64,000 nucleotides of DNA, taken from a virus. The stretch's first letter is position 1, and the number at the start of each line of letters is the position of its first letter. A program made the position numbers and the translations under genes. The stretch is from positions 1 to 64,000 of IMG/VR virus record IMGVR_UViG_3300037277_000110, one strand, 5' to 3'. The notes beneath the pieces are model-generated. The model was not told where the DNA came from. It saw only the letters and a program-made list of their open reading frames with translations, and did no database searches. This document shows positions 1 through 64,000 of the stretch, one piece after another.

Positions 1-79
1 AGTAAGTTAATACCTTGTGGGTATAATAGATTTCAAATAACGTTTTAATACTATATTGTTTAACCAAAAATCAAAAGTC

Positions 80-244
80 ATGAGTAAAAATGAATTAAAA
101 TTACGGACTCTTCAATTAAAGAAGAAAAGGGAAGCAAAGAAAGCTATGGTTTATGTGTATGCTTTTACCGGTTTATTTATCGGGTTCTGGGTTGTAACGG
201 CAGTTATCCGATTGGGCGAACACGCTGAAATATTCTACAGATAA
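80..244 (+). CDS. small single-pass membrane protein, unknown function
   Basis: Unrecognised 54-residue protein. The first 25 or so residues are rich in Lys and Arg, followed by one hydrophobic segment (YVYAFTGLFIGFWVVTAVI), so an inner-membrane protein with a cytoplasmic basic N terminus is likely. An in-frame TTG lies 24 bases upstream at 56; the ATG at 80 is preferred because the extra residues add nothing recognisable. It opens the plus-strand accessory block. Confidence 0.5.
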   Translation: MSKNELKLRTLQLKKKREAKKAMVYVYAFTGLFIGFWVVTAVIRLGEHAEIFYR

Positions 245-253
245 GACATTATT

Positions 254-297
254 AACCGTATTTGGAATTTACCAGGGTTCGATTCCCTGGTTCGGTT
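254..297 (+). other. tRNA-like acceptor/T-arm minihelix (tRNA remnant)
   Basis: A 7-bp hairpin, ACCAGGG (271-277) with CCCTGGT (285-291), carries the canonical T-loop TTCGATT. It is enclosed by AACCG (254-258) pairing with CGGTT (293-297), like a shortened acceptor stem. No D-arm or anticodon arm fits in the 12 bases between, so this is not a complete tRNA. It could be a decayed tRNA, a tRNA-derived attachment-site core or a processing signal. No integrase is present in the window to support the attachment-site reading. Confidence 0.4.
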
Positions 298-318
298 CTA
301 ACACTTAAAACTTAGATT

Positions 319-585
319 ATGAAAACTTTAGATCAATTCGAAACATTTTTAAGAGATAATATTCAGACAACCATTGAAGAAGCTAATAATAATTCTGATT
401 GTCCCGGTTATGGGATCTTAATGCCAAATTACTCTATCAATACAATGGATATTAGAAATGAAAGCATTGAAGATTCTTACAAGCTTTGTTTTATAATGGA
501 TGAGATTGAACAAGAATTCAATGTATCTATTAGTGTTTCTGATTATGATGATTTAGTCATTATGACCGAAAAATACAGCGATTAA
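319..585 (+). CDS. hypothetical protein, acidic
   Basis: An 88-residue acidic soluble protein with no recognised domain, motif or signal peptide. The start is supported by the A-rich leader ACTTAAAACTTA just upstream, a pattern shared by many plus-strand genes here. It is one of a run of small early-type accessory genes in the same orientation. Confidence 0.6.
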   Translation: MKTLDQFETFLRDNIQTTIEEANNNSDCPGYGILMPNYSINTMDIRNESIEDSYKLCFIMDEIEQEFNVSISVSDYDDLVIMTEKYSD

Positions 586-614
586 CAATACGTCAAAGAA
601 CTTATATAAAGATA
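586..614 (+). repeat. 29-bp intergenic repeat, copy 1
   Basis: This stretch matches 2654-2682 at 23 of 29 positions, with the core GTCAAAGAAC and the end TAAAGATA identical. Both copies lie just after a stop codon and upstream of the A-rich leader of the next gene. It may be a promoter or processing element, or a trace of duplication. Confidence 0.45.
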
Positions 615-652
615 CAAATTTTATTAATACACACTTTTTAATATAAAACGAT

Positions 653-1051
653 ATGAAAACTAAAGCACAAGTAATAAAAGAAAACACAGAGTTAAAAAGC
701 ATTATCAATGCTGTTATTTCAAATGTGAGTTTAGGCTCCGTAGAAGATATTAATAATCATGGCATTGATGGCGGTTATTCTGGGTTTATTTATTATTCAG
801 ATACACACCAGTTTGCAATGAAGCACAGAAAAACTATTGTTTCTATGCTGGAAAACGATGCAAATGAATTCGGCCAAGAAATTACGGAAATGGTTGCAGG
901 GTTTGGAGTATTCCGTAATAGTGCTATGGACCATGAAGATAAAAGAGAACTATACAAATATATCGGTGGTGGTAAATGTGAGCAAAGCACAATTACTAAT
1001 CTTATGGCATGGTACGCAGCTGAAAAGGTTTGTAGATTTTTTGAAGATTAA
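653..1051 (+). CDS. conserved phage hypothetical protein (DUF7222-like)
   Basis: 132 residues, soluble. The central GGYSGFIYYSDT segment and the C-terminal MAWYAAEKVCRFFED stretch resemble a family often found in phages of Gram-negative hosts, which I remember as DUF7222. Its function is unknown. The family name is from memory, and the coding call is stronger than the family call. A 6-bp GC-rich hairpin follows at 1090-1105. Confidence 0.65.
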   Translation: MKTKAQVIKENTELKSIINAVISNVSLGSVEDINNHGIDGGYSGFIYYSDTHQFAMKHRKTIVSMLENDANEFGQEITEMVAGFGVFRNSAMDHEDKRELYKYIGGGKCEQSTITNLMAWYAAEKVCRFFED

Positions 1052-1089
1052 CCTGTTTAACCGGTCCCCAGTCCGTAAAATTGCGAGGG

Positions 1090-1105
1090 CTCCCCTTGTG
1101 GGGAG
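1090..1105 (+). other. GC-rich intergenic hairpin
   Basis: CTCCCC (1090-1095) pairs with GGGGAG (1100-1105) across a TTGT loop. No T-run follows, so it is probably not an intrinsic terminator. It may protect or process the mRNA between two accessory genes. Confidence 0.4.
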
Positions 1106-1124
1106 TAAACAAACTTAAACATAT

Positions 1125-1262
1125 ATGAAATTAATAGCACAAAACAAAGAATTTAAGATATATTTTGACTGTACACAACAAACTTATTTAGTTTACAAAA
1201 ACGATAAGTTTTTAATTAGCAGCAAATATAAATATTCTGATGTTAAAATTTATTTAACTTAA
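1125..1262 (+). CDS. small hypothetical protein (45 aa)
   Basis: An ATG after the A-rich leader AAACTTAAACATAT opens a 45-codon frame rich in Lys, Tyr and Phe, ending at TAA 1260-1262. Eight bases separate it from the next gene, as expected for a tight operon. No motif is recognised. The call rests on start context and packing. Confidence 0.5.
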   Translation: MKLIAQNKEFKIYFDCTQQTYLVYKNDKFLISSKYKYSDVKIYLT

Positions 1263-1269
1263 ACAGACC

Positions 1270-1590
1270 ATGGAAACAAATAAAATTATTGAAGGTAATA
1301 GGCTAATAGCTGAATTTATGGGGAGCTTTGAAAATCCTAGGGATAAAGAATGGATGATCTATAACCCAAGCGGACAACCAAGAAAAAAAGATGATGCTTT
1401 ATATCATAGTTCTTTTGATTGGCTTATACCAGTAGTTGAAAAAATTGAAAAAAACACTAACAATCAAATAACTATTTTAGGAACAACTTGTAAAATCAAT
1501 AATTTCATTCATGTGTACATGTGTAATTCTAAAATAGAAGCTACTTGGCTTGCTTGCGTAGAATTTATTAAACATAAAAATATAACTTAA
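1270..1590 (+). CDS. conserved Bacteroidetes-phage hypothetical protein
   Basis: 106 residues. The pattern EGNRLIAEFMG near the start, YHSSFDWLIPVVEKI in the middle and SKIEATWLACVEFIK near the end belongs to a small protein that recurs in Bacteroidetes phages. It has no known function. It is soluble and has no signal peptide. It sits in the block of small plus-strand accessory genes. Confidence 0.75.
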   Translation: METNKIIEGNRLIAEFMGSFENPRDKEWMIYNPSGQPRKKDDALYHSSFDWLIPVVEKIEKNTNNQITILGTTCKINNFIHVYMCNSKIEATWLACVEFIKHKNIT

Positions 1591-1626
1591 ACAGATAACA
1601 TAGTATTAACTTAAAATCAATAAATT

Positions 1627-1836
1627 ATGAAGATGATAATATTAAGTACAGAAGATTGTAAACCTGAAAACATAGGATTAAGGTATACATCAAAACAATG
1701 GGTACAAGACAGATTTGATGCCCTTGAAATTAAATCCGGACAAGTAGTTAATATATTTGTCAATGAGACTTCCTCAAAATATACTATTACAGTATTTTTT
1801 GAGGAAGTAACAAAACAACAAACGAAACTGTCGTAA
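1627..1836 (+). CDS. hypothetical protein (69 aa)
   Basis: 69 residues, probably a small alpha/beta soluble protein, with no recognised motif. The start follows a repeated A-rich leader (TTAACTTAAAATCAATAAATT). Its stop overlaps by one base a short frame that looks like the 3' end of another gene (1836-1890). Confidence 0.5.
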   Translation: MKMIILSTEDCKPENIGLRYTSKQWVQDRFDALEIKSGQVVNIFVNETSSKYTITVFFEEVTKQQTKLS

Positions 1837-1890
1837 TGGGTAATGTAAGTAATTTTACCGCTCCTTCGTTAAAGTACTTTCAAAAAGATG
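1836..1890 (+). pseudogene. gene relic resembling the C terminus of the 2347-2619 protein
   Basis: The frame from ATG 1836 reads GNVSNFTAPS, closely matching GNVSNFTPPR in the C-terminal tail of the protein at 2347-2619. The similarity then fades and the frame runs over the start of the next gene. This looks like the remaining 3' end of a duplicated or deleted lipoprotein-like gene rather than a working protein. Confidence 0.35.
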
Positions 1891-2193
1891 AGACAATTTA
1901 TTTGTTTTTTGGCTATCCTGGTAATAGTTATTGGGATAGCTTGTAACATGAGACCTAAACAGCCAATTTACCGGATTTACTATGAATATAACCTAGTTAA
2001 AAAAATGATTTGGCATAATAAAGGGAATAGTAGTTTTATTTATGACACTATCCCATTAGATACTGTTTACAAACAAGTTAACTATGAACTTGATTCCTCT
2101 TTTCCGGTTAAAGACTGTAATCATAACTTAATAGAAGCAAGCTATAACGTTTATTATTCTGATACTGACACAATTTACAAAGAAAGGAGGTAA
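1888..2193 (+). CDS. predicted exported or membrane-anchored protein
   Basis: 101 residues. A hydrophobic N terminus (about residues 2-18, FICFLAILVIVIGIAC) ends in a Cys that could serve as a lipobox, although the -3 residue is not canonical. The rest is polar and Tyr/Asp-rich, suggesting an extracytoplasmic domain. A strong AGGAGG lies over its last codons, serving the next small gene. The function is unknown. Confidence 0.55.
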   Translation: MRQFICFLAILVIVIGIACNMRPKQPIYRIYYEYNLVKKMIWHNKGNSSFIYDTIPLDTVYKQVNYELDSSFPVKDCNHNLIEASYNVYYSDTDTIYKERR

Positions 2194-2194
2194 C

Positions 2195-2350
2195 TTGAAA
2201 ATAGAAAAAATTATTGCATATATTATTATTGTGATATGCGTTTTTGGCGTATTATCAATAATATACTTGTATGCATACGAGAAAAAAATAAAAGAGCAGA
2301 AACCTAAATTTATAATGTTTAATCAATACGAAAAATTAAATAAACTATGA
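2195..2350 (+). CDS. small membrane protein, TTG start with strong ribosome-binding site
   Basis: A 51-codon frame starts with TTG at 2195, only 4 bases after GGAGG (2186-2190), and ends at TGA 2348-2350, overlapping the next ATG (ATGA). Residues 6-26 form one transmembrane segment, followed by a Lys-rich tail. The strong Shine-Dalgarno site is unusual in this genome, and with the overlapping stop/start junction it is the reason for accepting a TTG start. The function is unknown. Confidence 0.6.
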   Translation: MKIEKIIAYIIIVICVFGVLSIIYLYAYEKKIKEQKPKFIMFNQYEKLNKL

Positions 2351-2619
2351 AAAAATTAATCTTTTTAATCCTAGTTACTTTTGTCGCTTGTAAAGCAATG
2401 AAAACAGCTTGCACCCTAGAAAATCGCTGGTGGGTTGTTATTGAGTACTCTAAATCGGTCAAAGTATGGACCGTGGAATCTATCGACCATAAATGTTATG
2501 GCTCATTTAGGACCTATGACAATATCAAAATAGGTGATACTATAAGAGTTATAACTATTGAGATAGGTAATGTCTCTAATTTTACACCCCCACGAGTACA
2601 AGTAATTGAAAGGAAGTAA
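2347..2619 (+). CDS. predicted lipoprotein or secreted protein
   Basis: 90 residues. A signal-like N terminus (KKLIFLILVTFVACK) puts a Cys at about residue 15 in a lipobox-like position. The remainder is a small, mostly beta domain. The start overlaps the upstream stop, implying translational coupling. Its C-terminal tail is echoed by the relic at 1836-1890. The function is unknown. Confidence 0.55.
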   Translation: MKKLIFLILVTFVACKAMKTACTLENRWWVVIEYSKSVKVWTVESIDHKCYGSFRTYDNIKIGDTIRVITIEIGNVSNFTPPRVQVIERK

Positions 2620-2622
2620 CCA

Positions 2623-2647
2623 TAATCAGGGACGTTCTACGGAAATT
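2623..2647 (+). repeat. 25-bp repeat similar to part of the nuclease gene
   Basis: This 25-bp stretch, starting 3 bases after the stop of the preceding gene, resembles 3321-3345 (inside the SNase-like gene) and 5345-5369 (at the stop of the GH73-like gene). The outer blocks TAATCAGGG and GGAAATT are identical in all three. It may be a recombination footprint or a relic of a nuclease-gene copy. The 29-bp repeat copy 2 follows at 2654-2682. Confidence 0.4.
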
Positions 2648-2653
2648 ATTTAC

Positions 2654-2682
2654 CAGTATGTCAAAGAACATCCCTAAAGATA
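2654..2682 (+). repeat. 29-bp intergenic repeat, copy 2
   Basis: Matches 586-614 at 23 of 29 positions. It lies in the 137-base gap between two small genes. An imperfect inverted repeat, TGATACGT and ACGTGTATCA, follows at about 2692-2713. Confidence 0.45.
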
Positions 2683-2756
2683 ATAAATTTTTTGATACGT
2701 TTTAACGTGTATCAGTGTATTTTAAATGAAATTATTAACTTAAAAATAAAGCGATT

Positions 2757-2984
2757 ATGAGAATAACTAAAATAATTCAAAGTGAAAAGTATTTCAATGT
2801 ATTTTTAAAACCTAACTTAATCGAAAGATTAGTTGGCTATAAAAATAAAGTTGAGATATTAAAAGATTCCGGACGTAAATATTTACATGGAGAAGGAACT
2901 GTTTATATTCAAAGAAATGGTAACTTTTTGAAAAACAATAGTAAAATTATGAAAGCTATTGATAATTTCAGGAGGTCATTCTAA
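2757..2984 (+). CDS. hypothetical basic protein (75 aa)
   Basis: 75 residues, Lys/Arg/Asn-rich with no signal peptide and no recognised motif. Its last base overlaps the start of the SNase-like gene (TAATG), so the two are probably translated together. The basic charge would allow nucleic-acid binding, but this is only a guess. Confidence 0.5.
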   Translation: MRITKIIQSEKYFNVFLKPNLIERLVGYKNKVEILKDSGRKYLHGEGTVYIQRNGNFLKNNSKIMKAIDNFRRSF

Positions 2985-3454
2985 TGAAACTATACAATAA
3001 CCTTTTTTATATCATTTACGGGACTATCCTTTTATTCGTATTATCCCTTATTTTGTTATTTATCTCCTTTTCTTGCTCAAGGGAAGGGCAAATAACAAGG
3101 GTTATTGACGGAGATACTTTCATATTTAACTACCATACACGGGTTAGAATGGCAAATATTGATGCTCCTGAACTATCTCAACCATTTGGCCAGGAAGCTA
3201 AACAGTTTATGAAGCAATACGAGAGTCAAAGATGCACTTTAAAGACGCAAGGTAAAGACAAATACGGGCGTACCTTGGCAGTGGTATACATAAAGGGAGA
3301 AAACATAAACCTTTTAACCGTAATCAGGGGCGTTTCATGGAAATTTATGACTCATAAAAGAGAGTATTATAAGGCTCAGGAGTCAGCCCGGAGTCAAAAA
3401 TTAGGTTTATGGGCTTACCCGGCAATTGAACCATATTTATGGAGAAAGCGATAA
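2984..3454 (+). CDS. membrane-anchored thermonuclease (SNase-like)
   Basis: 156 residues. A hydrophobic N-terminal segment (7-30) ends at Cys31, so the protein is probably exported and lipid- or membrane-anchored. It is followed by a staphylococcal-nuclease fold: RVIDGDT (39-45), the RMANIDAPE block with Arg55 and Glu63, and KDKYGRTL with Arg96. These match the Ca2+-binding and catalytic positions (Arg, Glu, Arg) of the family. Such enzymes cut DNA and RNA. In a phage this could degrade extracellular or incoming DNA or salvage nucleotides in the periplasm. The gene also holds one copy of a 25-bp repeat (3321-3345). Confidence 0.85.
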   Translation: MKLYNNLFYIIYGTILLFVLSLILLFISFSCSREGQITRVIDGDTFIFNYHTRVRMANIDAPELSQPFGQEAKQFMKQYESQRCTLKTQGKDKYGRTLAVVYIKGENINLLTVIRGVSWKFMTHKREYYKAQESARSQKLGLWAYPAIEPYLWRKR

Positions 3455-3469
3455 CTTAAAACTTAAACT

Positions 3470-3934
3470 ATGAAAAATTTTAATCCAAAAGAGTATAAAA
3501 ACGCTTGTGATTCAGCAATTATGAGCTATACAATGGCGTATCTAATTTTTAAAAGGATACCAGTTAAAAAACTGATTGTTATTACCTGCATGTTGTTTAT
3601 GTGTATGATTGGTTCCCCTCAGAACTTTAAGGAAATAGATTTCCGTGGTAAAACATCTTCTGAAGTGCCTAAACTTTGTTGTGATGGGCAGTTTATTGCC
3701 GGTCCTCATAATTGGGTTAATAAAAAAGGAGAAGAAGATCCTAATGGAGAAGAAGTGATGGTATTTAGGGGTTATGACTTTCAAAACGTCTGGTTTCAAT
3801 TTAATAAAAAAGGTATTTGCTATAAAATAATTATTAGGAATAATGTTAGCAAGCCACCGATCATATTTGACAAATCAATTATTTATAAAGTGAATTGGGA
3901 AAACGGTGTAATAGTTTATACTATTGAAAAATGA
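3470..3934 (+). CDS. hypothetical protein with internal hydrophobic segment
   Basis: 154 residues. A hydrophobic stretch at about residues 33-48 (KLIVITCMLFMCMIG) follows a basic region and could be a signal anchor. The part after it is a small soluble domain with several Trp and Cys residues. The leader AACTTAAAACTTAAACT supports the ATG at 3470, although a later start nearer the signal segment cannot be excluded. It overlaps the next gene by 4 bases. Confidence 0.5.
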   Translation: MKNFNPKEYKNACDSAIMSYTMAYLIFKRIPVKKLIVITCMLFMCMIGSPQNFKEIDFRGKTSSEVPKLCCDGQFIAGPHNWVNKKGEEDPNGEEVMVFRGYDFQNVWFQFNKKGICYKIIIRNNVSKPPIIFDKSIIYKVNWENGVIVYTIEK

Positions 3935-4416
3935 GGTCAGACCTATATTTCAAGTTTTATCTTACAGAACGTCAAACAGTTATTAATACTTGCATTTACT
4001 TAAACCTATCCGAAACAGCTCTTAAATACTTAGTTGCTTCATGGGTTTATGTAACAAGTAAGAGGACTAAGGAGAACTTGTTTTGTGCTAATGATTTGAT
4101 ACCTATTGTTAAGCTTATTAATCCTGGGTATAAATACGAGCATAAAAGCCTTAAGAATGACGTAATGGACATATTAGAGCAAACCGGGTATATTAAAGTA
4201 GCATATCAAGAACAGCACCCAGGTTCTCCTAAGAAGTTCTATGAGCTTGTTTATGATAAGATCTATGAGTTCTTTAATATATCTCTTGTGTTTCATCAGG
4301 AATACGTAAAGAGGTATAAGATCAAAGGCCCATTTGGTGTGATTCCTAAGCTTAAACAGTATCCTAAAATAAAGCGTGATGTTTTACAACATATTAAGAG
4401 TTTAAAAGGGTTATGA
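3931..4416 (+). CDS. hypothetical protein, possible DNA-binding
   Basis: 161 residues, basic and mostly helical. The start shares ATGA with the upstream stop. The layout of short helices followed by a basic segment (KNDVMDILEQTGYIKVAYQ) is reminiscent of winged-helix proteins, but no clear helix-turn-helix can be proved by eye. It precedes a promoter at 4426-4433. Confidence 0.45.
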   Translation: MRSDLYFKFYLTERQTVINTCIYLNLSETALKYLVASWVYVTSKRTKENLFCANDLIPIVKLINPGYKYEHKSLKNDVMDILEQTGYIKVAYQEQHPGSPKKFYELVYDKIYEFFNISLVFHQEYVKRYKIKGPFGVIPKLKQYPKIKRDVLQHIKSLKGL

Positions 4417-4425
4417 TTTAAAAGC

Positions 4426-4433
4426 TAAATTTG
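4426..4433 (+). promoter_or_regulatory. Bacteroidetes-type -7 box
   Basis: TAAATTTG, a full match to TAnnTTTG, lies 10 bases before the ATG of the small zinc-finger gene at 4444. It would give a very short 5' leader. Confidence 0.5.
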
Positions 4434-4443
4434 TAACAAAAAA

Positions 4444-4587
4444 ATGGCTATTAAACTGTACCCTGAAGCTTGTATATATTGTGGAAATAAAGCATATCAT
4501 ATAAAAAAAGTGGATAAATATGAAGTGGGATTATGCTTGAAGCACTTTAAATTAACAAATAAAACAATCTTAAAAGTAATAAAATAA
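4444..4587 (+). CDS. small zinc-finger-like protein (47 aa)
   Basis: A 47-codon frame with CIYC near residue 10 and CLKH near residue 31, a CxxC...CxxH arrangement typical of a small zinc finger. It has its own promoter-like box just upstream and is followed 4 bases later by another Cys-rich gene. The target is unknown. Confidence 0.6.
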   Translation: MAIKLYPEACIYCGNKAYHIKKVDKYEVGLCLKHFKLTNKTILKVIK

Positions 4588-4591
4588 AATT

Positions 4592-4837
4592 ATGGCACTA
4601 TATCATGGAAGCGGAACGATTATTAGAGAGTATTTAACTCTTAAACCTAACAAAAGTATGTGTTCAGGATGTTATTGTAATGATTATAATTACGGGCTAG
4701 GTGGAGCTAAACAATGTTGGAGCTTTGAAAAAGCAAAAGTAGTAGATAAAGAAGCTTATCCTAATATTAATTGCAATGATAGTCAGAGAAAAAAGTATAA
4801 AAAAACTTTATCTTGCTATCATGGAGTAAATAAATAG
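4592..4837 (+). CDS. cysteine-rich conserved phage protein
   Basis: 81 residues with six Cys (MCSGCYC, GGAKQCWSFEKAKVV and two near the C terminus). The GGAKQCWSF signature recurs in small proteins of Bacteroidetes phages. Metal binding is likely and the function is unknown. It lies between another small Cys-containing gene and a GH73-like hydrolase. Confidence 0.7.
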   Translation: MALYHGSGTIIREYLTLKPNKSMCSGCYCNDYNYGLGGAKQCWSFEKAKVVDKEAYPNINCNDSQRKKYKKTLSCYHGVNK

Positions 4838-4858
4838 TATTAACTAAAACAAAAAATT

Positions 4859-5347
4859 ATGAGACTAATTCAGATTATCATTTTACTATTTATCCCGTCA
4901 TTTGGACATAACCCATCAGTTAGTCCGAATACGGTAGTAGTAAGTAAAAGCGAAAGTAAGTTAGATTCCATACGTGTTGTGGCCATTAAAAAATGGAATA
5001 TCCGGTTTATATGTATGAATGAACTGAAACATTCTAAATTAAGCCTTGAAAATGTTAAGAAATATGTAAGGATAATGGAAATTAAGCACCCGGAAATAGT
5101 TATTAAACAGTTTATACTTGAAACCGGGTGGGGGAAGTCGTATGTTTGTCGAAAGCATAATAATCTATTCGGCTTTCGAACTAAAAGAGGATATGAAAAG
5201 TATAATCACTGGACCGAAAGTATTGAAGCGTATAAATCATTTCAGGATAGAAAGTATAAAGGAGGTAATTATTTTAGCTTCCTTAAAAAGGTGGGATATG
5301 CTGAAGCTTCAAATTACATACAGGTCTTGAAAACTATTAAAGCTTAA
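4859..5347 (+). CDS. secreted peptidoglycan hydrolase (GH73/FlgJ-like glucosaminidase)
   Basis: 162 residues. A hydrophobic signal (RLIQIIILLFIPSFG) precedes a glucosaminidase domain with QFILETGWGKS (catalytic Glu near residue 88), HNNLFGFR, and a W..S..AYKSFQ...Y..FLKKVGYA tail. This is the GH73 pattern of enzymes that cleave the glycan strands of peptidoglycan. It sits far from the lysis cassette and among early-type genes, so it may remodel the wall or act on competitors rather than cause final lysis. A 25-bp repeat starts at its stop codon. Confidence 0.8.
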   Translation: MRLIQIIILLFIPSFGHNPSVSPNTVVVSKSESKLDSIRVVAIKKWNIRFICMNELKHSKLSLENVKKYVRIMEIKHPEIVIKQFILETGWGKSYVCRKHNNLFGFRTKRGYEKYNHWTESIEAYKSFQDRKYKGGNYFSFLKKVGYAEASNYIQVLKTIKA

Positions 5348-5369
5348 TCAGGGAGTTTACACGGAAATT
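5345..5369 (+). repeat. 25-bp repeat, copy at the GH73 gene stop
   Basis: Third member of the family TAATCAGGG...GGAAATT (see 2623-2647 and 3321-3345). The first three bases are the stop codon of the GH73-like gene. Confidence 0.4.
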
Positions 5370-5390
5370 TAATCATTAAACTTTTATTTT

Positions 5391-6680
5391 ATGATGAAAA
5401 AACTTGAAACATTAACAAAAGAACAAGAAGACTTAATCCCAATAATCCGTCAAAAATGGCTTGATGAATTTTACAATAATCAGGAAATAGATAAACAAAA
5501 AGCTATTGAACAAATAACTTGGCTATATGAATTTTGTGGTAAAAAGAAGCCTACGATATTTTTTATGGATTCTCCATTAGGATCTCAAATAATAGCCAAT
5601 ATCTGGGCCAATATCGGGGCCAATATCTGGGACAATATCGGGGACAATATCCGGGCCAATATCCGGGACAATATCCGGGACAATATCGGGGCCAATATCT
5701 GGGCCAATATCTGGGCCAATATCCGGGACAATATCGGGGCCAATATCGGGGACAATATCTGGGCCAATATCGGGGACAATATCCGGGCCAATATCGGGGC
5801 CAATATCCGGGACAATATCGGGGCCAATATCCGGGCCAATATCGGGGCCAATATCCGGGACAATATCGGGGCCAATATCGGGGCCAATATCGGGGCCAAT
5901 ATCCGGGACAATATCCGGGCCAATATCGGGGCCAATATCCGGGACAATATCGGGGACAATATCGGGGACAATATCGGGGACAATATCGAATATAGTCAAC
6001 CTTCCTATTATGCTAACATTTCAGACTATGGATGGGTTGGATTTTATGATTATTTTCAATCATTAAGTCATTTTTCAGAATACGATTGGTCAAACTTTGT
6101 AAAATTTAAAACATTACTACAAACAGGAATATATGAATTGTTAACTTTTGAAAATGTTTGTATTGTTTCATTGAAACCAAAAGTAAAACAAGACGAAAGA
6201 AATAGACTGCATTGTGAGGATGCCCCGGCTGTTTTATTTAAAGATGAATTTGCGATGTACTTTTGGCATGGTATATTTGTTCCTGAAAAATGGATTATGA
6301 ATAAAGAGTCAATAACAAAAGAAGACATCATGAAAGAAACTAATGCTGAAAAACGTAGATGTCTTCAGGAAATACTTGGTTCTAATTATGCTAAGTTATT
6401 GGATATAGAATTAATTGATTCAGATACTGACCAATACTCATATCCAATTGAACTTTACAGGACAAAAGAAAAAGACTCGCTTATTGACGAGTTTATTTAT
6501 TTTCTTCATGTAACTTGTCCATCGACCAAAAGAGAGTATTATTTATGCGTTCCTGAATGTAAAAATTGTTGGGAAGCCAAAAGTTGGACTTTCCGGAATG
6601 AAAAGATCGAAATACGGCACGGTGACTGTGCATTAGTTAATCTTAAAAAAGAATTTAATCAACCAATTTACGAATCTTAA
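5391..6680 (+). CDS. DUF6745-like protein with 33 tetrapeptide repeats
   Basis: 429 residues. The N-terminal 68 residues are helical. Residues 69-200 consist of 33 tandem tetrapeptides of the form [A/D]-N-I-[G/R/W], encoded by a 12-bp minisatellite. The C-terminal half ([21 protein letters not shown] and an RHGDCALVN ending) resembles the DUF6745 family found in bacteria and phages, a name I recall from memory. In the family the repeats may form a regular solenoid. The function is unknown. The partner gene at 6692 resembles one that I remember travelling with this family. Copy number is probably unstable. Confidence 0.75.
5595..5990 (+). repeat. 12-bp minisatellite, 33 in-frame copies
   Basis: The unit is G[C/A]C AAT ATC [G/T/C]GG, keeping the frame across 396 bp and encoding [A/D]NI[G/R/W]. 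Variation is confined to the first and fourth codons. The regularity also opens long repetitive frames on the opposite strand (reading PDIG or SPIL units), which are by-products of the repeat. Confidence 0.95.
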
Positions 6681-6691
6681 AATTTAAAATT

Positions 6692-6991
6692 ATGAAACGA
6701 GACATGACAAAAAGAGTATCAAGAGTAATTGTACGTGGTGAAATAAGTAACCATTCACACATCATTACTGGTGAATGTGAAATCACAGAAGAAAATGGAG
6801 ATGTAATCATTAAAGCAGGTAAAAACTGTGCGATTAAACACTTAATAGAATCGGTATTTGTTGAAACCGGTGTAGAAAACTGGACACAAGAGCATACTGA
6901 TATACAATTAACCGAAGGTGAGTCTTACAAGTATGTACAACAGGTAGACTACAATCCATATGAAAAAGCTATTAAAAATGTACTGGATTAA
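6692..6991 (+). CDS. conserved protein accompanying DUF6745-like genes
   Basis: 99 residues. RGEISNHSHIITGECEI, EHTDIQLTEG and SYKYVQQVDYNPYEKAIK form a recognisable pattern of a small beta-rich protein that I associate with phage proteins carrying DUF6745-like or pentapeptide-like repeats. It lies 11 bases after such a gene and shares its strand, so they probably act together. No enzyme motif is seen. Its end overlaps the convergent gene by 4 bases. Confidence 0.65.
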   Translation: MKRDMTKRVSRVIVRGEISNHSHIITGECEITEENGDVIIKAGKNCAIKHLIESVFVETGVENWTQEHTDIQLTEGESYKYVQQVDYNPYEKAIKNVLD

Positions 6992-7611
6992 CGTTTAAAC
7001 GTCAGTTTTACACCAAGTTTTACGGAATAAAAGTTTATGTTTCCATATCTTTGATACATAAGCCCATATTCCGTATTTTTTTTGGTTATGCAGTCTAAGC
7101 CTCCACCAAATAAGAAAGCATTCATATTGCCTCCAATAGTTGCATACCCATACAAACCAGCTTTAGATACCGGCACTGGATTATTAATTATTTGTGGCAC
7201 GTATTGAGTGATTGTTTTAATTATCTCTTTAGTCATTGGGTAGTAACTCCACCTACGATCTAAAAGTGTCCCTTGAATCTTATCAGCTACATGTACATTT
7301 ATATCCTTATTCACTAAACTATCTTTATAGTCATTAATCGTAGTGTCTTTTTCCGGGATAGGCTTTGGAAGTGGTTTATAAATATAAACTATAGGCCCCT
7401 GTTTGTAAAAAGTATCGATTTTGATTGTTGGTGGTTTATGAGCTATCTTTTGAATCGAATCCCAAACCGATTTTTCAATCAATATTTTGCCTTTAGGAAT
7501 TTTGCCAGTTCTGCATTCACGCAGGAATAAAATATAGCAGCCAGCTAGGATAAGTAGTACTAAACTACCATTTTTTAATATCTTTTGAATTATATCAGAT
7601 AGTGTCTTCAT
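6988..7611 (-). CDS. predicted spanin-like membrane protein
   Basis: 207 residues. One N-terminal transmembrane segment (about 15-30, GSLVLLILAGCYILFL) is followed by a Pro-rich periplasmic stretch (PLPKPIPEKD). The C terminus (from about residue 150) is Gly/aromatic-rich with alternating hydrophobic residues, like a small outer-membrane beta domain. A protein that spans from inner to outer membrane next to an endolysin would fit a spanin role, but this is inference from position and topology. It is the last gene of the lysis operon. Confidence 0.55.
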   Translation of the reverse strand: MKTLSDIIQKILKNGSLVLLILAGCYILFLRECRTGKIPKGKILIEKSVWDSIQKIAHKPPTIKIDTFYKQGPIVYIYKPLPKPIPEKDTTINDYKDSLVNKDINVHVADKIQGTLLDRRWSYYPMTKEIIKTITQYVPQIINNPVPVSKAGLYGYATIGGNMNAFLFGGGLDCITKKNTEYGLMYQRYGNINFYSVKLGVKLTFKR

Positions 7612-7804
7612 CAGTGGTAAATTTACTAAAGCCTTTTAAAGTGACTGTTAAAATAGTTATTCCAAAGTTGATCCATAGTTTATAGGTCTCTGAAATAGGA
7701 AGCGTCATGATTGCCGTTAAATACAATGGCATGGTGTACAAAAAAAAGTCCGATACTTTCTTCCAGTTTTTGTTATCCGGTTTGCTTAGGTTAGATGTTT
7801 TCAT
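7595..7804 (-). CDS. putative holin
   Basis: 69 residues from the ATG at 7804 (MKTSNLSKPDN). An upstream in-frame start at 7819 falls inside the endolysin gene and is less likely. A soluble basic N terminus is followed by two hydrophobic segments (DFFLYTMPLYLTAIMTL and LWINFGITILTVTL). Small size, two predicted membrane segments and overlap with the endolysin gene fit a holin. No family-specific motif proves it. Confidence 0.55.
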   Translation of the reverse strand: MKTSNLSKPDNKNWKKVSDFFLYTMPLYLTAIMTLPISETYKLWINFGITILTVTLKGFSKFTTDEDTI

Positions 7805-8322
7805 AGTACAGATTTGCATTTAGTTAACCATTGTTCACGATCGGACAAGCCATTAAGTCCTCCATTTACCTTTTTAGTAATTCCTACGACATCATCTTTA
7901 TCGGCTAGAGCATTAAGATTACGAGTATCCCAATACCATCCGGCTGCTAACATATCGTAAGGCGGTTGGGCTAATAATTCAGGGTTAGAAAGAAAATCAA
8001 CTCCTAATGCCTTAGTAACTGCTTTGTAGTTACTTCTTCCAGTTACTTGGATAAAACTTCTTCCTCTGTAACGAGTTCCATCCCCTTTTTCAGTATTCCC
8101 CAAATCCTTCCTTCCTTCATACTCTGACCCCGAAGCTATTTCGGTTTCATATTTAAACCGGCCCGATTCATGGATTACCTGAGCCAAAAAATGAGCCAGA
8201 CGAAGATTGGTGTTTATACTGTACTTTTCAGCGACCTCGTTGATTGAATCTGTTAGTACTTTGAATTTTGCATCATAATAAATATTCCCGATGATGGCTT
8301 TTAGTTGGTCTGTTGTTATCAT
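7801..8322 (-). CDS. endolysin, glycoside hydrolase family 19
   Basis: 173 residues. LAQVIHESGRFKYETE (catalytic Glu52 with a second Glu near 59-61), YRGRSFIQVTGRSNY and the GGLNGLSDR ending are hallmarks of GH19 chitinase/lysozyme enzymes used by phages to cut peptidoglycan. There is no signal peptide, so release would need a holin such as the overlapping downstream gene. It overlaps genes on both sides by 4 bases, as in a coupled lysis cassette. Confidence 0.92.
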   Translation of the reverse strand: MITTDQLKAIIGNIYYDAKFKVLTDSINEVAEKYSINTNLRLAHFLAQVIHESGRFKYETEIASGSEYEGRKDLGNTEKGDGTRYRGRSFIQVTGRSNYKAVTKALGVDFLSNPELLAQPPYDMLAAGWYWDTRNLNALADKDDVVGITKKVNGGLNGLSDREQWLTKCKSVL

Positions 8323-8747
8323 TTTGGTTCTTTTATTTCTATACCTCTTGTTTGTTCTTGTTTAAATGTACCTGATATTATAAGCTTCATAACCTTTTCC
8401 TCTTCATCCTTGGCCTCTTTATATTTAAAAGTATCTCCTTCTGTTTTGGCAGAAACTTTGTCTATCTTTGCCATTAGTAGTTGTATAGGGAGATGGATAC
8501 TATTGGTTAATTCCTGTTTTGTAACATAGTTGGCTTTTATATCTGAATTATGTTGAAAAACCAACACTATTAACCATACAGTAACCCCTAGGAATCCTAA
8601 TAGTATGGTAATAGTAAGCTTATTAACCCGATCACTATATTTATCTCTACACTCCGACATTTCAGTAAATGATTTTAATCTTTCATTTAATTTGTCATTC
8701 ACAATGTCTTCAATTCTTCTTTCAAGTTCTTCATAAGTCTCTTTCAT
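8319..8747 (-). CDS. membrane protein in the lysis cassette
   Basis: 142 residues. A helical, charged N terminus (about 1-40), one transmembrane helix (about 47-65, TITILLGFLGVTVWLIVLVF) and a charged helical C-terminal region. It overlaps the endolysin start by 4 bases. The topology would allow a role as an antiholin or a second holin, but nothing in the sequence decides this. Confidence 0.55.
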   Translation of the reverse strand: MKETYEELERRIEDIVNDKLNERLKSFTEMSECRDKYSDRVNKLTITILLGFLGVTVWLIVLVFQHNSDIKANYVTKQELTNSIHLPIQLLMAKIDKVSAKTEGDTFKYKEAKDEEEKVMKLIISGTFKQEQTRGIEIKEPK

Positions 8748-8953
8748 TTTTGAGGCAGTTTACTATCAATCACATCTAATTTCCAAATCATCGAATCGAG
8801 CTTCGGCCCTATCGTATTCATCATCGAACTATCCCTGATATCAACATAGGCTTTATCAGCCTTACTCTCAGACAGCGAGCTTAACGATATTGCTATACAT
8901 ATTATCGCTACCCAAGTGATCGTATACCACAACCAGTTGTCTCTCCAATTCAT
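8744..8953 (-). CDS. small single-pass membrane protein
   Basis: 69 residues with one N-terminal membrane segment (about 7-25, WLWYTITWVAIICIAISL) and a polar, helical C-terminal part. It is coupled by overlap to the genes on both sides in the lysis region. The function is unknown. Confidence 0.5.
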   Translation of the reverse strand: MNWRDNWLWYTITWVAIICIAISLSSLSESKADKAYVDIRDSSMMNTIGPKLDSMIWKLDVIDSKLPQK

Positions 8954-9330
8954 TACTTTATAAATTTAGTAATCGCCACTATTATTATCATCAAACTTTC
9001 CAGCAGTATTAAAGCTCTACTAAAATTCCTTGATGTTATAACCTGTTTAAAGCTAATACAATCAAGGTTTGCTACAAAAATATTAAAGACTATAAATGTA
9101 CCCCAAAATACTACTAGCCCAAGTAAGGCTACAATCTGTAAAAAACCCTCTGTTAATGGATACATGAGTATTAAAAATACAAAAGGAGTTCCGAATATTA
9201 ACATGTAATATACTGTTCTCCAAAAATAAGGGTAGAGTATCGGCTTATCTCCATATCTCACATATATCATATATGCAGCCGCGATTAAGTATCCGACTAT
9301 CAAAATTCTGTTCAAAACTATTGCTCCCAT
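8953..9330 (-). CDS. multi-pass membrane protein
   Basis: 125 residues with about four hydrophobic segments, covering most of its length. No transporter or enzyme motif is visible. It belongs to a set of consecutive membrane proteins upstream of the endolysin, so a role in lysis timing or host-membrane modification is possible. Confidence 0.55.
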   Translation of the reverse strand: MGAIVLNRILIVGYLIAAAYMIYVRYGDKPILYPYFWRTVYYMLIFGTPFVFLILMYPLTEGFLQIVALLGLVVFWGTFIVFNIFVANLDCISFKQVITSRNFSRALILLESLMIIIVAITKFIK

Positions 9331-9334
9331 AATT

Positions 9335-9379
9335 TTAAGGTTTAGGGTATTTAGGTGGTTCTTCTTCTATTGGTCCCAT
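9335..9379 (-). CDS. possible 14-residue proline-rich peptide
   Basis: In the 50-base gap between two membrane-protein genes, an ATG at 9379 opens MGPIEEEPPKYPKP and stops at 9335. It starts one base after the upstream stop codon, as for a coupled gene. It is very short, so this may be chance. It is listed because no other element explains the gap. Confidence 0.25.
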   Translation of the reverse strand: MGPIEEEPPKYPKP

Positions 9380-9380
9380 A

Positions 9381-9845
9381 TTATAGTCTATTTAGCGCAT
9401 CAATTAAAAATGAACATCCAAAAAATAAGCTTAACATTATTATTAAGCCGTATATCATCTCAAAATACTTGATGCCATTTATACCAAGTATCTTTATGAT
9501 CCAGTTTAAGATGTTATCGTAAACGTTTGAGGTTCCTAGTGATAATATTGGCCTTTTTGTTAGTAAGTTATAAATAGCATTGAATACAGCGATTCGTAAT
9601 AGAATGTAACCAATGATTATATAAGCAAAAGCAATCCAGTTAAAATGACCAGTTCCGAATCGACAGGCATATCCTAACCACATACTAAAAAGTCCTATAG
9701 CTCCGAACATTATGAGTTGGGCTGAATGAGTCAAAAAGCCATATATTTTTTTAGCTGTACTTTTATATAAATATTCCGTGACATCTGTTATATCCTCTAA
9801 TAAGATAAGTAGGATAAGCGAACCAGTGAGTTCAAAAAAGTTCAT
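9381..9845 (-). CDS. multi-pass membrane protein
   Basis: 154 residues with four or five hydrophobic segments and few charged residues between them. No motif is recognised. It is first in the run of membrane proteins leading to the endolysin and is separated by 10 bases from the propeller-like tail gene upstream. Confidence 0.6.
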   Translation of the reverse strand: MNFFELTGSLILLILLEDITDVTEYLYKSTAKKIYGFLTHSAQLIMFGAIGLFSMWLGYACRFGTGHFNWIAFAYIIIGYILLRIAVFNAIYNLLTKRPILSLGTSNVYDNILNWIIKILGINGIKYFEMIYGLIIMLSLFFGCSFLIDALNRL

Positions 9846-9855
9846 AATACTATAT

Positions 9856-11502
9856 TTAGCGTAAGGTTATGTCAATAATTGCTTTTTTATGTTGCTCAAA
9901 AAATAGTAATCTTTTATTTTCTACAATCGCTTTATTTCTTTGAGAAACTTCCGTTGAAACATAACCAAAATACATTTCTTTAAAATACTGTTGTGTGATA
10001 GGATTATAATCAATAAAAGATTGTGTTTTGCTTGGTATTGTTATAATTTGATTATTAGAAATAATATTAACAAAATCATTTACAGTACCATATTTCCCGG
10101 CTGATACATCTTTTAAAGAAATTTTAGTTATAATTTGATTTGTTGGGTCTATATCTAATATGTCACCAGCATTAAATGGATACGCTAAAACGTGCCCTGA
10201 CGGCAATAAAACTAATTGAAAAGATGAAGCATATTTGGTGCTGGTTGCGCCAAGATCGCCCCATAAAACTGATGTTTTTGCGATAGGATCTATATCTAAA
10301 ATTTGTGTAACATTTAGAGGTACACATAAAACATGACCATTTGCAAGTAAAATAGAACTATAATAAGCAGAAGCGGCAAATGTACCATAATTTTCAACAG
10401 TTCCAGAAATTGGATGTATATTCGTAATAAACGTAGAATTTCTAGGGACACAACAAATTAGATCATCATTTATTTTTTGATAACTACCATATTTTGATGC
10501 AACAGTTCCAATTGATCCATATTCTGTTAATTGATTTGTAACAGGATTAATATTAACAACCTTATTATATGTCTGAGGAATAGTTACTAATAAAGTATCA
10601 TTAATATATACTAAATCAGTAAATTTATCAGTACCTGCCGTTAATGTTCCGAAAGTTGTTAAGGTATTAGTTAAATAATTATATTTTACAAAAGTATTAA
10701 TTGTTCTTGGACATGTTATTACATCACCGTTAGTAAGTATAATAGGGTTTTTGCCTGTGAATCTTCCTTGCGCATTTGCACTAAAATCTCCGTAAAAATT
10801 TACTGTTTTAGTAATAGGATCTATATCGCAAACACGAGTTTCATTATAGGGAAAACCTACTATATGTCCATTTGGAGTTAATACATGTTGAAAATATAGA
10901 CCTGTACTATTTCCAGTAATTGTTCCATAAGATTCAACAACTTTTGTTTCTATGTTATAATTATAAAAAGCATCAGGTTTGTCTGCTCCTAGCCCACAAA
11001 TAATATCACTATTTGGAATTTTAAAACCAGCAGTATAACCAAATGTTCCAGCAACTAATCCCCATTGAGTAATTTTATTAATCCTACTACCAACCCTATC
11101 CAACACAACATTTAACACCGATCCTGTAATCTCTGTACTATAAATTAAAAATATCTTATTCGTGACATTTGAAAATATATAGTTATCAAGATACAGTTGG
11201 CTTAAATCAGATAACAACACTGTTTTTGCACTTGTGGCATTTGGATAAGTACCATTATAAAATTGCGCAAAACATCCCGCACTATTACAGGCTGTTTGTA
11301 ATCTGGAATCTAAACTTAATGCAATAGAATCATTAGTGGTTGTTGTTGTTAAGGCTAATGCATTTAATCCTAACGGCCCAAAATCTTTAAAATAATTAGT
11401 CCCTGAAATATTTACAACCTCTAAATTTTGAAGATTCATCAATAAATTAGCAGTCGGAAAACTTTGAGGTCCTTTGATAATATTTGCTATAGCATTTATC
11501 AT
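9856..11502 (-). CDS. predicted tail or receptor-binding protein with beta-propeller-like repeats
   Basis: 548 residues. After an N-terminal region of about 160 residues, a unit of 40-45 residues recurs about seven times with the signature [I/N]DPIT...YG[D/S/T] and [N/S]G[H/D]V[L/I]..P (for example DIDPITKTVNFYGDFS and NINPVTNQLTEYGSIG). Such repeats usually fold into a propeller. Its place between a virion-type gene and the lysis genes, and Ser/Thr/Asn richness, suggest an exposed tail or host-binding protein. The N terminus carries NLQNLEVVNISG. Confidence 0.65.
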   Translation of the reverse strand: MINAIANIIKGPQSFPTANLLMNLQNLEVVNISGTNYFKDFGPLGLNALALTTTTTNDSIALSLDSRLQTACNSAGCFAQFYNGTYPNATSAKTVLLSDLSQLYLDNYIFSNVTNKIFLIYSTEITGSVLNVVLDRVGSRINKITQWGLVAGTFGYTAGFKIPNSDIICGLGADKPDAFYNYNIETKVVESYGTITGNSTGLYFQHVLTPNGHIVGFPYNETRVCDIDPITKTVNFYGDFSANAQGRFTGKNPIILTNGDVITCPRTINTFVKYNYLTNTLTTFGTLTAGTDKFTDLVYINDTLLVTIPQTYNKVVNINPVTNQLTEYGSIGTVASKYGSYQKINDDLICCVPRNSTFITNIHPISGTVENYGTFAASAYYSSILLANGHVLCVPLNVTQILDIDPIAKTSVLWGDLGATSTKYASSFQLVLLPSGHVLAYPFNAGDILDIDPTNQIITKISLKDVSAGKYGTVNDFVNIISNNQIITIPSKTQSFIDYNPITQQYFKEMYFGYVSTEVSQRNKAIVENKRLLFFEQHKKAIIDITLR

Positions 11503-12041
11503 TATACAATCCCAAATAAAGATTCACCACCTTGATCAGTTCCGGTACTTAACACCCTCTTAACCAGCATCGGCTGATACCCTTTAGATACTTTAAATAT
11601 ATGACTTGTATAAACCACTTTCTGATAAGCCGCCCAAATAGTGGTCCCGGTTTTAGGTATCCGATCAGCATTCCACTTTACCACCATAACTCCGGTCGTA
11701 TAATTAATAGTCCCGGTTCCATCTTCAATAAGATTCCCGGTTCCATCATCCTTGATAGTGTTAAATCCATCGGTTATCACAATAGACCCTTTTTTAATCT
11801 CTGCATTAGTTAAAGTCCCTGATCCTACGGTATTTGTAGTCCCATCACCAGTTGCCATATTCTGATTATACGATGTAAGTGTCTCAGGATCATCGACAAA
11901 TATAAGTGCCAAAGTCATGTCCCCGTTACAGTATAAGGCACAGTCCGCGCCGACATCAACTGTGTCTGAAGGTGTTATAGTAAAGGCTTTAGTAACTTGT
12001 AATCTTACTTCTTTATCGCCATGTGTGAGTAGTACGCCCAT
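11502..12041 (-). CDS. predicted virion-associated beta-rich protein
   Basis: 179 residues from the ATG at 12041 (MGVLLTHGDKE). A TTG 24 bases upstream gives a longer frame, but that TTG lies inside the TATTTTTG promoter box, so it is rejected. The protein is Thr/Gly-rich and contains GTGTINYTTGVMVVKW, a beta-hairpin pattern common in phage tail and baseplate proteins. It overlaps the propeller-like gene by one base and is the first gene after a dyad-type promoter. Confidence 0.6.
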   Translation of the reverse strand: MGVLLTHGDKEVRLQVTKAFTITPSDTVDVGADCALYCNGDMTLALIFVDDPETLTSYNQNMATGDGTTNTVGSGTLTNAEIKKGSIVITDGFNTIKDDGTGNLIEDGTGTINYTTGVMVVKWNADRIPKTGTTIWAAYQKVVYTSHIFKVSKGYQPMLVKRVLSTGTDQGGESLFGIV

Positions 12042-12062
12042 AATTTTATATATTTTATTAGT

Positions 12063-12100
12063 CAAAAATAAGGTTTTTTTTAATGCATGTTTTCTAACAT
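12063..12100 (-). promoter_or_regulatory. dyad-type late promoter
   Basis: On the minus strand TATTTTTG (12063-12070) matches TAnnTTTG. The dyad ATGTTTTCTAACAT lies 16 bases upstream at 12087-12100. The next start codon is at 12041. Confidence 0.65.
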
Positions 12101-12104
12101 ATTT

Positions 12105-12132
12105 TTTGTATGAAAAATGTTTTGTATGTTTG
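12105..12132 (+). promoter_or_regulatory. Bacteroidetes-type promoter
   Basis: TTTG (12105-12108) is followed after 16 bases by TATGTTTG (12125-12132), a full TAnnTTTG match. It lies 32 bases before the small gene at 12165 and is divergent from the dyad-type promoter. Confidence 0.6.
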
Positions 12133-12164
12133 TATCTACTTTTTTAAACTAAAATTTTAACACA

Positions 12165-12278
12165 ATGAAGAAAATAAATTGGTTATTTAATTACCCAGAT
12201 CCAACAGAGGATTTACCCGGAAAATTATTTCCTGAACCTCAAGACGATCCTACATTACCTCCTAATACGGGTAAGTAA
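12165..12278 (+). CDS. small proline-rich protein (37 aa)
   Basis: A 37-codon frame rich in Pro, Asp and Glu (NYPDPTEDLPGKLFPEPQ) with stop TAA 12276-12278. It follows a good promoter and the A-rich leader AAAATTTTAACACA, which supports expression. No family is recognised. It is followed directly by the structured non-coding stretch. Confidence 0.5.
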   Translation: MKKINWLFNYPDPTEDLPGKLFPEPQDDPTLPPNTGK

Positions 12279-12563
12279 TGTTATTAAAACTATCTGCTGA
12301 AGATAACAGTAAGGAAGATTTGATGTTCAGGTTTGACTCCTGACCTTATAGGTATGCTAAGATACTGTTGTTTATTGTAAGGTATGTAATGCCAAGCGAC
12401 AGACTTGTAATCTGCCAAGCCAAAACTGAACTGTAAAGAAAAGTGTGAATAAAAACGCACAAGAATCAACATAGAAATAAAATTTTGGTAATTTGGGATA
12501 CTCGGCAACATTATATATTCCACTTAGAAATGGACAGATAGTTTTTTTATTAAAATATTTTAT
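12279..12563 (+). other. non-coding stretch with several stem-loops
   Basis: No convincing gene is present. Besides the tRNA-like element at 12305-12369, hairpins are visible at 12381-12393 (GGTA/TGCC), 12400-12414 (CAGA with a CTTGTAA loop and TCTG) and 12443-12460 (GTGTG/CGCAC). The phrase GCCAAGC occurs twice (12391 and 12414). It could be part of a longer structured RNA continuing to 12892. Confidence 0.35.
12305..12369 (+). ncRNA. tRNA-like structure lacking a D-arm
   Basis: AACAGTA (12305-12311) pairs perfectly over 7 bp with TACTGTT (12363-12369). Inside, TCAGG (12327-12331) pairs with CCTGA (12339-12343) around a 7-base loop TTTGACT, like an anticodon arm reading TGA. CTTA (12345-12348) pairs with TAAG (12358-12361). 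There is no D-arm and no TTCRA T-loop, so a functional tRNA is unlikely. It may be a relic or a domain of a larger RNA. Confidence 0.3.
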
Positions 12564-12571
12564 TACCTTTG
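12564..12571 (+). promoter_or_regulatory. promoter box of the structured RNA
   Basis: TACCTTTG, a full TAnnTTTG match, is preceded by an AT-rich stretch with a T-run at 12542-12548. Transcription would start near 12577, just before the first hairpin of the RNA. Confidence 0.65.
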
Positions 12572-12577
12572 TACTAA

Positions 12578-12693
12578 GAAACAAAATAGATCATCAGGAG
12601 TGATCGAGTTAAGATAAACAGAAGAAATTCTGTCTGCCATTAGGCAAAGATATAACCCGTAGTTGCTCCTGACTTCTACGGGTTTTCTTTTTT
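12578..12693 (+). ncRNA. compact four-hairpin RNA with kissing-loop complementarity
   Basis: The hairpins in order are: GATCA/TGATC (12589-12593/12601-12605) with loop TCAGGAG; ACAGAA/TTCTGT (12618-12623/12628-12633) with a GAAA tetraloop; TGCC/GGCA (12635-12646); and a 9-bp terminator, AACCCGTAG/CTACGGGTT (12654-12662/12676-12684). The first loop (12594-12600) is perfectly complementary to CTCCTGA (12666-12672) in the terminator loop. Promoter, structure and terminator together indicate a discrete small RNA or a cis-regulator of the genes at 12943. I do not recognise the family. Confidence 0.7.
12654..12693 (+). terminator. intrinsic terminator of the structured RNA
   Basis: A perfect 9-bp stem with a 13-base loop is followed by TTCTTTTTT (12685-12693). 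The left side of the next helix (12690-12698) begins in the T-run, so read-through would build a further structured domain. Confidence 0.8.
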
Positions 12694-12801
12694 GGCTGCG
12701 GAGTCTAATAAACCGGTCTACGAAAAGAGGGAGTAAACCTATAAAATCACTTAAATGATGGAAAAGGGTTTTCCAGACTTGTCACCCGCCATCAGCCAAA
12801 A
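12690..12801 (+). ncRNA. nested long-range RNA helix domain
   Basis: TTTTGGCTG (12690-12698) pairs perfectly with CAGCCAAAA (12793-12801). Inside it CGG (12699-12701) pairs with CCG (12786-12788), AGTCT (12702-12706) with AGACT (12775-12779), and GGAAAA (12760-12765) with TTTTCC (12769-12774) around a GGG loop. No open frame covers it. The nested, co-linear pairing argues for a folded RNA. Confidence 0.55.
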
Positions 12802-12829
12802 CGGACGAAGAACTCAAGGTCTCAAGCAA

Positions 12830-12892
12830 AAGGTGTGTGAAAACTGTCTATCTTCTACGGGGGTAGGGGGTAGACTTGTTTTTTCACACCTT
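12830..12892 (+). ncRNA. long hairpin before the zinc-ribbon gene
   Basis: AAGGTG and TGAAAA (12830-12843) pair with TTTTCA and CACCTT (12881-12892) with one two-base bulge. The stem continues with GTCTATC/GGTAGAC (12846-12852/12869-12875) and CTAC/GTAG around GGGG (12855-12866). It ends 50 bases before the ATG at 12943, so it could be a 5'-leader regulator or the last domain of the upstream RNA. Confidence 0.5.
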
Positions 12893-12942
12893 CAAACTCA
12901 GAATCTAAAATCTAAGCAAGTTTAACAAAAAAAATAAAAACT

Positions 12943-13206
12943 ATGGAAGTAAGAAAAACAGAAATGAAACTTAGAGAAGTAGTAACTGAATGTTATTACT
13001 TATGTGATAAGTGTGGTGAAAAAATAAGCACAGGAGCTTATGATGCTTTTGAATTTACTTTTGAGTATAAAACTGGTAGTGCTTATCCTGAAGGAGGTAA
13101 TGGAGATAAGAAAACTTTAGATTTATGTGAAAAATGTGCTCCTAAAGCCATTAAATTATTGGAAGATAATGGCTTTAAAGTACAGGAATCTGAATGGGAT
13201 ATTTAA
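12943..13206 (+). CDS. zinc-ribbon protein
   Basis: 87 residues. CDKC (about 21-24) and CEKC (about 66-69) form two CxxC knuckles of a zinc ribbon, with the segment between them rich in Gly and aromatic residues. It could bind nucleic acid or protein. It is the first gene after the structured RNA region and is followed by the zincin-like and ATP-grasp-like genes on the same strand. Confidence 0.65.
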   Translation: MEVRKTEMKLREVVTECYYLCDKCGEKISTGAYDAFEFTFEYKTGSAYPEGGNGDKKTLDLCEKCAPKAIKLLEDNGFKVQESEWDI

Positions 13207-13227
13207 AAAATACAATATCCTTTTTTC

Positions 13228-13241
13228 TTGTAAATTTACAA
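13228..13241. promoter_or_regulatory. perfect 14-bp palindrome before the zincin-like gene
   Basis: TTGTAAATTTACAA is fully symmetric and ends one base before the ATG at 13243. It contains TAAATTTA, close to the TAnnTTTG box, so it may be an operator overlapping a promoter. Confidence 0.4.
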
Positions 13242-13242
13242 C

Positions 13243-13626
13243 ATGATACTTAAAAAAATAATCATAGAATTTACCGATAATCCCGATGATATATCTAATC
13301 ATGGTATCGGAACTTATTATTATTTGCCTACTGGTGAACTTTTAGTCAGGACTTACATGAAGGATGAAAAAAGCCTTAATGAAGCTTGGTTAATTGCCAT
13401 GCATGAACTGGTTGAACAAAGATTGACTGAACAAAGAGGAATACCAGAACCGGTTATTGATACTTTTGACAGGATGTTGGATGAAAAAGGTGAAGATGCT
13501 GATTTTGGAGGGGATCATCCTGATTCACCTTATAAAAAAGAACACCGGTTTGCTGAAAATATTGAACGTCAATTAGCCCATGAATTAGGCATAGACTGGA
13601 ATGAATACGATAACTACCAAATATAA
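13243..13626 (+). CDS. conserved phage protein with HE motif (putative zincin)
   Basis: 127 residues. AWLIAMHELVEQRLTEQRGI carries a His-Glu pair on a predicted helix, followed by an acidic stretch, PYKKEHRFAENIERQLA and LGIDWNEYD. This family is common in phages, and its HE helix recalls metallopeptidases, although the full HExxH is not present (HELVE). Catalysis is therefore unproven. Its stop overlaps the next start by one base. Confidence 0.65.
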   Translation: MILKKIIIEFTDNPDDISNHGIGTYYYLPTGELLVRTYMKDEKSLNEAWLIAMHELVEQRLTEQRGIPEPVIDTFDRMLDEKGEDADFGGDHPDSPYKKEHRFAENIERQLAHELGIDWNEYDNYQI

Positions 13627-14906
13627 TGGATAAATTAAAAGAAAAAATAGCCTTAATAGTTGATTGCGGACTATACGTCAGTTTTGCTGTTAGACTATCA
13701 AAAGACTTTAAAAAGGTATATTATTTTTCACCTTGGAACTCTGGTGGATTTGCCATTAAAGAGCGTTCACAGCCCGGAGAAGGATATGACGAAATTGAAC
13801 GTATAAACTGGATGTTTAAATATTCTGACAAACCCGGCGAATACTCCTTTGATAAAGTTGATATTTTTATTTTCCCATTTATATACTTTTCCGATCTTCA
13901 GGACCATCTTGTACATTTAGGTAAACGTGTTTGGGGAGCAAGGTATGGTGACGAAATAGAACTTGACAGATTAGGGGTAAAGAAAATATTGAAAGATGCC
14001 CATTTAGCTGTAGGGGCCCATACTCCAATAAAAGGGACTTCAAGACTTAGAGAATATCTTAAATCTCATAGAGACAAATTCATTAAAATATCCCATTGGA
14101 GAGGCTTAATAGACACCTTTCATCACGATAACTATAAACTATCAGAACCTATTTTAGATTACATAGACAACGAGCTAGGGGCCTACAAAACAGAAATGGA
14201 CTTCATTATTGAAGACCCTATACAGTGTGATGTTGAATCCGGGATTGATACTTATATTATAGATGGTCAAATACCTGATAAAGTGATGATTGGGGTCGAG
14301 ACAAAGGATGCAGGTTTTGTGGGTAAAGTATTTGATTATGATAAACTTCCAAAGGTTTTAAAGATGTCAACTACGAATTTGGCCAAGTATTTTAAGAAAA
14401 ATAACTTCAGAGGATTCTATTCGGATGAACAACGAATTAAAGGTAATGTGCCTTATCCTATTGATTTTACACCTAGAATTCCACTTCCCCCAGGTGAACT
14501 TTACGACTGCATGATTGAAAACTTGTCAGAAATAATCTGGTATGGTGCCGAGGGAATACTCGTTCAACCTAAATGGAAATATAAATGGGGAGCCGTAGTA
14601 ATTATACTCTCAGAATGGGCCGAAAAACATGATCAGCCAATTTATTTTCCGGAAGAGATTAAGGAGTATGTTAAGCTCAGAAACTCATCTAAAATAAAAG
14701 GGACTTATTATGTCATCCCCCAAGAAGCTGAATTAAAAGAAATCGGTGGAGTAGTAGGAGTTGGTAACACCCAAGAAGAAGCTATTGAAATGTGTAAGGC
14801 TAATTGTGAACAAGTAAAGGGTTATGGGTTAGTACTTAAATCAGATGCCCTTGACGTTTCTTCTGAAGAATTAGAAAAGGTTGAACAACTTGGTATTAAG
14901 TTTTAA
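13626..14906 (+). CDS. ATP-grasp-like protein
   Basis: 426 residues. The stretch YGDEIELDRLGVKKILKDA, then KFIKISHWRGLIDTFHH, then EMDFIIEDPI and a GVETKDAGFVGKV segment follow the order of ATP-grasp ligases (nucleotide-binding Lys, glycine-containing loops, acidic Mg2+ sites). Phage proteins of this kind are often annotated as PurD-like. The substrate is unknown. The C-terminal 60 residues contain a Gly-rich GGVVGVGNTQEEAIE segment like a small ligase-end domain. It overlaps the upstream gene by one base and the convergent gene by 11. Confidence 0.6.
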   Translation: MDKLKEKIALIVDCGLYVSFAVRLSKDFKKVYYFSPWNSGGFAIKERSQPGEGYDEIERINWMFKYSDKPGEYSFDKVDIFIFPFIYFSDLQDHLVHLGKRVWGARYGDEIELDRLGVKKILKDAHLAVGAHTPIKGTSRLREYLKSHRDKFIKISHWRGLIDTFHHDNYKLSEPILDYIDNELGAYKTEMDFIIEDPIQCDVESGIDTYIIDGQIPDKVMIGVETKDAGFVGKVFDYDKLPKVLKMSTTNLAKYFKKNNFRGFYSDEQRIKGNVPYPIDFTPRIPLPPGELYDCMIENLSEIIWYGAEGILVQPKWKYKWGAVVIILSEWAEKHDQPIYFPEEIKEYVKLRNSSKIKGTYYVIPQEAELKEIGGVVGVGNTQEEAIEMCKANCEQVKGYGLVLKSDALDVSSEELEKVEQLGIKF

Positions 14907-15204
14907 CCTTCCTACTTTTACCAGTAAAATAATCCAAAAGAACTTGTCTTAATTCCTCTTTATCAGCAAACGGAACTGAAGGTGTTGAAGCTAAGGCCCA
15001 TTCAGATGGCTTCATTACTACTATTGCCGATCCTTTATGTGGATAAACATCTGTATCATTAGTACATACTGCTACTGAATCATGATCTGAGTCTGATGAT
15101 GCTCCCACCATTTTAATCGAAGTTACATGTCCTTTGAAAATATCATAAGTTCTGATACCTTCTGTAAATGTTACATATCCCGTGTTATCTTGTATTGTTT
15201 TCAT
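14896..15204 (-). CDS. hypothetical protein downstream of virion genes
   Basis: 102 residues, soluble, with a Ser/Asp-rich middle (VGASSDSDHDSVAV) and a basic C terminus. No family is recognised. It is the last gene of the virion operon, separated from the DUF6496-like gene by a strong hairpin at 15220-15243. A minor virion or head-associated role is possible from position only. Confidence 0.5.
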   Translation of the reverse strand: MKTIQDNTGYVTFTEGIRTYDIFKGHVTSIKMVGASSDSDHDSVAVCTNDTDVYPHKGSAIVVMKPSEWALASTPSVPFADKEELRQVLLDYFTGKSRKVKT

Positions 15205-15219
15205 GTTGGTTTGAATAAT

Positions 15220-15243
15220 GATGCCGGAGTTGAGCCCGGCATC
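15220..15243 (-). terminator. strong hairpin, possible terminator
   Basis: GATGCCGG (15220-15227) pairs with CCGGCATC (15236-15243) across 8 bases. No T-run follows on the minus strand, so termination may be partial. It separates the small basic proteins from the last gene of the operon. Confidence 0.5.
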
Positions 15244-15245
15244 CG

Positions 15246-15416
15246 TTACTTTTTCTTTTTAGATTTTCTTTGTTGAGCATAAGCGGAAGCTATAGCTTGA
15301 CTATCAGCGACCTTTTTCCCGTGTTTCTTTTTAGTTTTAACATAGGTTTTACCCGAATGAAACTCAGAAATATTTTTCGATCGTGTTTTGTCTGATTTAC
15401 CCTTTTTTAGTGGCAT
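15246..15416 (-). CDS. small basic virion-type protein (DUF6496-like)
   Basis: 56 residues, very Lys-rich. It starts MPLKKGKSDKTRSKNISEF and ends AYAQQRKSKKKK, the pattern of small basic phage proteins I recall as DUF6496. Relatives occur beside virion genes of Bacteroidetes phages. It may bind packaged DNA or decorate the capsid. Its start overlaps the stop of the next Lys-rich gene. Confidence 0.7.
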   Translation of the reverse strand: MPLKKGKSDKTRSKNISEFHSGKTYVKTKKKHGKKVADSQAIASAYAQQRKSKKKK

Positions 15417-15526
15417 TACTTACTGTGTTTAGTCGGTTTAGGTGGTGTAGCAACTTTACCTTTACCCTTTTTCCCTAAATAAGGGGATTTCTTCATAATC
15501 TTTTTACCTTTTTTTACTTTTTTCAT
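15416..15526 (-). CDS. very small lysine-rich protein (36 aa)
   Basis: A 36-codon frame with about 40 percent Lys (MKKVKKGKKIMKKSPYLGKK), ending in a Pro-rich tail. It overlaps the DUF6496-like gene by one base and follows the large ejection protein. A DNA-condensing virion component is plausible, by composition only. Confidence 0.55.
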   Translation of the reverse strand: MKKVKKGKKIMKKSPYLGKKGKGKVATPPKPTKHSK

Positions 15527-15566
15527 GGCTTTAAATTTTTAATCAAAATTAATAAATTTTTAAATA

Positions 15567-18500
15567 TCAATCTTCTTCAGATATTTCCTTTTTCTCTTCA
15601 TCAAGTTCATCATGTGATTCTAAATATTTTTTATATATTTGTTTTACTTCATCAGATAATTCAAAGTCTTCATTTTTTATATAAGATTCAGAAAGTCTCT
15701 TCATATCTTTTGATATGTATTTTGCTAGTTTTTCTTTTTCTTTCTCCTTTTTAATTTCTTTTAATTCTGTTATGGCTTTTTGAAGGTTACTTATTTCAGA
15801 ATTATTCCTTTTGTAATACGATAGGTCATCTTTTAAGTTATTATCCTTTAAATATTGTTTAAAGTCTTTATAAGACATTTCAGACATTTTTTTATTTGCA
15901 TCGGTATTTACTTTGTCCAGTTTATGAACTACTTCAGTATATCCTTCAAGAGTAGGTTTGTCAAACATCCCTTTACCAGTTATGCCCGAAGGATCATGCT
16001 TCATTTGAAATTGTTTAACCCGTTTTTCAACATCTCTCTGGTCAGGAGTAGGAACTTGTTCTCGTAACCACGGAAATCCCATTTTAAGTTGTTCGGCAAA
16101 TGTCTCTGGTTTCCGTTTTTCTTCCTTATCCATAAACCCGGCTATATCGCGACTTATTTGAGGGGTTAAAATAGAAGTCCCAAAGTTTTCTAAAAATTGA
16201 TTAAGTTTTTGTGGATTACTTATCATATCCATAGTCCTGTTATCAAGAAATGGAGTCTCATGAATAGTATTAAGTAGTATAGACTCCGCCGATGGAATAA
16301 AGTTATGCGTTCTTTTCCAAGTTTCCTGTTCATCAGGGTCCTTTATCCACTTAGGAACTTTACCAAATTCATTTTTAGCTTCAGCATAGAGTTTAAGTAC
16401 AAGTAAGTCTGGATGGTGAGTTAACCATTTAGGTATTTCCCAACCACCGATTTTAAACTTTTTCTTTTCATCAACCGACACCCAATTGGTAGATAATGCC
16501 ATAATACCTAAAGCAGCCCCAGGTAATCCATTTTTAAAAGCTACCAATGCTTTATCAGCATCTTCCGGGGACATCTTTTCAAAACCACCTCTTATTCTCC
16601 ATGCGAATTCTAGTAATCCACCCCAAGACCGAGCGGTCTTTATTGTGTAATTAGTCGGAACTCCAACAATAGGAAATAAAAATTTTGAAATATAATATCC
16701 TGCTTTTAAGTTAGGTCTCATCCATGCTTGTGTTACTTTTAACAGGGTAGACAATTTATTTTTATTCATCATAATCCTCTGATCTGCTTTTTCAGCAGCT
16801 TGAGCCTCGATTATTTTTTGAATCCCCGGATCAGATACATCCCTACCTTCTTTATTATAATAGTCAGTAAGTCGTTGAGCGTACTTATTAAAAGTAGATC
16901 TCCATAAGGGATATTTTTCAGCGCCGTGAAGTTTCCCGAAATTAAGATTAAATTCAGCCATATCTTCTTTACCTCTTTTTGCAACTCCATAAAGTTCATG
17001 GGTATGAGGATCAGAAGTAAGATACGATACAGCATCTTTATAAACTTGTGGTTCCAATAAAGTTTTAGCGTCTAATTTTAATGACTTTAAATTAAACTGA
17101 CCTTCAGTCATTGATTTTTTAGCAAGCTTTGGAAATAATAATTTAGCAATACCTGTCATTAGTACATCTTTAGGATTACTCCAAGCAAGTTCTAATACAG
17201 TATAATTAGCCAGTTTACCAAGCGTTTTTATCCCGGAAAGAAGAAATATTCCAGTTCTTATTTTAAGAAACTTATCTAAAAACTTTTCCCATCCCGGACG
17301 TTTACTCATCATATCCCGGTATCTTTCAGTCTCCCATTTATTTTTTAGATTCTGATATTCTGCCTTGGCATCTTCCAAAGCTTTATTAGGTTTATATTCT
17401 GCTCTTTCAGGAGTAGTATAGTCTTTAGCCTCAATTTTAGCTTTTAATTTTGCACTCCTTTTTAACTGAGATATTAACTTACGTTCTTCAGGAACTACTT
17501 TCTTTTCTTGTTCAATATTATACTTTCCTAAATATTTTTCAACATCCTTAACTGTCCAGTTTGGATAAATGTCTTTTACTTCATCGAGTACATTACGAAC
17601 AACTTCATCAAGTTTAACAATTCCCTGGTAAACTTTCTCAGCAGCTATTTTACCTATTTCGCCCGCGATTTCAAGATCGATATTAAGAGGTAAACCAGCA
17701 CTGGCCTGTTCTTTTCTCAGTCCAGCTAATTCTTTTAAACGACTTTTATAATTTACAATACGTTCATTGGAATTAGCAATAGCTGTATCAGTTTTAAGGG
17801 CCCGATCTGCTTTTTTTTGTTCTTTAGATTTAGCGAGTAAATCCTGAAGTAACTTTTTTTGATCTACTTCTTTTTTTACCTGATCTTCAAGGTCCTTAAT
17901 TTTAATCTGAGCTTCTTTAAGTTTTTGATAAGTTTCTTTAACCTCTAACTTCTGTTCAGGAGTAAGTTCTTTTAATCCCCGACCAGACATAAATTGTTGT
18001 TCCATATTAAATATGGACATTTCACTATCAACATAAGCTTTACGTAGGTTAAATATATTAGATGCTTCACGGCCTATTTTAGCAGCAGCCAGATCGTTTT
18101 TAGCCATCTTATCGTATAGGGCCATCAACTCATCAGCATTCTTATTCTTAGCTTTCTCATCAGTTAATTCTCCTTTTTGTTTCAGAAGCTTTACTTCTTC
18201 ATTTTTTAACTTCCCGCGATGATATAATAAAGCAGCTTCATCTTCCAAAGAGCCCGTGTTCTCTTTAATTATTCGATCAGTTACTTTATCCGGATCGATC
18301 TCTCCTTTATCAACTTTTACCTTTACATCTTCAAAAGCTTTTTTAGTATCAGTATCCTGAAGAGCATCTTTCATTTTATCTAAAGCTTCAGTACCTTGTC
18401 TTTTATTTACTTCGTTATCGGCCACAGCTCTTTTTAACGAAGTAGTCTGTTCATCACTTGGCTTAGTTAAATTCCCTTCTTTGTCAAATTCAGTCCCAGT

Positions 18501-20831
18501 CTTATCAATTATATAACCATTTTCGGTTTTAGTTATACCGGCCATTTCTCCTTTTTTGACATTTTCAAAAGCAGCTTTAGCCAAAGCCTCTTCCTTGGAA
18601 CTAGCTTTTATTTCTTTAACCGGTATATCCTCCATGCCAGCTTCTTTAGCTGCATTGAATTTATTATGCCCTTCAACAATGTTTTTTTCTCCTGTTTCAG
18701 GATCTTTCCAGATAGTTACCGGATTTTCTTCAGTCGGTAAATCAGCTTTTACACCTTCAGTTTTACCAGTTTCCATATCTGATTCTGGCTTATATTGGAA
18801 AGATTCAGGATCGGTTACTAAATTGGTAACCTTTTCAGTTTCACCAGGGATATACTCGTCAATTTCATTTTCAGATTTAGCTTTTTTAGGGACTTTTAAT
18901 ACATCCTTCAATTCTTTCTTAGCCTGTTCCTTTTCAGATTTATACACATCCTGATCCATCGGATCATCAATACCTTTTATCGTTTCATCAAAGAATTTTT
19001 GTTTTACTGCCTGGCGATCCTTAATAAGTGGAATAAGTTCTTTGTCAATTTCAGCTTTACGAGCTTTACCTTCAACCGGATCTAAACCATCACGTTCTTT
19101 CATTAATGATTTTAACTGTTCATCTTCCGGGAATGCTTTTTTAGGTTCCAATGTATTAAGTTCATTCTGAAGCTTTCCTATTTGTTCGATGTTTGGATTT
19201 TCTTTAGCTAGTTCTCCGTTTATCTCATTATTGAGTAATGAAATCTTTTCTTTTTCTACCCGTGGCTCAGTGATAAATTCTATTTTCTGCTTTATATCTT
19301 CAATTCGGTTTTTATTTACAGTCTGGAAAGATTCATCCAGACCTTCATTTTGTTTGGTCAAGTAATCTTTTTCAAGTACCATTCCGGTCGCGCGAGCTAT
19401 GTCATCAAAAGGAATGTTTTTAGGAACTTTCCCAATAGCTACATCTAAAGTTTGTTTGGCATTTTGAATGTCACCATAAATAGAAGTAGCCTTATCCATA
19501 AGAGCCCATGTGATCCCAGCCTCATTTACCCCTTCCATTATATCTTTATTAGGGTTAGTCGTAGCTTGTTCGACTAAGTTATTAGATAGTTGAGTACTAG
19601 CTCCTATTGCGTATCCCTTTAACGCTGGTGAAGTAGCTTTAGCTAATGTTTCAGCACTATTTGTAAATAACGTCCCGTATGATTTTTCAAGTAATGATTT
19701 GGCCTGTTGTTCACCTTGTTCGGTAATTAATTTTTTGGCATTATTGATAATCTGATTACCTCCAATAGATCCAAGTGCGACAAAGTTTAAAGCTGACATA
19801 ATCCCAGAGTAAACTTTTGCAGCTTGGGAAGCATCGGAGTCTTTTATATCTTCCATTTTTTTAATACCCTCACCAAGGGCTAATCCCTGAATAACTTGAG
19901 TCCCTACACCAGCTTCGTTACCTACTGCCATAGAAATAAGAAGTGGAACTTGTTCGATAATATTTAAAGCAGCCTTACCACTTGCTGCCCCATAATTACC
20001 TTCTTTTAAGCTTACATCTATGTCATCCTGAAAGTATTTAGCTTTTTGGGCGTATATCTGTTGTCCTTGCTGGTAATAATCACCTAATCCTAATTTATTG
20101 GAGTAAGGGATAACAGATTCAATAACCCTTGAAAGGTCAGCTCCAACTCCGGCAGCTCCGGCAGTTAAAGCATAATAAGCAGACTTTAAAAATGATTTAT
20201 CCTTTAATCCTTCTTCATTCTGAACTTCCTGAATGGCATCATCTAAATGTTTACCATATTTTTCAAGATCATTTTTAGGAACTACATACCTATCGCCTTG
20301 TTTAATAAGTCCATATTTGTTTGCTGATTCATCAAGTTCTTTCTGGTAATTTTCTGATAAAGCTTTTAAATCCTGATGAGGATTAGCTTTTATTAGTTCA
20401 GTATACTTACTATCTAGTAAGTTTTTCTGAGAATTTATATTATTGATTTTTTCATCGGGGGTTGGATAATTCTTAAACGTACCTGTAGCTCCCCATTTTT
20501 CTTTTGCCTTAGCAACAGCTTTTTGAGTAAATAATTCCTGTGCAGTAGGAGGTTTTGGTTTTGGAGCTTCCGGCGGAGCCTGTTGAATTTTACTATCAAA
20601 AGGCATAGGAGTTTCAGTCTGCCATCCGCTTTGGTCGTTTGTTTGTTGCCCGCTTGTCCCTACTGGTTGTGATTCTGATTGTGATGGTAAAGTTTGTTGA
20701 CTTTCGTTCCCACTTAATTGAGATCCATCTGAATTTAAACCATTTGAATCCGAAGAGTCTTTTTTTTTTACTTTAAACTCAGAAAATTCGTCTTCGTCCT
20801 TAACCTTAAATTGTGAAAATTCGTCTGGCAT
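15567..20831 (-). CDS. very large internal virion (ejection) protein with ParB-like domain
   Basis: 1754 residues, the longest gene here. The first 100 residues are disordered, with a repeated D[E/D]FS[E/Q]FKVK motif. An Ala/Gly-rich membrane-like region lies at about 220-400, long coiled coils at about 500-650 and 880-1050, and a ParB-like segment (IVEGHNKFNAAKEAGMEDIP) at about 715-740. A hydrophobic region occurs near 1200 and charged helices form the C terminus. Giant proteins of this kind sit inside the head and are ejected with the DNA. Position after the nozzle-like and smaller ejection-type genes supports this. The ParB-like part could bind or nick DNA. Confidence 0.7.
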   Translation of the reverse strand: MPDEFSQFKVKDEDEFSEFKVKKKDSSDSNGLNSDGSQLSGNESQQTLPSQSESQPVGTSGQQTNDQSGWQTETPMPFDSKIQQAPPEAPKPKPPTAQELFTQKAVAKAKEKWGATGTFKNYPTPDEKINNINSQKNLLDSKYTELIKANPHQDLKALSENYQKELDESANKYGLIKQGDRYVVPKNDLEKYGKHLDDAIQEVQNEEGLKDKSFLKSAYYALTAGAAGVGADLSRVIESVIPYSNKLGLGDYYQQGQQIYAQKAKYFQDDIDVSLKEGNYGAASGKAALNIIEQVPLLISMAVGNEAGVGTQVIQGLALGEGIKKMEDIKDSDASQAAKVYSGIMSALNFVALGSIGGNQIINNAKKLITEQGEQQAKSLLEKSYGTLFTNSAETLAKATSPALKGYAIGASTQLSNNLVEQATTNPNKDIMEGVNEAGITWALMDKATSIYGDIQNAKQTLDVAIGKVPKNIPFDDIARATGMVLEKDYLTKQNEGLDESFQTVNKNRIEDIKQKIEFITEPRVEKEKISLLNNEINGELAKENPNIEQIGKLQNELNTLEPKKAFPEDEQLKSLMKERDGLDPVEGKARKAEIDKELIPLIKDRQAVKQKFFDETIKGIDDPMDQDVYKSEKEQAKKELKDVLKVPKKAKSENEIDEYIPGETEKVTNLVTDPESFQYKPESDMETGKTEGVKADLPTEENPVTIWKDPETGEKNIVEGHNKFNAAKEAGMEDIPVKEIKASSKEEALAKAAFENVKKGEMAGITKTENGYIIDKTGTEFDKEGNLTKPSDEQTTSLKRAVADNEVNKRQGTEALDKMKDALQDTDTKKAFEDVKVKVDKGEIDPDKVTDRIIKENTGSLEDEAALLYHRGKLKNEEVKLLKQKGELTDEKAKNKNADELMALYDKMAKNDLAAAKIGREASNIFNLRKAYVDSEMSIFNMEQQFMSGRGLKELTPEQKLEVKETYQKLKEAQIKIKDLEDQVKKEVDQKKLLQDLLAKSKEQKKADRALKTDTAIANSNERIVNYKSRLKELAGLRKEQASAGLPLNIDLEIAGEIGKIAAEKVYQGIVKLDEVVRNVLDEVKDIYPNWTVKDVEKYLGKYNIEQEKKVVPEERKLISQLKRSAKLKAKIEAKDYTTPERAEYKPNKALEDAKAEYQNLKNKWETERYRDMMSKRPGWEKFLDKFLKIRTGIFLLSGIKTLGKLANYTVLELAWSNPKDVLMTGIAKLLFPKLAKKSMTEGQFNLKSLKLDAKTLLEPQVYKDAVSYLTSDPHTHELYGVAKRGKEDMAEFNLNFGKLHGAEKYPLWRSTFNKYAQRLTDYYNKEGRDVSDPGIQKIIEAQAAEKADQRIMMNKNKLSTLLKVTQAWMRPNLKAGYYISKFLFPIVGVPTNYTIKTARSWGGLLEFAWRIRGGFEKMSPEDADKALVAFKNGLPGAALGIMALSTNWVSVDEKKKFKIGGWEIPKWLTHHPDLLVLKLYAEAKNEFGKVPKWIKDPDEQETWKRTHNFIPSAESILLNTIHETPFLDNRTMDMISNPQKLNQFLENFGTSILTPQISRDIAGFMDKEEKRKPETFAEQLKMGFPWLREQVPTPDQRDVEKRVKQFQMKHDPSGITGKGMFDKPTLEGYTEVVHKLDKVNTDANKKMSEMSYKDFKQYLKDNNLKDDLSYYKRNNSEISNLQKAITELKEIKKEKEKEKLAKYISKDMKRLSESYIKNEDFELSDEVKQIYKKYLESHDELDEEKKEISEED

Positions 20832-22468
20832 TATTTTATTTTTTTAGCTTTTGGATATTTCTTTAAAAATTTATCTCTCATCTCTTTTTGTTCTGGGGGA
20901 AATTGATACTTTTCTCCGTTTACAATATAAGTTTCAAGACTTGTTGTTTTGGTTTCTTTAGTAGCTTCTTCCTTATAATCTGGATCTTGTTCCCCTTGAT
21001 CTATAGTTAATGGAATATCGTCAATATTAACAGCATCACCATTACTTGTTTTTATATCATGAACATTATTAGGAAATTTAGTCTTTAAAAGTCCTTTAGT
21101 TTCGTCATTAATAAGAAACTTTTTACCTGACTTTGTTTCTCCTGTTGCTCGTAATTGATAACCCTTTCTAACCTTACCGCCTTTTTCTAAATAAAATTTA
21201 TTAGATTCTCCATCTTCCGATCTATGAGGAATCATACCTTTACTATTATAAGGATAATATTTAATTAATAAATTAGATACATCAGTTGTAGATCCGGGAG
21301 ATGTTTTTTTAATTTTACCAGTATTCTTATCAACTTCTTGACTTAAATGTAATGATCCTACCATCCCAGAAGCAAAAGAATATACTGTGCCTTCCGATTT
21401 TACATATCCTTTTTTATCTTCTCCCCCATAAGTCTTATTCCAATAAGCATTTTTATCAACAGGCTTACCGTTTTTATCTAAAACAGGCTTACCGTTTTTA
21501 TCTAATTCAGGTTCAAATGGCTTAGTAGGATATTCCCCTAAATTAATAGGTATTTCGTCTTCGGCACTTGAAGGGGTTCCTTGTATTTTATTTACTCTGT
21601 CTTTATTAAAAATCCATGCAGGAGGTGTTGGTTTAGTCTCATTACTTACCATGTTTTTTTGGTAATATTCATTATATTTATCCCAAACAAAATCTTTAAT
21701 AGCTTTACCTTGATCTTTTTCAGGATATTTGTCTAAGTATTTTTTCTTTTCATCATACGGTAATTTACCAAATTGATCAACAACTGTTGCATTTAACCTT
21801 ATATCTTCATGTATAAGATATGTCATTTGGGCTTTTCTCTCTTCTTCAGTAGCCACACGTGTTATTTTATCAGTTGTGGTTTTCCCATTTTTATCTACAC
21901 TATTAGCCCACTCTTGTTTTTTCCCAGTTAAATCCTTACCAGCCTTTACAAAATACCCTTCTAGGCTATCATATTTTTTTGGCATTAATAAGTCTTCCGG
22001 AAGTTCTCCTGATTTATAAAAATCATGAGTTTTATTCCAGAATTCTACATCATCATAATCTCCCTTTAATTTATCTTTTCGGATTACACTATAAGCTTGT
22101 TTCCACTGTTCTTCATTGGACTTTATTTTATTCTGCCAAGAAACTAATGCGTTTCTGGCTTGTTGCATTTTTATTTTTGATTGGAGTCCGGGTTTATAGT
22201 TAGAGTCTCTATATTCCTTTCCAGCTAATTCTACAAATTGTTGAGTTTTATCACCTTGCATCTTCTGAAGTTCATTACTGATCATTTCTTCAGGTGGAAC
22301 ATTTGTTAAATCTAAATATTCTTTTTCACGCTTTTGACGTTGAGCTTCATTATACCTCTGTTGTTCAAGATTAGAGTCATGAAATCTATTCTGCGAAGCA
22401 ATGACAGACTGACCTAATTCACTCCAATCCTCCGCTGGACGTACTCCTTTAAAAACCGAAACTGGCAT
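20831..22468 (-). CDS. predicted virion protein, disordered and charged
   Basis: 545 residues, Lys/Glu/Asp-rich and largely helical or disordered, without a recognised domain. A short direct repeat, DKNGKPV(L), occurs near residue 325. It overlaps both neighbours by one base (TAATG), between a small Gln/Gly-rich ejection-type gene and the giant ejection protein, so it is probably a second internal virion protein. Confidence 0.55.
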   Translation of the reverse strand: MPVSVFKGVRPAEDWSELGQSVIASQNRFHDSNLEQQRYNEAQRQKREKEYLDLTNVPPEEMISNELQKMQGDKTQQFVELAGKEYRDSNYKPGLQSKIKMQQARNALVSWQNKIKSNEEQWKQAYSVIRKDKLKGDYDDVEFWNKTHDFYKSGELPEDLLMPKKYDSLEGYFVKAGKDLTGKKQEWANSVDKNGKTTTDKITRVATEEERKAQMTYLIHEDIRLNATVVDQFGKLPYDEKKKYLDKYPEKDQGKAIKDFVWDKYNEYYQKNMVSNETKPTPPAWIFNKDRVNKIQGTPSSAEDEIPINLGEYPTKPFEPELDKNGKPVLDKNGKPVDKNAYWNKTYGGEDKKGYVKSEGTVYSFASGMVGSLHLSQEVDKNTGKIKKTSPGSTTDVSNLLIKYYPYNSKGMIPHRSEDGESNKFYLEKGGKVRKGYQLRATGETKSGKKFLINDETKGLLKTKFPNNVHDIKTSNGDAVNIDDIPLTIDQGEQDPDYKEEATKETKTTSLETYIVNGEKYQFPPEQKEMRDKFLKKYPKAKKIK

Positions 22469-23187
22469 TAACCTGTAGTTTTATATGATGAATTATCATT
22501 AGCATTATAATCAACCCCTTGTCCACTATTTAAGGCAGCACTGGTATCACTTTGTATCTGACCAGTATTAATACCGGAATTATTACCACCATTATTCCCA
22601 TTACCATACCAAGAAGAGAAATTCATATTACCTGCTCCATTAGCAGCTACAGCTCCCCCTTGTTGCATTAAACTTCTATTAGAACTCCATTCATTTATTT
22701 TACTCTGCATTTGTCTCTGCCAAGGAGCATTCTTATTGTATTCAAATTCCATGTCAGAATATTTAGCTGATTCATTCAATGCTTGAGATAATCTATCTTG
22801 ATTGGCTTGGTAATATTGTTGTTGCTGAACCGCCAGATTGTTATAAGCGTTCATTTCACTTTTATATAGATCATTAGCAGCCCCCAATGAAGATGTTGGA
22901 TTATCCGACATATTTTGGATATTTCTTAACCCGGACTGACCAGCTTGCTGTATATTTTGTTCCATTTGACCCTGTCCCGGAAGCTGTCTACTGCCAGCAT
23001 TATTTTTAGCCAACTCCAACATTTGCTTTACTTCTTCAGGTCGGGTATAGACAGGCATATTCTTTTCAAGAGCCGAAATCTCTTTCTTATTTTTGTTGGC
23101 ATGAATAGCCCCGTAGATGCTTCCAACCATCCCTACCCCACTCTGGATGAGTCCGCCCCACATCCCACTACCACCCATATCAGCCAT
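22468..23187 (-). CDS. predicted internal virion/DNA-transfer protein
   Basis: 239 residues. The Gly-rich hydrophobic N terminus (GGLIQSGVGMVGSIYGAI) could insert in a membrane. It is followed by a Gln-rich helical middle (AVQQQQYYQANQDRLSQA) and a Gly/Asn-rich tail. This composition is typical of small phage ejection proteins that form a channel during DNA entry. It starts 26 bases downstream of a promoter whose dyad directly abuts the box. Confidence 0.6.
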   Translation of the reverse strand: MADMGGSGMWGGLIQSGVGMVGSIYGAIHANKNKKEISALEKNMPVYTRPEEVKQMLELAKNNAGSRQLPGQGQMEQNIQQAGQSGLRNIQNMSDNPTSSLGAANDLYKSEMNAYNNLAVQQQQYYQANQDRLSQALNESAKYSDMEFEYNKNAPWQRQMQSKINEWSSNRSLMQQGGAVAANGAGNMNFSSWYGNGNNGGNNSGINTGQIQSDTSAALNSGQGVDYNANDNSSYKTTG

Positions 23188-23212
23188 AATATTTAATATT
23201 TAAATGTTACAA

Positions 23213-23234
23213 CAAAATTAATGTTTTTTAGCAT
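23213..23234 (-). promoter_or_regulatory. dyad-type late promoter
   Basis: On the minus strand TAATTTTG (23213-23220) matches TAnnTTTG and directly abuts the imperfect dyad ATGTTTTTTAGCAT (23221-23234). The next start is at 23187. Confidence 0.6.
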
Positions 23235-23242
23235 ATATATTT

Positions 23243-26200
23243 TTAATAATTATTAGACACATCAAAACCTATTTGAACCCCAAGTAACCACGTTTCTTCA
23301 TCTTCTGAGTTTAATAGTTCGTGCTTAATATAAAATCCACGAAGTTCATCCCCATTTATTAAGTCAAGGTTTGATGGAGTTGATGAATGGGTAAACATGT
23401 TTTTTAGATACTCGGAGAACATATCACCTTCTTTTAACTTGAATCTACCGGCAGGTATTTTACTTAAAAACCCTCTAGGGTATGACTCATCAGCTTCAAT
23501 AGTTATGGTTGGTATCGACCAACGTTTATTAGTTTTAAGTCCAATATTTCGGAATAGCTTTTTAACAGCACCAGCTTTATTGAAAATAATGTTAATTCGT
23601 TGATCGTATTTTACATCATAGAAGTGACATCTTGATACACTGGTCGAATTGTGCTTCCAAATAGAATTATCCCCAATAAATGAAGAAAAGAAATTTCCCA
23701 TAGAAATATAATTTTGAGGAATAAACGAAAAAAAGCTAATCCAACGTGGACGTTCGCCTTCTAATTTAGGTTCTATAAATCCCAATGTTACTGGGGAGGC
23801 CCCGCCAATAAAACTGATCAGATACATATTGTTTTGCTGATCGTAACCTGCAATAACATCGGTATAATCGGTCATAGTTTTAAAGAAAGTCTTCATCATG
23901 TATTCAGAAATAGGCTCCTGTCCATTAGGAGCTGACCGGATAACTTCTTTTCTTAATCCATCCCAATAGTACATATTCCGATCGTGGATAACAACTGAGT
24001 GAGAATTAGTTGTCCCTCGTAATTCATCTGCCCTATTTTGATTACCAAGAACTAAATTAGGATTAGCCATTAATAGTTTCTGTCCTCCGGCTGTATTTAC
24101 CTCTTCCTTGCCTACATAAATTGAAGTTTCTTTTTTATCTTGGATAACTTTTAAAACATCTCCAACTTCCCGAATAGAATTTATAGCTCCAAATTCAGAT
24201 TTTAAATTAGTAAAGTTATTTAAGAATTGATTTAAATTATTAGTTCTGGTATTTTCAATTAGAAGCTCACTATATCGCATAGCTGATTGATAGTTGGCTC
24301 TTTTGGCATTTATATCATAAAAATTAGGCCGACCAGTGCCATGAAAATTAGATGTATAATAGTCAGAATAGTTATCATCGGTACATGGATATACATATTT
24401 ACAATCTCTTAATTTTAAATAAGTGTCTCCGGGATTACAATTTACAATTGCTGGAATACCAGATAAGTTATTTGGATTTTGATTTTGGATAAGCCCTGTA
24501 TGATATCGATTCGATAAACCCGGATTTCCAATTGGAAGAATAACAGATGGAAAATAAAATTGTTTTTCGATTACTTTTTTTGGCTTATATATTTCGAATA
24601 AAAATGCTGGATTACTAAGTGAAGTCCAATTATATATCATATCATAAGTAATCGGAACTACAATGTAAGACGAAGCATCATCATTAATTTTATTATTTGA
24701 TGCATCAGTTAAATAAGCGGGCGTAGTAGCATTATCTTTTGCATATTGTAAATCACTAGATGGCCATTCCATAGCCTTTATTTCAACATCTATACTTGGT
24801 ACGCCAAAATCAAAATCAGCAACTAGAGTTAACGGACTTGGATTCCCTGTTGAACCAAATGACCCGGTAGCTTGAAAACATAATCTATCTCCAATTTCAA
24901 ATGTATAAGTACCTATATTTGAGAAGGAGTTAACGTCATGAGCATAATTAATTATATTATTTATTCTTAATCTAAGATAGCCATCCGTACCAAAAAAGAA
25001 GTCTTTAAACAAGACTCCTACTATATGCCAATAGGCCCCTCTGTTTATTCTTTGAGTAAAGTCTATTGAATAATAATATGCCCAATCAGGAGGTTGATTT
25101 TTAACCGATACATTAACAGTAGCATATTGAGGACCAAAACCTGGATCAGAAAATGAAAAAGGCTTAAAAACATTATTACTAACTGTTATTGGTAAGCTAA
25201 ACTTATTTTCTGAGCCATATTGAAAGTTTTTATTATAATATTTTATTGATCCTAAATAAGTGTCTAAATGTTTCATTGTTTTGTATACCAACTTTGGAGC
25301 ATACGTAAACATTAGGATGTTGGCCATTGGTATATCAGTTCCATTACTTGGAAATTGTATCCATAAATTGCCAGAACGACTAACTACGGTAGATGAAATC
25401 CCTTTCATTGACATCTTATTAGCCAAATTATTTAAAATTGTCGTTGCGGTATCTGTAGATTTAGCTAAGTATCTTACATCTACATAAGATACTGTTCCTA
25501 ATTGAAAAGTAAAAGTTCCAGTAGTCAAAGTTATATCAAGAACTATGATATAACTACTTCCTGTAATATATTTATTCCTTATTACTCCGACCCCATTAGC
25601 CGAATAAATAGAACTACCTATTGGTAAACTATTATAAATAGCAGCAGTTACGGATATTTCATGATTATTAGCAGTTCCTGTAAATGAAGTTGTTTTTACA
25701 ACCTTCATTAATTGTATTCCATACAACATATTTGGAAGATAACTACCAAATCTTATATAAATAACTGTTATAGGAGAAACTCCAAGGGGACCTATATAGT
25801 AAGTATTTAAATTAATATCCTGCAAAGGAACGGTAGTATATACTACCTCTGTATTTACATCAACAGCCACTGGATCAAACCCTTCAGTTATATTACCATA
25901 GATTATCCTGTTTTTTTCTATTAATTCTTGATGTTTTGCTAATTGGGGTATAAAATCATAAGGACGAGATAGATCCGTTTGATCTGCTTGAATTCTTAAA
26001 TTTTTATCATCAAAAGTATAGGTAAAGCTTCCTGTTGGATTTAATACTGTGTCATATAACATCCAATTGGTAGTTTCGTTATCTCTAACATAAACCTCTA
26101 CAGAAGTAATATCATTATTAATTATGTCAATAGGAGCATATAATTGATAACTTACAATTCCTAAATCTCTTATAAATTCTCCATCAGGAAAGTTATAATT

Positions 26201-26863
26201 GTCTGTAAAATAAATAGTTGTAAAATCAGAAAGAACACTTTTTTCTCCATCCACAAAAATATTACGATAAGCCCATTGATAAGATTTACCTCTTAATGCT
26301 TCTATTCCAGAAGAAGCAGCAACAGCAGTTACTTGAAATGGATATCCTGGCCTTTTATAAGCATCAGTTACACGTATATTCATATAAGTATAAGTATAAC
26401 TTGTACTTATGCCATTTGTGTAATTATAAGCCCTGATGTAATTTATTTTTTTGGGTTCAACAAAATTATCGGTCCAATACAATAAGTCTCCTACTACTTT
26501 AGGGTTATATATTGGATGGTTTGCATCAAAAGATAAGTTAATCCCAGATAGGATAATTCCTGAGTTCCCTGTAAATGGTTCATAATACTGGATGCTTTTT
26601 TGAATACTATCGTGCTGATCATCAATAAAAAACATGATTATTCTATTTCGAGCATTATCGGCGCATGAACCTAACATCGTTATAATCCCAATGTGTCCTT
26701 GAATAGTATATACTGATTCATTGCCAAGGCAATTAACAGATACCTTTCCACGGGAATCTAATGTAACCATAGTATTTAAGATAAAGTCCGACCCTTGCGT
26801 TGATTTAGGATCAGAATCAGTATCTAAAAAAAGATCACCTGTAGGTTGAAACTCTTTGTTCAT
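23243..26863 (-). CDS. predicted tail nozzle / tail-tube protein
   Basis: 1206 residues, beta-rich, with an N terminus MNKEFQPTGDLFLDTDSDPK and many Tyr/Asn/Thr residues. It follows four ring-type genes and precedes the ejection proteins. In short-tailed phages this position is taken by the nozzle (T7 gp12-like or crAss stabilisation/nozzle-type protein). No enzyme motif is seen. The N-terminal QGSDF.LNT and the later HSVVIHDRNMYYWDG segment are typical of these long tail proteins. It overlaps the upstream ring gene by 4 bases. Confidence 0.6.
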   Translation of the reverse strand: MNKEFQPTGDLFLDTDSDPKSTQGSDFILNTMVTLDSRGKVSVNCLGNESVYTIQGHIGIITMLGSCADNARNRIIMFFIDDQHDSIQKSIQYYEPFTGNSGIILSGINLSFDANHPIYNPKVVGDLLYWTDNFVEPKKINYIRAYNYTNGISTSYTYTYMNIRVTDAYKRPGYPFQVTAVAASSGIEALRGKSYQWAYRNIFVDGEKSVLSDFTTIYFTDNYNFPDGEFIRDLGIVSYQLYAPIDIINNDITSVEVYVRDNETTNWMLYDTVLNPTGSFTYTFDDKNLRIQADQTDLSRPYDFIPQLAKHQELIEKNRIIYGNITEGFDPVAVDVNTEVVYTTVPLQDINLNTYYIGPLGVSPITVIYIRFGSYLPNMLYGIQLMKVVKTTSFTGTANNHEISVTAAIYNSLPIGSSIYSANGVGVIRNKYITGSSYIIVLDITLTTGTFTFQLGTVSYVDVRYLAKSTDTATTILNNLANKMSMKGISSTVVSRSGNLWIQFPSNGTDIPMANILMFTYAPKLVYKTMKHLDTYLGSIKYYNKNFQYGSENKFSLPITVSNNVFKPFSFSDPGFGPQYATVNVSVKNQPPDWAYYYSIDFTQRINRGAYWHIVGVLFKDFFFGTDGYLRLRINNIINYAHDVNSFSNIGTYTFEIGDRLCFQATGSFGSTGNPSPLTLVADFDFGVPSIDVEIKAMEWPSSDLQYAKDNATTPAYLTDASNNKINDDASSYIVVPITYDMIYNWTSLSNPAFLFEIYKPKKVIEKQFYFPSVILPIGNPGLSNRYHTGLIQNQNPNNLSGIPAIVNCNPGDTYLKLRDCKYVYPCTDDNYSDYYTSNFHGTGRPNFYDINAKRANYQSAMRYSELLIENTRTNNLNQFLNNFTNLKSEFGAINSIREVGDVLKVIQDKKETSIYVGKEEVNTAGGQKLLMANPNLVLGNQNRADELRGTTNSHSVVIHDRNMYYWDGLRKEVIRSAPNGQEPISEYMMKTFFKTMTDYTDVIAGYDQQNNMYLISFIGGASPVTLGFIEPKLEGERPRWISFFSFIPQNYISMGNFFSSFIGDNSIWKHNSTSVSRCHFYDVKYDQRINIIFNKAGAVKKLFRNIGLKTNKRWSIPTITIEADESYPRGFLSKIPAGRFKLKEGDMFSEYLKNMFTHSSTPSNLDLINGDELRGFYIKHELLNSEDEETWLLGVQIGFDVSNNY

Positions 26864-27567
26864 CGTTGCACAGTTTGTGAAGATACTTTAAGTAATGCAT
26901 CATAAATTTCATCTAAAGTTGGATCTTCAAAGGCTCTTAATTTATTTGCTTCCTGTTCGTATAAGTCTTTAAAAAAGTCAGCATCATTTTTATTTACCGG
27001 TTGACGAAGATTCATCTTCCAACGAACGTACATAGAAGCACACTCTAAGAACTTTATTGGTATAAGCGTATCTTTATCTTCAACCCCAGAAGAAATGTAA
27101 CCTAAGATCACATTTTTAGCATTAATGCCATTAATAATAATTCTTCGATTATTTTGATCATCGGTATAGTATAGCTCATTCTTACCTCCTTTAGATCCAT
27201 ATCCACAAGAATCACCTGTATTTTCCTTTACTCCTTCTCCGGCAGTTGAATCTAATGTTTCCTGACCATTAACTAAAGTTGTAGTTGGAATTATTTTGTT
27301 ATCCCTGGTTAAGGTCCAAATTTGACCATTTTTAGGTATACCCAAAAAGTCCATGCCAATATAATCGTCAGGCCAAGAAATAGTATTCGTCTGAGTATCA
27401 ACTTCAACTTTAACTATTTTATGTTTGTCAGTATGAAACATGTGAATATCCCTTACAGCCTTGATAACAAACTGATATATGTAAGGCCAATCTTCCTGAG
27501 TATATCCAGACTCAAAGATGATTGTCTTTACCATTGTTTTTAGGGTTTGTACACCTGAAGTATCCAT
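26860..27567 (-). CDS. predicted head-tail ring/adaptor protein
   Basis: 235 residues. The pattern GYTQEDWPYIYQFVIKAVRDI, then TNTISWPDDYIGMDFLGIP and IPIKFLECASMYVRWK is that of the crAss-like ring/tail-tubular-A proteins joining portal and nozzle. It shares one base with the 203-residue gene and 4 bases with the nozzle-like gene, consistent with a connector operon. Confidence 0.6.
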   Translation of the reverse strand: MDTSGVQTLKTMVKTIIFESGYTQEDWPYIYQFVIKAVRDIHMFHTDKHKIVKVEVDTQTNTISWPDDYIGMDFLGIPKNGQIWTLTRDNKIIPTTTLVNGQETLDSTAGEGVKENTGDSCGYGSKGGKNELYYTDDQNNRRIIINGINAKNVILGYISSGVEDKDTLIPIKFLECASMYVRWKMNLRQPVNKNDADFFKDLYEQEANKLRAFEDPTLDEIYDALLKVSSQTVQR

Positions 27568-28178
27568 TATGCAATTTCATTTTCGTTATTTAATAAATCA
27601 GTCGGTTTAATATCCGACTTGAGATATTGAGTTACCATATCCACTAATTCAATATCATGCCCGGATGGAATCGGAAAATCTTCTGTCATTCCCCATTCTG
27701 TAAAGTCAACGACCAAATCCATTCTTACGCTGGTTATATTTGGATCAAAATTGTAATATTCAACAATACCAGCTTTACGTATGTATTTAATAACATCATC
27801 GATAAGGTCCGATTCGATCCCAAACATCATTTCATTGTCATCACTTTTCATCGGGACAAACATTACATCCTTCCCCTTCATTTCATTGATGTTCATTATA
27901 CCGTCTGAAACTCTTGGGAATTGAACGACTTTGGCCGGCAAGGTAGAGAAGTAAATATCAGTATCCGGATCTTTAGTCACAGCTACATTTTTATATGTTT
28001 TAGAATAAGTATCAAGATTAGACTGATGCACTTTAAATGCCGTGTAAAATATGGTATTTAAAACAGCAGCAATAGCAAGCTCTATACGTCTAGGTTCAGC
28101 ATTACGTAATCTATCTACCGACATACTACCTCCGGATATTCGCCCCCTTATTAATTCTATGAGTTTAGATTTTTGCAT
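27567..28178 (-). CDS. predicted connector/virion protein
   Basis: 203 residues. KSKLIELIRGRISGGSM and the PRRIELAIAAVLNTIFY stretch recur in small structural proteins in the connector region of Bacteroidetes phages. The rest is a mixed alpha/beta domain with DFPIPSGHDIELVDMV near the end. The exact location in the virion is not known. Confidence 0.55.
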   Translation of the reverse strand: MQKSKLIELIRGRISGGSMSVDRLRNAEPRRIELAIAAVLNTIFYTAFKVHQSNLDTYSKTYKNVAVTKDPDTDIYFSTLPAKVVQFPRVSDGIMNINEMKGKDVMFVPMKSDDNEMMFGIESDLIDDVIKYIRKAGIVEYYNFDPNITSVRMDLVVDFTEWGMTEDFPIPSGHDIELVDMVTQYLKSDIKPTDLLNNENEIA

Positions 28179-28181
28179 GGC

Positions 28182-28931
28182 TTATCCTTGTTCTTGTTTA
28201 GCTTGGTTAATATATTGTTCTACCATTCCGTCTTTAAGATTAATTCCAACACGCGATAAAACTTCATTGCAAAATGCCACATGATATAGACTATCCCAAT
28301 CAAGTTCTACAGTAGTAGATGTAACTAATCCTGAAGTTTGACCGGCTGATCCAATTTCTCCTGATCCCAAAGTATGGCTTGCTCCAACTACTAAATAAAT
28401 TTCATTGGCATTTGCGTCTATATAATAATCATAGATTGGAGTTGCTGGAATCCGGTAAAAAGTAAAATTTATCTGGCTTATATTATTTGGAAGAATATCA
28501 ATTTTAAATCCATCGAGTCTACACATAGGATATTCATCAATAGGTAATGCAAGTGAATTTGATTTCCGAATAGACCAATCACTGTCTGTCATTAAATCTA
28601 TTTTTCTGGTAATCCCATTGTAAATAGTTGTCATACTTGAGAAATAACCATAAATTGAAGTTAAATCACTTAAAGTTAATGTCCCTGGGACACCCAATGT
28701 TTGATCTTCAGATTTTATAAAATCCCGTAATTCAATAATACTACCTAAAGCTTCACTTAATGACACTTTATTTTGAATAGCAAATATCTGAGCTTTTTCA
28801 ACCTTTTTATTAAACATATCAATACTTGCTGCTGGGAATATAACATTTACCTGTTCAGGTGTAAGTGTACCTCCTGAGTTCTCTTTTACACAGATGTAAT
28901 TTATGTAACTTCTTATTTGATCGAGTGTCAT
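28182..28931 (-). CDS. virion protein, paralogue of the next gene
   Basis: 249 residues. It starts MTLDQIRSYIN and shares the plan of the 230-residue protein at 28928: MTL..., a DEYPMC/DRYPIC segment, an [I/F]..P..I..[I/V][N/D]FT[F/Y].R[I/L]P.TP.YD block and a C-terminal W..[L/A]YH. The family occurs beside ring proteins in crAss-like phages. An insertion near residues 185-210 (Gly/Ser/Thr-rich) distinguishes it. The start overlaps the upstream stop (ATGA). Confidence 0.6.
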   Translation of the reverse strand: MTLDQIRSYINYICVKENSGGTLTPEQVNVIFPAASIDMFNKKVEKAQIFAIQNKVSLSEALGSIIELRDFIKSEDQTLGVPGTLTLSDLTSIYGYFSSMTTIYNGITRKIDLMTDSDWSIRKSNSLALPIDEYPMCRLDGFKIDILPNNISQINFTFYRIPATPIYDYYIDANANEIYLVVGASHTLGSGEIGSAGQTSGLVTSTTVELDWDSLYHVAFCNEVLSRVGINLKDGMVEQYINQAKQEQG

Positions 28932-29620
28932 ACGCCTTGTTGTTTCTTATTTTCAATGTATTGTGTTAAATTAATATCTTTTAATGATGGAGCTAAGTAT
29001 CCAATAAACATCCTTAATAAATCAGCATGATAAGCTTCTTTCCATTCAAATTCAACTGAATTAGTCGAGTCATAAACATCAATCCCATTTTCCTGTTTTA
29101 CGGTATAAACCGGAGTTGATGGAAGCCTTAAATATGTAAAATCAACATTCATTAAATCTTTAGGATAAGTCTGAATGTAAGTATTATAAAATACGCATAT
29201 AGGATACCTGTCCTCCGGAGCGGTAATTGCGTTACTTAATCTATCAGATAATTCAGCATGAGTTATTGGCTCAACCGGGACAAAATACGATCTAGCGTCT
29301 TCAACATACAAATACATAATATCTGAATAATGAACATAATTTGAGGGCAAGGTTATTTTACCATTTGAATCTACAGTCTGATCATTTACATACACGATAA
29401 AAGGTTCCAAAGCTTCGGTGTTAGCCATTGACACCTGCCATCCACGTGATGTTATAGGTTGTCCTGGTTGCCATTGTTCGGGTAATCCTGTCCAAAGTTT
29501 AAAATAATCCAAATTAACTAATTGTAAAAAAAGATTAATACGATCAGGCCCCATTTTAGTATTTGGAGCTTTATCATTAATTATAGCCGAAGCGGATTGT
29601 ATGAATTGTTTTAAAGTCAT
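28928..29620 (-). CDS. virion protein, connector-region family
   Basis: 230 residues. The N terminus MTLKQFIQSAS..., LVNLDYFKLWTGLPEQWQPGQP and LPSNYVHYSDIM follow a family that is widespread in Bacteroidetes phages and prophages, always among structural genes. It is tandem to a diverged copy (28182-28931), so a gene duplication is likely. It is coupled to the tail-fibre gene by a 4-base overlap. Confidence 0.65.
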   Translation of the reverse strand: MTLKQFIQSASAIINDKAPNTKMGPDRINLFLQLVNLDYFKLWTGLPEQWQPGQPITSRGWQVSMANTEALEPFIVYVNDQTVDSNGKITLPSNYVHYSDIMYLYVEDARSYFVPVEPITHAELSDRLSNAITAPEDRYPICVFYNTYIQTYPKDLMNVDFTYLRLPSTPVYTVKQENGIDVYDSTNSVEFEWKEAYHADLLRMFIGYLAPSLKDINLTQYIENKKQQGV

Positions 29621-32600
29621 AATGCTGCTGGTTTATATTCTATAGTTCCAAACTTAGCTGTAAAAATTCCAATACTAGCTGTACCTGTAATTTTTAGAAT
29701 ATTATCTATTGTCCAATTTTTACTAGTTAAATCAAATATATAATTATTTAATACATGTAGAGTCTTTATAGAACCTCTCAACGTAGAAGAAGAAGTTCTG
29801 ATTAATTCAGCTTCAATAATAGTTCTACCTGTAATAGCTGTAAGACTACCAATACTTATACTTGTTCCAGCAAAATAAAAATTAATTAATCCTGTAGTTG
29901 TACTACTATCAACTGTAATATACACACTTAGTTTATCTCCATCTGATGCTAATACATTAGCTGGAACTGTATAACTATATAAATCAGTTTCGCCAGTTCC
30001 ACTAGTAGAAACATCTGTATAAAAATCTTTTAATATTCGAGGTGCAATAATCCATGATCTAACTCCTACATCATCAGTAGTTAAAGTATATTTACCAATA
30101 TTATAGGAACCTCCAGGAGTTGTAAAACTAGCTTCAGATGATATCGCATAAACATACGTAGAACTTTGATATATCCTACTATTACTTGTATCAGTTACAG
30201 TTACAGTATACAATCCAGCAAGTACTACTGCTTCAGTTTTATTTGTTGATGTAAAACCGTCAGGCCCAATCCAAGAATAAGTTAATGTATGACTAAGAGG
30301 ATTGTAAACATCAACATCTATAAATGATACTATATCTACAGCTCCTCCTACTAATTCAGTAGTTCCTACAATAGCATTATTAAATGCTTGTACACTTACT
30401 ACTGAAGCACTTGTAGAAGTTAATACTTCGTTTCCTCCACTATATAATTTTGTTGCATATAAATATCCATCATAATTTAACCTATTAATAGCAGTTGGAT
30501 TAACTCCCCCTCCGTACATTTTACCAGAACTAGCAACTCCACCAGCTTCAGTTTTATCAGTATATGGCCTATAAGCTACAGTTCCTAAATCGAATTTTAA
30601 TAGTCCGTCAGTTGGGGTCACCCCTCCACTGCCACCAGCATGATATAATCCATCTTCTCCAAGAAAATTAGAAGCGGAACCTCCGGTATTTAAAATAGAT
30701 GCTTTATTCCATGTAGTTTTATTTGCTGCTGTAATAGTTGTTACAGCAGTGTAACTTGTAAAATCAGTTTTTAAAGCATATCCAGTTAAAGTTGTAAGCT
30801 GAGTAAGAGTTATAGGCGAACCTCCATTAGCGTTTGAGTCACGAAATTCTAAATCATTTCCTGACGTCCTATGAATATAAACATCTGAAGATCCAAAAGC
30901 TAGACGTTTTATCGTATTTACATAAACGTCAGCATTAAATGTAATTGACTGATTTAAAAAATCACCATAAACTAAAGGAGTAGCTGTATTTGAATTAGCA
31001 ATGTAAAGTAAATTACTTCCAGCTTCTAAATCACCAGCGTTAGGGCCTATTAATAAATTTGAATTTTCGTATCTAAAAAAGTTACTATCGAAATTATTTG
31101 CTATAATATGTCCGACAACATCTAATTCGGCAGTAGGCACCGGTTGATTAATTCCAACCATATTAGCTCCTGTACCATAATTAATAGTTGCCCCCACTTG
31201 GGCCCAAAAGTTAGTTGCCCCACTTACAAGTTGAGAAAGAGTTTTGGTATAATGATGATCTTTAAGAACTAAATCATTGGCTGAACGATATAATTTTACA
31301 TCTCCCCAATGTCTAAATCCTGAACCCGATCCTGATCCTGAAGTTCCAATAAAATCAATTTCATCAAAAATCTGAACTATTCCCGCAATCTGATGTTGAG
31401 TATATAAAGTACTGGTATACTTGTCATAAAGTAAATTATTACTTCCTTCTGTAGCGGCTCCATTTATAAATACTACTTGTTTGTCAGATGTATTATGTAA
31501 TGTTACATATTTATAATTACCATCATCGGCTAAAAATTGAGTCCCTAAACCAGAATTAATGACATTTGCAGCTGCACTTGATGTGCTTAATGCATCAGTT
31601 ATACCATATCCTGATAAAGTCGTAGACTTACCGGTTATTTTAGTTGTCCAATCCCATGTTTTAGCATCGACTTGAGTTTTTGTATAGGCATCAGTTATAC
31701 CATAGCCTGAAATAGTCGTAGGGATACCAGTCGTTATTTTACTCCAATCTAAAGAAGGAATATCGGAAGCTGATAAGTCTACTCCTGAAGTTACAAGTCC
31801 TTTTGAATCATAAGTTATCTTAGTATGTGTAGCCCCTGTTATTACAGTATTGGCTATTACACTATTGGTAATTCCATATCCGGCTAAAGTTGTTGGTTTA
31901 TTGGTTAAATTATCAAAATGTACCTGAGCCTGACCTGAAGTCTGTAAATTAGTTTTTGTATATACATTTCCTACTAATCCATAAGCTGATTCCCAATGTG
32001 TTATATTTGTAGCTGTGATAGCTCTTACTGAATCAAAAGCTGTAAAATCTATTTTTAAAACATCACCTTGACCTGCCGTATGCCAATTACCATCACCTCC
32101 CATGTAATCTGTTACATTTCCGGAAAGTTGTTTCAGCATACCGCCACTTAAGGTTGTAGCTAATCCAAAACTTAATACTTGGTTAACATTTATTGTTGCC
32201 CCAAAAGCATAAGTTGGACTTATGGATACTGGTAAATGAGTTGTTCCAACCCCGTGTGAACTAAATGGAATAACCTCTTCAGGGAAAATCATTGTTATTA
32301 CATCATTTAGCTGGACAAGGATATCAACAGCCTTGTTATAAGCCGTAGCTAAATCATTATAATATATTGCTAAGTCATATTCTGAATAAGAAGCTCCAAT
32401 TAAAAGTAATCTATCTTTTAGTCGGTAAGCCTCATCCCTGTCTTTATCCAGAGCTGTAAAATATCGTAATCTTAATACTTCAATATATCCACGAATCTGA
32501 TTCATGTCTATATTAAAAGCGGTTATCGTTTGAGTGTCGGTTATACTTACATTGATAATAAGACCATCTCCCATTGTATAAACTAAAACAGAAGTTACAG

Positions 32601-33129
32601 TTGAAGCCCATTCACCAGACCAAATATTAGGAGAATAGTCTATTGTCTGGTTAGAATTTGATGTAGTCGAAAGTGGACTCCCGGATGGTGGAATTACTGT
32701 ATGAGTTCTTATTAAACTTGTGTAAGTACCATAAACCGTATCATCCCGTGATTCAAAAGTACTGTTATACCCATCAGGAGTTTGAGTTATTATAACTTCT
32801 GGAACTATGAAACTATAAGTATAGTTATTAGTTTGGGTCGAGATAGTAGTTACATCTTGTACTGAATATTGAACCGAATAAGCTCCGGCCAAAATAAATC
32901 CAGCCTGATTTTGAGGTAATGGAATCCAAGGAGAATATAAACTAGTTGCCGGAGTTACATCAGGAGTTGTATAAGTTTGTGTATTATAAACTACTCCACG
33001 AGGGGTTGTTAGTTTCAGTATGCCCTTAACATTATTTATATCAATTCCCTGTCCAGCATAATTTGTTGTATCCTGAATTCGGAATTTTCTCTGATTAATG
33101 TCAAAATATGTTATAAACGATAAAGTCAT
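29617..33129 (-). CDS. tail fibre protein with GYGIT repeats
   Basis: 1170 residues. The N terminus (about 1-300) is a beta domain that probably attaches to the tail. Residues about 400-540 carry LAGYGIT/ISGYGITDAYTK/LSGYGITDA repeats, a well-known fibre-shaft motif. The remainder is Ser/Thr/Gly-rich beta structure with a distinct C-terminal domain. The protein probably binds host surface glycans. It is the first gene after a dyad-type promoter and is followed by connector genes. Confidence 0.85.
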   Translation of the reverse strand: MTLSFITYFDINQRKFRIQDTTNYAGQGIDINNVKGILKLTTPRGVVYNTQTYTTPDVTPATSLYSPWIPLPQNQAGFILAGAYSVQYSVQDVTTISTQTNNYTYSFIVPEVIITQTPDGYNSTFESRDDTVYGTYTSLIRTHTVIPPSGSPLSTTSNSNQTIDYSPNIWSGEWASTVTSVLVYTMGDGLIINVSITDTQTITAFNIDMNQIRGYIEVLRLRYFTALDKDRDEAYRLKDRLLLIGASYSEYDLAIYYNDLATAYNKAVDILVQLNDVITMIFPEEVIPFSSHGVGTTHLPVSISPTYAFGATINVNQVLSFGLATTLSGGMLKQLSGNVTDYMGGDGNWHTAGQGDVLKIDFTAFDSVRAITATNITHWESAYGLVGNVYTKTNLQTSGQAQVHFDNLTNKPTTLAGYGITNSVIANTVITGATHTKITYDSKGLVTSGVDLSASDIPSLDWSKITTGIPTTISGYGITDAYTKTQVDAKTWDWTTKITGKSTTLSGYGITDALSTSSAAANVINSGLGTQFLADDGNYKYVTLHNTSDKQVVFINGAATEGSNNLLYDKYTSTLYTQHQIAGIVQIFDEIDFIGTSGSGSGSGFRHWGDVKLYRSANDLVLKDHHYTKTLSQLVSGATNFWAQVGATINYGTGANMVGINQPVPTAELDVVGHIIANNFDSNFFRYENSNLLIGPNAGDLEAGSNLLYIANSNTATPLVYGDFLNQSITFNADVYVNTIKRLAFGSSDVYIHRTSGNDLEFRDSNANGGSPITLTQLTTLTGYALKTDFTSYTAVTTITAANKTTWNKASILNTGGSASNFLGEDGLYHAGGSGGVTPTDGLLKFDLGTVAYRPYTDKTEAGGVASSGKMYGGGVNPTAINRLNYDGYLYATKLYSGGNEVLTSTSASVVSVQAFNNAIVGTTELVGGAVDIVSFIDVDVYNPLSHTLTYSWIGPDGFTSTNKTEAVVLAGLYTVTVTDTSNSRIYQSSTYVYAISSEASFTTPGGSYNIGKYTLTTDDVGVRSWIIAPRILKDFYTDVSTSGTGETDLYSYTVPANVLASDGDKLSVYITVDSSTTTGLINFYFAGTSISIGSLTAITGRTIIEAELIRTSSSTLRGSIKTLHVLNNYIFDLTSKNWTIDNILKITGTASIGIFTAKFGTIEYKPAAL

Positions 33130-33148
33130 TTTTCATGTATTACTATTC

Positions 33149-33186
33149 CAAAAATAAGTAAAATAGTAATACATGTTTTTTAACAT
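33149..33186 (-). promoter_or_regulatory. dyad-type late promoter (tail fibre)
   Basis: TATTTTTG on the minus strand (33149-33156), then 16 bases, then the perfect dyad ATGTTTTTTAACAT (33173-33186). The fibre gene starts at 33129. Confidence 0.7.
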
Positions 33187-33191
33187 AAAAC

Positions 33192-33440
33192 TTATTCGTT
33201 ATCAATAATAAAAATAACTCCATCAATAGTTAATTTTTCTTTTGCCCAACGCCAAGCATGATAAGATTTTTTTCGACCAGTTATTTTGCTTATTTTATCC
33301 TTACAGAAATTTGACTTTGTTTTAAGATTTAAAATAACTCCAATATGTTCAAAAATTTGAATTAAATCTGAGTTTTCTAATTCCCCATTATGGATGCATT
33401 CTATTAATCTTTCCTTTATCTGTTCTGATCTTTCAGGCAT
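33192..33440 (-). CDS. hypothetical protein (82 aa), possible DNA-binding
   Basis: 82 residues, helical, with a basic C-terminal half (SKITGRKKSYHAWRWAKEKLT) that could be a DNA-recognition region. It follows the DNA methyltransferase gene and precedes the fibre promoter. A regulator role is only a guess. Confidence 0.5.
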   Translation of the reverse strand: MPERSEQIKERLIECIHNGELENSDLIQIFEHIGVILNLKTKSNFCKDKISKITGRKKSYHAWRWAKEKLTIDGVIFIIDNE

Positions 33441-33483
33441 GTTAATTTTTTTTAATTGTTGTTATTAGGGTGTTATACACAAC

Positions 33484-34074
33484 CTAAAAGAGCGTCCGTG
33501 CTTTTCTTTCGACTGTGCAAATTGTGTCATTATGTTGCCCTCCATGAGCAACCGTGAGAATCTCAATAATTTCAAATCCTTTTGTCTTACCTATCCCGTT
33601 GGTATTCCATCCGAATGAAATTACTATGCCATCAGGTTTCGTTATTCGTGCTATTTCCTTTTTTAAGTTGCCCCAAAAACTGGATTGTGTCGTTTGCATA
33701 TTTACAGTTTTGCCAAGTTTTTTATAGCACTCACTTACTTGTCTTGGGCTGTATGGTGGGTCGTATAAAACAAAATCCACGCTATTGTCGGAAAATTGTT
33801 TTAAAAAGTCCAAAGCATCCATGCAATAATCAGCCTTCATTTCAGGGTCTAAATCATTGGTTATTTTAGCAATCCTGTTTTTGTTTGCAAATGGGTCTAT
33901 GCTTTCAAATTCGGGCTTAAAATATTTATATATCAATTTGCCAATACATTTAATATCAAAAGTATTTGAATTAGGCATCTCCCAAATACGTGAAAATAAA
34001 GGCTGTGTATAACACGGTATATAACCAATAGCGGTTTCCGTGGTTTGTGTTTGTTCAGTTGTATCTATATTCAT
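33484..34074 (-). CDS. DNA adenine methyltransferase
   Basis: 196 residues. FVLYDPPYSPRQ (Asp105-Tyr108, the DPPY catalytic motif of amino-methyltransferases) and the ESIDPFANKNRIAKITNDL segment (S-adenosylmethionine-binding motif near 60) mark an N6-adenine DNA methyltransferase. No restriction enzyme is adjacent, so it is an orphan that may protect phage DNA from host restriction. It has its own promoter at 34142-34149 and lies between virion genes, suggesting later insertion. Confidence 0.85.
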   Translation of the reverse strand: MNIDTTEQTQTTETAIGYIPCYTQPLFSRIWEMPNSNTFDIKCIGKLIYKYFKPEFESIDPFANKNRIAKITNDLDPEMKADYCMDALDFLKQFSDNSVDFVLYDPPYSPRQVSECYKKLGKTVNMQTTQSSFWGNLKKEIARITKPDGIVISFGWNTNGIGKTKGFEIIEILTVAHGGQHNDTICTVERKARTLF

Positions 34075-34141
34075 TCTACTAATTTGATAAGTTATTACTA
34101 TTTATCCGCTACTGGTCATATACCCAACGTTATATCAGATA

Positions 34142-34149
34142 CAAATATA
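34142..34149 (-). promoter_or_regulatory. promoter box of the methyltransferase gene
   Basis: On the minus strand TATATTTG matches TAnnTTTG. Just upstream lies ATGTTAAAAATAA, only half of the dyad seen at other late promoters. The gene starts 67 bases downstream. Confidence 0.55.
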
Positions 34150-34190
34150 TTAATTATTTTTAACATTACAAAACTTTAACCTTAAATTTT

Positions 34191-34229
34191 ATTAACAAAA
34201 AAGCCCGATCAGAATAAATCCAACCGGGC
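34191..34229 (-). terminator. intrinsic terminator
   Basis: On the minus strand GCCCG (34225-34229) and CGGGC (34203-34207) form a stem followed by TTTTTT (complement of the A-run ending at 34202). It ends the unit that includes the 341-residue virion-type gene. Confidence 0.65.
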
Positions 34230-34256
34230 CAACCAACAAACCAAATCAACGGGAAA

Positions 34257-35282
34257 CTAGACTGGTATTCCTTTTTCAAGCATTTCAGCTTCAATTTCTG
34301 GTCTTTTTTTCCCGTGTGTTTTTATCCCATTATCAATGGCTTTGGCTATTACTTCTCTTGATGTCATGTGCGAATATGGAGTAGTTACCTGAATATTTCC
34401 ACCAATACATTTTTCAAGTGTCTGGAATAATTCAGCATTCATTCTTAAATGTTCAAACAAAACATCATGTTTTTCATTGAGTTGAACTGGAAGTACTGGT
34501 ACAATATAATCTGTATATTCGCCAGTTGCTGAATCCAACCAGAACCAAGCATTTTGCTGTGCGTTAAAAGCAATTACTTTTTTGTCGATAGCTTTTTGCA
34601 TTAATGCCCTGAACTTAGTTATGGTATTTCCGTTACCTCTTACTTCATCCACAAATTCTGTAATACCACGTTTGGTAATATCTACATTCCGGTTAGATTC
34701 GGTTACAACATCTTTTAAACGAAGTTTTAGCTGATTCATTCCTAATTGTTGAGCATTCGGAATATTCCATGAAGAAGCTATATCTCTTAGTTTTTGAGGT
34801 TCTTCAAGTAATGGGCTCATTTCACTGAACAAATAGAAATTCAAGGCTGATTCAGCACTTATTTCAGTGATGACTTTTTCAGCTTCCTGTTCCAGATCTT
34901 CCAGACCAAATCCTATTTTAAGAAGGTTAGAAACATAGATTAAGAAATAAACTTTATCAGTTTCCCTTACAGGATCTAAATAAAGTTCACCATTGGTAAT
35001 TAAAATAGATCGAGTGGAAAATTTTAATTCCCCATCAACCATATTGGGCCTATTTTTGGTATATACCCAAGTTTCGGACATTCCATCTCTTATAATAGAA
35101 CCTTTAGTCGAAATAGTATAAGATGGGATAGGTTCTTTTACGCCTGTAGGATTAATCCCCGGTGTAGAAAGTAATTTTATTTTTAAAGGATTGGACATTT
35201 TTTGAATCTTTTCAAACTCCTTTTTAAGCCATGTCCATTCTGGCTTTTTTAGATCTACTAATTCATCATTGACATACAACAT
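34257..35282 (-). CDS. predicted head-associated protein
   Basis: 341 residues, soluble. It starts MLYVNDELVDLKKPEWTW and has a middle region FKALMQ/FRALMQKAIDKKVIAFNAQQNAWFW. It sits downstream of the capsid gene and two small genes and is followed by a terminator. No motif identifies it. A capsid-associated or assembly role is inferred from position. Confidence 0.55.
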   Translation of the reverse strand: MLYVNDELVDLKKPEWTWLKKEFEKIQKMSNPLKIKLLSTPGINPTGVKEPIPSYTISTKGSIIRDGMSETWVYTKNRPNMVDGELKFSTRSILITNGELYLDPVRETDKVYFLIYVSNLLKIGFGLEDLEQEAEKVITEISAESALNFYLFSEMSPLLEEPQKLRDIASSWNIPNAQQLGMNQLKLRLKDVVTESNRNVDITKRGITEFVDEVRGNGNTITKFRALMQKAIDKKVIAFNAQQNAWFWLDSATGEYTDYIVPVLPVQLNEKHDVLFEHLRMNAELFQTLEKCIGGNIQVTTPYSHMTSREVIAKAIDNGIKTHGKKRPEIEAEMLEKGIPV

Positions 35283-35298
35283 AGTTTCCCGTTTTTAA

Positions 35299-35598
35299 TT
35301 ATATTTCCTTAATAATATAAGTCATTCCTGATCTCTTAAATATTAAACATGGCTCATATTTTTTAATTAATTCCTTAGTTTCTGGATCATTAAATTCTTT
35401 AATAAAATCACACCCAACATCCTTAAAATTTTTCATATTATTTTTACTAAGTGGTATAATCCAAATAGTAGGTGAAATCCCATTTGAAATAAGTTCAATA
35501 TTTTTTAAATCCCAAAATTCCTCCCATATTTTTTTATTGAATTCTTCCATTTCGATTTTTAATTTTTCTTTCATTTCGATTTTTAATTTTTCTTTCAT
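35299..35598 (-). CDS. hypothetical protein with duplicated start region
   Basis: 99 residues. The first 16 residues are an exact tandem repeat, MKEKLKIE twice, from a perfect 24-bp DNA duplication (35551-35574 and 35575-35598). Either Met could start translation. The rest is a small charged alpha/beta protein of unknown function between capsid and head-associated genes. Confidence 0.55.
   Translation of the reverse strand: MKEKLKIEMKEKLKIEMEEFNKKIWEEFWDLKNIELISNGISPTIWIIPLSKNNMKNFKDVGCDFIKEFNDPETKELIKKYEPCLIFKRSGMTYIIKEI
35551..35598 (-). repeat. perfect 24-bp tandem duplication over a start codon
   Basis: Two identical 24-bp units each begin (on the minus strand) with ATGAAAGAAAAA, so the gene has two equivalent starts. 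The lack of any difference suggests recent duplication. Confidence 0.9.
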
Positions 35599-35615
35599 TG
35601 CTGCTTTTAGTTTAA

Positions 35616-35876
35616 TTATTCACACTTATCTGGATTTTCTTTAGTAAATCCATAATTATCATATTTGACACACTTATAAAATTCTCGTGCAACATGACGA
35701 ACATCCTTAAAATCAAATAGTTTTTTTTCTTCGATTTTATTACGTTCAACTATTAAATTACAGGCCATTTCTAAACATTTTATCCTAATGTTTCGTTCTT
35801 CGATAGATTTTCTATCAAAAAAACTAGATGACAGAAGAATCAATTTACCAAATAAAAAAACTTTATATCCTTTCAT
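35616..35876 (-). CDS. hypothetical protein (86 aa)
   Basis: 86 residues, helical and charged. A short hydrophobic N terminus (VFLFGKLILLSSSFF) might be a weak membrane or signal segment, but charged residues follow at once. No family is recognised. It lies just after the capsid gene and its terminator. Confidence 0.5.
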   Translation of the reverse strand: MKGYKVFLFGKLILLSSSFFDRKSIEERNIRIKCLEMACNLIVERNKIEEKKLFDFKDVRHVAREFYKCVKYDNYGFTKENPDKCE

Positions 35877-35900
35877 TATTTCCCGTTTTTAGTTTGTTAA

Positions 35901-35920
35901 AAGGGGTATTTCTACCCCTT
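35901..35920 (-). terminator. terminator after the capsid gene
   Basis: AAGGGGTA and TACCCCTT (35901-35908/35913-35920) form a perfect 8-bp stem. On the minus strand the loop is a GAAA tetraloop and a short T-stretch follows. It would limit read-through from the strongly expressed capsid unit. Confidence 0.7.
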
Positions 35921-35924
35921 CATT

Positions 35925-37382
35925 TTATGCAGTTTTATTAATTAAAACCATTTGATTTACCTTAGTGGCTACAAGCATGTTTTCTGACAACATGTAGCCT
36001 TCAATAGCATCATAATCGTTCATAACAGGAGCGGATTGACCACTCATACCATTTACGACTCCGACAACTCTCTGACGATTTTCACCCTTATCATTCAGGT
36101 AGCCTAACATCAAGTTTCCTAATTTAGCAGGAGCCTGTTCATCACCGATGGTAACTTTATTTTCTCCCATAGGAATCATGAATCCCATCGAACGAAATAC
36201 ATCATTGTAAGATGACAAACCATAAGTATTAGGATTACTTAAGTTAGCGAATTCTTTTACAAGATAACGGAAAGACTGTTTACGAATACCTTTGAATTCA
36301 ACACCAACTTCATTAATTTTAGTCATGATGTCTGTTTTTGAGAATTCTTTGATAAAGTCGTAAGCTCCGTTTTCAATATCACGATACAGAAGATCACCAA
36401 CACCGAATAACACATCCTGGGCAGTTACTCCATTATTGATCATTAATGGTTTGATATCATCCAAATCAGCCACTTCGTATTTGTCGAAGTAATTCTGTTT
36501 CTGAGCAAGTAATTGCATCCATTCAAGTAAACCACGAGATGCTAATATAGCAACAGATTCACTGTATTTATTGGTGTCTACTAACGAAGTATTATCGTTA
36601 AACTCACCAGTCCACAATGAATGGTTGATCTTTTTATTTAACAGGAATTCTGCCTGAAGGAAAGCTCTGTTATATAATCCAGAACCACCCCCTTTTAATG
36701 CATAATCCAGATAATTTTCCTGAGCTAACATACCACCTTCTAAAGCAAAGGTTTCTTTGTTTATACCTGAATAGAATGTACGTTGTAAAGAACCATAAGT
36801 AGTTCCTGATGGCTGGCGAGTACCAGTTCCATAAGAATCCCTGGTTACTGCAAGTTTAGTCCCAATAGGAACTGCGGTTGCAATTTGAGCTGCTGTAAAT
36901 GACGTACCTGTCTTATTGAATGGCATGGCTACGAAAGTAAGAGTATTAGTTGTACCACTTACTGACATTACACGATATTCATACTCCTTAGCAGTATTAG
37001 TCTGATATGCACGAGGAATAAGAATAGAATCACCAACTCTTAATGGAGGATTGTTGTTAGTATCGTAATCGGCAGTTGAAATCTTGAATGAAATAGTTGC
37101 ACCAGCAGCACCGGTAGCAATACCTACGCCAGTACCAATATCGGCAAGGGTAATAGGTTTTTCAATAGCTGCTTGTTCAAATATTTTAAGATTACGTCCC
37201 TTAATATTCATGGTATTACCCATTAAATTAAGGAATTCAAAAAGATCAAAAGAATTACCATATATATAGAATACTTCTTTCCAGATCTGAGGGACAAGTT
37301 CGAAAGAATAAATCGACTGCCATGCTTGCGTCCACGCACCGCTATGTAAATAACTGGTTGCGGGTGTTAAATTTGTTGCCAT
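35925..37382 (-). CDS. major capsid protein
   Basis: 485 residues starting MATNLTPATSYLHSGAWTQ. Size, an Ala/Asn/Gly-rich beta composition, position directly after the scaffold-like gene and a terminator right behind it fit an HK97-fold major capsid protein of the crAss-like type. Aromatic-rich GGSGLYNRAFLQAEFLLNKK and the C-terminal MVLINKTA are visible, but no short motif proves it. Confidence comes from synteny. Confidence 0.75.
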   Translation of the reverse strand: MATNLTPATSYLHSGAWTQAWQSIYSFELVPQIWKEVFYIYGNSFDLFEFLNLMGNTMNIKGRNLKIFEQAAIEKPITLADIGTGVGIATGAAGATISFKISTADYDTNNNPPLRVGDSILIPRAYQTNTAKEYEYRVMSVSGTTNTLTFVAMPFNKTGTSFTAAQIATAVPIGTKLAVTRDSYGTGTRQPSGTTYGSLQRTFYSGINKETFALEGGMLAQENYLDYALKGGGSGLYNRAFLQAEFLLNKKINHSLWTGEFNDNTSLVDTNKYSESVAILASRGLLEWMQLLAQKQNYFDKYEVADLDDIKPLMINNGVTAQDVLFGVGDLLYRDIENGAYDFIKEFSKTDIMTKINEVGVEFKGIRKQSFRYLVKEFANLSNPNTYGLSSYNDVFRSMGFMIPMGENKVTIGDEQAPAKLGNLMLGYLNDKGENRQRVVGVVNGMSGQSAPVMNDYDAIEGYMLSENMLVATKVNQMVLINKTA

Positions 37383-37400
37383 TTTTTTTAATTTTTAAGT

Positions 37401-38543
37401 TTAACCATTTCGGATGGCACTAATCCAAGATTCGGTTTGTTTTTCGACATCACCAATAGGGGCTACTTTATCAGATAAAGGATTTGTATTGTTTACTTTT
37501 TGATGCCATTCATCATCTTTCTGGGTAGCTATTGAAAGACCATAAGATTTCATCATTTTTGGCAATTGTTGTAAAGCAAATTTTCCTTTTATCATATCAA
37601 GGGAATCTTTTACTGTTTTTTCATTGACTTGCTGGCCAGTGTATGCAAGATAGTTAACCATATCCTGCTTTATAGCTTTTCTGTCTTCATCAGTATATTC
37701 AACCTGATATTTATAAATTTCCTTTAAATCACCCTTTTCATCGGTATCGAAAATTGTTAGTTCCTTAAAGTCTTGTAGTGCTTTATCCATTAACGGACTC
37801 CATTCTTGTTTTACTTGTTCAATTTTGGCATTTTCACGTGAAATCAACTCTGATTTCATTTTTTCTACATCAATTGGAAGTTGTGGCTCAACTTTCTGAA
37901 GATTCTTAAACTCAGTCTTAACCTTGTTAGCCTCTTTAGAAATTTTGTTTTTAGTCAGTGTGTCCCAACTTGACTTGTCATCGACATCAATACCAAACTC
38001 TGATGCTAACAATTCCCTTGCTCCGGCTTCTCCGCCTTCTATGTTTGGGTTTTGTAACATCTCGTTTAAAACAAGTAAATCAAAATTGTCCGTTTTATCT
38101 ATATCTAGTGTGCTAATTTTAGTCATTAAGGTAACATCCTTATCCGGATATTTCTTTAACATTAAGTTAGTATGATAAACATCATCATTAGCGAAGAAGT
38201 CTTTAGGATTAATATATTTCCCTACTTCTTCGTATTTTTTTTGTAAGTCTGATAGATCCAACTTAGCCTTTTCATACTCTGTCAACTTACCTTCGTATTC
38301 GGTAACTTTGCCTTGTAAATCAAAAAGAGACTTTATTTCATCAGCTTTTTTAAATTCCTTGCCAAAATGCTTATTAAAATGGTCAAGATTGAATTCTACA
38401 GGAGGATCATTGGCCGGTGGTTGATTATTTGGTTCTGCTGGTGGATCGACAGGAGGATTTGTATCTGTTGAAGGTGTTACATCTCCGGCAGGATTATCTC
38501 CTTTAAGTGAATATTGTTTAAATACGTTGTCTAATGTGTCCAT
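37401..38543 (-). CDS. predicted capsid scaffolding protein
   Basis: 380 residues. A Pro-rich, disordered N terminus (about 15-50), then a coiled coil (about 70-115, EYEGKLTEYEKAKLDLSDLQ) and a highly charged helical body. There is no enzymatic motif. It lies directly upstream of the major capsid gene and downstream of a dyad-type promoter, the classic scaffold position. Confidence 0.7.
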   Translation of the reverse strand: MDTLDNVFKQYSLKGDNPAGDVTPSTDTNPPVDPPAEPNNQPPANDPPVEFNLDHFNKHFGKEFKKADEIKSLFDLQGKVTEYEGKLTEYEKAKLDLSDLQKKYEEVGKYINPKDFFANDDVYHTNLMLKKYPDKDVTLMTKISTLDIDKTDNFDLLVLNEMLQNPNIEGGEAGARELLASEFGIDVDDKSSWDTLTKNKISKEANKVKTEFKNLQKVEPQLPIDVEKMKSELISRENAKIEQVKQEWSPLMDKALQDFKELTIFDTDEKGDLKEIYKYQVEYTDEDRKAIKQDMVNYLAYTGQQVNEKTVKDSLDMIKGKFALQQLPKMMKSYGLSIATQKDDEWHQKVNNTNPLSDKVAPIGDVEKQTESWISAIRNG

Positions 38544-38568
38544 AATATATTTTTTAGTTTCCCTGCGA

Positions 38569-38606
38569 CAAAATTATGTAAAAAAATAATACATGTTTTT
38601 AAACAT
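38569..38606 (-). promoter_or_regulatory. dyad-type late promoter (scaffold and capsid)
   Basis: On the minus strand TAATTTTG (38569-38576), then 16 bases, then the dyad ATGTTTTTAAACAT (38593-38606). The scaffold gene starts at 38543. Confidence 0.7.
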
Positions 38607-38609
38607 ATT

Positions 38610-39503
38610 TTATTGGTCTTGATTGTTAGTTTGAGCATCTAATCTGGCTTTAGCAATTTTCTGTTCTTCACCTGATAGATCATTGATATTTACTGTTTCA
38701 GTTCCATATTGTGCTTTTATGTCACTAGGAGCCCCATTAACCCCGATCCATTTCCGATATTCTCCTTCGTGAATTTGACGTTTAGAACCATCGTCATATT
38801 CCATATAAAAATTCATTGGATTTTTTTGCTTATCTGTCCATACAACCTTACCATCATTATTTGTAGTTGTTCCTTTATTTTCTTCACGATATATTCTTGA
38901 TACAGTCCTGGTATATTGTTGTGGTTTTTTATCTTGACTCTGTAAATCGGTGTCACTTTCTACATAAGGATCTTCTTGAGTAGGATCATAATTAACAGTA
39001 CGTGAATAGTTAAGCTCAGTCTTACCGGTAACCGAATTGTCTTTTTTAGACTGCCACGAAACAGGATTCAGAGCTACTGCGTGCCTAGCTCCAACTTTCC
39101 ATGTTTCAGGTTTAGTAGCATCTTCATTAGCCCCGAATAATTTTAAGTCTTTACCGTAATTTTTCTTTAAATAAACATATTTATCATAGTCTTCACCTAA
39201 AATTGCTTTTTGTTCATCAACACCTAATGATTTATCAAAATTTCTACCACCTTGCTTTTTTATATAATTTTCAGAACCGGATATTCTTGTATTAGGAGCC
39301 AGAGGTTTTTGAGGATTATAGCCATACTCTTTAACTAATTTATCGTAATTTTCAGGATCTTTTTTTCTTAGTTCCTCATTTAATTTTTGAGTATAGTAAT
39401 ATAATTCAGATTGTTCATTAAGAGTTTGTTTTATAGTTTTACCCTTATATTTTTTATTCTGACTTTCTAATCCTTTTACAAATTCTTCGTGTGTATTAGG
39501 CAT
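38610..39503 (-). CDS. hypothetical head-region protein
   Basis: 297 residues, very polar (Lys, Asp, Gln, Tyr) and probably extended. It starts MPNTHEEFVKGLE and overlaps the portal gene end by 8 bases. No family is recognised. It may be a head-assembly or packaged protein because it lies between portal and scaffold genes. Confidence 0.55.
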   Translation of the reverse strand: MPNTHEEFVKGLESQNKKYKGKTIKQTLNEQSELYYYTQKLNEELRKKDPENYDKLVKEYGYNPQKPLAPNTRISGSENYIKKQGGRNFDKSLGVDEQKAILGEDYDKYVYLKKNYGKDLKLFGANEDATKPETWKVGARHAVALNPVSWQSKKDNSVTGKTELNYSRTVNYDPTQEDPYVESDTDLQSQDKKPQQYTRTVSRIYREENKGTTTNNDGKVVWTDKQKNPMNFYMEYDDGSKRQIHEGEYRKWIGVNGAPSDIKAQYGTETVNINDLSGEEQKIAKARLDAQTNNQDQ

Positions 39504-41859
39504 TTTGATTAATTTGAGGGTTTTGTTGTGGTTGTTGCTGTTGTGCTTGCGATTGATGATCTATAATTCCATGATCACCATTATATTTAGCTTCCATCTG
39601 CTGCATTTCAGATGAATGTTTCCATGAGGCTTCATCCATATTATTCTGATGGCGTTGACGTTCTTTATCCATTTCAGCTTTTTGCTTCTGTTGTTCTATC
39701 TTCTGAAGACCTTCATTCTGCATCTGGATAGCTTTTTCTTTTTCAGCCTGTTCTTGCTCCATTTTCTTCCTGATAGCATTAGAAAGATATAGTCTTATAT
39801 CCTTTAAATTAGCCCCACTTATAACCTTTTCAGTAATATACAGATATACATCTAAAGTTATCCCAGGTTTACCATTACGTCCATCTTCCATAGCTATTTC
39901 AGCAGCTCTCATAATATTCTGAATATCCTGAGTTGTCGGACGTGGCATTAATGATATTCCAAGTTCGGTCAAATCATAATCGTTTTCTTTTAAAGCCTGA
40001 ACATCATTCTGCCCAATTATCCGAGCATACATTTTATAGCATTCATTATCTGTCTGAACTTTTAATCTTACTCCTTCAGCTATAAATTCAGCACTATTTT
40101 TCTTAACCTTAAATATAGAGTCAATCATCGGCTTTAGAACTTTTGTAGTCCCTTGCAATGCCATTTCAGTAGTTGCTTTTCCAGAGTTATTGTCTGGTTG
40201 AGCCCCTATAGCTACTGGATTTATACCAGTTATCATTTCAACCATATTAAGTGAATTCTGGAATAGAGTAATACAGTTATTGATAGAATTGATCAACTCT
40301 GAAGGAATTCTTTGAATTGGACTTACATTACCTCCTGGATATTTCCCGTTCATGGGAAGACTCCTGTATGGCAACATTCGGGTTTTTTTCATCAGACCAA
40401 TCAAATCCAAAATATCATAAGCCTTACCCTTAATCTTAACCCGATCAAATACAGTCTGATCAAGTAAGGTAACCCCATCAAATTCATCAGCTAGGTACTG
40501 TTGAAGTTTCAACCATGCTAACTGAAAATTATCGTAAATAGGTATTAATCTTCTAGTTATAGATTCTTCAGATCCTTTATAAAGGTGAAATGACATTAAA
40601 GGAGTCTTATTATACCTACTTCTTGTCTGAGCTACACTTAACCTATGGTCAAAGATCATTTGGGTTCCTACAATCCATTTAGCTTCATATTTCCTGCGAA
40701 TAGTAGTTGTCCGAGTCTTATTATTGGCTGAATTTCTTTGTTTACCAAACTCTTGATCATAAAGAGTTCTTATACCTCTTTTACTTACATTTTCTGTTTT
40801 ATATTCAAGGTCAGAATCAATCCATTCAACATCCAATAAAGCACATTTATAGAAGTCATACACCCATTCACCATAAACATCCTGCTTATTATATTTATTC
40901 CAATCATCAATAATCGGATTACCGTTTATCCCTGACCAGTTCATAGCTATATGCTTTATGTCTTCTTCTTTATACCCTCGTTCTTCCAATTTCCTACGTA
41001 TCGAGGATATAGTCACAACATCAATATATCCAAAATATGAAGAGTCACTAAAATCTCTTTCATCTGAATATTGAGCAATCACTCTTGTTATATCGATATA
41101 TTTTGATTTCCATTTACATTCTGTTTCGTCATAATAATCTCTTACGCCACATGAATTAAAGTCAATTATATCTTCGATAAGTCTTCGTTTTATTTCATAC
41201 CAGTCTGATATTTCATAAGTATGTTTACAAACTTTTTCAATGGCTTTAGAGATTCCGGTTTTAAATTCACCTATTTGTTCCATGAGTTCAAGTTCATCCA
41301 AATCCCTTGGATACATTGTCGGATTTTCAGTAGGTATTCCCGCTTTTTGCTTTACCTCATTTAAAAACTGCATATTCTGAGCTTCAGCAAATAACTCAGA
41401 CTTCTTTTTTTCTTGATCAGATGTACTGTGAGGGTCTATCGTGTCAGCAATAACTTCATAATCTGTTTCTTCAAATACCCCAAATATAGCCGTTTTAACA
41501 CGTACAGCCAAGCCAACTATGTCCCATAATATATTACCATAACCTTTTCTTCTTGTCTTAATATTCGTCCATGAACCATCAAAATCAGTAACAACATCAT
41601 GAGGCTTACCGGTTTCTTCTTTACCCATTAACTGATCCATGTACTTATGTTCCGATTGTTTACCATTACTGTATCTACGAATTTCATCATAAATACTAAT
41701 AAATGAAAATGGGAATCCACATTTATCTCTTATGTAGGTTGAGTAAATAGATTCACACATCTTAATACCATATCCGGGTTGTAACTTTTTTTGTGGATCT
41801 ATATTTCGACTTGGAAACAGAAACTCATCTGTTTTGTATTGTCCGTTAATGTCAGCCAT
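39496..41859 (-). CDS. portal protein
   Basis: 787 residues from the ATG at 41859 (MADINGQYKTDEFLFP). A TTG 21 bases upstream lies inside the promoter box and is rejected. The length, the MVEMITGINPVAIGAQPDN segment (about 560-590), the following Thr-rich A-T-T-E helix and the C-terminal Gln/Glu-rich coiled-coil tail match the large portal proteins of crAss-like phages. It sits between the terminase and scaffold genes. The portal forms the DNA-entry ring of the head. Confidence 0.8.
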   Translation of the reverse strand: MADINGQYKTDEFLFPSRNIDPQKKLQPGYGIKMCESIYSTYIRDKCGFPFSFISIYDEIRRYSNGKQSEHKYMDQLMGKEETGKPHDVVTDFDGSWTNIKTRRKGYGNILWDIVGLAVRVKTAIFGVFEETDYEVIADTIDPHSTSDQEKKKSELFAEAQNMQFLNEVKQKAGIPTENPTMYPRDLDELELMEQIGEFKTGISKAIEKVCKHTYEISDWYEIKRRLIEDIIDFNSCGVRDYYDETECKWKSKYIDITRVIAQYSDERDFSDSSYFGYIDVVTISSIRRKLEERGYKEEDIKHIAMNWSGINGNPIIDDWNKYNKQDVYGEWVYDFYKCALLDVEWIDSDLEYKTENVSKRGIRTLYDQEFGKQRNSANNKTRTTTIRRKYEAKWIVGTQMIFDHRLSVAQTRSRYNKTPLMSFHLYKGSEESITRRLIPIYDNFQLAWLKLQQYLADEFDGVTLLDQTVFDRVKIKGKAYDILDLIGLMKKTRMLPYRSLPMNGKYPGGNVSPIQRIPSELINSINNCITLFQNSLNMVEMITGINPVAIGAQPDNNSGKATTEMALQGTTKVLKPMIDSIFKVKKNSAEFIAEGVRLKVQTDNECYKMYARIIGQNDVQALKENDYDLTELGISLMPRPTTQDIQNIMRAAEIAMEDGRNGKPGITLDVYLYITEKVISGANLKDIRLYLSNAIRKKMEQEQAEKEKAIQMQNEGLQKIEQQKQKAEMDKERQRHQNNMDEASWKHSSEMQQMEAKYNGDHGIIDHQSQAQQQQPQQNPQINQNA

Positions 41860-41877
41860 TAAATAATGTTTTATTGG

Positions 41878-41915
41878 CAAATTTAAATAAAAAAGAAAAG
41901 CATGTTTTTTAACAT
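41878..41915 (-). promoter_or_regulatory. dyad-type late promoter (portal)
   Basis: On the minus strand TAAATTTG (41878-41885), then 16 bases, then the perfect dyad ATGTTTTTTAACAT (41902-41915). The portal starts at 41859. The divergent plus-strand gene at 42022 has only an imperfect box (TTACTTTG near 41950). Confidence 0.7.
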
Positions 41916-42021
41916 ATTGAATACAGTTGTATTATTAAAATAGATGATGTTACTTTGACATTAAATAAATCTCACATAGGAAAAAAGTACTTGTGAGTAG
42001 TAATAACTAAAACTTATAAAA

Positions 42022-44133
42022 ATGATTGAATTCACAAAAGTAATTCAGGCACAATTTGATAAAATGTGCAGATCTGGCAAGTTGTTCAGAAGTTTTTTAA
42101 CTGGACAACAAGTTTGGGACATCTATATTAATGGATTTGAGAAAAAACATAATCCAATATTCAGAGACCCAGAAAGCTCTATGCACAATTGTAATTTGTG
42201 CAAAAATTTCATTCGTAGATATGGGAATATTGTATCTATTGATGAAGTATATAACATTATTACAATGTTTGATGTAATCGCACCAGAAGAATTTATTACA
42301 GTAGTAAAATCTATTTCAGATTCACTTAAAAAAGCAAAAGTCTCAGAAGTTTTTTTAGAAACATTAAATGAGTTAAATTCTTTACCTTACGAAAGTTGTA
42401 ATAAGAACAATGCTTTATTTAAATTAGGTATTGATAAGAATGTGAAAAGATACACCAAAGAAGAAGCTGAAAAATATGGAGTAGTTAAACCGGAAGAAAT
42501 AAAAACATTCAACCATTTACATTTAAAATTACCAAAGCAATTTGTAGATATGGGAAGTAAATCAATTGAAGCTATAATGGCTGATTACAGAGATGCTAAA
42601 AATGTATTTCAAAGAGCTATGGTAGAAATACCTTTAGATACGCTTAATTTGGTTAAAGACCTTATTAACCAAGGAAGTTTACTGGATGGACAAACTCATT
42701 TATATAAAATTGAGCAGTTTATTCCTTTAAAAAAACAGTACGATGAAACCGAAAATAGCAAAAAAGATAATTGGTGCTGGGTGAATTCGTATAAGCTACA
42801 ATTTGCCAAGTTTAAAAATGAGCTTATTGGTGTATTGTGTACTGAACTTGCAGAAGGAAAGGAGTTAAACGAGGCTTGTCAAGCATGGAATAAAAGGGTT
42901 GATCCTGCTAATTACATGAAGGCTTCTGCTCCAATAACTAAAAAACAAATTGAAGAAGCCCGTAAATTCGTTGAGGAAAATGGATATTCAGAATCTTTTG
43001 ACCGTAGATTTGCTAATATTGACGATATTAAAGCATCTGAGATAAAACATATCAATGTTGGCGATGGTAATTTAAAAAATGTTTCTATTTTCGATAATGT
43101 TAAATCAACTTCTACAAGACATAAAAGAAGCGAATTTGATGGAGTAGAAGAAGTACATATTGATAAATTTATGCAAGATATTTTACCAACCTGTACTTCA
43201 GTAGAGGTTTTTTTATCTAATAAACATGATGGCAATATGGTTTCTATTACTAATTCAAATATTAAAGAAAGCAAACCAATATTTAAATGGACAAACAATT
43301 ATTCTTGGACCTTCAATGGAAACTTAGCTGGAAAATCAATGATAAAAGAAGCTGTTAAAACTGCCGGAGGTAAAATTGATGGAATACTAAGATTTAGTAT
43401 TATGTGGGCAGGAGATAATATAGATGATTCTGATTTAGATGCACATTGTATTGAACCTGATAGAAATGAAATATATTTCTCTAACAAATTAAGTTATATA
43501 ACTAAAGGACACCTTGATATTGATATAATAAGACCATCACAACAAATGCCAAAAGGAGCTGTAGAAAACATTACATATCCTTCATTAAACAATATGATAG
43601 AAGGTACTTATAAATTATTTATTCGTCAATACAATGGAAGAAACTCTAAAGGGTTTAAAGCTGAAATAGAATTTAATGGAGAGTTATATTCTTATGAGTA
43701 TAATCAAGCTGTTCACGGAGACATACAAATAGCTGAAGTAACTCTTAATCGTGGAGAATTTATTATTAATCATTTATTACCTGAAAATTCATCTTCTAAA
43801 GAACTTTACGGATTACAAACTAATGAATTCCATAAAGTAAACTTAATTTGTCTAAGTCCTAATCACTGGGATGAAAACAATGTTGGAAATAAGTATTTTT
43901 TCTTTATGCTTCAAGGATGCAAAAACAAAACAAGTATTCGTAGTTTTCATAATGAAAATTTAATATCTGAATTAGCGCAACACAGGAAAGTACTTGAAGT
44001 TTTAGGAACTACCAATATGATTGAACCTGCCGAAAAGCAATTATCTGGGCTAGGCTTCAATGCAACCGTAAAAGATGAGCTAATAGTTAAATTAACTGGA
44101 AGCCACAAAAGAGTAATAAAAATAAAATTTTAA
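42022..44133 (+). CDS. conserved phage protein with CxxC and DUF2135-like region
   Basis: 703 residues. The N terminus contains GQQVWDIYINGF and HNCNLCKNFIRRYGNIVSI (a CxxC, residues about 54-57), seen in a large protein family of many long-genome phages. Residues about 455-590 (FSIMWAGDNIDDSDLDAHCIEPD, EGTYKLFIRQYNGR) resemble DUF2135, a beta domain often linked to VWA proteins. The C terminus (ELYGLQTNEFHKVNL, FFFMLQGCKN) is also conserved. The function is unknown. It is on the opposite strand to the virion genes on both sides and pairs with the next gene. Confidence 0.75.
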   Translation: MIEFTKVIQAQFDKMCRSGKLFRSFLTGQQVWDIYINGFEKKHNPIFRDPESSMHNCNLCKNFIRRYGNIVSIDEVYNIITMFDVIAPEEFITVVKSISDSLKKAKVSEVFLETLNELNSLPYESCNKNNALFKLGIDKNVKRYTKEEAEKYGVVKPEEIKTFNHLHLKLPKQFVDMGSKSIEAIMADYRDAKNVFQRAMVEIPLDTLNLVKDLINQGSLLDGQTHLYKIEQFIPLKKQYDETENSKKDNWCWVNSYKLQFAKFKNELIGVLCTELAEGKELNEACQAWNKRVDPANYMKASAPITKKQIEEARKFVEENGYSESFDRRFANIDDIKASEIKHINVGDGNLKNVSIFDNVKSTSTRHKRSEFDGVEEVHIDKFMQDILPTCTSVEVFLSNKHDGNMVSITNSNIKESKPIFKWTNNYSWTFNGNLAGKSMIKEAVKTAGGKIDGILRFSIMWAGDNIDDSDLDAHCIEPDRNEIYFSNKLSYITKGHLDIDIIRPSQQMPKGAVENITYPSLNNMIEGTYKLFIRQYNGRNSKGFKAEIEFNGELYSYEYNQAVHGDIQIAEVTLNRGEFIINHLLPENSSSKELYGLQTNEFHKVNLICLSPNHWDENNVGNKYFFFMLQGCKNKTSIRSFHNENLISELAQHRKVLEVLGTTNMIEPAEKQLSGLGFNATVKDELIVKLTGSHKRVIKIKF

Positions 44134-44151
44134 CAATTTAAATTCAAAATT

Positions 44152-44523
44152 ATGTATAAACAAACAAGTCAATTAAAATTAAGGTTTATAACTAACGTAG
44201 GTTTGTTATCTTCCGAACAACTTTGGGATTTAACCCAAAATCAATTATCTAATGCTATTAAAGCAGTTAAAAAAGTATTGAAAAAAAATGATGATGATGA
44301 ATTGTCATTTCTTGAAGATACTAAAGAAGTTGATGTCGAAAATCAGCTTAGGTTTGATATTTTAAAAGATGTTTATCTTACTAAGAAAAAAGAAGCCGAT
44401 GAAATTAGGAATGCTGCTGATGTTAAGGCTAATAATCAAAAAATAGACTCTTTAATTGCTGAAAAACAAGAAGGTAAATTACGGGAAATGTCCATTGAGG
44501 ATTTAGAAAAACTTCGTAAATAA
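44152..44523 (+). CDS. partner of the CxxC/DUF2135-like protein
   Basis: 123 residues. KLRFITNVGLLSSEQLWDLT is the signature of a short phage protein family that I recall occurring next to proteins like the upstream one. The rest is a charged coiled coil ending IEDLEKLRK. It probably forms a complex with its neighbour. A bidirectional terminator follows at once. Confidence 0.7.
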   Translation: MYKQTSQLKLRFITNVGLLSSEQLWDLTQNQLSNAIKAVKKVLKKNDDDELSFLEDTKEVDVENQLRFDILKDVYLTKKKEADEIRNAADVKANNQKIDSLIAEKQEGKLREMSIEDLEKLRK

Positions 44524-44530
44524 AGTCAAT

Positions 44531-44558
44531 AAAAAAGGGAGCATATACTCCCTTTTTT
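44531..44558. terminator. bidirectional intrinsic terminator
   Basis: AAAAAAGGGAG (44531-44541) and CTCCCTTTTTT (44548-44558) form an 11-bp stem with T-runs on either strand. It serves the convergent plus-strand cassette and the terminase gene. Confidence 0.9.
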
Positions 44559-44561
44559 ATT

Positions 44562-46892
44562 TTATCCATCGGCTAAAGAAGCCCACCAACCGAAGTCAAC
44601 ATCGTGATCTTCCATTGCCTCCAATATCTCTTTATGCCTTGATTTAGATCCTAAAAAACAACACCCGGCAGCAGCAGCCAAGTCACATTTATTCAAATCT
44701 TCAAACGATTTAAGTTTCTTCCACTCTTCAAGTAGATCGGAATGACATTCTTTATGGCTCCGATATTCAATGTAATTACGGGTTAAGTCAAATATGTCAT
44801 TCTTGCTATCGGTCAAATTATATACACCCGGTTTAAGCTTTAATTTTTTAGCTACTTCATCATATTCATATAAGAGATAACCTCCATATCCCTGTTCCTC
44901 AAAATATTCCCAAAGTGCCTCTACGTTTATTTCAGGAAATATCATGGCTCCATAATATCTACATGCCAGTAAACAATCTCTACAAAACTCTTTGGATGTA
45001 GCTGGCCGATGTCGATACGTACAAACAAACTGATACGATTGCCAGTCAAACATATTGTCCTTTGGGTCAAGTACTTTGTCCCTCTCCCAAAACACAGCAA
45101 ATCCTCCATCGGACATGTACGATCCGGTAGTTTCTAAAAGAGCTTTATTACCATTATATTTAAATGGGTCACCTCCGGCAGTGAACTTGCCAGGATACAT
45201 TGGCATCCATTTTTCTCTCTCAGTAAAGTTTATAGAATCATAATCGTATGTTTTTTTCTTCAGATCAATCTCGCCCGGATTTAATTGTTTACTAACCTTA
45301 AATCTTCCATTTTCAGGATCAACCCTAAAATGTACCTTATTATGTATTTCAACAAAATTACCAATTACACATACCTCATTACGTCTTAATTCAGCCAGAC
45401 GTTTGTCAATCTTTTCAACATCAAAACCGACATCCCCAGAGGACATTTTAAAGCATTCCTCTAATTTAAATGGAAATTTAGCCACAAGCTCCCGATACCT
45501 TTTCATATCCTGTGGAGTTCCACCTTTTAAGTAAAGATCCCTTTGAGATTGTAAATGCATTCTGGAACCATAAGGTCGGTTAAACCCATTAAATATTTGT
45601 TGAGCTGTTGGTTTTTCCATGATAGGCATTCCAAACTTATCGGTAAATTCTTCCAGATTTTCATAAGCCGCAAAAAAAAGTGGAAATAACCCTGACTTAG
45701 TTTGTCCAGTAGTTGAGTTACGTTGATAAAAATTAGAGTCTTTTATTAAAGATTGATATTTTAATCCACCCATAGCAACCATATCTTCTACAGTTGAAGG
45801 ATGTATTGAGTATCCACGTATACTAGCACCTTCTCCAATAGACATAGTCTGTTTTAACATAGACCATCTCTCTGAAACATCACATTCTATAGTCTTTCCA
45901 GATTCGTCTACCAATGCAAAGTCAATAGTATCACCATCATACTCAGAACCACGTGCCGAAGTTGCAAAATCTATCCTACTCCTCAACTCATCACCAATAA
46001 CTATATTTTTAGACCTATTAAACTTTATGACTGTTTCTTGATTGTATAACCCTTCAAATGTTGGCTTGAAAAAGAATGGCATCTTTTCCCAAGATTGTAC
46101 CAATATACCATTAAATAATTTGTAAGCATTTGGATTGTTTTGCGATAATATAGCTCCATGTTTACCATCCCGTTCGGTAACCACACAATACATGCAACAC
46201 TCCGACATATTTGTAGTCCCACCACGTCTATTTTTAGGCTGTACAATACCGTAAGATACCCGGTAAGGTAAATCGACCATTTCATAATTACCATCATTAT
46301 TCGGGATAGCAAACCCAGTTTTATCATCTATGTTTTTAAACGTTTCCTGGCAAGTATATCCGTAATACCAGAATAAAAAGTTTTTTCGATCACGATCACG
46401 ATATTCTGCATATTTACCTTTATACTTTGAGCTATACCACCAATTTAAATAAGTAAAATGCCAACCACATATGTAAGTTGGCTTGCCATTAGAGAAAAAC
46501 CAGTACCCGTAAATCCTATGATACCATTGTTTTTTTATAAAATCAATTTCAACCCTATAATGGTCCTTATTTTCATTTAATCTTTCCCATATTTCATCAA
46601 TAATTTTCTGTCCGTTAACCTTGTCACTTGCCCTTTCCTTGCTTTTTAAATCATATTCAACATTTTCCTGAAGTGAAATTAATGATTCAGGCATTTTTTG
46701 TCTACGGAAATATTGTTCTTCTGGAAGTAATCCATAACCATCAATAAATTCTAATTTTGGTGGAGTTGGTAGGGATATTCTAATAGGTGTTAAATCCGGA
46801 TCAGGATCGGTTCCTTCTGGATGACCTTGATTTATTACAAATGAAAGATCAGCAGGTAGGTATCTACTTACTATATTTTGGTCAACTTTCAT
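44562..46892 (-). CDS. terminase large subunit
   Basis: 776 residues. YWFFSNGKPTYICGWHFTYLN (about 130-150), a deviant P-loop PKNRRGGTT (about 219-227), Walker B IDFALVDESGK (about 323-333) and a C-terminal nuclease part with AGGDPFKY (about 572), MIFPEINVEALWEYF (about 650) and DLAAAAGC identify the ATPase-nuclease that packages DNA. The length and N-terminal pattern are those of crAss-like phages. It overlaps the upstream gene by 4 bases. Confidence 0.9.
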   Translation of the reverse strand: MKVDQNIVSRYLPADLSFVINQGHPEGTDPDPDLTPIRISLPTPPKLEFIDGYGLLPEEQYFRRQKMPESLISLQENVEYDLKSKERASDKVNGQKIIDEIWERLNENKDHYRVEIDFIKKQWYHRIYGYWFFSNGKPTYICGWHFTYLNWWYSSKYKGKYAEYRDRDRKNFLFWYYGYTCQETFKNIDDKTGFAIPNNDGNYEMVDLPYRVSYGIVQPKNRRGGTTNMSECCMYCVVTERDGKHGAILSQNNPNAYKLFNGILVQSWEKMPFFFKPTFEGLYNQETVIKFNRSKNIVIGDELRSRIDFATSARGSEYDGDTIDFALVDESGKTIECDVSERWSMLKQTMSIGEGASIRGYSIHPSTVEDMVAMGGLKYQSLIKDSNFYQRNSTTGQTKSGLFPLFFAAYENLEEFTDKFGMPIMEKPTAQQIFNGFNRPYGSRMHLQSQRDLYLKGGTPQDMKRYRELVAKFPFKLEECFKMSSGDVGFDVEKIDKRLAELRRNEVCVIGNFVEIHNKVHFRVDPENGRFKVSKQLNPGEIDLKKKTYDYDSINFTEREKWMPMYPGKFTAGGDPFKYNGNKALLETTGSYMSDGGFAVFWERDKVLDPKDNMFDWQSYQFVCTYRHRPATSKEFCRDCLLACRYYGAMIFPEINVEALWEYFEEQGYGGYLLYEYDEVAKKLKLKPGVYNLTDSKNDIFDLTRNYIEYRSHKECHSDLLEEWKKLKSFEDLNKCDLAAAAGCCFLGSKSRHKEILEAMEDHDVDFGWWASLADG

Positions 46893-47560
46893 CGACTAGC
46901 CTTAAATTTTAAAGGTTCTGGATCGTAATTCCCATAAGGGTTACCGATTATTTCTTTTAACTTCTCAGGATCGTCCCTTACAGCAGCAATATCTTCTGGT
47001 CGACATTTAATACGTTCTTTTTCGATACCTTTATAAAGGGCCATACGCATATTAATAACCTCATGACCTCCAAATATAGCATCGGTTAATTCGGTAATCT
47101 CCGATTGAAGCTTTTTGATGTTATTAATAGTATCCTTGTAATCTTTTGAAGTGCTTATTTTGGCAGCATTTTTATACTCTGAAGCAAATATATTCCAATA
47201 CATATTTAATGAAATATACTCAGGAGATCCAAAACTACGTATGTATACCGATACGGCATCATTAAATATCTCGTTTTCTCCAACCATCAAATCTTCATAC
47301 TTTTTTAAGAAAGTACCGTCTGAATTGGTCTTAAATTCAGCCAGTTTTGCAGCTTCAGTTTTCCGACTTATAAGCTCAGGGTATCTTATGCGTAAAGGAG
47401 TATTTAGATCGTAGAAAAGTATCAGGTAACTAATAGCTTGCTTCTTACTGACTCCAAATTCCTTGTTGAATTCCTCGTATTCTTCTTCCAATAACGAAAC
47501 CGTTTCAGAATCAAATGGATTGAACCTGAATAGCTTTACATCAATATTTTCTTTATTCAT
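46889..47560 (-). CDS. putative terminase small subunit
   Basis: 223 residues, helical, with FGVSKKQAISYLILFYD (about 36-52) that could include a helix-turn-helix. Immediate upstream position and a 4-base overlap with the large terminase gene suggest the small subunit or a packaging partner. No family-specific motif is seen. Confidence 0.5.
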   Translation of the reverse strand: MNKENIDVKLFRFNPFDSETVSLLEEEYEEFNKEFGVSKKQAISYLILFYDLNTPLRIRYPELISRKTEAAKLAEFKTNSDGTFLKKYEDLMVGENEIFNDAVSVYIRSFGSPEYISLNMYWNIFASEYKNAAKISTSKDYKDTINNIKKLQSEITELTDAIFGGHEVINMRMALYKGIEKERIKCRPEDIAAVRDDPEKLKEIIGNPYGNYDPEPLKFKASR

Positions 47561-47586
47561 TTTATTAGTTTCCCGTTAAAAAAATG

Positions 47587-47606
47587 AAGGGGGACTTAAC
47601 CCCCTT
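47587..47606 (-). terminator. terminator between the 47612 gene and terminase
   Basis: AAGGGGG and CCCCCTT (47587-47593/47600-47606) form a 7-bp GC-rich stem. On the minus strand it is followed by CATTTTTTT. It should terminate part of the transcripts before the terminase genes. Confidence 0.75.
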
Positions 47607-47611
47607 TTCGA

Positions 47612-48070
47612 TTAGCTTGGGCTCAAAGAAGCTGATCTTGAACTTGCACGGCTAATATCTTCAATAGTATGTGTCGTTAAAACACGGATATGAGGTCTGT
47701 TAGAACCTCTATCCAACCAGATATAACTATACCCGGAAATACCATTAACAGTTGTGTTTCTACCCTTAACTAAATGTTCAACGTTAATTCTCCGAATACC
47801 TGTCCGGGTCTTACGATCCCATTCAATGTATTGAATATTAATCCACTGTTCATTTGCCACCTCTCGAATCCTGGCATGAAACTGAGCCTTGGTTAGCGAG
47901 GTAGTGTACCTAATATCCTTGTACCGTTGACCATCAGTATCCGAATAATAAAATACAGTTTGATTAGAAGAGTTTTGATAGAAGTCATGCACCTTATTGG
48001 AGCATAATAGTAAGTTATAGCTTACTGTGTCACCGCCCAATTTTACAATGGGAACAATTACTAAACTCAT
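47612..48070 (-). CDS. predicted small virion or head-completion protein
   Basis: 152 residues. It starts MSLVIVPIVKLGGDTVSYNLLL and has a Ser/Arg-rich tail. Similar short proteins beginning with this LVPV..LGG pattern occur near terminase genes in Bacteroidetes phages. It has its own dyad-type promoter and terminator, suggesting high expression. The function is unknown. Confidence 0.5.
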   Translation of the reverse strand: MSLVIVPIVKLGGDTVSYNLLLCSNKVHDFYQNSSNQTVFYYSDTDGQRYKDIRYTTSLTKAQFHARIREVANEQWINIQYIEWDRKTRTGIRRINVEHLVKGRNTTVNGISGYSYIWLDRGSNRPHIRVLTTHTIEDISRASSRSASLSPS

Positions 48071-48096
48071 AGCATATATTTTTTAAAGTTATGCTA

Positions 48097-48118
48097 CAAA
48101 TTTAATGTTTTATAACAT
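48097..48118 (-). promoter_or_regulatory. dyad-type late promoter
   Basis: On the minus strand TAAATTTG (48097-48104) abuts the dyad ATGTTTTATAACAT (48105-48118). The next gene starts at 48070. It is divergent from the tRNA-operon promoter, 24 bases away. Confidence 0.65.
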
Positions 48119-48142
48119 ATAGTTTTTTTAATATATTTTTAG

Positions 48143-48150
48143 TATGTTTG
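48143..48150 (+). promoter_or_regulatory. tRNA-operon promoter
   Basis: TATGTTTG is a full TAnnTTTG match. It lies 5 bases from the leader ATG, so the transcript should begin at or very near the start codon (leaderless). Confidence 0.7.
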
Positions 48151-48154
48151 CCTT

Positions 48155-48235
48155 ATGAAAACACAAACACTATATTGTCTCTATTTATCGTTGTCAAGTT
48201 ACTTTAGTTTCTTGAAGAGGCAATATTATGTTTAA
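48155..48235 (+). CDS. leader peptide of the tRNA operon
   Basis: 26 codons. After MKTQT, codons 6-20 (48170-48214) read L-Y-C-L-Y-L-S-L-S-S-Y-F-S-F-L, only amino acids whose tRNAs are encoded just downstream. The codons are CTA, TAT, TGT, CTC, TAT, TTA, TCG, TTG, TCA, AGT, TAC, TTT, AGT, TTC and TTG, so every one of the seven tRNAs has at least one cognate codon. The last codons overlap the left half of an antiterminator. The peptide is probably not functional itself; its translation would be the sensor. Confidence 0.75.
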   Translation: MKTQTLYCLYLSLSSYFSFLKRQYYV

Positions 48236-48255
48236 TTACATAAGACTAAACTATA

Positions 48256-48287
48256 AAGCCTCTTGAAGAAATTTGAGAGGCTTTTTT
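48256..48287 (+). terminator. attenuator terminator before the tRNAs
   Basis: A perfect 8-bp stem with a 12-base loop is followed by a run of six T (48282-48287). It lies 7 bases before the first tRNA. Confidence 0.85.
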
Positions 48288-48293
48288 ATTTAT

Positions 48294-48373
48294 GTTCCCT
48301 TGGTGTAATTGGCAGCCACGGTAGGTTTAAGCCCTACTCCTTCGGGGTGAAAGTTCGAGTCTTTCAGGGAATA
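48294..48373 (+). tRNA. tRNA-Leu (anticodon TAA)
   Basis: Acceptor GTTCCCT/AGGGAAT, anticodon stem GTAGG/CCTAC with loop TTTAAGC (anticodon 48328-48330), a short variable arm CC-TTCG-GG, and T-loop TTCGAGT. Discriminator A; CCA is not encoded. It reads TTA and TTG. Confidence 0.9.
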
Positions 48374-48379
48374 CTAAAT

Positions 48380-48452
48380 GCTTGAGTAGAGAATTGGTAT
48401 ATCGGTCTGACTTAGGATCAGACGCTTGTGGATTCGAATTCCACCTCAAGCA
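48380..48452 (+). tRNA. tRNA-Leu (anticodon TAG), short variable region
   Basis: Perfect acceptor GCTTGAG/CTCAAGC, anticodon stem TCTGA/TCAGA with loop CTTAGGA (anticodon 48413-48415), T-arm GTGGA/TCCAC. The variable region has only 5 bases, unlike normal bacterial tRNA-Leu, so its charging identity should be verified. Confidence 0.8.
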
Positions 48453-48459
48453 CTAAAAT

Positions 48460-48532
48460 GGAGGTCAAGCTAATCTGGTGAAAGCACGGGTCTGAAAAAC
48501 CTGAGAGTTTGGATCGAAACCAAAGGTCTCCA
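48460..48532 (+). tRNA. tRNA-Phe (anticodon GAA)
   Basis: Acceptor GGAGGTC/GGTCTCC (two wobbles), anticodon stem CGGGT/ACCTG with loop CTGAAAA (anticodon 48494-48496), T-stem TTTGG/CCAAA. The T-loop is ATCGAAA, lacking the usual first T. Confidence 0.85.
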
Positions 48533-48541
48533 CAAATATTT

Positions 48542-48625
48542 GGAAGGTTTGCTAGCGGCCTAGCAATCGGTCCTGAAAACCGAGATACAAGGTAACACTT
48601 GGGGAATCGACATCTCAACCTTCCG
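48542..48625 (+). tRNA. tRNA-Ser (anticodon TGA), C at position 33
   Basis: Acceptor GGAAGGT/ACCTTCC, anticodon stem TCGGT/ACCGA with loop CCTGAAA (anticodon 48574-48576), and a long variable arm CAAG/CTTG typical of Ser. Position 33 is C instead of the nearly universal T. Discriminator G fits Ser. Confidence 0.8.
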
Positions 48626-48631
48626 CGATAT

Positions 48632-48702
48632 GGGATAAATACCAGGGCAGTAAGGACGGTCTGTAAAACCGAACCATGAACTTTCGAGTAGTTCTTATCC
48701 CA
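48632..48702 (+). tRNA. tRNA-Tyr (anticodon GTA), short variable region
   Basis: Acceptor GGGATAA/TTATCCC, anticodon loop CTGTAAA (anticodon 48663-48665) on CGGT/ACCG, T-arm GAACT/AGTTC with TTCGAGT. The variable region is short, whereas bacterial tRNA-Tyr normally has a long one. Confidence 0.85.
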
Positions 48703-48707
48703 CTAAT

Positions 48708-48776
48708 GTCTGGTTACACGGTACAAAGACAGTCCGCAAAACTGATTCCAGAGTGGTTCAACTCCACTACCAGACT
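48708..48776 (+). tRNA. tRNA-Cys (anticodon GCA), C at position 33
   Basis: Acceptor GTCTGGT/ACCAGAC, anticodon stem CAGT/ACTG with loop CCGCAAA (anticodon 48736-48738), T-arm AGTGG/CCACT with TTCAACT. Discriminator T, as expected for Cys. Position 33 is C. Confidence 0.8.
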
Positions 48777-48780
48777 CTAT

Positions 48781-48863
48781 GGAAAGCAAAACCGGAAGGC
48801 CCGGTAACTTCCTGCTAAGAATGTTGATCCGAAAGGGTTTGGGTTCGATTCCTATACTTTCCG
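48781..48863 (+). tRNA. tRNA-Ser (anticodon GCT)
   Basis: Acceptor GGAAAG/CTTTCC, loop CTGCTAA (anticodon 48814-48816), a long variable arm GATCC-GAAA-GGGTT and T-loop TTCGATT. The anticodon stem TTC/GAA continues as AAC/GTT only if one T is bulged, so folding may be weakened. Confidence 0.8.
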
Positions 48864-50423
48864 CTAATGTGGATAATTAGGCCAAGTCTCAATATATTTC
48901 CTTAACATATTAGCATCCATTGATTTTACCCGGTTTATTTCTGATATATTAATTAATTCATTGCCATTTTTATGTTTACTATCTATACCGATAAAATGAT
49001 CTAAATGATAAAGAAATCCTGATACATATCCCCATTTTAATCCTAAAGTTCGAATCCGATAAAATCTTTCTGCATCTTCAGGAGCATGAGAAATAAAACC
49101 TTCATTTTCTCCACCTATTGATAAATATTCTTTTTTATTAAATATTACTGCTCCTCCATGACTTTTTTTACCATTAAATGACATATTGTGAAAAATTCCA
49201 AAAAAACTATTAAACAATAAAATATCTTGGTTTAGTTGTTCATAAAAACATCGACTCATGTGAATAAACGTTCCATCATAAGGATAAACAACTGCATAAC
49301 CTTCCCTAATCATTTTAACAGCTTCAAATATCTGATCAGGATTAACAAACACATCTGCATCCCAATTGATAACTATTGGAGTTTGTGTTAAAACGGTAAT
49401 ATTATTTAACATCCTTGTTCGATGGAAATTAGGATACCCAAACCAGATATATTCATCCGAATCTACATCTGAAAAATCATGAGTTCCTTGCTCACCTACT
49501 ATTATATTGGTATTAAAATTAGCCCTGATAAACTTGATTGTTAATTCTAAATTTTCAACCCGATCCTGACTATCGTTTTTAACCGGTATAATAAATGTAA
49601 CATCCTTTAAATCCCTTTTACCTTTAAAATAAAGACTCTTTTGGTAAATTGATCTACTTTCCCACCTACCTGGGTAAAAGTCTTTACCAGTACACGTTTT
49701 AGCTAGTGGGCCGGCAAATAAACATTCGGGTCTGATCACTTTTACATCCTTATTGTAAATTTCAGCTATTTTAGCAGCCCACCAAGAGAATGTCGAATTG
49801 GCTATGATTAAATTATTAAACTGACTCATTAAAGCCAAGTGTTCAATATCTGAACAGCCTTCTACATATTCTACATTGTCATGATTTCCAAGCATTTTTT
49901 TAGCAATAGTATAATCATCAGTAAATACATAGAAAGTTTTCGTTTTATCCTTAAAAAATTCAATGTAATAACTCGGTTGTATCTGTACATAATTTTTGTT
50001 CCCAACATAATCACCTAATCGTAAATGGACGGCCCAATCATTTTTACCCGGTATAAAGTCTGTCCGTTCAAATATAGAGTCTAAAAATCCCTGTTTAAAT
50101 TTAAATTCGTTTTTAATTTCATCCCAAACATCTTCAAAATATTTTTCAGATTGCCAATAGCCTCTAATATCTGTATTAAGTGTAAAGTAATTTTGTATTG
50201 GCTGTAGAAACATAGGATGAAAATCAAAATTAAGTTCTCTTATCTCATCATTAATCTTTATGTCTGTATCTACATTCCAACTCATTTGGAAATATTTTAA
50301 ATAATCCCATAATGGTAATGCCCATTGAGTATTATTTCGCTTTGATAACGACTTAATAAAAGCAATCTCAAACAAGTTATTACCTAATCTCCCGTATGGG
50401 AATTGTTTCATAAGTAAAGTCAT
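48864..50423 (-). CDS. bifunctional glycosyltransferase: GT11 fucosyltransferase-like plus GT2
   Basis: 519 residues in two domains. Residues about 5-235 carry the GT11 alpha-1,2-fucosyltransferase motifs YGRLGNNLFEIA, VHLRLGDY (about 133) and ANSTFSWWAA (about 209). Residues about 275-519 are a GT2-type transferase with VTFIIPVKN and a DAD metal site (about 355). The fusion implies two successive sugar transfers by one protein. It is last in the glycan operon, coupled by a 4-base overlap to a GT6 gene. The product may be a virion or host surface glycan. Confidence 0.85.
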   Translation of the reverse strand: MTLLMKQFPYGRLGNNLFEIAFIKSLSKRNNTQWALPLWDYLKYFQMSWNVDTDIKINDEIRELNFDFHPMFLQPIQNYFTLNTDIRGYWQSEKYFEDVWDEIKNEFKFKQGFLDSIFERTDFIPGKNDWAVHLRLGDYVGNKNYVQIQPSYYIEFFKDKTKTFYVFTDDYTIAKKMLGNHDNVEYVEGCSDIEHLALMSQFNNLIIANSTFSWWAAKIAEIYNKDVKVIRPECLFAGPLAKTCTGKDFYPGRWESRSIYQKSLYFKGKRDLKDVTFIIPVKNDSQDRVENLELTIKFIRANFNTNIIVGEQGTHDFSDVDSDEYIWFGYPNFHRTRMLNNITVLTQTPIVINWDADVFVNPDQIFEAVKMIREGYAVVYPYDGTFIHMSRCFYEQLNQDILLFNSFFGIFHNMSFNGKKSHGGAVIFNKKEYLSIGGENEGFISHAPEDAERFYRIRTLGLKWGYVSGFLYHLDHFIGIDSKHKNGNELINISEINRVKSMDANMLRKYIETWPNYPH

Positions 50424-51100
50424 CGGATTACATCTTTTTTAGTGATAGCTATTATTTTAGGCTTCATTTGTTCTATTCCGTAAGTCACCCGTTCTGGCAT
50501 AGTTTCAGGCATACAGTATTCAGGAGTTAAGATCACATCCGGCGGATTTAATGCATAATACCTTTGAATATAAGATTCATCATGAAATATAGGTGTGTGT
50601 CCATACTTTTGATCGGTATCTATCCACAGTGTTATTTGGCCAGCCATTTTAAGATAATCCGATCCACCGTTAAACCCACCAGCGAAGTAATACTGGATCT
50701 TATTTATCGACACAAAAGACTGAGCTAAAAACTTTTTATCAAGTATAAAACCTAGTTTTGGACGATTAAAAAACCCAGGGTGTCTTGTGGCTACTAATTT
50801 ACCTAATATTTCATCACCTACAGTATCAACTATTAACGAGTCACTATCAAGATAATAATAATAATCACATTCTCCTTCAAATCCATTGGTTATGATGTGG
50901 TAACGATATAAAGTAGGGAAAGGCCAAGGTTTATGTTCCTGATAAATTTTAGTTACACCATCAATTTTTTTATCCGAATCCGTAAATAGATAAATAGTCT
51001 TTTCGTGATTGGTCAGGAAATATTTATTTATCCCTTTGACGAGTTCGGGAATAAAATCAACATATTTATTGGTAGCTATTAGAAATATGGCTATTTTCAT
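50420..51100 (-). CDS. GT6 (ABO-type) glycosyltransferase
   Basis: 226 residues. FTDSDKK, YYYLDSDSLIVD (about 85-95, DxD metal site), YYFAGGFNGGS (about 140) and PIFHDESYIQRYYA (about 170-183) are the hallmarks of GT6, the family of blood-group A/B transferases and alpha-1,3-galactosyltransferases. Bacterial and phage members lack the membrane stem, as here. It would add alpha-linked Gal or GalNAc, usually to a fucosylated acceptor, which fits the adjoining GT11 domain. Confidence 0.85.
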   Translation of the reverse strand: MKIAIFLIATNKYVDFIPELVKGINKYFLTNHEKTIYLFTDSDKKIDGVTKIYQEHKPWPFPTLYRYHIITNGFEGECDYYYYLDSDSLIVDTVGDEILGKLVATRHPGFFNRPKLGFILDKKFLAQSFVSINKIQYYFAGGFNGGSDYLKMAGQITLWIDTDQKYGHTPIFHDESYIQRYYALNPPDVILTPEYCMPETMPERVTYGIEQMKPKIIAITKKDVIR

Positions 51101-51849
51101 AATTTAGTATGTAAATCAAACCAGCTACCTTGATCTAAAGATTCGCCACAACAATTCGGTTTCCCGTAGAAATAGTGAATATACTGAAGTAATATCTCGT
51201 CAACTCCTACCCATTTATCTGGAAGTTCTTTGCCAAATAAACCTGAACAATATCCATCGAATTTATAATCAACGTATTCACCTTCGAGAGCTGGATTCGA
51301 ACATTTAGTCAAATGATTCTTTCCCTGGTCCACTATTTGGAATTTAGTATAACCTATTTCTAAAAAAGCATGAATTACATCCAGTGGGTTTGCAGTACCA
51401 TCAACTAAGTTATTAGGAGTAAGCAATTCAGCACTCATATATTGTGGTAGCTTCATACTTTTAAACTGACGTATACACATTGCATCTTGACCTTCCACAT
51501 CTATCTTGACGTAATATACATCCTGCCCGAACATACAATAATGGGTATACATTGAACATCCGTCAACCAATATTTCTTCGATTTCATCCGGATATTTACT
51601 ATTCCAATTTGGGTTAACTGAAGCCCAATCAGTATGAATTTTATGTATCCATAAAGATAATTCATTTTCGTCAGAGACAGCATACTCTCTTAAAATGAGT
51701 TGACCCGAATCAAGATAAGACCCTAGCCTTTTTATAATTTCATGGCAACTATGTGGATTCGGCTCAATAGCTATGACCTGAAATCCCTTTTTTAGATAAA
51801 ATTCGGTATCCGATCCGTTATGTGCCCCAATGTCGTATATTAGTTTCAT
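51097..51849 (-). CDS. FkbM-family methyltransferase
   Basis: 250 residues. IYDIGAHNGSDTEFYLKKG and VIAIEPNP (S-adenosylmethionine-binding) and KIDVEGQDAMCI (about 130-143) are FkbM motifs. Such enzymes O-methylate sugars or peptides. The gene overlaps its neighbours by 4 bases within the glycan operon, so a sugar on the same glycan is the likely substrate. There is a second FkbM-like gene at 55731. Confidence 0.85.
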   Translation of the reverse strand: MKLIYDIGAHNGSDTEFYLKKGFQVIAIEPNPHSCHEIIKRLGSYLDSGQLILREYAVSDENELSLWIHKIHTDWASVNPNWNSKYPDEIEEILVDGCSMYTHYCMFGQDVYYVKIDVEGQDAMCIRQFKSMKLPQYMSAELLTPNNLVDGTANPLDVIHAFLEIGYTKFQIVDQGKNHLTKCSNPALEGEYVDYKFDGYCSGLFGKELPDKWVGVDEILLQYIHYFYGKPNCCGESLDQGSWFDLHTKL

Positions 51850-51989
51850 GCTCGTGATATTTTACTTAAAGTATTATTCAACTTGTCGATAGCTTCTTTT
51901 TCCGAATCCCCTAATTCAAAATAATCATACCCTTTAAAAGTTATACAAGCAGTCCATTTATTTTGATGTTTTAAAAATTGTGTTTTCAT
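51846..51989 (-). CDS. small hypothetical protein (47 aa)
   Basis: A 47-codon frame from ATG 51989, ending in an ATGA overlap with the FkbM gene. It is a small charged alpha/beta protein (KWTACITFKGYDYFELGDSE) with no known family. Tight coupling on both sides supports it as real. Confidence 0.55.
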   Translation of the reverse strand: MKTQFLKHQNKWTACITFKGYDYFELGDSEKEAIDKLNNTLSKISRA

Positions 51990-51991
51990 AC

Positions 51992-52234
51992 TTAAATTTT
52001 TACATATCCTTCTTCAAATTCAATAGCAGGAGACCATGATTGATATCCACCTTTATAAACAACATAATATCCACCTTCCTTTGGTTTATGTTTATTTACA
52101 TATTCAGGATCAACTGTGAATGAGTTATAATTTTCATCTTCTGGGAAAATTGTTGCATCTCCTAAGTCTGGATGAAAAACTATTGATTTAATCTTCAATG
52201 CCCATACTTCTTTATGGCATTTATACTTTGGCAT
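51992..52234 (-). CDS. conserved phage protein (PKYKCHKEVWALKI family)
   Basis: 80 residues from the second Met (52234). An upstream ATG at 52255 adds seven unconserved residues. YKCHKEVWALKIK, VDPEYVNKHKP and GGYYVVYKGGYQSWSPA are signatures of a short protein found in very many phages. Its role is unknown. Confidence 0.8.
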   Translation of the reverse strand: MPKYKCHKEVWALKIKSIVFHPDLGDATIFPEDENYNSFTVDPEYVNKHKPKEGGYYVVYKGGYQSWSPAIEFEEGYVKI

Positions 52235-52273
52235 TTCTCTACCAGTTGTTATCATATTTTTTAGTTTTTAAAA

Positions 52274-52969
52274 TTATCGCATACGTTTTAAGAGCATTTG
52301 GTACTGATCTTCAATAATATCGAAGCCATTAGCCAGAAATACCCCGATTGAATACTTAGCTTTCCCAAAGCAGCTTTTTTCTCCATATTCAACTATCGGA
52401 ACCGGGCATCTAACGTCATCAATAAGAACATATCCGCCTACCTTTACAAGGTTATTCCGAATAATTACTTCAGCATCCCGTTTGTGCAACATGGCTGATT
52501 CTTCCAAAGGAGTTACATCACCTACATCCATATAAATTAAGTCAGCAGGTTCTTCCATGTTTTGAAGGAATATTGCACTGTCAGATACATGATACATAAC
52601 ATTTTGGAATTCCTTAGTTATTGTCCTGCATACTTCGATATGATTTGAATTTATATCAACCGTGTGAATAAATGAATTTGGAAGTATTTCGGCAAATACA
52701 CGAGTAAAACAACCTGCTCCCCAATCCCATGATTCTGGATTGTCAAGTTTCCAATATTTTTTATCATAACTCATACAACCTTCAAGTCCGCCATTAACGT
52801 ATGACCGGGTTGTGCCAAGTTCAATAATAATCGGATGAGACGTATATAAATCCAGTATGATTTCATTAATAACTTTTATAAAAGTATGCGCTCGTGACAA
52901 TCTTTTTCGTATATCATGACTATAATCATACTGACAACCTTTGTCTAAGAATTCAAAATATTTATCCAT
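52274..52969 (-). CDS. SAM-dependent methyltransferase-like protein
   Basis: 231 residues. IIELGTTRSYVNGG (about 47-60), FIHTVDINSNHIEVCR and DLIYMDVGDVTPLE, then GGYVLIDDVRC, follow the order of class I methyltransferases acting on small molecules or sugars. The glycine-rich loop is weak (GTTRS). It shares the operon with glycosyltransferases and overlaps the upstream gene by 25 bases. Confidence 0.65.
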   Translation of the reverse strand: MDKYFEFLDKGCQYDYSHDIRKRLSRAHTFIKVINEIILDLYTSHPIIIELGTTRSYVNGGLEGCMSYDKKYWKLDNPESWDWGAGCFTRVFAEILPNSFIHTVDINSNHIEVCRTITKEFQNVMYHVSDSAIFLQNMEEPADLIYMDVGDVTPLEESAMLHKRDAEVIIRNNLVKVGGYVLIDDVRCPVPIVEYGEKSCFGKAKYSIGVFLANGFDIIEDQYQMLLKRMR

Positions 52970-54009
52970 TTTTGTTGGTTTTGATTAAATAATTCTTCTG
53001 CTTGTTGGTATACTTCATCGGTGTTTATATCAATTGAATGTAGTTCTTCGAATGAACTAAAATACTTGATAAATTTACTATTTTTTTCTCTATAAAATTC
53101 GCATAATCCTAAATTATCTTCACAATAACTCATGTTCTGAAACCAGTAATCTTTCTTTTTTAAAAGATTATGCATGAATTCTTTAGAAGGGACATAGTAA
53201 GCCACTCCGCAAGATAATGCATCCCAAAGAGCTATTGAATTCCATGTGTAAGGAAGGTGAATTACTGCCTTAAAATGAGCTAAAGCATCTTTATCTTTAT
53301 ACCTACCCGTTTTAACGTCTATACCTTTATTTAAGCATAAGTCTCGTAGATGACATATAGCGTCATTAGTGTATGTCGGGACATAGTACCCAGATTTATT
53401 ATTTATAATATTTCCTTTAATCATAGACCAACGTCTTTTAGTATATTCCCCTGCCATATGCCCTTCTTCATCAAACAACATGAAATTTACTTTTTCTCCA
53501 TCATAAGACGATTCGGTTGGGTTAGTAAAATCTACCATACTATAATATGGTTTACTCACCGGATTTATTATAGTATGAACAACCGTTCCTTTGCCCATTG
53601 CATATACTGATTCAAAAATGTTATTAGCTACAATCCAAACGTTTTTTTCAGTCGCGGACCATTTCATGAGTTCATAATATTCTTTATCGGGAAACGGATT
53701 TAGGATATCTAAAGAATCGCCATAGTCAAACCGATTACAGATATAAACTATAATTTTACCTTTAAATCCATTTTGTAAAAATATCCGGGATAAAGGAGCT
53801 GTATCGGAAGTAATGATCACATCAAAAGTGTTGTAAAAATCCTTGTGTTCTTCCCATGCTTCAGTGGCCCGATCCTTGGTCATATTGTAAAAATAACCAT
53901 CTTCTCCTGAAGTGACTATTTTAGTTGTTAATTCGATGTTAGGTAGATCTAGTACACTTTGGATGGCATTACTACACCCAATATGGAACGTTAAATGAAG
54001 TATTTTCAT
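52945..54009 (-). CDS. glycosyltransferase, GT-B-like
   Basis: 354 residues. An N-terminal MKILHLTFHIGCSNAI, a SDTAPLSRIFL segment and a C-terminal stretch with ALWDALSCGVAYYVPS, the Gly/Ala loop near the sugar-nucleotide site of GT4-like enzymes, suggest a two-domain glycosyltransferase. The donor is unknown. It lies in the middle of the operon. Confidence 0.6.
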   Translation of the reverse strand: MKILHLTFHIGCSNAIQSVLDLPNIELTTKIVTSGEDGYFYNMTKDRATEAWEEHKDFYNTFDVIITSDTAPLSRIFLQNGFKGKIIVYICNRFDYGDSLDILNPFPDKEYYELMKWSATEKNVWIVANNIFESVYAMGKGTVVHTIINPVSKPYYSMVDFTNPTESSYDGEKVNFMLFDEEGHMAGEYTKRRWSMIKGNIINNKSGYYVPTYTNDAICHLRDLCLNKGIDVKTGRYKDKDALAHFKAVIHLPYTWNSIALWDALSCGVAYYVPSKEFMHNLLKKKDYWFQNMSYCEDNLGLCEFYREKNSKFIKYFSSFEELHSIDINTDEVYQQAEELFNQNQQKWINILNS

Positions 54010-54185
54010 ATTATTTTACCACTTGCCTGAAGAATAATAGCAGATAAACAAGTTAATAATATGGAAATCCACCATTCTTTAGTAAACATTAGTAATTTAC
54101 TATTTTTATCACGCTTGAAATCAATAGCACATCTCATTACAAATATACCTATTATTGTTAATACAAATTGAATTAATATTCTCAT
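54006..54185 (-). CDS. small two-pass membrane protein (59 aa)
   Basis: 59 codons from ATG 54185, with ATGA-type overlaps at both ends. Two hydrophobic segments (ILIQFVLTIIGIFVM and WWISILLTCLSAIILQ) flank a basic loop. It may anchor or couple the surrounding transferases to the inner membrane. No family is recognised. Confidence 0.6.
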   Translation of the reverse strand: MRILIQFVLTIIGIFVMRCAIDFKRDKNSKLLMFTKEWWISILLTCLSAIILQASGKII

Positions 54186-55072
54186 ATCATTTTCATTATT
54201 GCGTTTATATTATTGATATATGTATGTTTCTCACAAACAAAATTAAATAACCACTTCTTCCGTTCTACTTCTTCCTTCCGATCTTCAGCCTCATAATAAA
54301 GCATATAAGCGTCTGGATTGTATATCACATTATGATCAAAAAACTCATAAGCCAAAGAATTTGTAGTTAATCCATCCAATCCATAAGATATAGCCTTAAA
54401 TAATCTACAAGGGAGCATTTGATTGCCCATTTGATTTGGGCCTTGGATAGCCGGAGCCATATATCCGTTCCGTAAATACATGGCCTCATCTTCAATACTA
54501 ATCCAACCCTTTAAATGATTCAAACCATCACCTCTACTTCCTGGGCTATAACCTCCACCTGCATATACTGGATGCCCATTTTCCAAACAAGCCCTCTGGA
54601 ATTCAAGTAATGGTTGGTAATTACCGTTTTCTTCAGGATTATTTACAGTTCCTAAGTAATAAACTAGTGAATTACGAAGTTTAGTTACATCGTTGATATT
54701 AAACTCGTGTGGAAGTAATGGTGATCCCCAAGGGAAGAAGAGACAATCATCCTGTACGGCAATTCCATGAGCCACATGTTCCATTTTTAAACAACCCCTC
54801 TGATAGTATTGGATATTTATGTGTCTACCGATTCCTTCAAGTTTAGGACAGTTATGAAGGATATAAGTACAATCTTTTCGTAAAGGCATATTTTTGCAAA
54901 CTTGGCCTTCAGTAAGTATTATACTGTCACTAAAATTAACACTACTTATATCATCATTATCGTCCAACCAATATGTTTCAAATCCTAAAAACTCAAACGC
55001 TCTATAAAATCCGTAGTGGATAAAACTATGAGAATGAGAATATAACTTATGTCCGTAAATGAAAACTTTCAT
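54182..55072 (-). CDS. glycosyltransferase-like protein
   Basis: 296 residues. An N-terminal VFIYGHKLYSHSHSFIHYG, HVAHGIAVQDDCLFFPWGS and a C-terminal NQMLPCRLFKAISYGLDGLTT that resembles the donor-binding loop of GT-B enzymes. The exact family is uncertain. It overlaps the next GT2 gene by 4 bases. Confidence 0.55.
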   Translation of the reverse strand: MKVFIYGHKLYSHSHSFIHYGFYRAFEFLGFETYWLDDNDDISSVNFSDSIILTEGQVCKNMPLRKDCTYILHNCPKLEGIGRHINIQYYQRGCLKMEHVAHGIAVQDDCLFFPWGSPLLPHEFNINDVTKLRNSLVYYLGTVNNPEENGNYQPLLEFQRACLENGHPVYAGGGYSPGSRGDGLNHLKGWISIEDEAMYLRNGYMAPAIQGPNQMGNQMLPCRLFKAISYGLDGLTTNSLAYEFFDHNVIYNPDAYMLYYEAEDRKEEVERKKWLFNFVCEKHTYINNINAIMKMI

Positions 55073-55734
55073 TTGAGTCCTTTTTGTGCAAGTTTCTTAT
55101 AATACTCTGTATTTTGATGTAGTTCACTCAACATAGAATCTGACCTTTCGGTATGCCTATAAATAACTTCATCTATGTATTTAAACTTAGCTCCAATCTT
55201 AAATAGCTTACATATTAAATTGTAATCTTCGTAATGTGAACCACTTAATACAGTATAACAACCTGCTTTTTCTACTGTTGACTTTCTGAAAAGAGAAGTA
55301 CACCAAACTTGGTTATCCCTTAACAATCCTTTCCTTGTAACAGAATAAGATCCCGGTGGGCGATGAATAACACCATCATTTTTAGCAGTAAGATTACCAA
55401 ATACTACATCATTATCTCCCATTGCATTCATCATTTTACCCAATACATCATGATATAGCCAATCGTCAACATCGAGTGGTAAAATATAATCGTATTTAGC
55501 TAATTCTATTCCATGATTCCGTGTTGCAGCTAATCCAATATTTTCTTTTTGAACAATATATTGATTAACCATTGCAAAAATAAGTTTGAATGTTTCTACA
55601 TCCGGTAATTTTGTAGATCCATCATCAATTACAATAATTTCTATCGGAAAATCCTGAAGTAAACAACTAGCCAAAGCCTTTGGAAGATATTGACTATCAT
55701 TAAAAAATGGGATGATTATTGATACTCCGTTCAT
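55069..55734 (-). CDS. GT2-family glycosyltransferase
   Basis: 221 residues. VSIIIPFFNDSQYLPKAL, IIVIDDGST, GLAATRNHGIELA and LPLDVDDWL (about 95-101, metal-binding DxD) define a GT-A fold family 2 enzyme. It uses a nucleotide-sugar, and the acceptor is unknown. No membrane segment is present. Confidence 0.85.
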   Translation of the reverse strand: MNGVSIIIPFFNDSQYLPKALASCLLQDFPIEIIVIDDGSTKLPDVETFKLIFAMVNQYIVQKENIGLAATRNHGIELAKYDYILPLDVDDWLYHDVLGKMMNAMGDNDVVFGNLTAKNDGVIHRPPGSYSVTRKGLLRDNQVWCTSLFRKSTVEKAGCYTVLSGSHYEDYNLICKLFKIGAKFKYIDEVIYRHTERSDSMLSELHQNTEYYKKLAQKGLK

Positions 55735-56363
55735 ATTTTATGGTGTTTATTTGAAGTAAAAAGTGCATTTGCTTGCCATTTACCCAACTCATCACAGCCG
55801 TTCGGTTCAATAAATACCTGTTCAAATCCATGACTTGTTAATAAGTTGTTAATATCATCGTATTTTGATGTTCCTTTACGGAATTCCTGGTAATTAATCT
55901 CTGTGTAGATATATTTTATTTTGTCTAATGGAGAGTGTTGAAGAATGTAATACTCAAATCCCTCTACGTCTAACCACAAAAAGTCAATTGAAAGAATCAT
56001 AAATTCATTCATAAATGTATCCATTCGTATTGTTCCGACTATAGTTTCTTTTTCTTCACCTACATACTGTTTAAAAAAATCACTGGCCGGAAGTAAAGAA
56101 CTAGCACCACCATCACCATTTTCCTCAAGATAGAAATTAGCCTCACCATTTTTATCCGATAAAGCATACGGGATTACAGTGATATTTTCAACATCCTTAA
56201 CCAAATTTCGAAGTTTTAAGAATAGATCATCAGTAGGTTCAAAGGTGTATATCTTAGCTTCAGGAAACATTTTATGGAGTTGGATAGTATCTTCTCCAAG
56301 ATGTCCCCCGGCTTCAACTATAGTGCTTAAATTAAGCTTTTTTAGCTCTTCGTAGATTCTCAT
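55731..56363 (-). CDS. FkbM-family methyltransferase (second copy)
   Basis: 210 residues. STIVEAGGHLGEDTIQLHK, IYTFEPTDDLF and DFLWLDVEGFEYYIL match FkbM motifs. It is only distantly similar to the FkbM protein at 51097, so they probably methylate different positions or sugars. It has 4-base overlaps with both neighbours. Confidence 0.8.
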   Translation of the reverse strand: MRIYEELKKLNLSTIVEAGGHLGEDTIQLHKMFPEAKIYTFEPTDDLFLKLRNLVKDVENITVIPYALSDKNGEANFYLEENGDGGASSLLPASDFFKQYVGEEKETIVGTIRMDTFMNEFMILSIDFLWLDVEGFEYYILQHSPLDKIKYIYTEINYQEFRKGTSKYDDINNLLTSHGFEQVFIEPNGCDELGKWQANALFTSNKHHKI

Positions 56364-57124
56364 AGTTGTAAAAGTTTTTTAATGAAATCCTGTTTTTTAT
56401 TGTGATATTCTTGAGGTTTATTATCCCAATTACTACCTCCACGGTAATGTAACCAACAATCCTCGAATATTTCCATTCCTAGATCTAATGTATAAAATGG
56501 CTGGGCATGTTCCGGAAATAAGGATATAAATTCATTAACTATAATACTGGTATTGGTTATTTTTCTCCATCGACAAGATGGGTTGTTCTGAAGGTAATAA
56601 TACGTAAAACCTCCAACATCCAAAGGGGCCTTCCAAATCATACCCGGTCCAACATCAAAATTTCGAATATTTGGCATCGTATCATTATCAAATATCATGA
56701 AGCAATTCCAAATGTATTCGATAATCTTATATCCACCATCCCTTGATTGTGCAATACCCGCCAAATCATATCCTTGTATAAACTCATTAAAACTAAAGTC
56801 TTTGAAAAGAATAAGATCAGAATCGACTATTACCGAAATGCAATTTGAATCCTTGGATATTATTTCATCTATACACCATTGTAAAGGAACAGCACAAGAA
56901 AAACAAGCATGAGAAAAGTCTTTTTTTCCTGCGTCAATGCTTTTAATATTTAAATGCTCACATTGGTACTCTATATTTATGTAAAGTGCTTCAGAACTGG
57001 CATTATTAACAACTATAAACTCAAAGTCATCCTTAATGAACTTATGAAAAGAATAGTTTTGCCATTCAATAAACTGAGGTGATTTGTCGGCAAACGTGTA
57101 TATTTTTACTGGTTTAAAGCTCAT
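56360..57124 (-). CDS. glycosyltransferase-like protein (GT-A)
   Basis: 254 residues. VKIYTFADKSPQFIEWQ at the start and ISVIVDSDLILFKD (about 98-111), a DxD-like metal site, suggest a GT-A-type enzyme. A terminal HYRGGSNW resembles acceptor-binding ends of capsule-type transferases. The family is not certain. It overlaps the next gene by 11 bases. Confidence 0.6.
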   Translation of the reverse strand: MSFKPVKIYTFADKSPQFIEWQNYSFHKFIKDDFEFIVVNNASSEALYINIEYQCEHLNIKSIDAGKKDFSHACFSCAVPLQWCIDEIISKDSNCISVIVDSDLILFKDFSFNEFIQGYDLAGIAQSRDGGYKIIEYIWNCFMIFDNDTMPNIRNFDVGPGMIWKAPLDVGGFTYYYLQNNPSCRWRKITNTSIIVNEFISLFPEHAQPFYTLDLGMEIFEDCWLHYRGGSNWDNKPQEYHNKKQDFIKKLLQL

Positions 57125-57947
57125 ATTTAGATTTGTTAGGGAACCGGTTCATAATCCATTCTTTCAAGTATTGTTTACCAGATAAGTCCGTAGCCATCAA
57201 ATTAAGTCCCATGTCATTGTAGTTTACCCAAGTTTTATTTTGTACGGCCTTTTCTATTTCTTCAAGGGAATTTGACATGTATGAGGCTACTTTACCATGA
57301 TCAAAGTAAAAACCGGCTTTGTAATCCTTTATCCTTAATACATCAGGATTAGCTTCTTCAGTAAAATAATTAAAATACATGGTAGCTAAAGCGTATGGAA
57401 CACTTAAATTCCCAAAAGGAAATTGAGTAAATAAATAAACTAACTTAACACTACTATAAATACGTGGTAAATGAGTTTCAAAATTATACAATCGTTCAGT
57501 TATCACATACTTTTCATGGAGTATATCTATTGAAGTATTTATAGTTCGACCATGCTTATCAAAATTACGAACTTGATAAAAACTACCATCTTCAATTTCT
57601 AATGGTATATTAGGAATACTTCTAACATTTAATTCCTTTAAAAGCAAAACATCATCATACATATAAACAAAATATCCTTGATTATCTGAAGCAAAAGTTT
57701 TTACTTTATTCAATGTATCAAAGAAATTCTCGTAATCCAATTTACCGTTATTCTTTTTATTCAACCATTCCGGGTAATACCGTTCTGCCGGATGTACCAT
57801 TACATTAGTTAACCATTCTGGAACCACATTGCCATAAATATGTATTTCATAGTCCCCTTTGAGATTTTCATCAAGGGATCGTAGACAATAACGAAGTTCA
57901 TTGTTATCCCAATTACTACCAGTGCCAAGCGGTATGAGTATCTTCAT
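57114..57947 (-). CDS. glycosyltransferase-like protein (capsule type)
   Basis: 277 residues. MKILIPLGTGSNWDNNELRYCLRSL and FVYMYDDVLLLK (about 92-105), a DD metal-site candidate, follow the pattern of proteins related to GT-A capsule transferases that act in surface glycan synthesis. No signal or membrane segment is seen. The precise family is not certain. Confidence 0.55.
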   Translation of the reverse strand: MKILIPLGTGSNWDNNELRYCLRSLDENLKGDYEIHIYGNVVPEWLTNVMVHPAERYYPEWLNKKNNGKLDYENFFDTLNKVKTFASDNQGYFVYMYDDVLLLKELNVRSIPNIPLEIEDGSFYQVRNFDKHGRTINTSIDILHEKYVITERLYNFETHLPRIYSSVKLVYLFTQFPFGNLSVPYALATMYFNYFTEEANPDVLRIKDYKAGFYFDHGKVASYMSNSLEEIEKAVQNKTWVNYNDMGLNLMATDLSGKQYLKEWIMNRFPNKSKYEL

Positions 57948-57951
57948 TTGA

Positions 57952-58689
57952 TTAGTTTAAAATTCCCAATATATCTGTCCTCTGTTGATATCTTAATGGC
58001 ACATCACTAAAAATACGATGCATGTCATTTTCAAGTAAATTATTCACCTGATTACGGAAAATAACTTTATCGTTAATCTGAATATCCATGTCATCATATT
58101 TCTTTTTATTTTTGTAAGATTTATTTTTATTTCCGACAAACCTAGTAATTCCAACCTGTTTGTCGATATGCTCAAATGGTAGGATTAATTTTGTTTTTGG
58201 AAGGTTGGATATTTCTTCAAAAAGACAGTAACCGTTTAAAGGAATAATTTCATCTCCTGAAAATCCTTTTTCATTTAAATCAAATGAATTCCAATCAATT
58301 CTTTTTGCCACAATCAAATTCTGATAATCCATTATTCTATATTCCTTATCTTCAACCTGAATGATAGGACAATGTAGTCCTGAATGGAAATCAAACCAAA
58401 CCATATCTCCATATTTTAGTTCCATGTCGGTTTCCCAATCCATCTTTTTACAGTTTAAACTTTCAGGAGTTTTCCTAACTATCCCATACCGGTCTAAATG
58501 AGCTGATTGATCTGTAGCTTCAATTCCATCCTTATCCTTACAAACAAAAAACTCAGGGTCCTTAACGATAATGAGTCCAGATGGTCTTACTTCTTCTTTA
58601 GGTATAACGCATTCAATTATAACATTATTACCTATAGGTTTTAATCGGTCAAATTCTTTTGCTGTTAGTTGTATGTAATCGTGTGGCAT
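57952..58689 (-). CDS. co-chaperonin GroES-like protein, two-domain
   Basis: 245 residues. LKPIGNNVIIECVIPKEEVRPSGLIIV, a YGIVRKTP turn, LKYGDMVWFDFHSG and EYRIMDYQNLIVAK are the Cpn10 layout. A second, weaker copy (GYCLFEEISNLPKTKLILP, VGITRFVGNK, INDKVIF) follows at about 130-245. Phage GroES-like proteins such as T4 gp31 replace the host cofactor to fold capsid protein. Here it is near the start of the glycan operon. Confidence 0.75.
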   Translation of the reverse strand: MPHDYIQLTAKEFDRLKPIGNNVIIECVIPKEEVRPSGLIIVKDPEFFVCKDKDGIEATDQSAHLDRYGIVRKTPESLNCKKMDWETDMELKYGDMVWFDFHSGLHCPIIQVEDKEYRIMDYQNLIVAKRIDWNSFDLNEKGFSGDEIIPLNGYCLFEEISNLPKTKLILPFEHIDKQVGITRFVGNKNKSYKNKKKYDDMDIQINDKVIFRNQVNNLLENDMHRIFSDVPLRYQQRTDILGILN

Positions 58690-58693
58690 ATAA

Positions 58694-58927
58694 TTATTTT
58701 AGTTTTCTCATTACTCGGTTAATATCAGACACTTCTTCATCCCTACCATCCGTATAGCATATTAAGAAGGTTCTTTGGCCGTTTTCTATTTTCTCACTTA
58801 TTGCATTTACGGTCTTATCTTCACCTCCAAACTCATCTTGATAAGTCTCTCCAAGGGCTTTTACTTTACAAAAGTTACCTTGAGGTGTTACTTCTTTGTC
58901 GTATTCTATTATTTCTATAATTTTCAT
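58694..58927 (-). CDS. hypothetical protein (77 aa)
   Basis: 77 residues, acidic, probably a small beta domain (KIIEIIEYDKEVTPQGNFC). It is 4 bases upstream of the GroES-like gene and directly follows a terminator-like hairpin, so it is the first gene of the read-through unit. No family is recognised. Confidence 0.5.
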   Translation of the reverse strand: MKIIEIIEYDKEVTPQGNFCKVKALGETYQDEFGGEDKTVNAISEKIENGQRTFLICYTDGRDEEVSDINRVMRKLK

Positions 58928-58941
58928 TGAGTTTGATTTAT

Positions 58942-58978
58942 AAAAAAGGCCCGACGAGTATCACTACTTTGTCGGACC
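58942..58978 (-). terminator. intrinsic terminator before the glycan operon
   Basis: GTCGGACC (58971-58978) and GGCCCGAC (58948-58955) form an 8-bp stem on the minus strand (one wobble), followed by a run of six T. No new promoter is visible downstream, so the glycan operon may depend on read-through. Confidence 0.75.
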
Positions 58979-59050
58979 GTAAACCTAAATGTGTTTCATG
59001 AGTAAAAACTTTTTAACCAAAAATCTTAAACAAAGGAAGTGTCTTATTTT

Positions 59051-59356
59051 TTATCCTGCAACTTTTATCTTATGTTTTCTAACATGTTCTTTATACATTT
59101 GATCTCGTAGTAAGTCAAGTTGAATATTAAAGTCATTGATTATAACCTTTCTAACAGACTCTTTAGCTTGTTTAAATGTTTTTACAGCTTTAGTCCAACC
59201 CATTTGATATCCTTTTTCTAAACTATCTGAGTCATAACAATTAGGATTAGGTTTTGAGGTTGTAATAGTAGGTGTACTATCCTTTTCATTTGTCATGATA
59301 GGATATTGTCTAATTTTATAGTTTAGACCAGTAGGATTTGCTAGATACCTTTTCAT
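59051..59356 (-). CDS. hypothetical protein (101 aa)
   Basis: 101 residues. A polar N-terminal half with Thr/Pro/Asn and a helical, Lys-rich C-terminal half (GYQMGWTKAVKTFKQAKE). No family is recognised. It has a dyad-containing promoter region and is followed by a terminator, so it forms its own transcription unit. Confidence 0.5.
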   Translation of the reverse strand: MKRYLANPTGLNYKIRQYPIMTNEKDSTPTITTSKPNPNCYDSDSLEKGYQMGWTKAVKTFKQAKESVRKVIINDFNIQLDLLRDQMYKEHVRKHKIKVAG

Positions 59357-59366
59357 GTTTTTTTGC

Positions 59367-59395
59367 GAAATTTAATAAAAAATGTTTAATAACAT
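59367..59395 (-). promoter_or_regulatory. dyad-containing promoter region
   Basis: On the minus strand TAAATTTC (59367-59374, last base differs from TAnnTTTG) is followed upstream by the dyad ATGTTTAATAACAT (59382-59395), 7 bases away. The gene starts at 59356. Confidence 0.5.
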
Positions 59396-59429
59396 AACAA
59401 AATTTTATTAACTTTAATATTTAAAATAT

Positions 59430-59437
59430 TATTTTTG
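59430..59437 (+). promoter_or_regulatory. promoter of the right-hand early block
   Basis: TATTTTTG matches TAnnTTTG, 21 bases before the ATG at 59459. No dyad is present in plus-strand orientation, unlike the late promoters. Confidence 0.6.
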
Positions 59438-59458
59438 ACCGATGATTAATTAATCAAT

Positions 59459-59695
59459 ATGGAAGAACAAGAAGAAATCGATTTACTCCCATTCTTATCT
59501 AAACTAAATAATCATCTCGGAAGAATAATGTACAAAGTTGACCACAAAATAGAACTTTCGGTAGATGAAGACGAACTCATAAAAGAGCTTTATATATGTT
59601 ACAGAGAAAATAATTTACAAACCCTTAATAATTTCAATAATAATAAAACAAGAAATGGAAAAAGTAAAATTAAATTTGAACCAGGAGATTCTTAG
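59459..59695 (+). CDS. hypothetical acidic protein (78 aa)
   Basis: 78 residues starting MEEQEEIDLLPFLSKLNNHLGR. Helical, with an Asn-rich tail. It is the first gene of the right-hand plus-strand operon and overlaps the next gene by 41 bases. The function is unknown. Confidence 0.55.
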   Translation: MEEQEEIDLLPFLSKLNNHLGRIMYKVDHKIELSVDEDELIKELYICYRENNLQTLNNFNNNKTRNGKSKIKFEPGDS

Positions 59696-59951
59696 TATTA
59701 GTGGTAAACCGTTCCCTTATCCAGAAGGCAATCTTACTATCAAAATGGCTATCAAAATAGCTATTATAAATGCTGACATGGATAAAAAAGCTCCTGATGA
59801 AAAGTACAATGCGTATAAGACCGCCATGCGTATCGAAAAAGGAGAAACTGACTTTCTACCTGAAGAATGGTCTAGTTTTAAAAGAGCCGTAGGTCTTATT
59901 TTTGGACCTGAAATAGTCGGTTTTGTTTGGGACGCAATAGCTAAGGTATGA
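59655..59951 (+). CDS. hypothetical protein (98 aa), conserved-looking
   Basis: 98 residues. GKPFPYPEGNLTIKMAIKIAIINA, then a helical region and FLPEEWSSFKRAVGLIFGPEIVGFVWDAI resemble a small phage protein with a regular helical ending. There is no enzymatic motif. It overlaps the following gene by 4 bases. Confidence 0.6.
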   Translation: MEKVKLNLNQEILSISGKPFPYPEGNLTIKMAIKIAIINADMDKKAPDEKYNAYKTAMRIEKGETDFLPEEWSSFKRAVGLIFGPEIVGFVWDAIAKV

Positions 59952-60229
59952 GACGGGCTCATATAAGATTATTGACCAGAAGAACTAAAAAAGTCCTTAA
60001 TATTTCTTTTGAAATTATAACCGGATATCACCCAAGGGATGAAAAAGAAATCCGAAAAGAGAATATTAAATACATATTTTCTAACACACTACAACTTATG
60101 GAAGACGTAATAAGGGAATATGATTCTTGTACAAGTATTATTAGAGACCAAGAACAGGCTAAGTTAATTACACTTCAAAAACTATCAATGCCTAGTGAAC
60201 AAGAAAAGCTGTTGAAAAGGCAGATATGA
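59948..60229 (+). CDS. hypothetical basic protein (93 aa)
   Basis: 93 residues. A very basic N terminus (RRAHIRLLTRRTKKVLN) and a helical remainder. It could bind nucleic acid, but no motif is recognised. The start shares ATGA with the upstream stop. Confidence 0.5.
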   Translation: MRRAHIRLLTRRTKKVLNISFEIITGYHPRDEKEIRKENIKYIFSNTLQLMEDVIREYDSCTSIIRDQEQAKLITLQKLSMPSEQEKLLKRQI

Positions 60230-60278
60230 TTTTGAGATTATACAATCAAGATATTCATAAACTAACAAACAGTTTAAT

Positions 60279-60506
60279 ATGAACACTAATCCACTAGAAG
60301 GAGTGTCCAAAGAGGACTTTGAATATATAAAAAATTACGACAAACGTCCAGAAAATATGTCCTTTGAACTATTTAAAAAGCTTCAACGGTTAATCAAAAA
60401 GTTAAATAGAAAACGTAAAGGTCAACTTGTTTTTAGTAGTGATTCGGACACTAAGTTTGGACCCGGGAAAACCTACAGAAAAAATGATATCACAAAAAAT
60501 ACGTAG
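60279..60506 (+). CDS. hypothetical protein (75 aa)
   Basis: 75 residues. It starts MNTNPLEGVSKEDFEYIKN, is helical and then Lys/Arg-rich (KLQRLIKKLNRKRKGQL). It ends 23 bases inside the next gene. The function is unknown. Confidence 0.5.
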   Translation: MNTNPLEGVSKEDFEYIKNYDKRPENMSFELFKKLQRLIKKLNRKRKGQLVFSSDSDTKFGPGKTYRKNDITKNT

Positions 60507-60759
60507 ACAAATCTACAAAAAGTATGACGGTAAATGCGTATACTGTCATTGTGATGTCACTTTTGAGGAAGCTACTATTGATCACCGATTTCCAAAATCA
60601 AAAGGCGGTGGTGATTATAAGTACAACTACTTTTTAGCTTGTAAAACATGTAACCAGTATAAATCAAATGACATATTGGAACCACTGGCTAAAGATTATA
60701 TCAAAAACAGGAAACAACAATTACTTGATAAATATCCATACTTAAAATTTAAAACATGA
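60484..60759 (+). CDS. HNH endonuclease
   Basis: 91 residues from the ATG at 60484. An upstream start at 60427 falls in the previous gene and adds nothing conserved. KYDGKCVYCHC, ATIDHRFPKSKGG (about 31-43) and FLACKTCNQYKSN form the zinc-bound HNH fold, with DH as the catalytic pair. It may be a homing or DNA-processing nuclease within the replication block. Confidence 0.85.
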   Translation: MISQKIRRQIYKKYDGKCVYCHCDVTFEEATIDHRFPKSKGGGDYKYNYFLACKTCNQYKSNDILEPLAKDYIKNRKQQLLDKYPYLKFKT

Positions 60760-61031
60760 AAGTAATAATAACAAAAACTATATCAGAGAATGAAGAAATT
60801 GATTTAAAAATTCCTTCATTTTGGAAAGAAGGATCATTCTTCTACTCAAAAATTATCGATGGATTTAATCAGATTAGAGTCGATGATTATGGAGATGATT
60901 ATTTTTCTGAAAAATTATCTCAAATAGCATTTCACAGGATTAGTGTAATAAATTTTGATAATGCAATTGAAATATCCGAAGGGGAATATAAAGCTGCTTT
61001 CGAAAAAGTTAATAACAAACTAAAATCATAA
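60756..61031 (+). CDS. hypothetical protein (91 aa)
   Basis: 91 residues, acidic, alpha/beta. IPSFWKEGSFFYSKIID and ISVINFDNAIEISEGEYKAAFEK are visible, with no recognised family. It overlaps the HNH gene stop (ATGA) and precedes the VWA gene by 3 bases. Confidence 0.5.
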   Translation: MKVIITKTISENEEIDLKIPSFWKEGSFFYSKIIDGFNQIRVDDYGDDYFSEKLSQIAFHRISVINFDNAIEISEGEYKAAFEKVNNKLKS

Positions 61032-61034
61032 TTT

Positions 61035-61814
61035 ATGGAAAACAATGTAAAACAAGCATTATTAAAAGAGTTCAAAAAAGCTAATATTGAACGAAAAGAA
61101 AAATTAGCTAAAAAGTTCGGATATAATTCGGCTTGGGAATACCTTGCCTATTTAGAAGGCAATGACAAGTCTACTAAAACTAAACCCAAGGTTAAACCTG
61201 TAATCCATAATGTATTTATCATGGATGCATCATCAAGTATGCAAGGAGAGAAGTATAATAATGGGGTTAAAGGTATTGAAGAGTTATTAGAATCAATAAA
61301 TAAAGATACCTTTAGTATAAATACCGTCACACTTATCGAATTTAATACATGGTTACCATCATACACAAAACAACATTCTTGGCTAAGTGATATTAAGAGC
61401 TTTTCTCCAATGGGAGCCCATGGATGTACTCCATTATACAGAGTTCTTGGAAACATTATTGACCGACTTTTATTTGAGGACAAAATAAATAAACAAGATA
61501 AGGTTTTGTTAAACATTGTGACGGACGGGGACGACACTGAAGGTTGGGGAGAATATAGAAATCTTCCTGATACATTAAAACGGGTTCAAAAAGAAAACAA
61601 TTTCACTGTAACCTTTGTAGGTACAGAATATGATGTACAAAGATGTATTAACAATCTTAACATTGACAGGTCCAATACTCTTGTTCATGACAATACCGGA
61701 GAAGGAGTAAGATCAGCATACGCAACTACAGTAAGTTCAAGAACAGCTTACTCTAAATCTGCCTCACAAGGCGAAGATGTAACATTAGGATTTTACAAAA
61801 AATTAATCAACTAA
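61035..61814 (+). CDS. von Willebrand factor A (VWA)-domain protein
   Basis: 259 residues. After a helical N terminus (about 1-45) comes NVFIMDASSSMQGEKYNNG (MIDAS DxSxS near residue 63), GCTPLYRV (the conserved Thr, about 133) and IVTDGDDTEGWGEY (about 160-173). All metal-binding positions are present. VWA proteins bind other proteins through a divalent metal and often assist ATPases or chelatases. The partner is unknown. It is placed among DNA-metabolism genes. Confidence 0.8.
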   Translation: MENNVKQALLKEFKKANIERKEKLAKKFGYNSAWEYLAYLEGNDKSTKTKPKVKPVIHNVFIMDASSSMQGEKYNNGVKGIEELLESINKDTFSINTVTLIEFNTWLPSYTKQHSWLSDIKSFSPMGAHGCTPLYRVLGNIIDRLLFEDKINKQDKVLLNIVTDGDDTEGWGEYRNLPDTLKRVQKENNFTVTFVGTEYDVQRCINNLNIDRSNTLVHDNTGEGVRSAYATTVSSRTAYSKSASQGEDVTLGFYKKLIN

Positions 61815-61824
61815 TACCAAAACA

Positions 61825-62358
61825 ATGAAAATAGAAAAAGGTCAAATTTTAAGTGAAGCTAACTTCTATACTGTAGAAGCACAAGATTCCAAAAAAGTTA
61901 TCCTAGTGGCTGATAATGGCCAAAAAATTGAAGTGTCCAGACAATATGCCGATCAAATGTTATCCTCAGCTCATGACTTCGCCAAGGAAGAAAAAATCAC
62001 CAAAACCGAATTGGCTAATATTTTTATTTCAAGTTCCCGTGTAGCTATGACTGTTTGCTTTTACAAACAAGTTAAAGAAACTGATGTTGTAAAAGAAATA
62101 AGCGATGCTGTTGCAAGTGCTAAGATAGCCGAGATTGAAAAAGCCATTAAGAAAGGTGTTAAAAAGGCTATTATCGGTGAAGAACGAGTAATGAAAGGAA
62201 GGCATTACGGATCAATGGACGAATTCGGCAGAATTAACTTTGTAGATATGGAAATACCAAAGGACACTACTAAATCTTACGATGTAAGAATGAGACTTGT
62301 TGATCCTCGAACTATTTCGTATCTTGTTGTGAATAACATTAAGTACAGTGTAAAATGA
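61825..62358 (+). CDS. conserved phage protein of unknown function
   Basis: 177 residues. MKIEKGQILSEANFYTVEAQD at the start, ELANIFISSSRVAMTVCFYKQVKE, GEERVMKGRHYGSMDEFGR and a LVDPRTISYLVVNNIKY ending are shared by a protein family found in many large phages beside replication genes. The fold looks beta-rich at the N terminus. No enzymatic motif is evident. Confidence 0.75.
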   Translation: MKIEKGQILSEANFYTVEAQDSKKVILVADNGQKIEVSRQYADQMLSSAHDFAKEEKITKTELANIFISSSRVAMTVCFYKQVKETDVVKEISDAVASAKIAEIEKAIKKGVKKAIIGEERVMKGRHYGSMDEFGRINFVDMEIPKDTTKSYDVRMRLVDPRTISYLVVNNIKYSVK

Positions 62359-62552
62359 GTTACATTGATGAAGATTTAATACCTGAGCCGGGGGTTTATT
62401 TTCCTCCGGCCAATACTATGGAACCAGAATTATGTGTCCTTTGTAAACGTTTTATTTATGAATACGATGAAAAGATGTTTCTCCAAACAGGAGATCCGGC
62501 ACATAAAGATTGTGTAAAACAAAATCATAAAAATAAATTATTAATCCACTAA
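62355..62552 (+). CDS. small zinc-finger protein (65 aa)
   Basis: 65 residues. CVLC (about 27-30) and a later HKDC (about 50-53) form a CxxC...HxxC zinc-binding set. It overlaps the upstream stop by 4 bases. Probably a small nucleic-acid- or protein-binding module. Confidence 0.6.
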   Translation: MSYIDEDLIPEPGVYFPPANTMEPELCVLCKRFIYEYDEKMFLQTGDPAHKDCVKQNHKNKLLIH

Positions 62553-62563
62553 AATTTAAAACT

Positions 62564-63238
62564 ATGGGATTCAATTCCGGCGGCGGCCAAAAAACGTACT
62601 TAAAAATATCTGACGGTAAAATATCTGTCAAGGTAAATGAAGGCACTGAAAATGCAGTAAAATGCACTAATAAAGATGGTTCAAAAACATGGTGGGAGCG
62701 TAGGTATCCATCCTTTACCGGTAAAATAACCGGCATCAGAAAACGAGTTACTGATTGGGGAGCCGATCTTTGTATTGACATTGATGATGTAGGAGAAGAA
62801 TATGAGCTACAGATGCCTTGGAGTTCCGGTTATTCATCTGGATTTTTTCTTGCTATGCCTAATATTAAGTTTGACAACGAAGTCACATTCAGTCCTTGGA
62901 TGAAAGTTGTTGATGATAAAAAGAAAACATCTCTTTTCATTCATAACTTTGGCGAAAAAGATAGTGTTAAATGGGCTTGGACCAAAGATGCTCCTGGCGA
63001 TTTGCCTCCAATGGTACAGCTAAAAGTAAAGGGTAAAGATGTTTGGGATGATACCGAACGTCAGGAATACTTTGAAAAGTATATTGCTGAAAAAATTAAT
63101 CCTAAATTAGGAGTTACTTCACCTGTGGCTAAATATGAAGTTGGCAACGGACCGGCTCCAATTAATTCATCAGAACCTACAGGAGAAAGTGACTTGCCGT
63201 GGGATACTCAACCACCTGACGAAAAAGCACCTTACTAA
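62564..63238 (+). CDS. putative ssDNA-binding protein
   Basis: 224 residues. A beta-rich core (about 5-150, with YPSFTGKITGIRKRVTDWGAD and aromatic strands) is followed by a flexible tail ending DLPWDTQPPDEKAPY. An OB-like core with an acidic, disordered C terminus and a location directly before a PD-(D/E)XK nuclease suggest an ssDNA-binding protein. No signature motif proves it. Confidence 0.5.
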   Translation: MGFNSGGGQKTYLKISDGKISVKVNEGTENAVKCTNKDGSKTWWERRYPSFTGKITGIRKRVTDWGADLCIDIDDVGEEYELQMPWSSGYSSGFFLAMPNIKFDNEVTFSPWMKVVDDKKKTSLFIHNFGEKDSVKWAWTKDAPGDLPPMVQLKVKGKDVWDDTERQEYFEKYIAEKINPKLGVTSPVAKYEVGNGPAPINSSEPTGESDLPWDTQPPDEKAPY

Positions 63239-64000
63239 TGGAAAGTAACATTCAAGACATTGAAAAAATAGAGAATCTTCTCAAAATAGGTTCCTATAAC
63301 AAAATATACCGAATAAACTTCAATGGCCAGAGAATTTATGTGCAGGAGGAACCTTTTGCACATTATTCTGGCCTTACAGGAGCTTTATCAGCGGCTACAT
63401 TTAAAGGAGATCAGGATGCAAAAAGACTATCAAGCTGGCGTAATTCAATGATCGATAGTTTTGGGGAAGCTAATACTGAAAACTATGTATCCATGACGGC
63501 TGACTTTGGTACACTCCTTCACATGGCTATGGTTACTATAAAAGACAAAGGACTTATTAAATGGGATGAAGAACGAGACAAAGCTTATGACTACTTTGTT
63601 AATTGTTATAAAGTTAAGAGTCTTGATCCTGACCTAAAAACCATTAAAAAAATAGTCTATGAGTACCAAAAGCATGTAGCCTCATTACTTCAATGGGTTT
63701 ATGAACGGGTACAAGAGATATATGCGATTGAGGTCCCGGTTAAATGGGAAGCTCTGAAAATAGCAACGCCCATTGATATTTTTTGTTCCTGTAGACAAAC
63801 TGAAAAAGGTCCATTTGCAAATACCACAGTAAACATTAAAACCTCGTCCCAGATATCCAATCATCAACTTGAACAGATTTCCTGTGAGATGCACATGTGG
63901 AATCAAACTTATGGGGGAGAATTTTTGGATGACATTAAAAACACAGCCGAATTTACTGGTATTATTCGTACTAAAGATTGGAATGAAAGTAAATCACCGA
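63238..64000 (+). CDS. PD-(D/E)XK nuclease (partial, runs off the window)
   Basis: 254 residues are visible. The start ATG overlaps the upstream stop (TAATG). VSMTADFGTLLHMAM (about 82-96, Gly-x-x-x-His), IEVPVKW, ATPIDIFCSC (the acidic site) and TVNIKTSSQISNHQLEQISCE follow the Cas4/RecB-like nuclease layout. The position normally holding Asp or Glu before IK is Asn here (VNIKTS), which may alter catalysis. It is likely an exonuclease for recombination or DNA processing. Confidence 0.75.
   Translation, partial: MESNIQDIEKIENLLKIGSYNKIYRINFNGQRIYVQEEPFAHYSGLTGALSAATFKGDQDAKRLSSWRNSMIDSFGEANTENYVSMTADFGTLLHMAMVTIKDKGLIKWDEERDKAYDYFVNCYKVKSLDPDLKTIKKIVYEYQKHVASLLQWVYERVQEIYAIEVPVKWEALKIATPIDIFCSCRQTEKGPFANTTVNIKTSSQISNHQLEQISCEMHMWNQTYGGEFLDDIKNTAEFTGIIRTKDWNESKSP

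Follow-up and report, generated by a model that had tools for sequence, protein, structure and literature searches.

The window analyzed here comprises 64,000 nucleotides of a 73.8-kb virus record, and its terminase is 22–29% identical to those of Bacteroidota podoviruses, namely Cellulophaga phi46:3, phi19:3 and phi38:1, the Flavobacterium elemo phages, and Maribacter phage Panino. An array of seven tRNA genes, in the order Leu, Leu, Phe, Ser, Tyr, Cys, Ser, extends over positions 48294–48864 and is the sole plus-strand occupant between minus-strand genes. tRNA-Leu(TAA) (48294–48374) and tRNA-Leu(TAG) (48380–48453) were called by ARAGORN at default settings and by Rfam, tRNA-Phe(GAA) (48460–48533) by Rfam and relaxed ARAGORN, and tRNA-Tyr(GTA) (48632–48703, with a short variable loop), tRNA-Cys(GCA) (48708–48777) and tRNA-Ser(GCT) (48781–48864) by relaxed ARAGORN. 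The divergent tRNA-Ser(TGA) (48542–48625) was assigned by reading its cloverleaf by eye in the sequence. Default ARAGORN detected two of the seven, relaxed ARAGORN six and Rfam three; these tRNAs are divergent, and default gene finders overlook most of them. The 3′ end of the last tRNA meets the end of a convergent glycosyltransferase gene (48864–50423, minus strand). A long minus-strand cluster of glycosyltransferase- and methyltransferase-like genes (48864–57947) adjoins the terminase region, and a GroES-like co-chaperonin is encoded on the same strand at 57952–58689.

A promoter and a short open reading frame (ORF) lie upstream of the array on the plus strand. The promoter box, TATGTTTG at 48143–48150, matches the Bacteroidota −7 element TAnnTTTG perfectly, and the ATG of the ORF (48155–48235, 26 codons, encoding MKTQTLYCLYLSLSSYFSFLKRQYYV followed by a stop) begins 4 nt 3′ of it. 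In Flavobacterium johnsoniae, the last G of the −7 element stands at −5 and transcription starts 4–5 nt downstream of the box (PMC6847099); by this spacing, +1 falls on or beside the A of the ATG at 48155, which predicts an mRNA without a 5′ leader (leaderless). Leaderless mRNAs form a small minority, 5.5%, in flavobacteria (PMC9723704), which counts against an attenuation reading of the locus. Codons 6–20 (48170–48214; CTA TAT TGT CTC TAT TTA TCG TTG TCA AGT TAC TTT AGT TTC TTG), translated as LYCLYLSLSSYFSFL, specify Leu, Tyr, Cys, Ser or Phe at all 15 positions. This run is the longest of its kind in the six frames of the window, the runner-up having 12 residues, and a matching leader codon exists for each of the seven anticodons of the array, with the CTC codon fitting only via extended wobble. 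The sequence-only reading had drawn attention to the promoter box, the 26-codon ORF, its restricted codons and their match to the anticodons, and each of these observations was reproduced. Two single tRNAs elsewhere in the same phage have no leader. A 21-nt direct repeat (81%) has one copy upstream of the promoter (48099–48119) and the other where the leader ORF ends (48222–48242).

The leader can adopt alternative structures. Segment 1 (48165–48182) pairs with positions 48216–48233 of segment 2 (48208–48233) in a 1:2 protector hairpin; positions 48208–48226 of segment 2 pair with segment 3 (48253–48271) as an antiterminator; and positions 48255–48267 of segment 3 form the 5′ arm of an intrinsic terminator with segment 4 (48272–48284), which together with its T-run (48282–48287) covers 48272–48287. 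In RNA, the terminator has a helix of 13 bp (−15.5 kcal/mol) and a T6 run that ends 6 nt before the first tRNA. A terminator and a mutually exclusive antiterminator (48208–48221 with 48258–48271, 13 of 14 pairs) had been proposed from the letters alone; both stood, and the antiterminator extends to 48208–48226/48253–48271 at 84% pairing. The 1:2 helix had been missed. It is present in the minimum free energy structure of the leader, and finding it completes the trp-type set of four attenuator segments (1:2, 2:3, 3:4). This structure, comprising 1:2 and 3:4, has −39.2 kcal/mol and a z-score of −5.3, and none of 200 shuffled sequences folded equally well. No leader family of Rfam scored above its gathering threshold; Phe_leader (RF01859) reached 24.6 bits vs 55 and His_leader (RF00514) 21.7 vs 49.

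We folded the RNA left uncovered by a ribosome placed at each codon of the window leader. With the ribosome at codons 5–12, segment 3 pairs with segment 2 and the terminator is gone, even at equilibrium; before segment 4 has been synthesized, the 2:3 pairing persists up to roughly codon 17. A ribosome at the stop codon leaves the terminator as the sole structure, and the terminator is also back when no ribosome is present.

This anatomy and folding behavior, together with the comparative evidence given below, make it highly likely that the tRNA operon is under ribosome-mediated (leader-peptide) transcription attenuation and senses a shortage of its own products. The window's tRNA genes would then probably stay off unless those tRNAs are in short supply at the ribosome. 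Transcription would begin on or beside the leader ATG. A ribosome that reads the 15 Leu, Tyr, Cys, Ser and Phe codons promptly would cover segment 2 as it arrives at the stop codon; the 3:4 terminator would then form, and RNA polymerase would halt ahead of the first tRNA. A shortage of any one of the charged tRNAs would make the ribosome stall and cover segment 1, segment 2 would pair with segment 3, and the seven tRNAs would be transcribed in the absence of the terminator. Since any one shortage would release the whole array, the operon would behave as an OR-gate sensor that detects when its own products are scarce. The obvious candidates for emptying the pool are host shut-off and tRNA-cleaving defences (PMC10264068, PMC11555353). 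We infer that this regulation operates in vivo, and that its natural trigger would be the loss of host tRNAs during infection, through decay or defence nucleases.

This design recurs in many Bacteroidota viruses, both related and unrelated. Single TerL or MCP proteins retrieved no close relatives from IMG/VR or GTDB genomes, and BLAST with the window array returned only single tRNAs of unrelated phages, two of which led to informative phages of about 640 kb. Searches of phage records with the leader peptides (tblastn) gave no match beyond the query's own phage, as expected because leaders differ between phages. Further units were found with promoter-only patterns, which consist of the promoter and start codon and contain no leader residues; two scans had leader residues in the pattern, and one scan had residues of the window's leader type. 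Most promoter-pattern matches were ordinary genes. The tRNA-linked short ORFs from the promoter-only scans match their arrays equally well wherever the array is complete. Relaxed ARAGORN and inspection by eye were used to call tRNAs, a simple cloverleaf caller having missed Ser and Cys tRNAs.

In total, 34 leader–terminator–tRNA units were identified, distributed over 18 phage genomes or contigs; among these are the cultured Cellulophaga phages phi38:1 and phi4:1, Maribacter phage Panino, Tenacibaculum phage Gundel_1 and two phages of about 640 kb. The window and the 33 further units all have a short ORF with start and stop codons directly behind a promoter. The box-to-ATG spacing is 4 nt in most of the other leaders, a value built into the promoter patterns that recurs in units found otherwise (the second leader of G007, phi4:1 and both Gundel_1 leaders); the remaining units have 5′ leaders of about 18–58 nt. 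In bacterial genomes, a Tyr/Ser/Asn/Cys-leader pattern, a scan confined to this one leader type, gave the architecture in only one of 58 matches, on a 79-kb contig binned as Lacinutrix that is probably a phage.

In relatives, the amino acids are split over two or three modules. The distant relative Panino has three, each with a terminator immediately 5′ of the array: leader MKTKGNTFSWFNYSNCSDCNC precedes Tyr, Ser, Ser, Asn, Trp, Phe and Cys; leader MKTQRLHQELEQP precedes Pro, Glu, Gln, His, Leu, Leu and Arg; and leader MRAATGIAIIGRTKDK precedes Ala, Lys, Ile, Gly, Asp, Thr, Val, Arg (TCT; assigned by eye) and Met. The same three modules occur in phi38:1, Calle_1 and phi4:1, and Gundel_1 has two modules. 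In the two phages of about 640 kb (L525 and L526), the leader–terminator–tRNA design recurs with H/F/W/K and R/S modules.

Quantitatively, amino acids of a unit's own array account for 77% of leader codons 5–15 across the 34 units, compared with 30% (sd 5, maximum 52%) in 100,000 permutations, with the reservation that many leaders are homologous within a class, so that units are not independent. For tRNAs present in an array, the leader contains the corresponding residue in 166 of 179 cases; for tRNAs that are missing, it does so in 78 of 501. The true leader–array pairing was the best pairing in all 11 genomes with at least two leaders. Under strict wobble rules, a unit's own array can read 184 of 242 control codons, and Arg codons fit the isoacceptor in 8 of 8 cases (CGN before Arg(ACG), AGA before Arg(TCT)). 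Rare NCG codons are preferred in control runs (TCG in 15 of 34 vs 10% in genes, CCG in 7 of 13 and GCG in 5 of 9, with p-values that come out too small since leaders of the same class are homologous) and perhaps sharpen stalling.

Isoacceptor swaps, gains and losses, involving Asn, Asp, Leu, Phe, Cys and Arg, are usually accompanied by a change in the leader. Three contigs of one sample illustrate this: leader SLYLSFCYSL stands before Tyr, Phe, Leu, Ser, Ser, Cys and Leu; SLYLSFCDSL before Tyr, Asp, Phe and Leu; and SLYLSLSLSLSS before Tyr, Leu, Ser, Ser and Leu. Phe and Cys are missing from both array and leader of L364 and present in those of its sister L353, and L352 has an Asp tRNA together with a D codon in its leader. 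A module of contig L355 contains Leu and lacks Asn, and its leader, FSFCLSYWLSFY, contains L and lacks N. The Asn tRNA of Gundel_1 belongs to its second module, and N codons are found in that leader (NNLHIQQNNLP) and are absent from the first (LYSYSCFSSWF). Contig L350 distributes the amino acids between modules quite differently, and its leaders still match: QHNAFYFQPMAF precedes Pro, Met, Ala, Tyr, His, Phe and Gln, and LRTLELCLWLLEE precedes Glu, Arg, Leu, Trp, Cys and Arg. Leaders thus accompany arrays, and a different tRNA set brings different leader codons. Relatives that keep the tRNAs and lose the leader or the pairing had been named as the finding that would speak against attenuation, and the opposite was found in many phages; these covarying leaders support the interpretation of a tRNA operon under leader-peptide attenuation.

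The same comparison bears on chance. T-rich DNA favors Phe, Leu, Ser, Tyr and Cys codons, a caution raised from the outset, and the window holds other L/Y/C/S/F runs of 10–12 codons, so an accidental run and a fortuitous repeat beside an ordinary terminator might have sufficed. This explanation fails because arrays for other amino acids have leaders matching their own sets, rich in P/E/Q/H/L/R, A/K/I/G/D/T/V/R, H/F/W/K or R/S, and no permutation reached the observed leader–array match. These differently composed leaders rule out a chance origin of the F/L/S/Y/C run and refute the caution, and we regard coincidence as next to impossible.

A few units depart from the pattern. In G002, just tRNA-Arg and a protein gene come after a leader for I/N/T/G/K/S/V/D/R; the G003 leader reads Ser and Cys, and Ser and Cys tRNAs were not found in its array; and no leader of this kind precedes one G006 array or the array of the crAss-like phage cr116_1. 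On the minus strand of L350 (2844–3080), leader MQAIIINTGIKSNGTVDSRRS and a terminator stand before tRNA-Arg(TCT) and a gene for a large protein alone, which may be what is left of a module after loss of its tRNAs.

A terminator precedes the array in all units folded, and in nearly all of them its 5′ arm pairs upstream when a ribosome sits on the control codons, the pairing being lost just past the last one. For the first 23 units, the switch between stalled and finished ribosome averaged 0.65, whereas upstream-shuffled leaders gave 0.18 and a set mean never above 0.28; in G002, the predicted switch is weak in two of three leaders. At equilibrium, folding of the full RNA favors the terminator in many relatives even with a stalled ribosome. 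Antitermination would there have to be kinetic, the antiterminator forming first; this is the order of events in the read-through of classical attenuators.

That the terminator is favored in many folds, and that phage genes are often separated by intrinsic terminators, would also fit constitutive insulation or a processing signal, the leader encoding a small protein in its own right. Such an arrangement is nevertheless quite improbable. The leader is the sole content between promoter and terminator, and the 6 nt from T-run to first tRNA are insufficient for a separate promoter. The peptide tracks the tRNA set and shows little conservation in other respects, and the 2:3 pairing stops at the point that a ribosome would cover on moving off the control codons. 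Direct binding of uncharged tRNA by a T-box-like riboswitch was also considered, as T-boxes likewise couple tRNA charging to termination. They differ in binding tRNA without translation, in structure and in their targets (synthetases and biosynthesis), and the leaders carry several amino acids each, with control codons in frame behind an ATG. Neither a T-box nor any other curated riboswitch was matched in Rfam. Together, these points rule out the T-box reading, to which we attach a vanishingly small probability.

Leader-peptide attenuation thus remains the preferred reading, and its closest known counterparts are the enterobacterial attenuators trpL, hisL, pheL, ilvL and thrL. They share with the phage units a short ORF with diagnostic, rare control codons, mutually exclusive 1:2, 2:3 and 3:4 helices, and an intrinsic terminator that precedes the initial structural gene. 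The leaders of ilvL and thrL, like those of the phages (typically 4–9 amino acids), combine several amino acids. The units described here differ in being phage-borne and mostly leaderless, without a Shine–Dalgarno sequence, and, because the regulated genes are tRNA genes, the sensed molecule would be the product itself. Leader-peptide attenuation has also been proposed for amino-acid operons of Flavobacterium psychrophilum (PMC9723704), which share host phylum and mechanism with the phage units but are cellular biosynthetic operons without tRNA genes.

The identity of the sensed signal deserves separate consideration. Classical leaders sense amino acids, and a missing and an uncharged tRNA are indistinguishable to a leader; the operon might therefore respond to amino-acid starvation rather than tRNA loss, the array serving as a general translation aid. 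We consider this unlikely, though it is the most credible of the alternatives. Extra tRNA would be no cure for an amino-acid shortage, the loop would close only if the amount of tRNA is sensed, and the modules combine amino acids that appear biosynthetically unrelated.

Why phages carry tRNA genes has been an open question for about 50 years (PMC10264068). In the portions consulted of that study and of PMC11555353, phage tRNAs substitute for host tRNAs destroyed by tRNA-cleaving defences; evasion there involves tRNA identity and anticodon-loop changes, and those portions contain no regulated expression or sensor. The statement that no phage tRNA array with such a sensor has been described agrees with our search of open-access full texts, in which we found no attenuated tRNA operon of phage or bacterial origin. 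Leader-peptide attenuation itself is known; what is new, as far as the open-access literature goes, is its target, an operon making the tRNAs that its leader reads, and this would be the first described tRNA operon under such control. A self-reading attenuator tells what the phage monitors, namely a shortage of exactly these tRNAs, and favors on-demand replenishment over constitutive codon compensation. The units would also form a natural set of multi-input tRNA-shortage sensors with known specificity, and Cellulophaga phi38:1 and phi4:1, Maribacter Panino and Tenacibaculum Gundel_1, as cultured phages with the design, allow tests. Whether Bacteroidota phages follow a general strategy, in which self-reading tRNA modules stay off in healthy cells and the matching module is released upon tRNA loss through defence nucleases of the host or through host decay, a counter-defence triggered by the damage itself, is in our judgment evenly balanced.

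Minor features were also recorded. The window contains a type-P3 twister ribozyme (1054–1121, plus strand; 54 bits, exceeding the Rfam threshold) and a gene for a protein with a long run of degenerate repeats (5391–6680, plus strand). tmRNA-like genes lie within phage tRNA arrays in L089 (27557–27889; ARAGORN) and, with similar sequence, on the minus strand of L357 (about 4340–4500).
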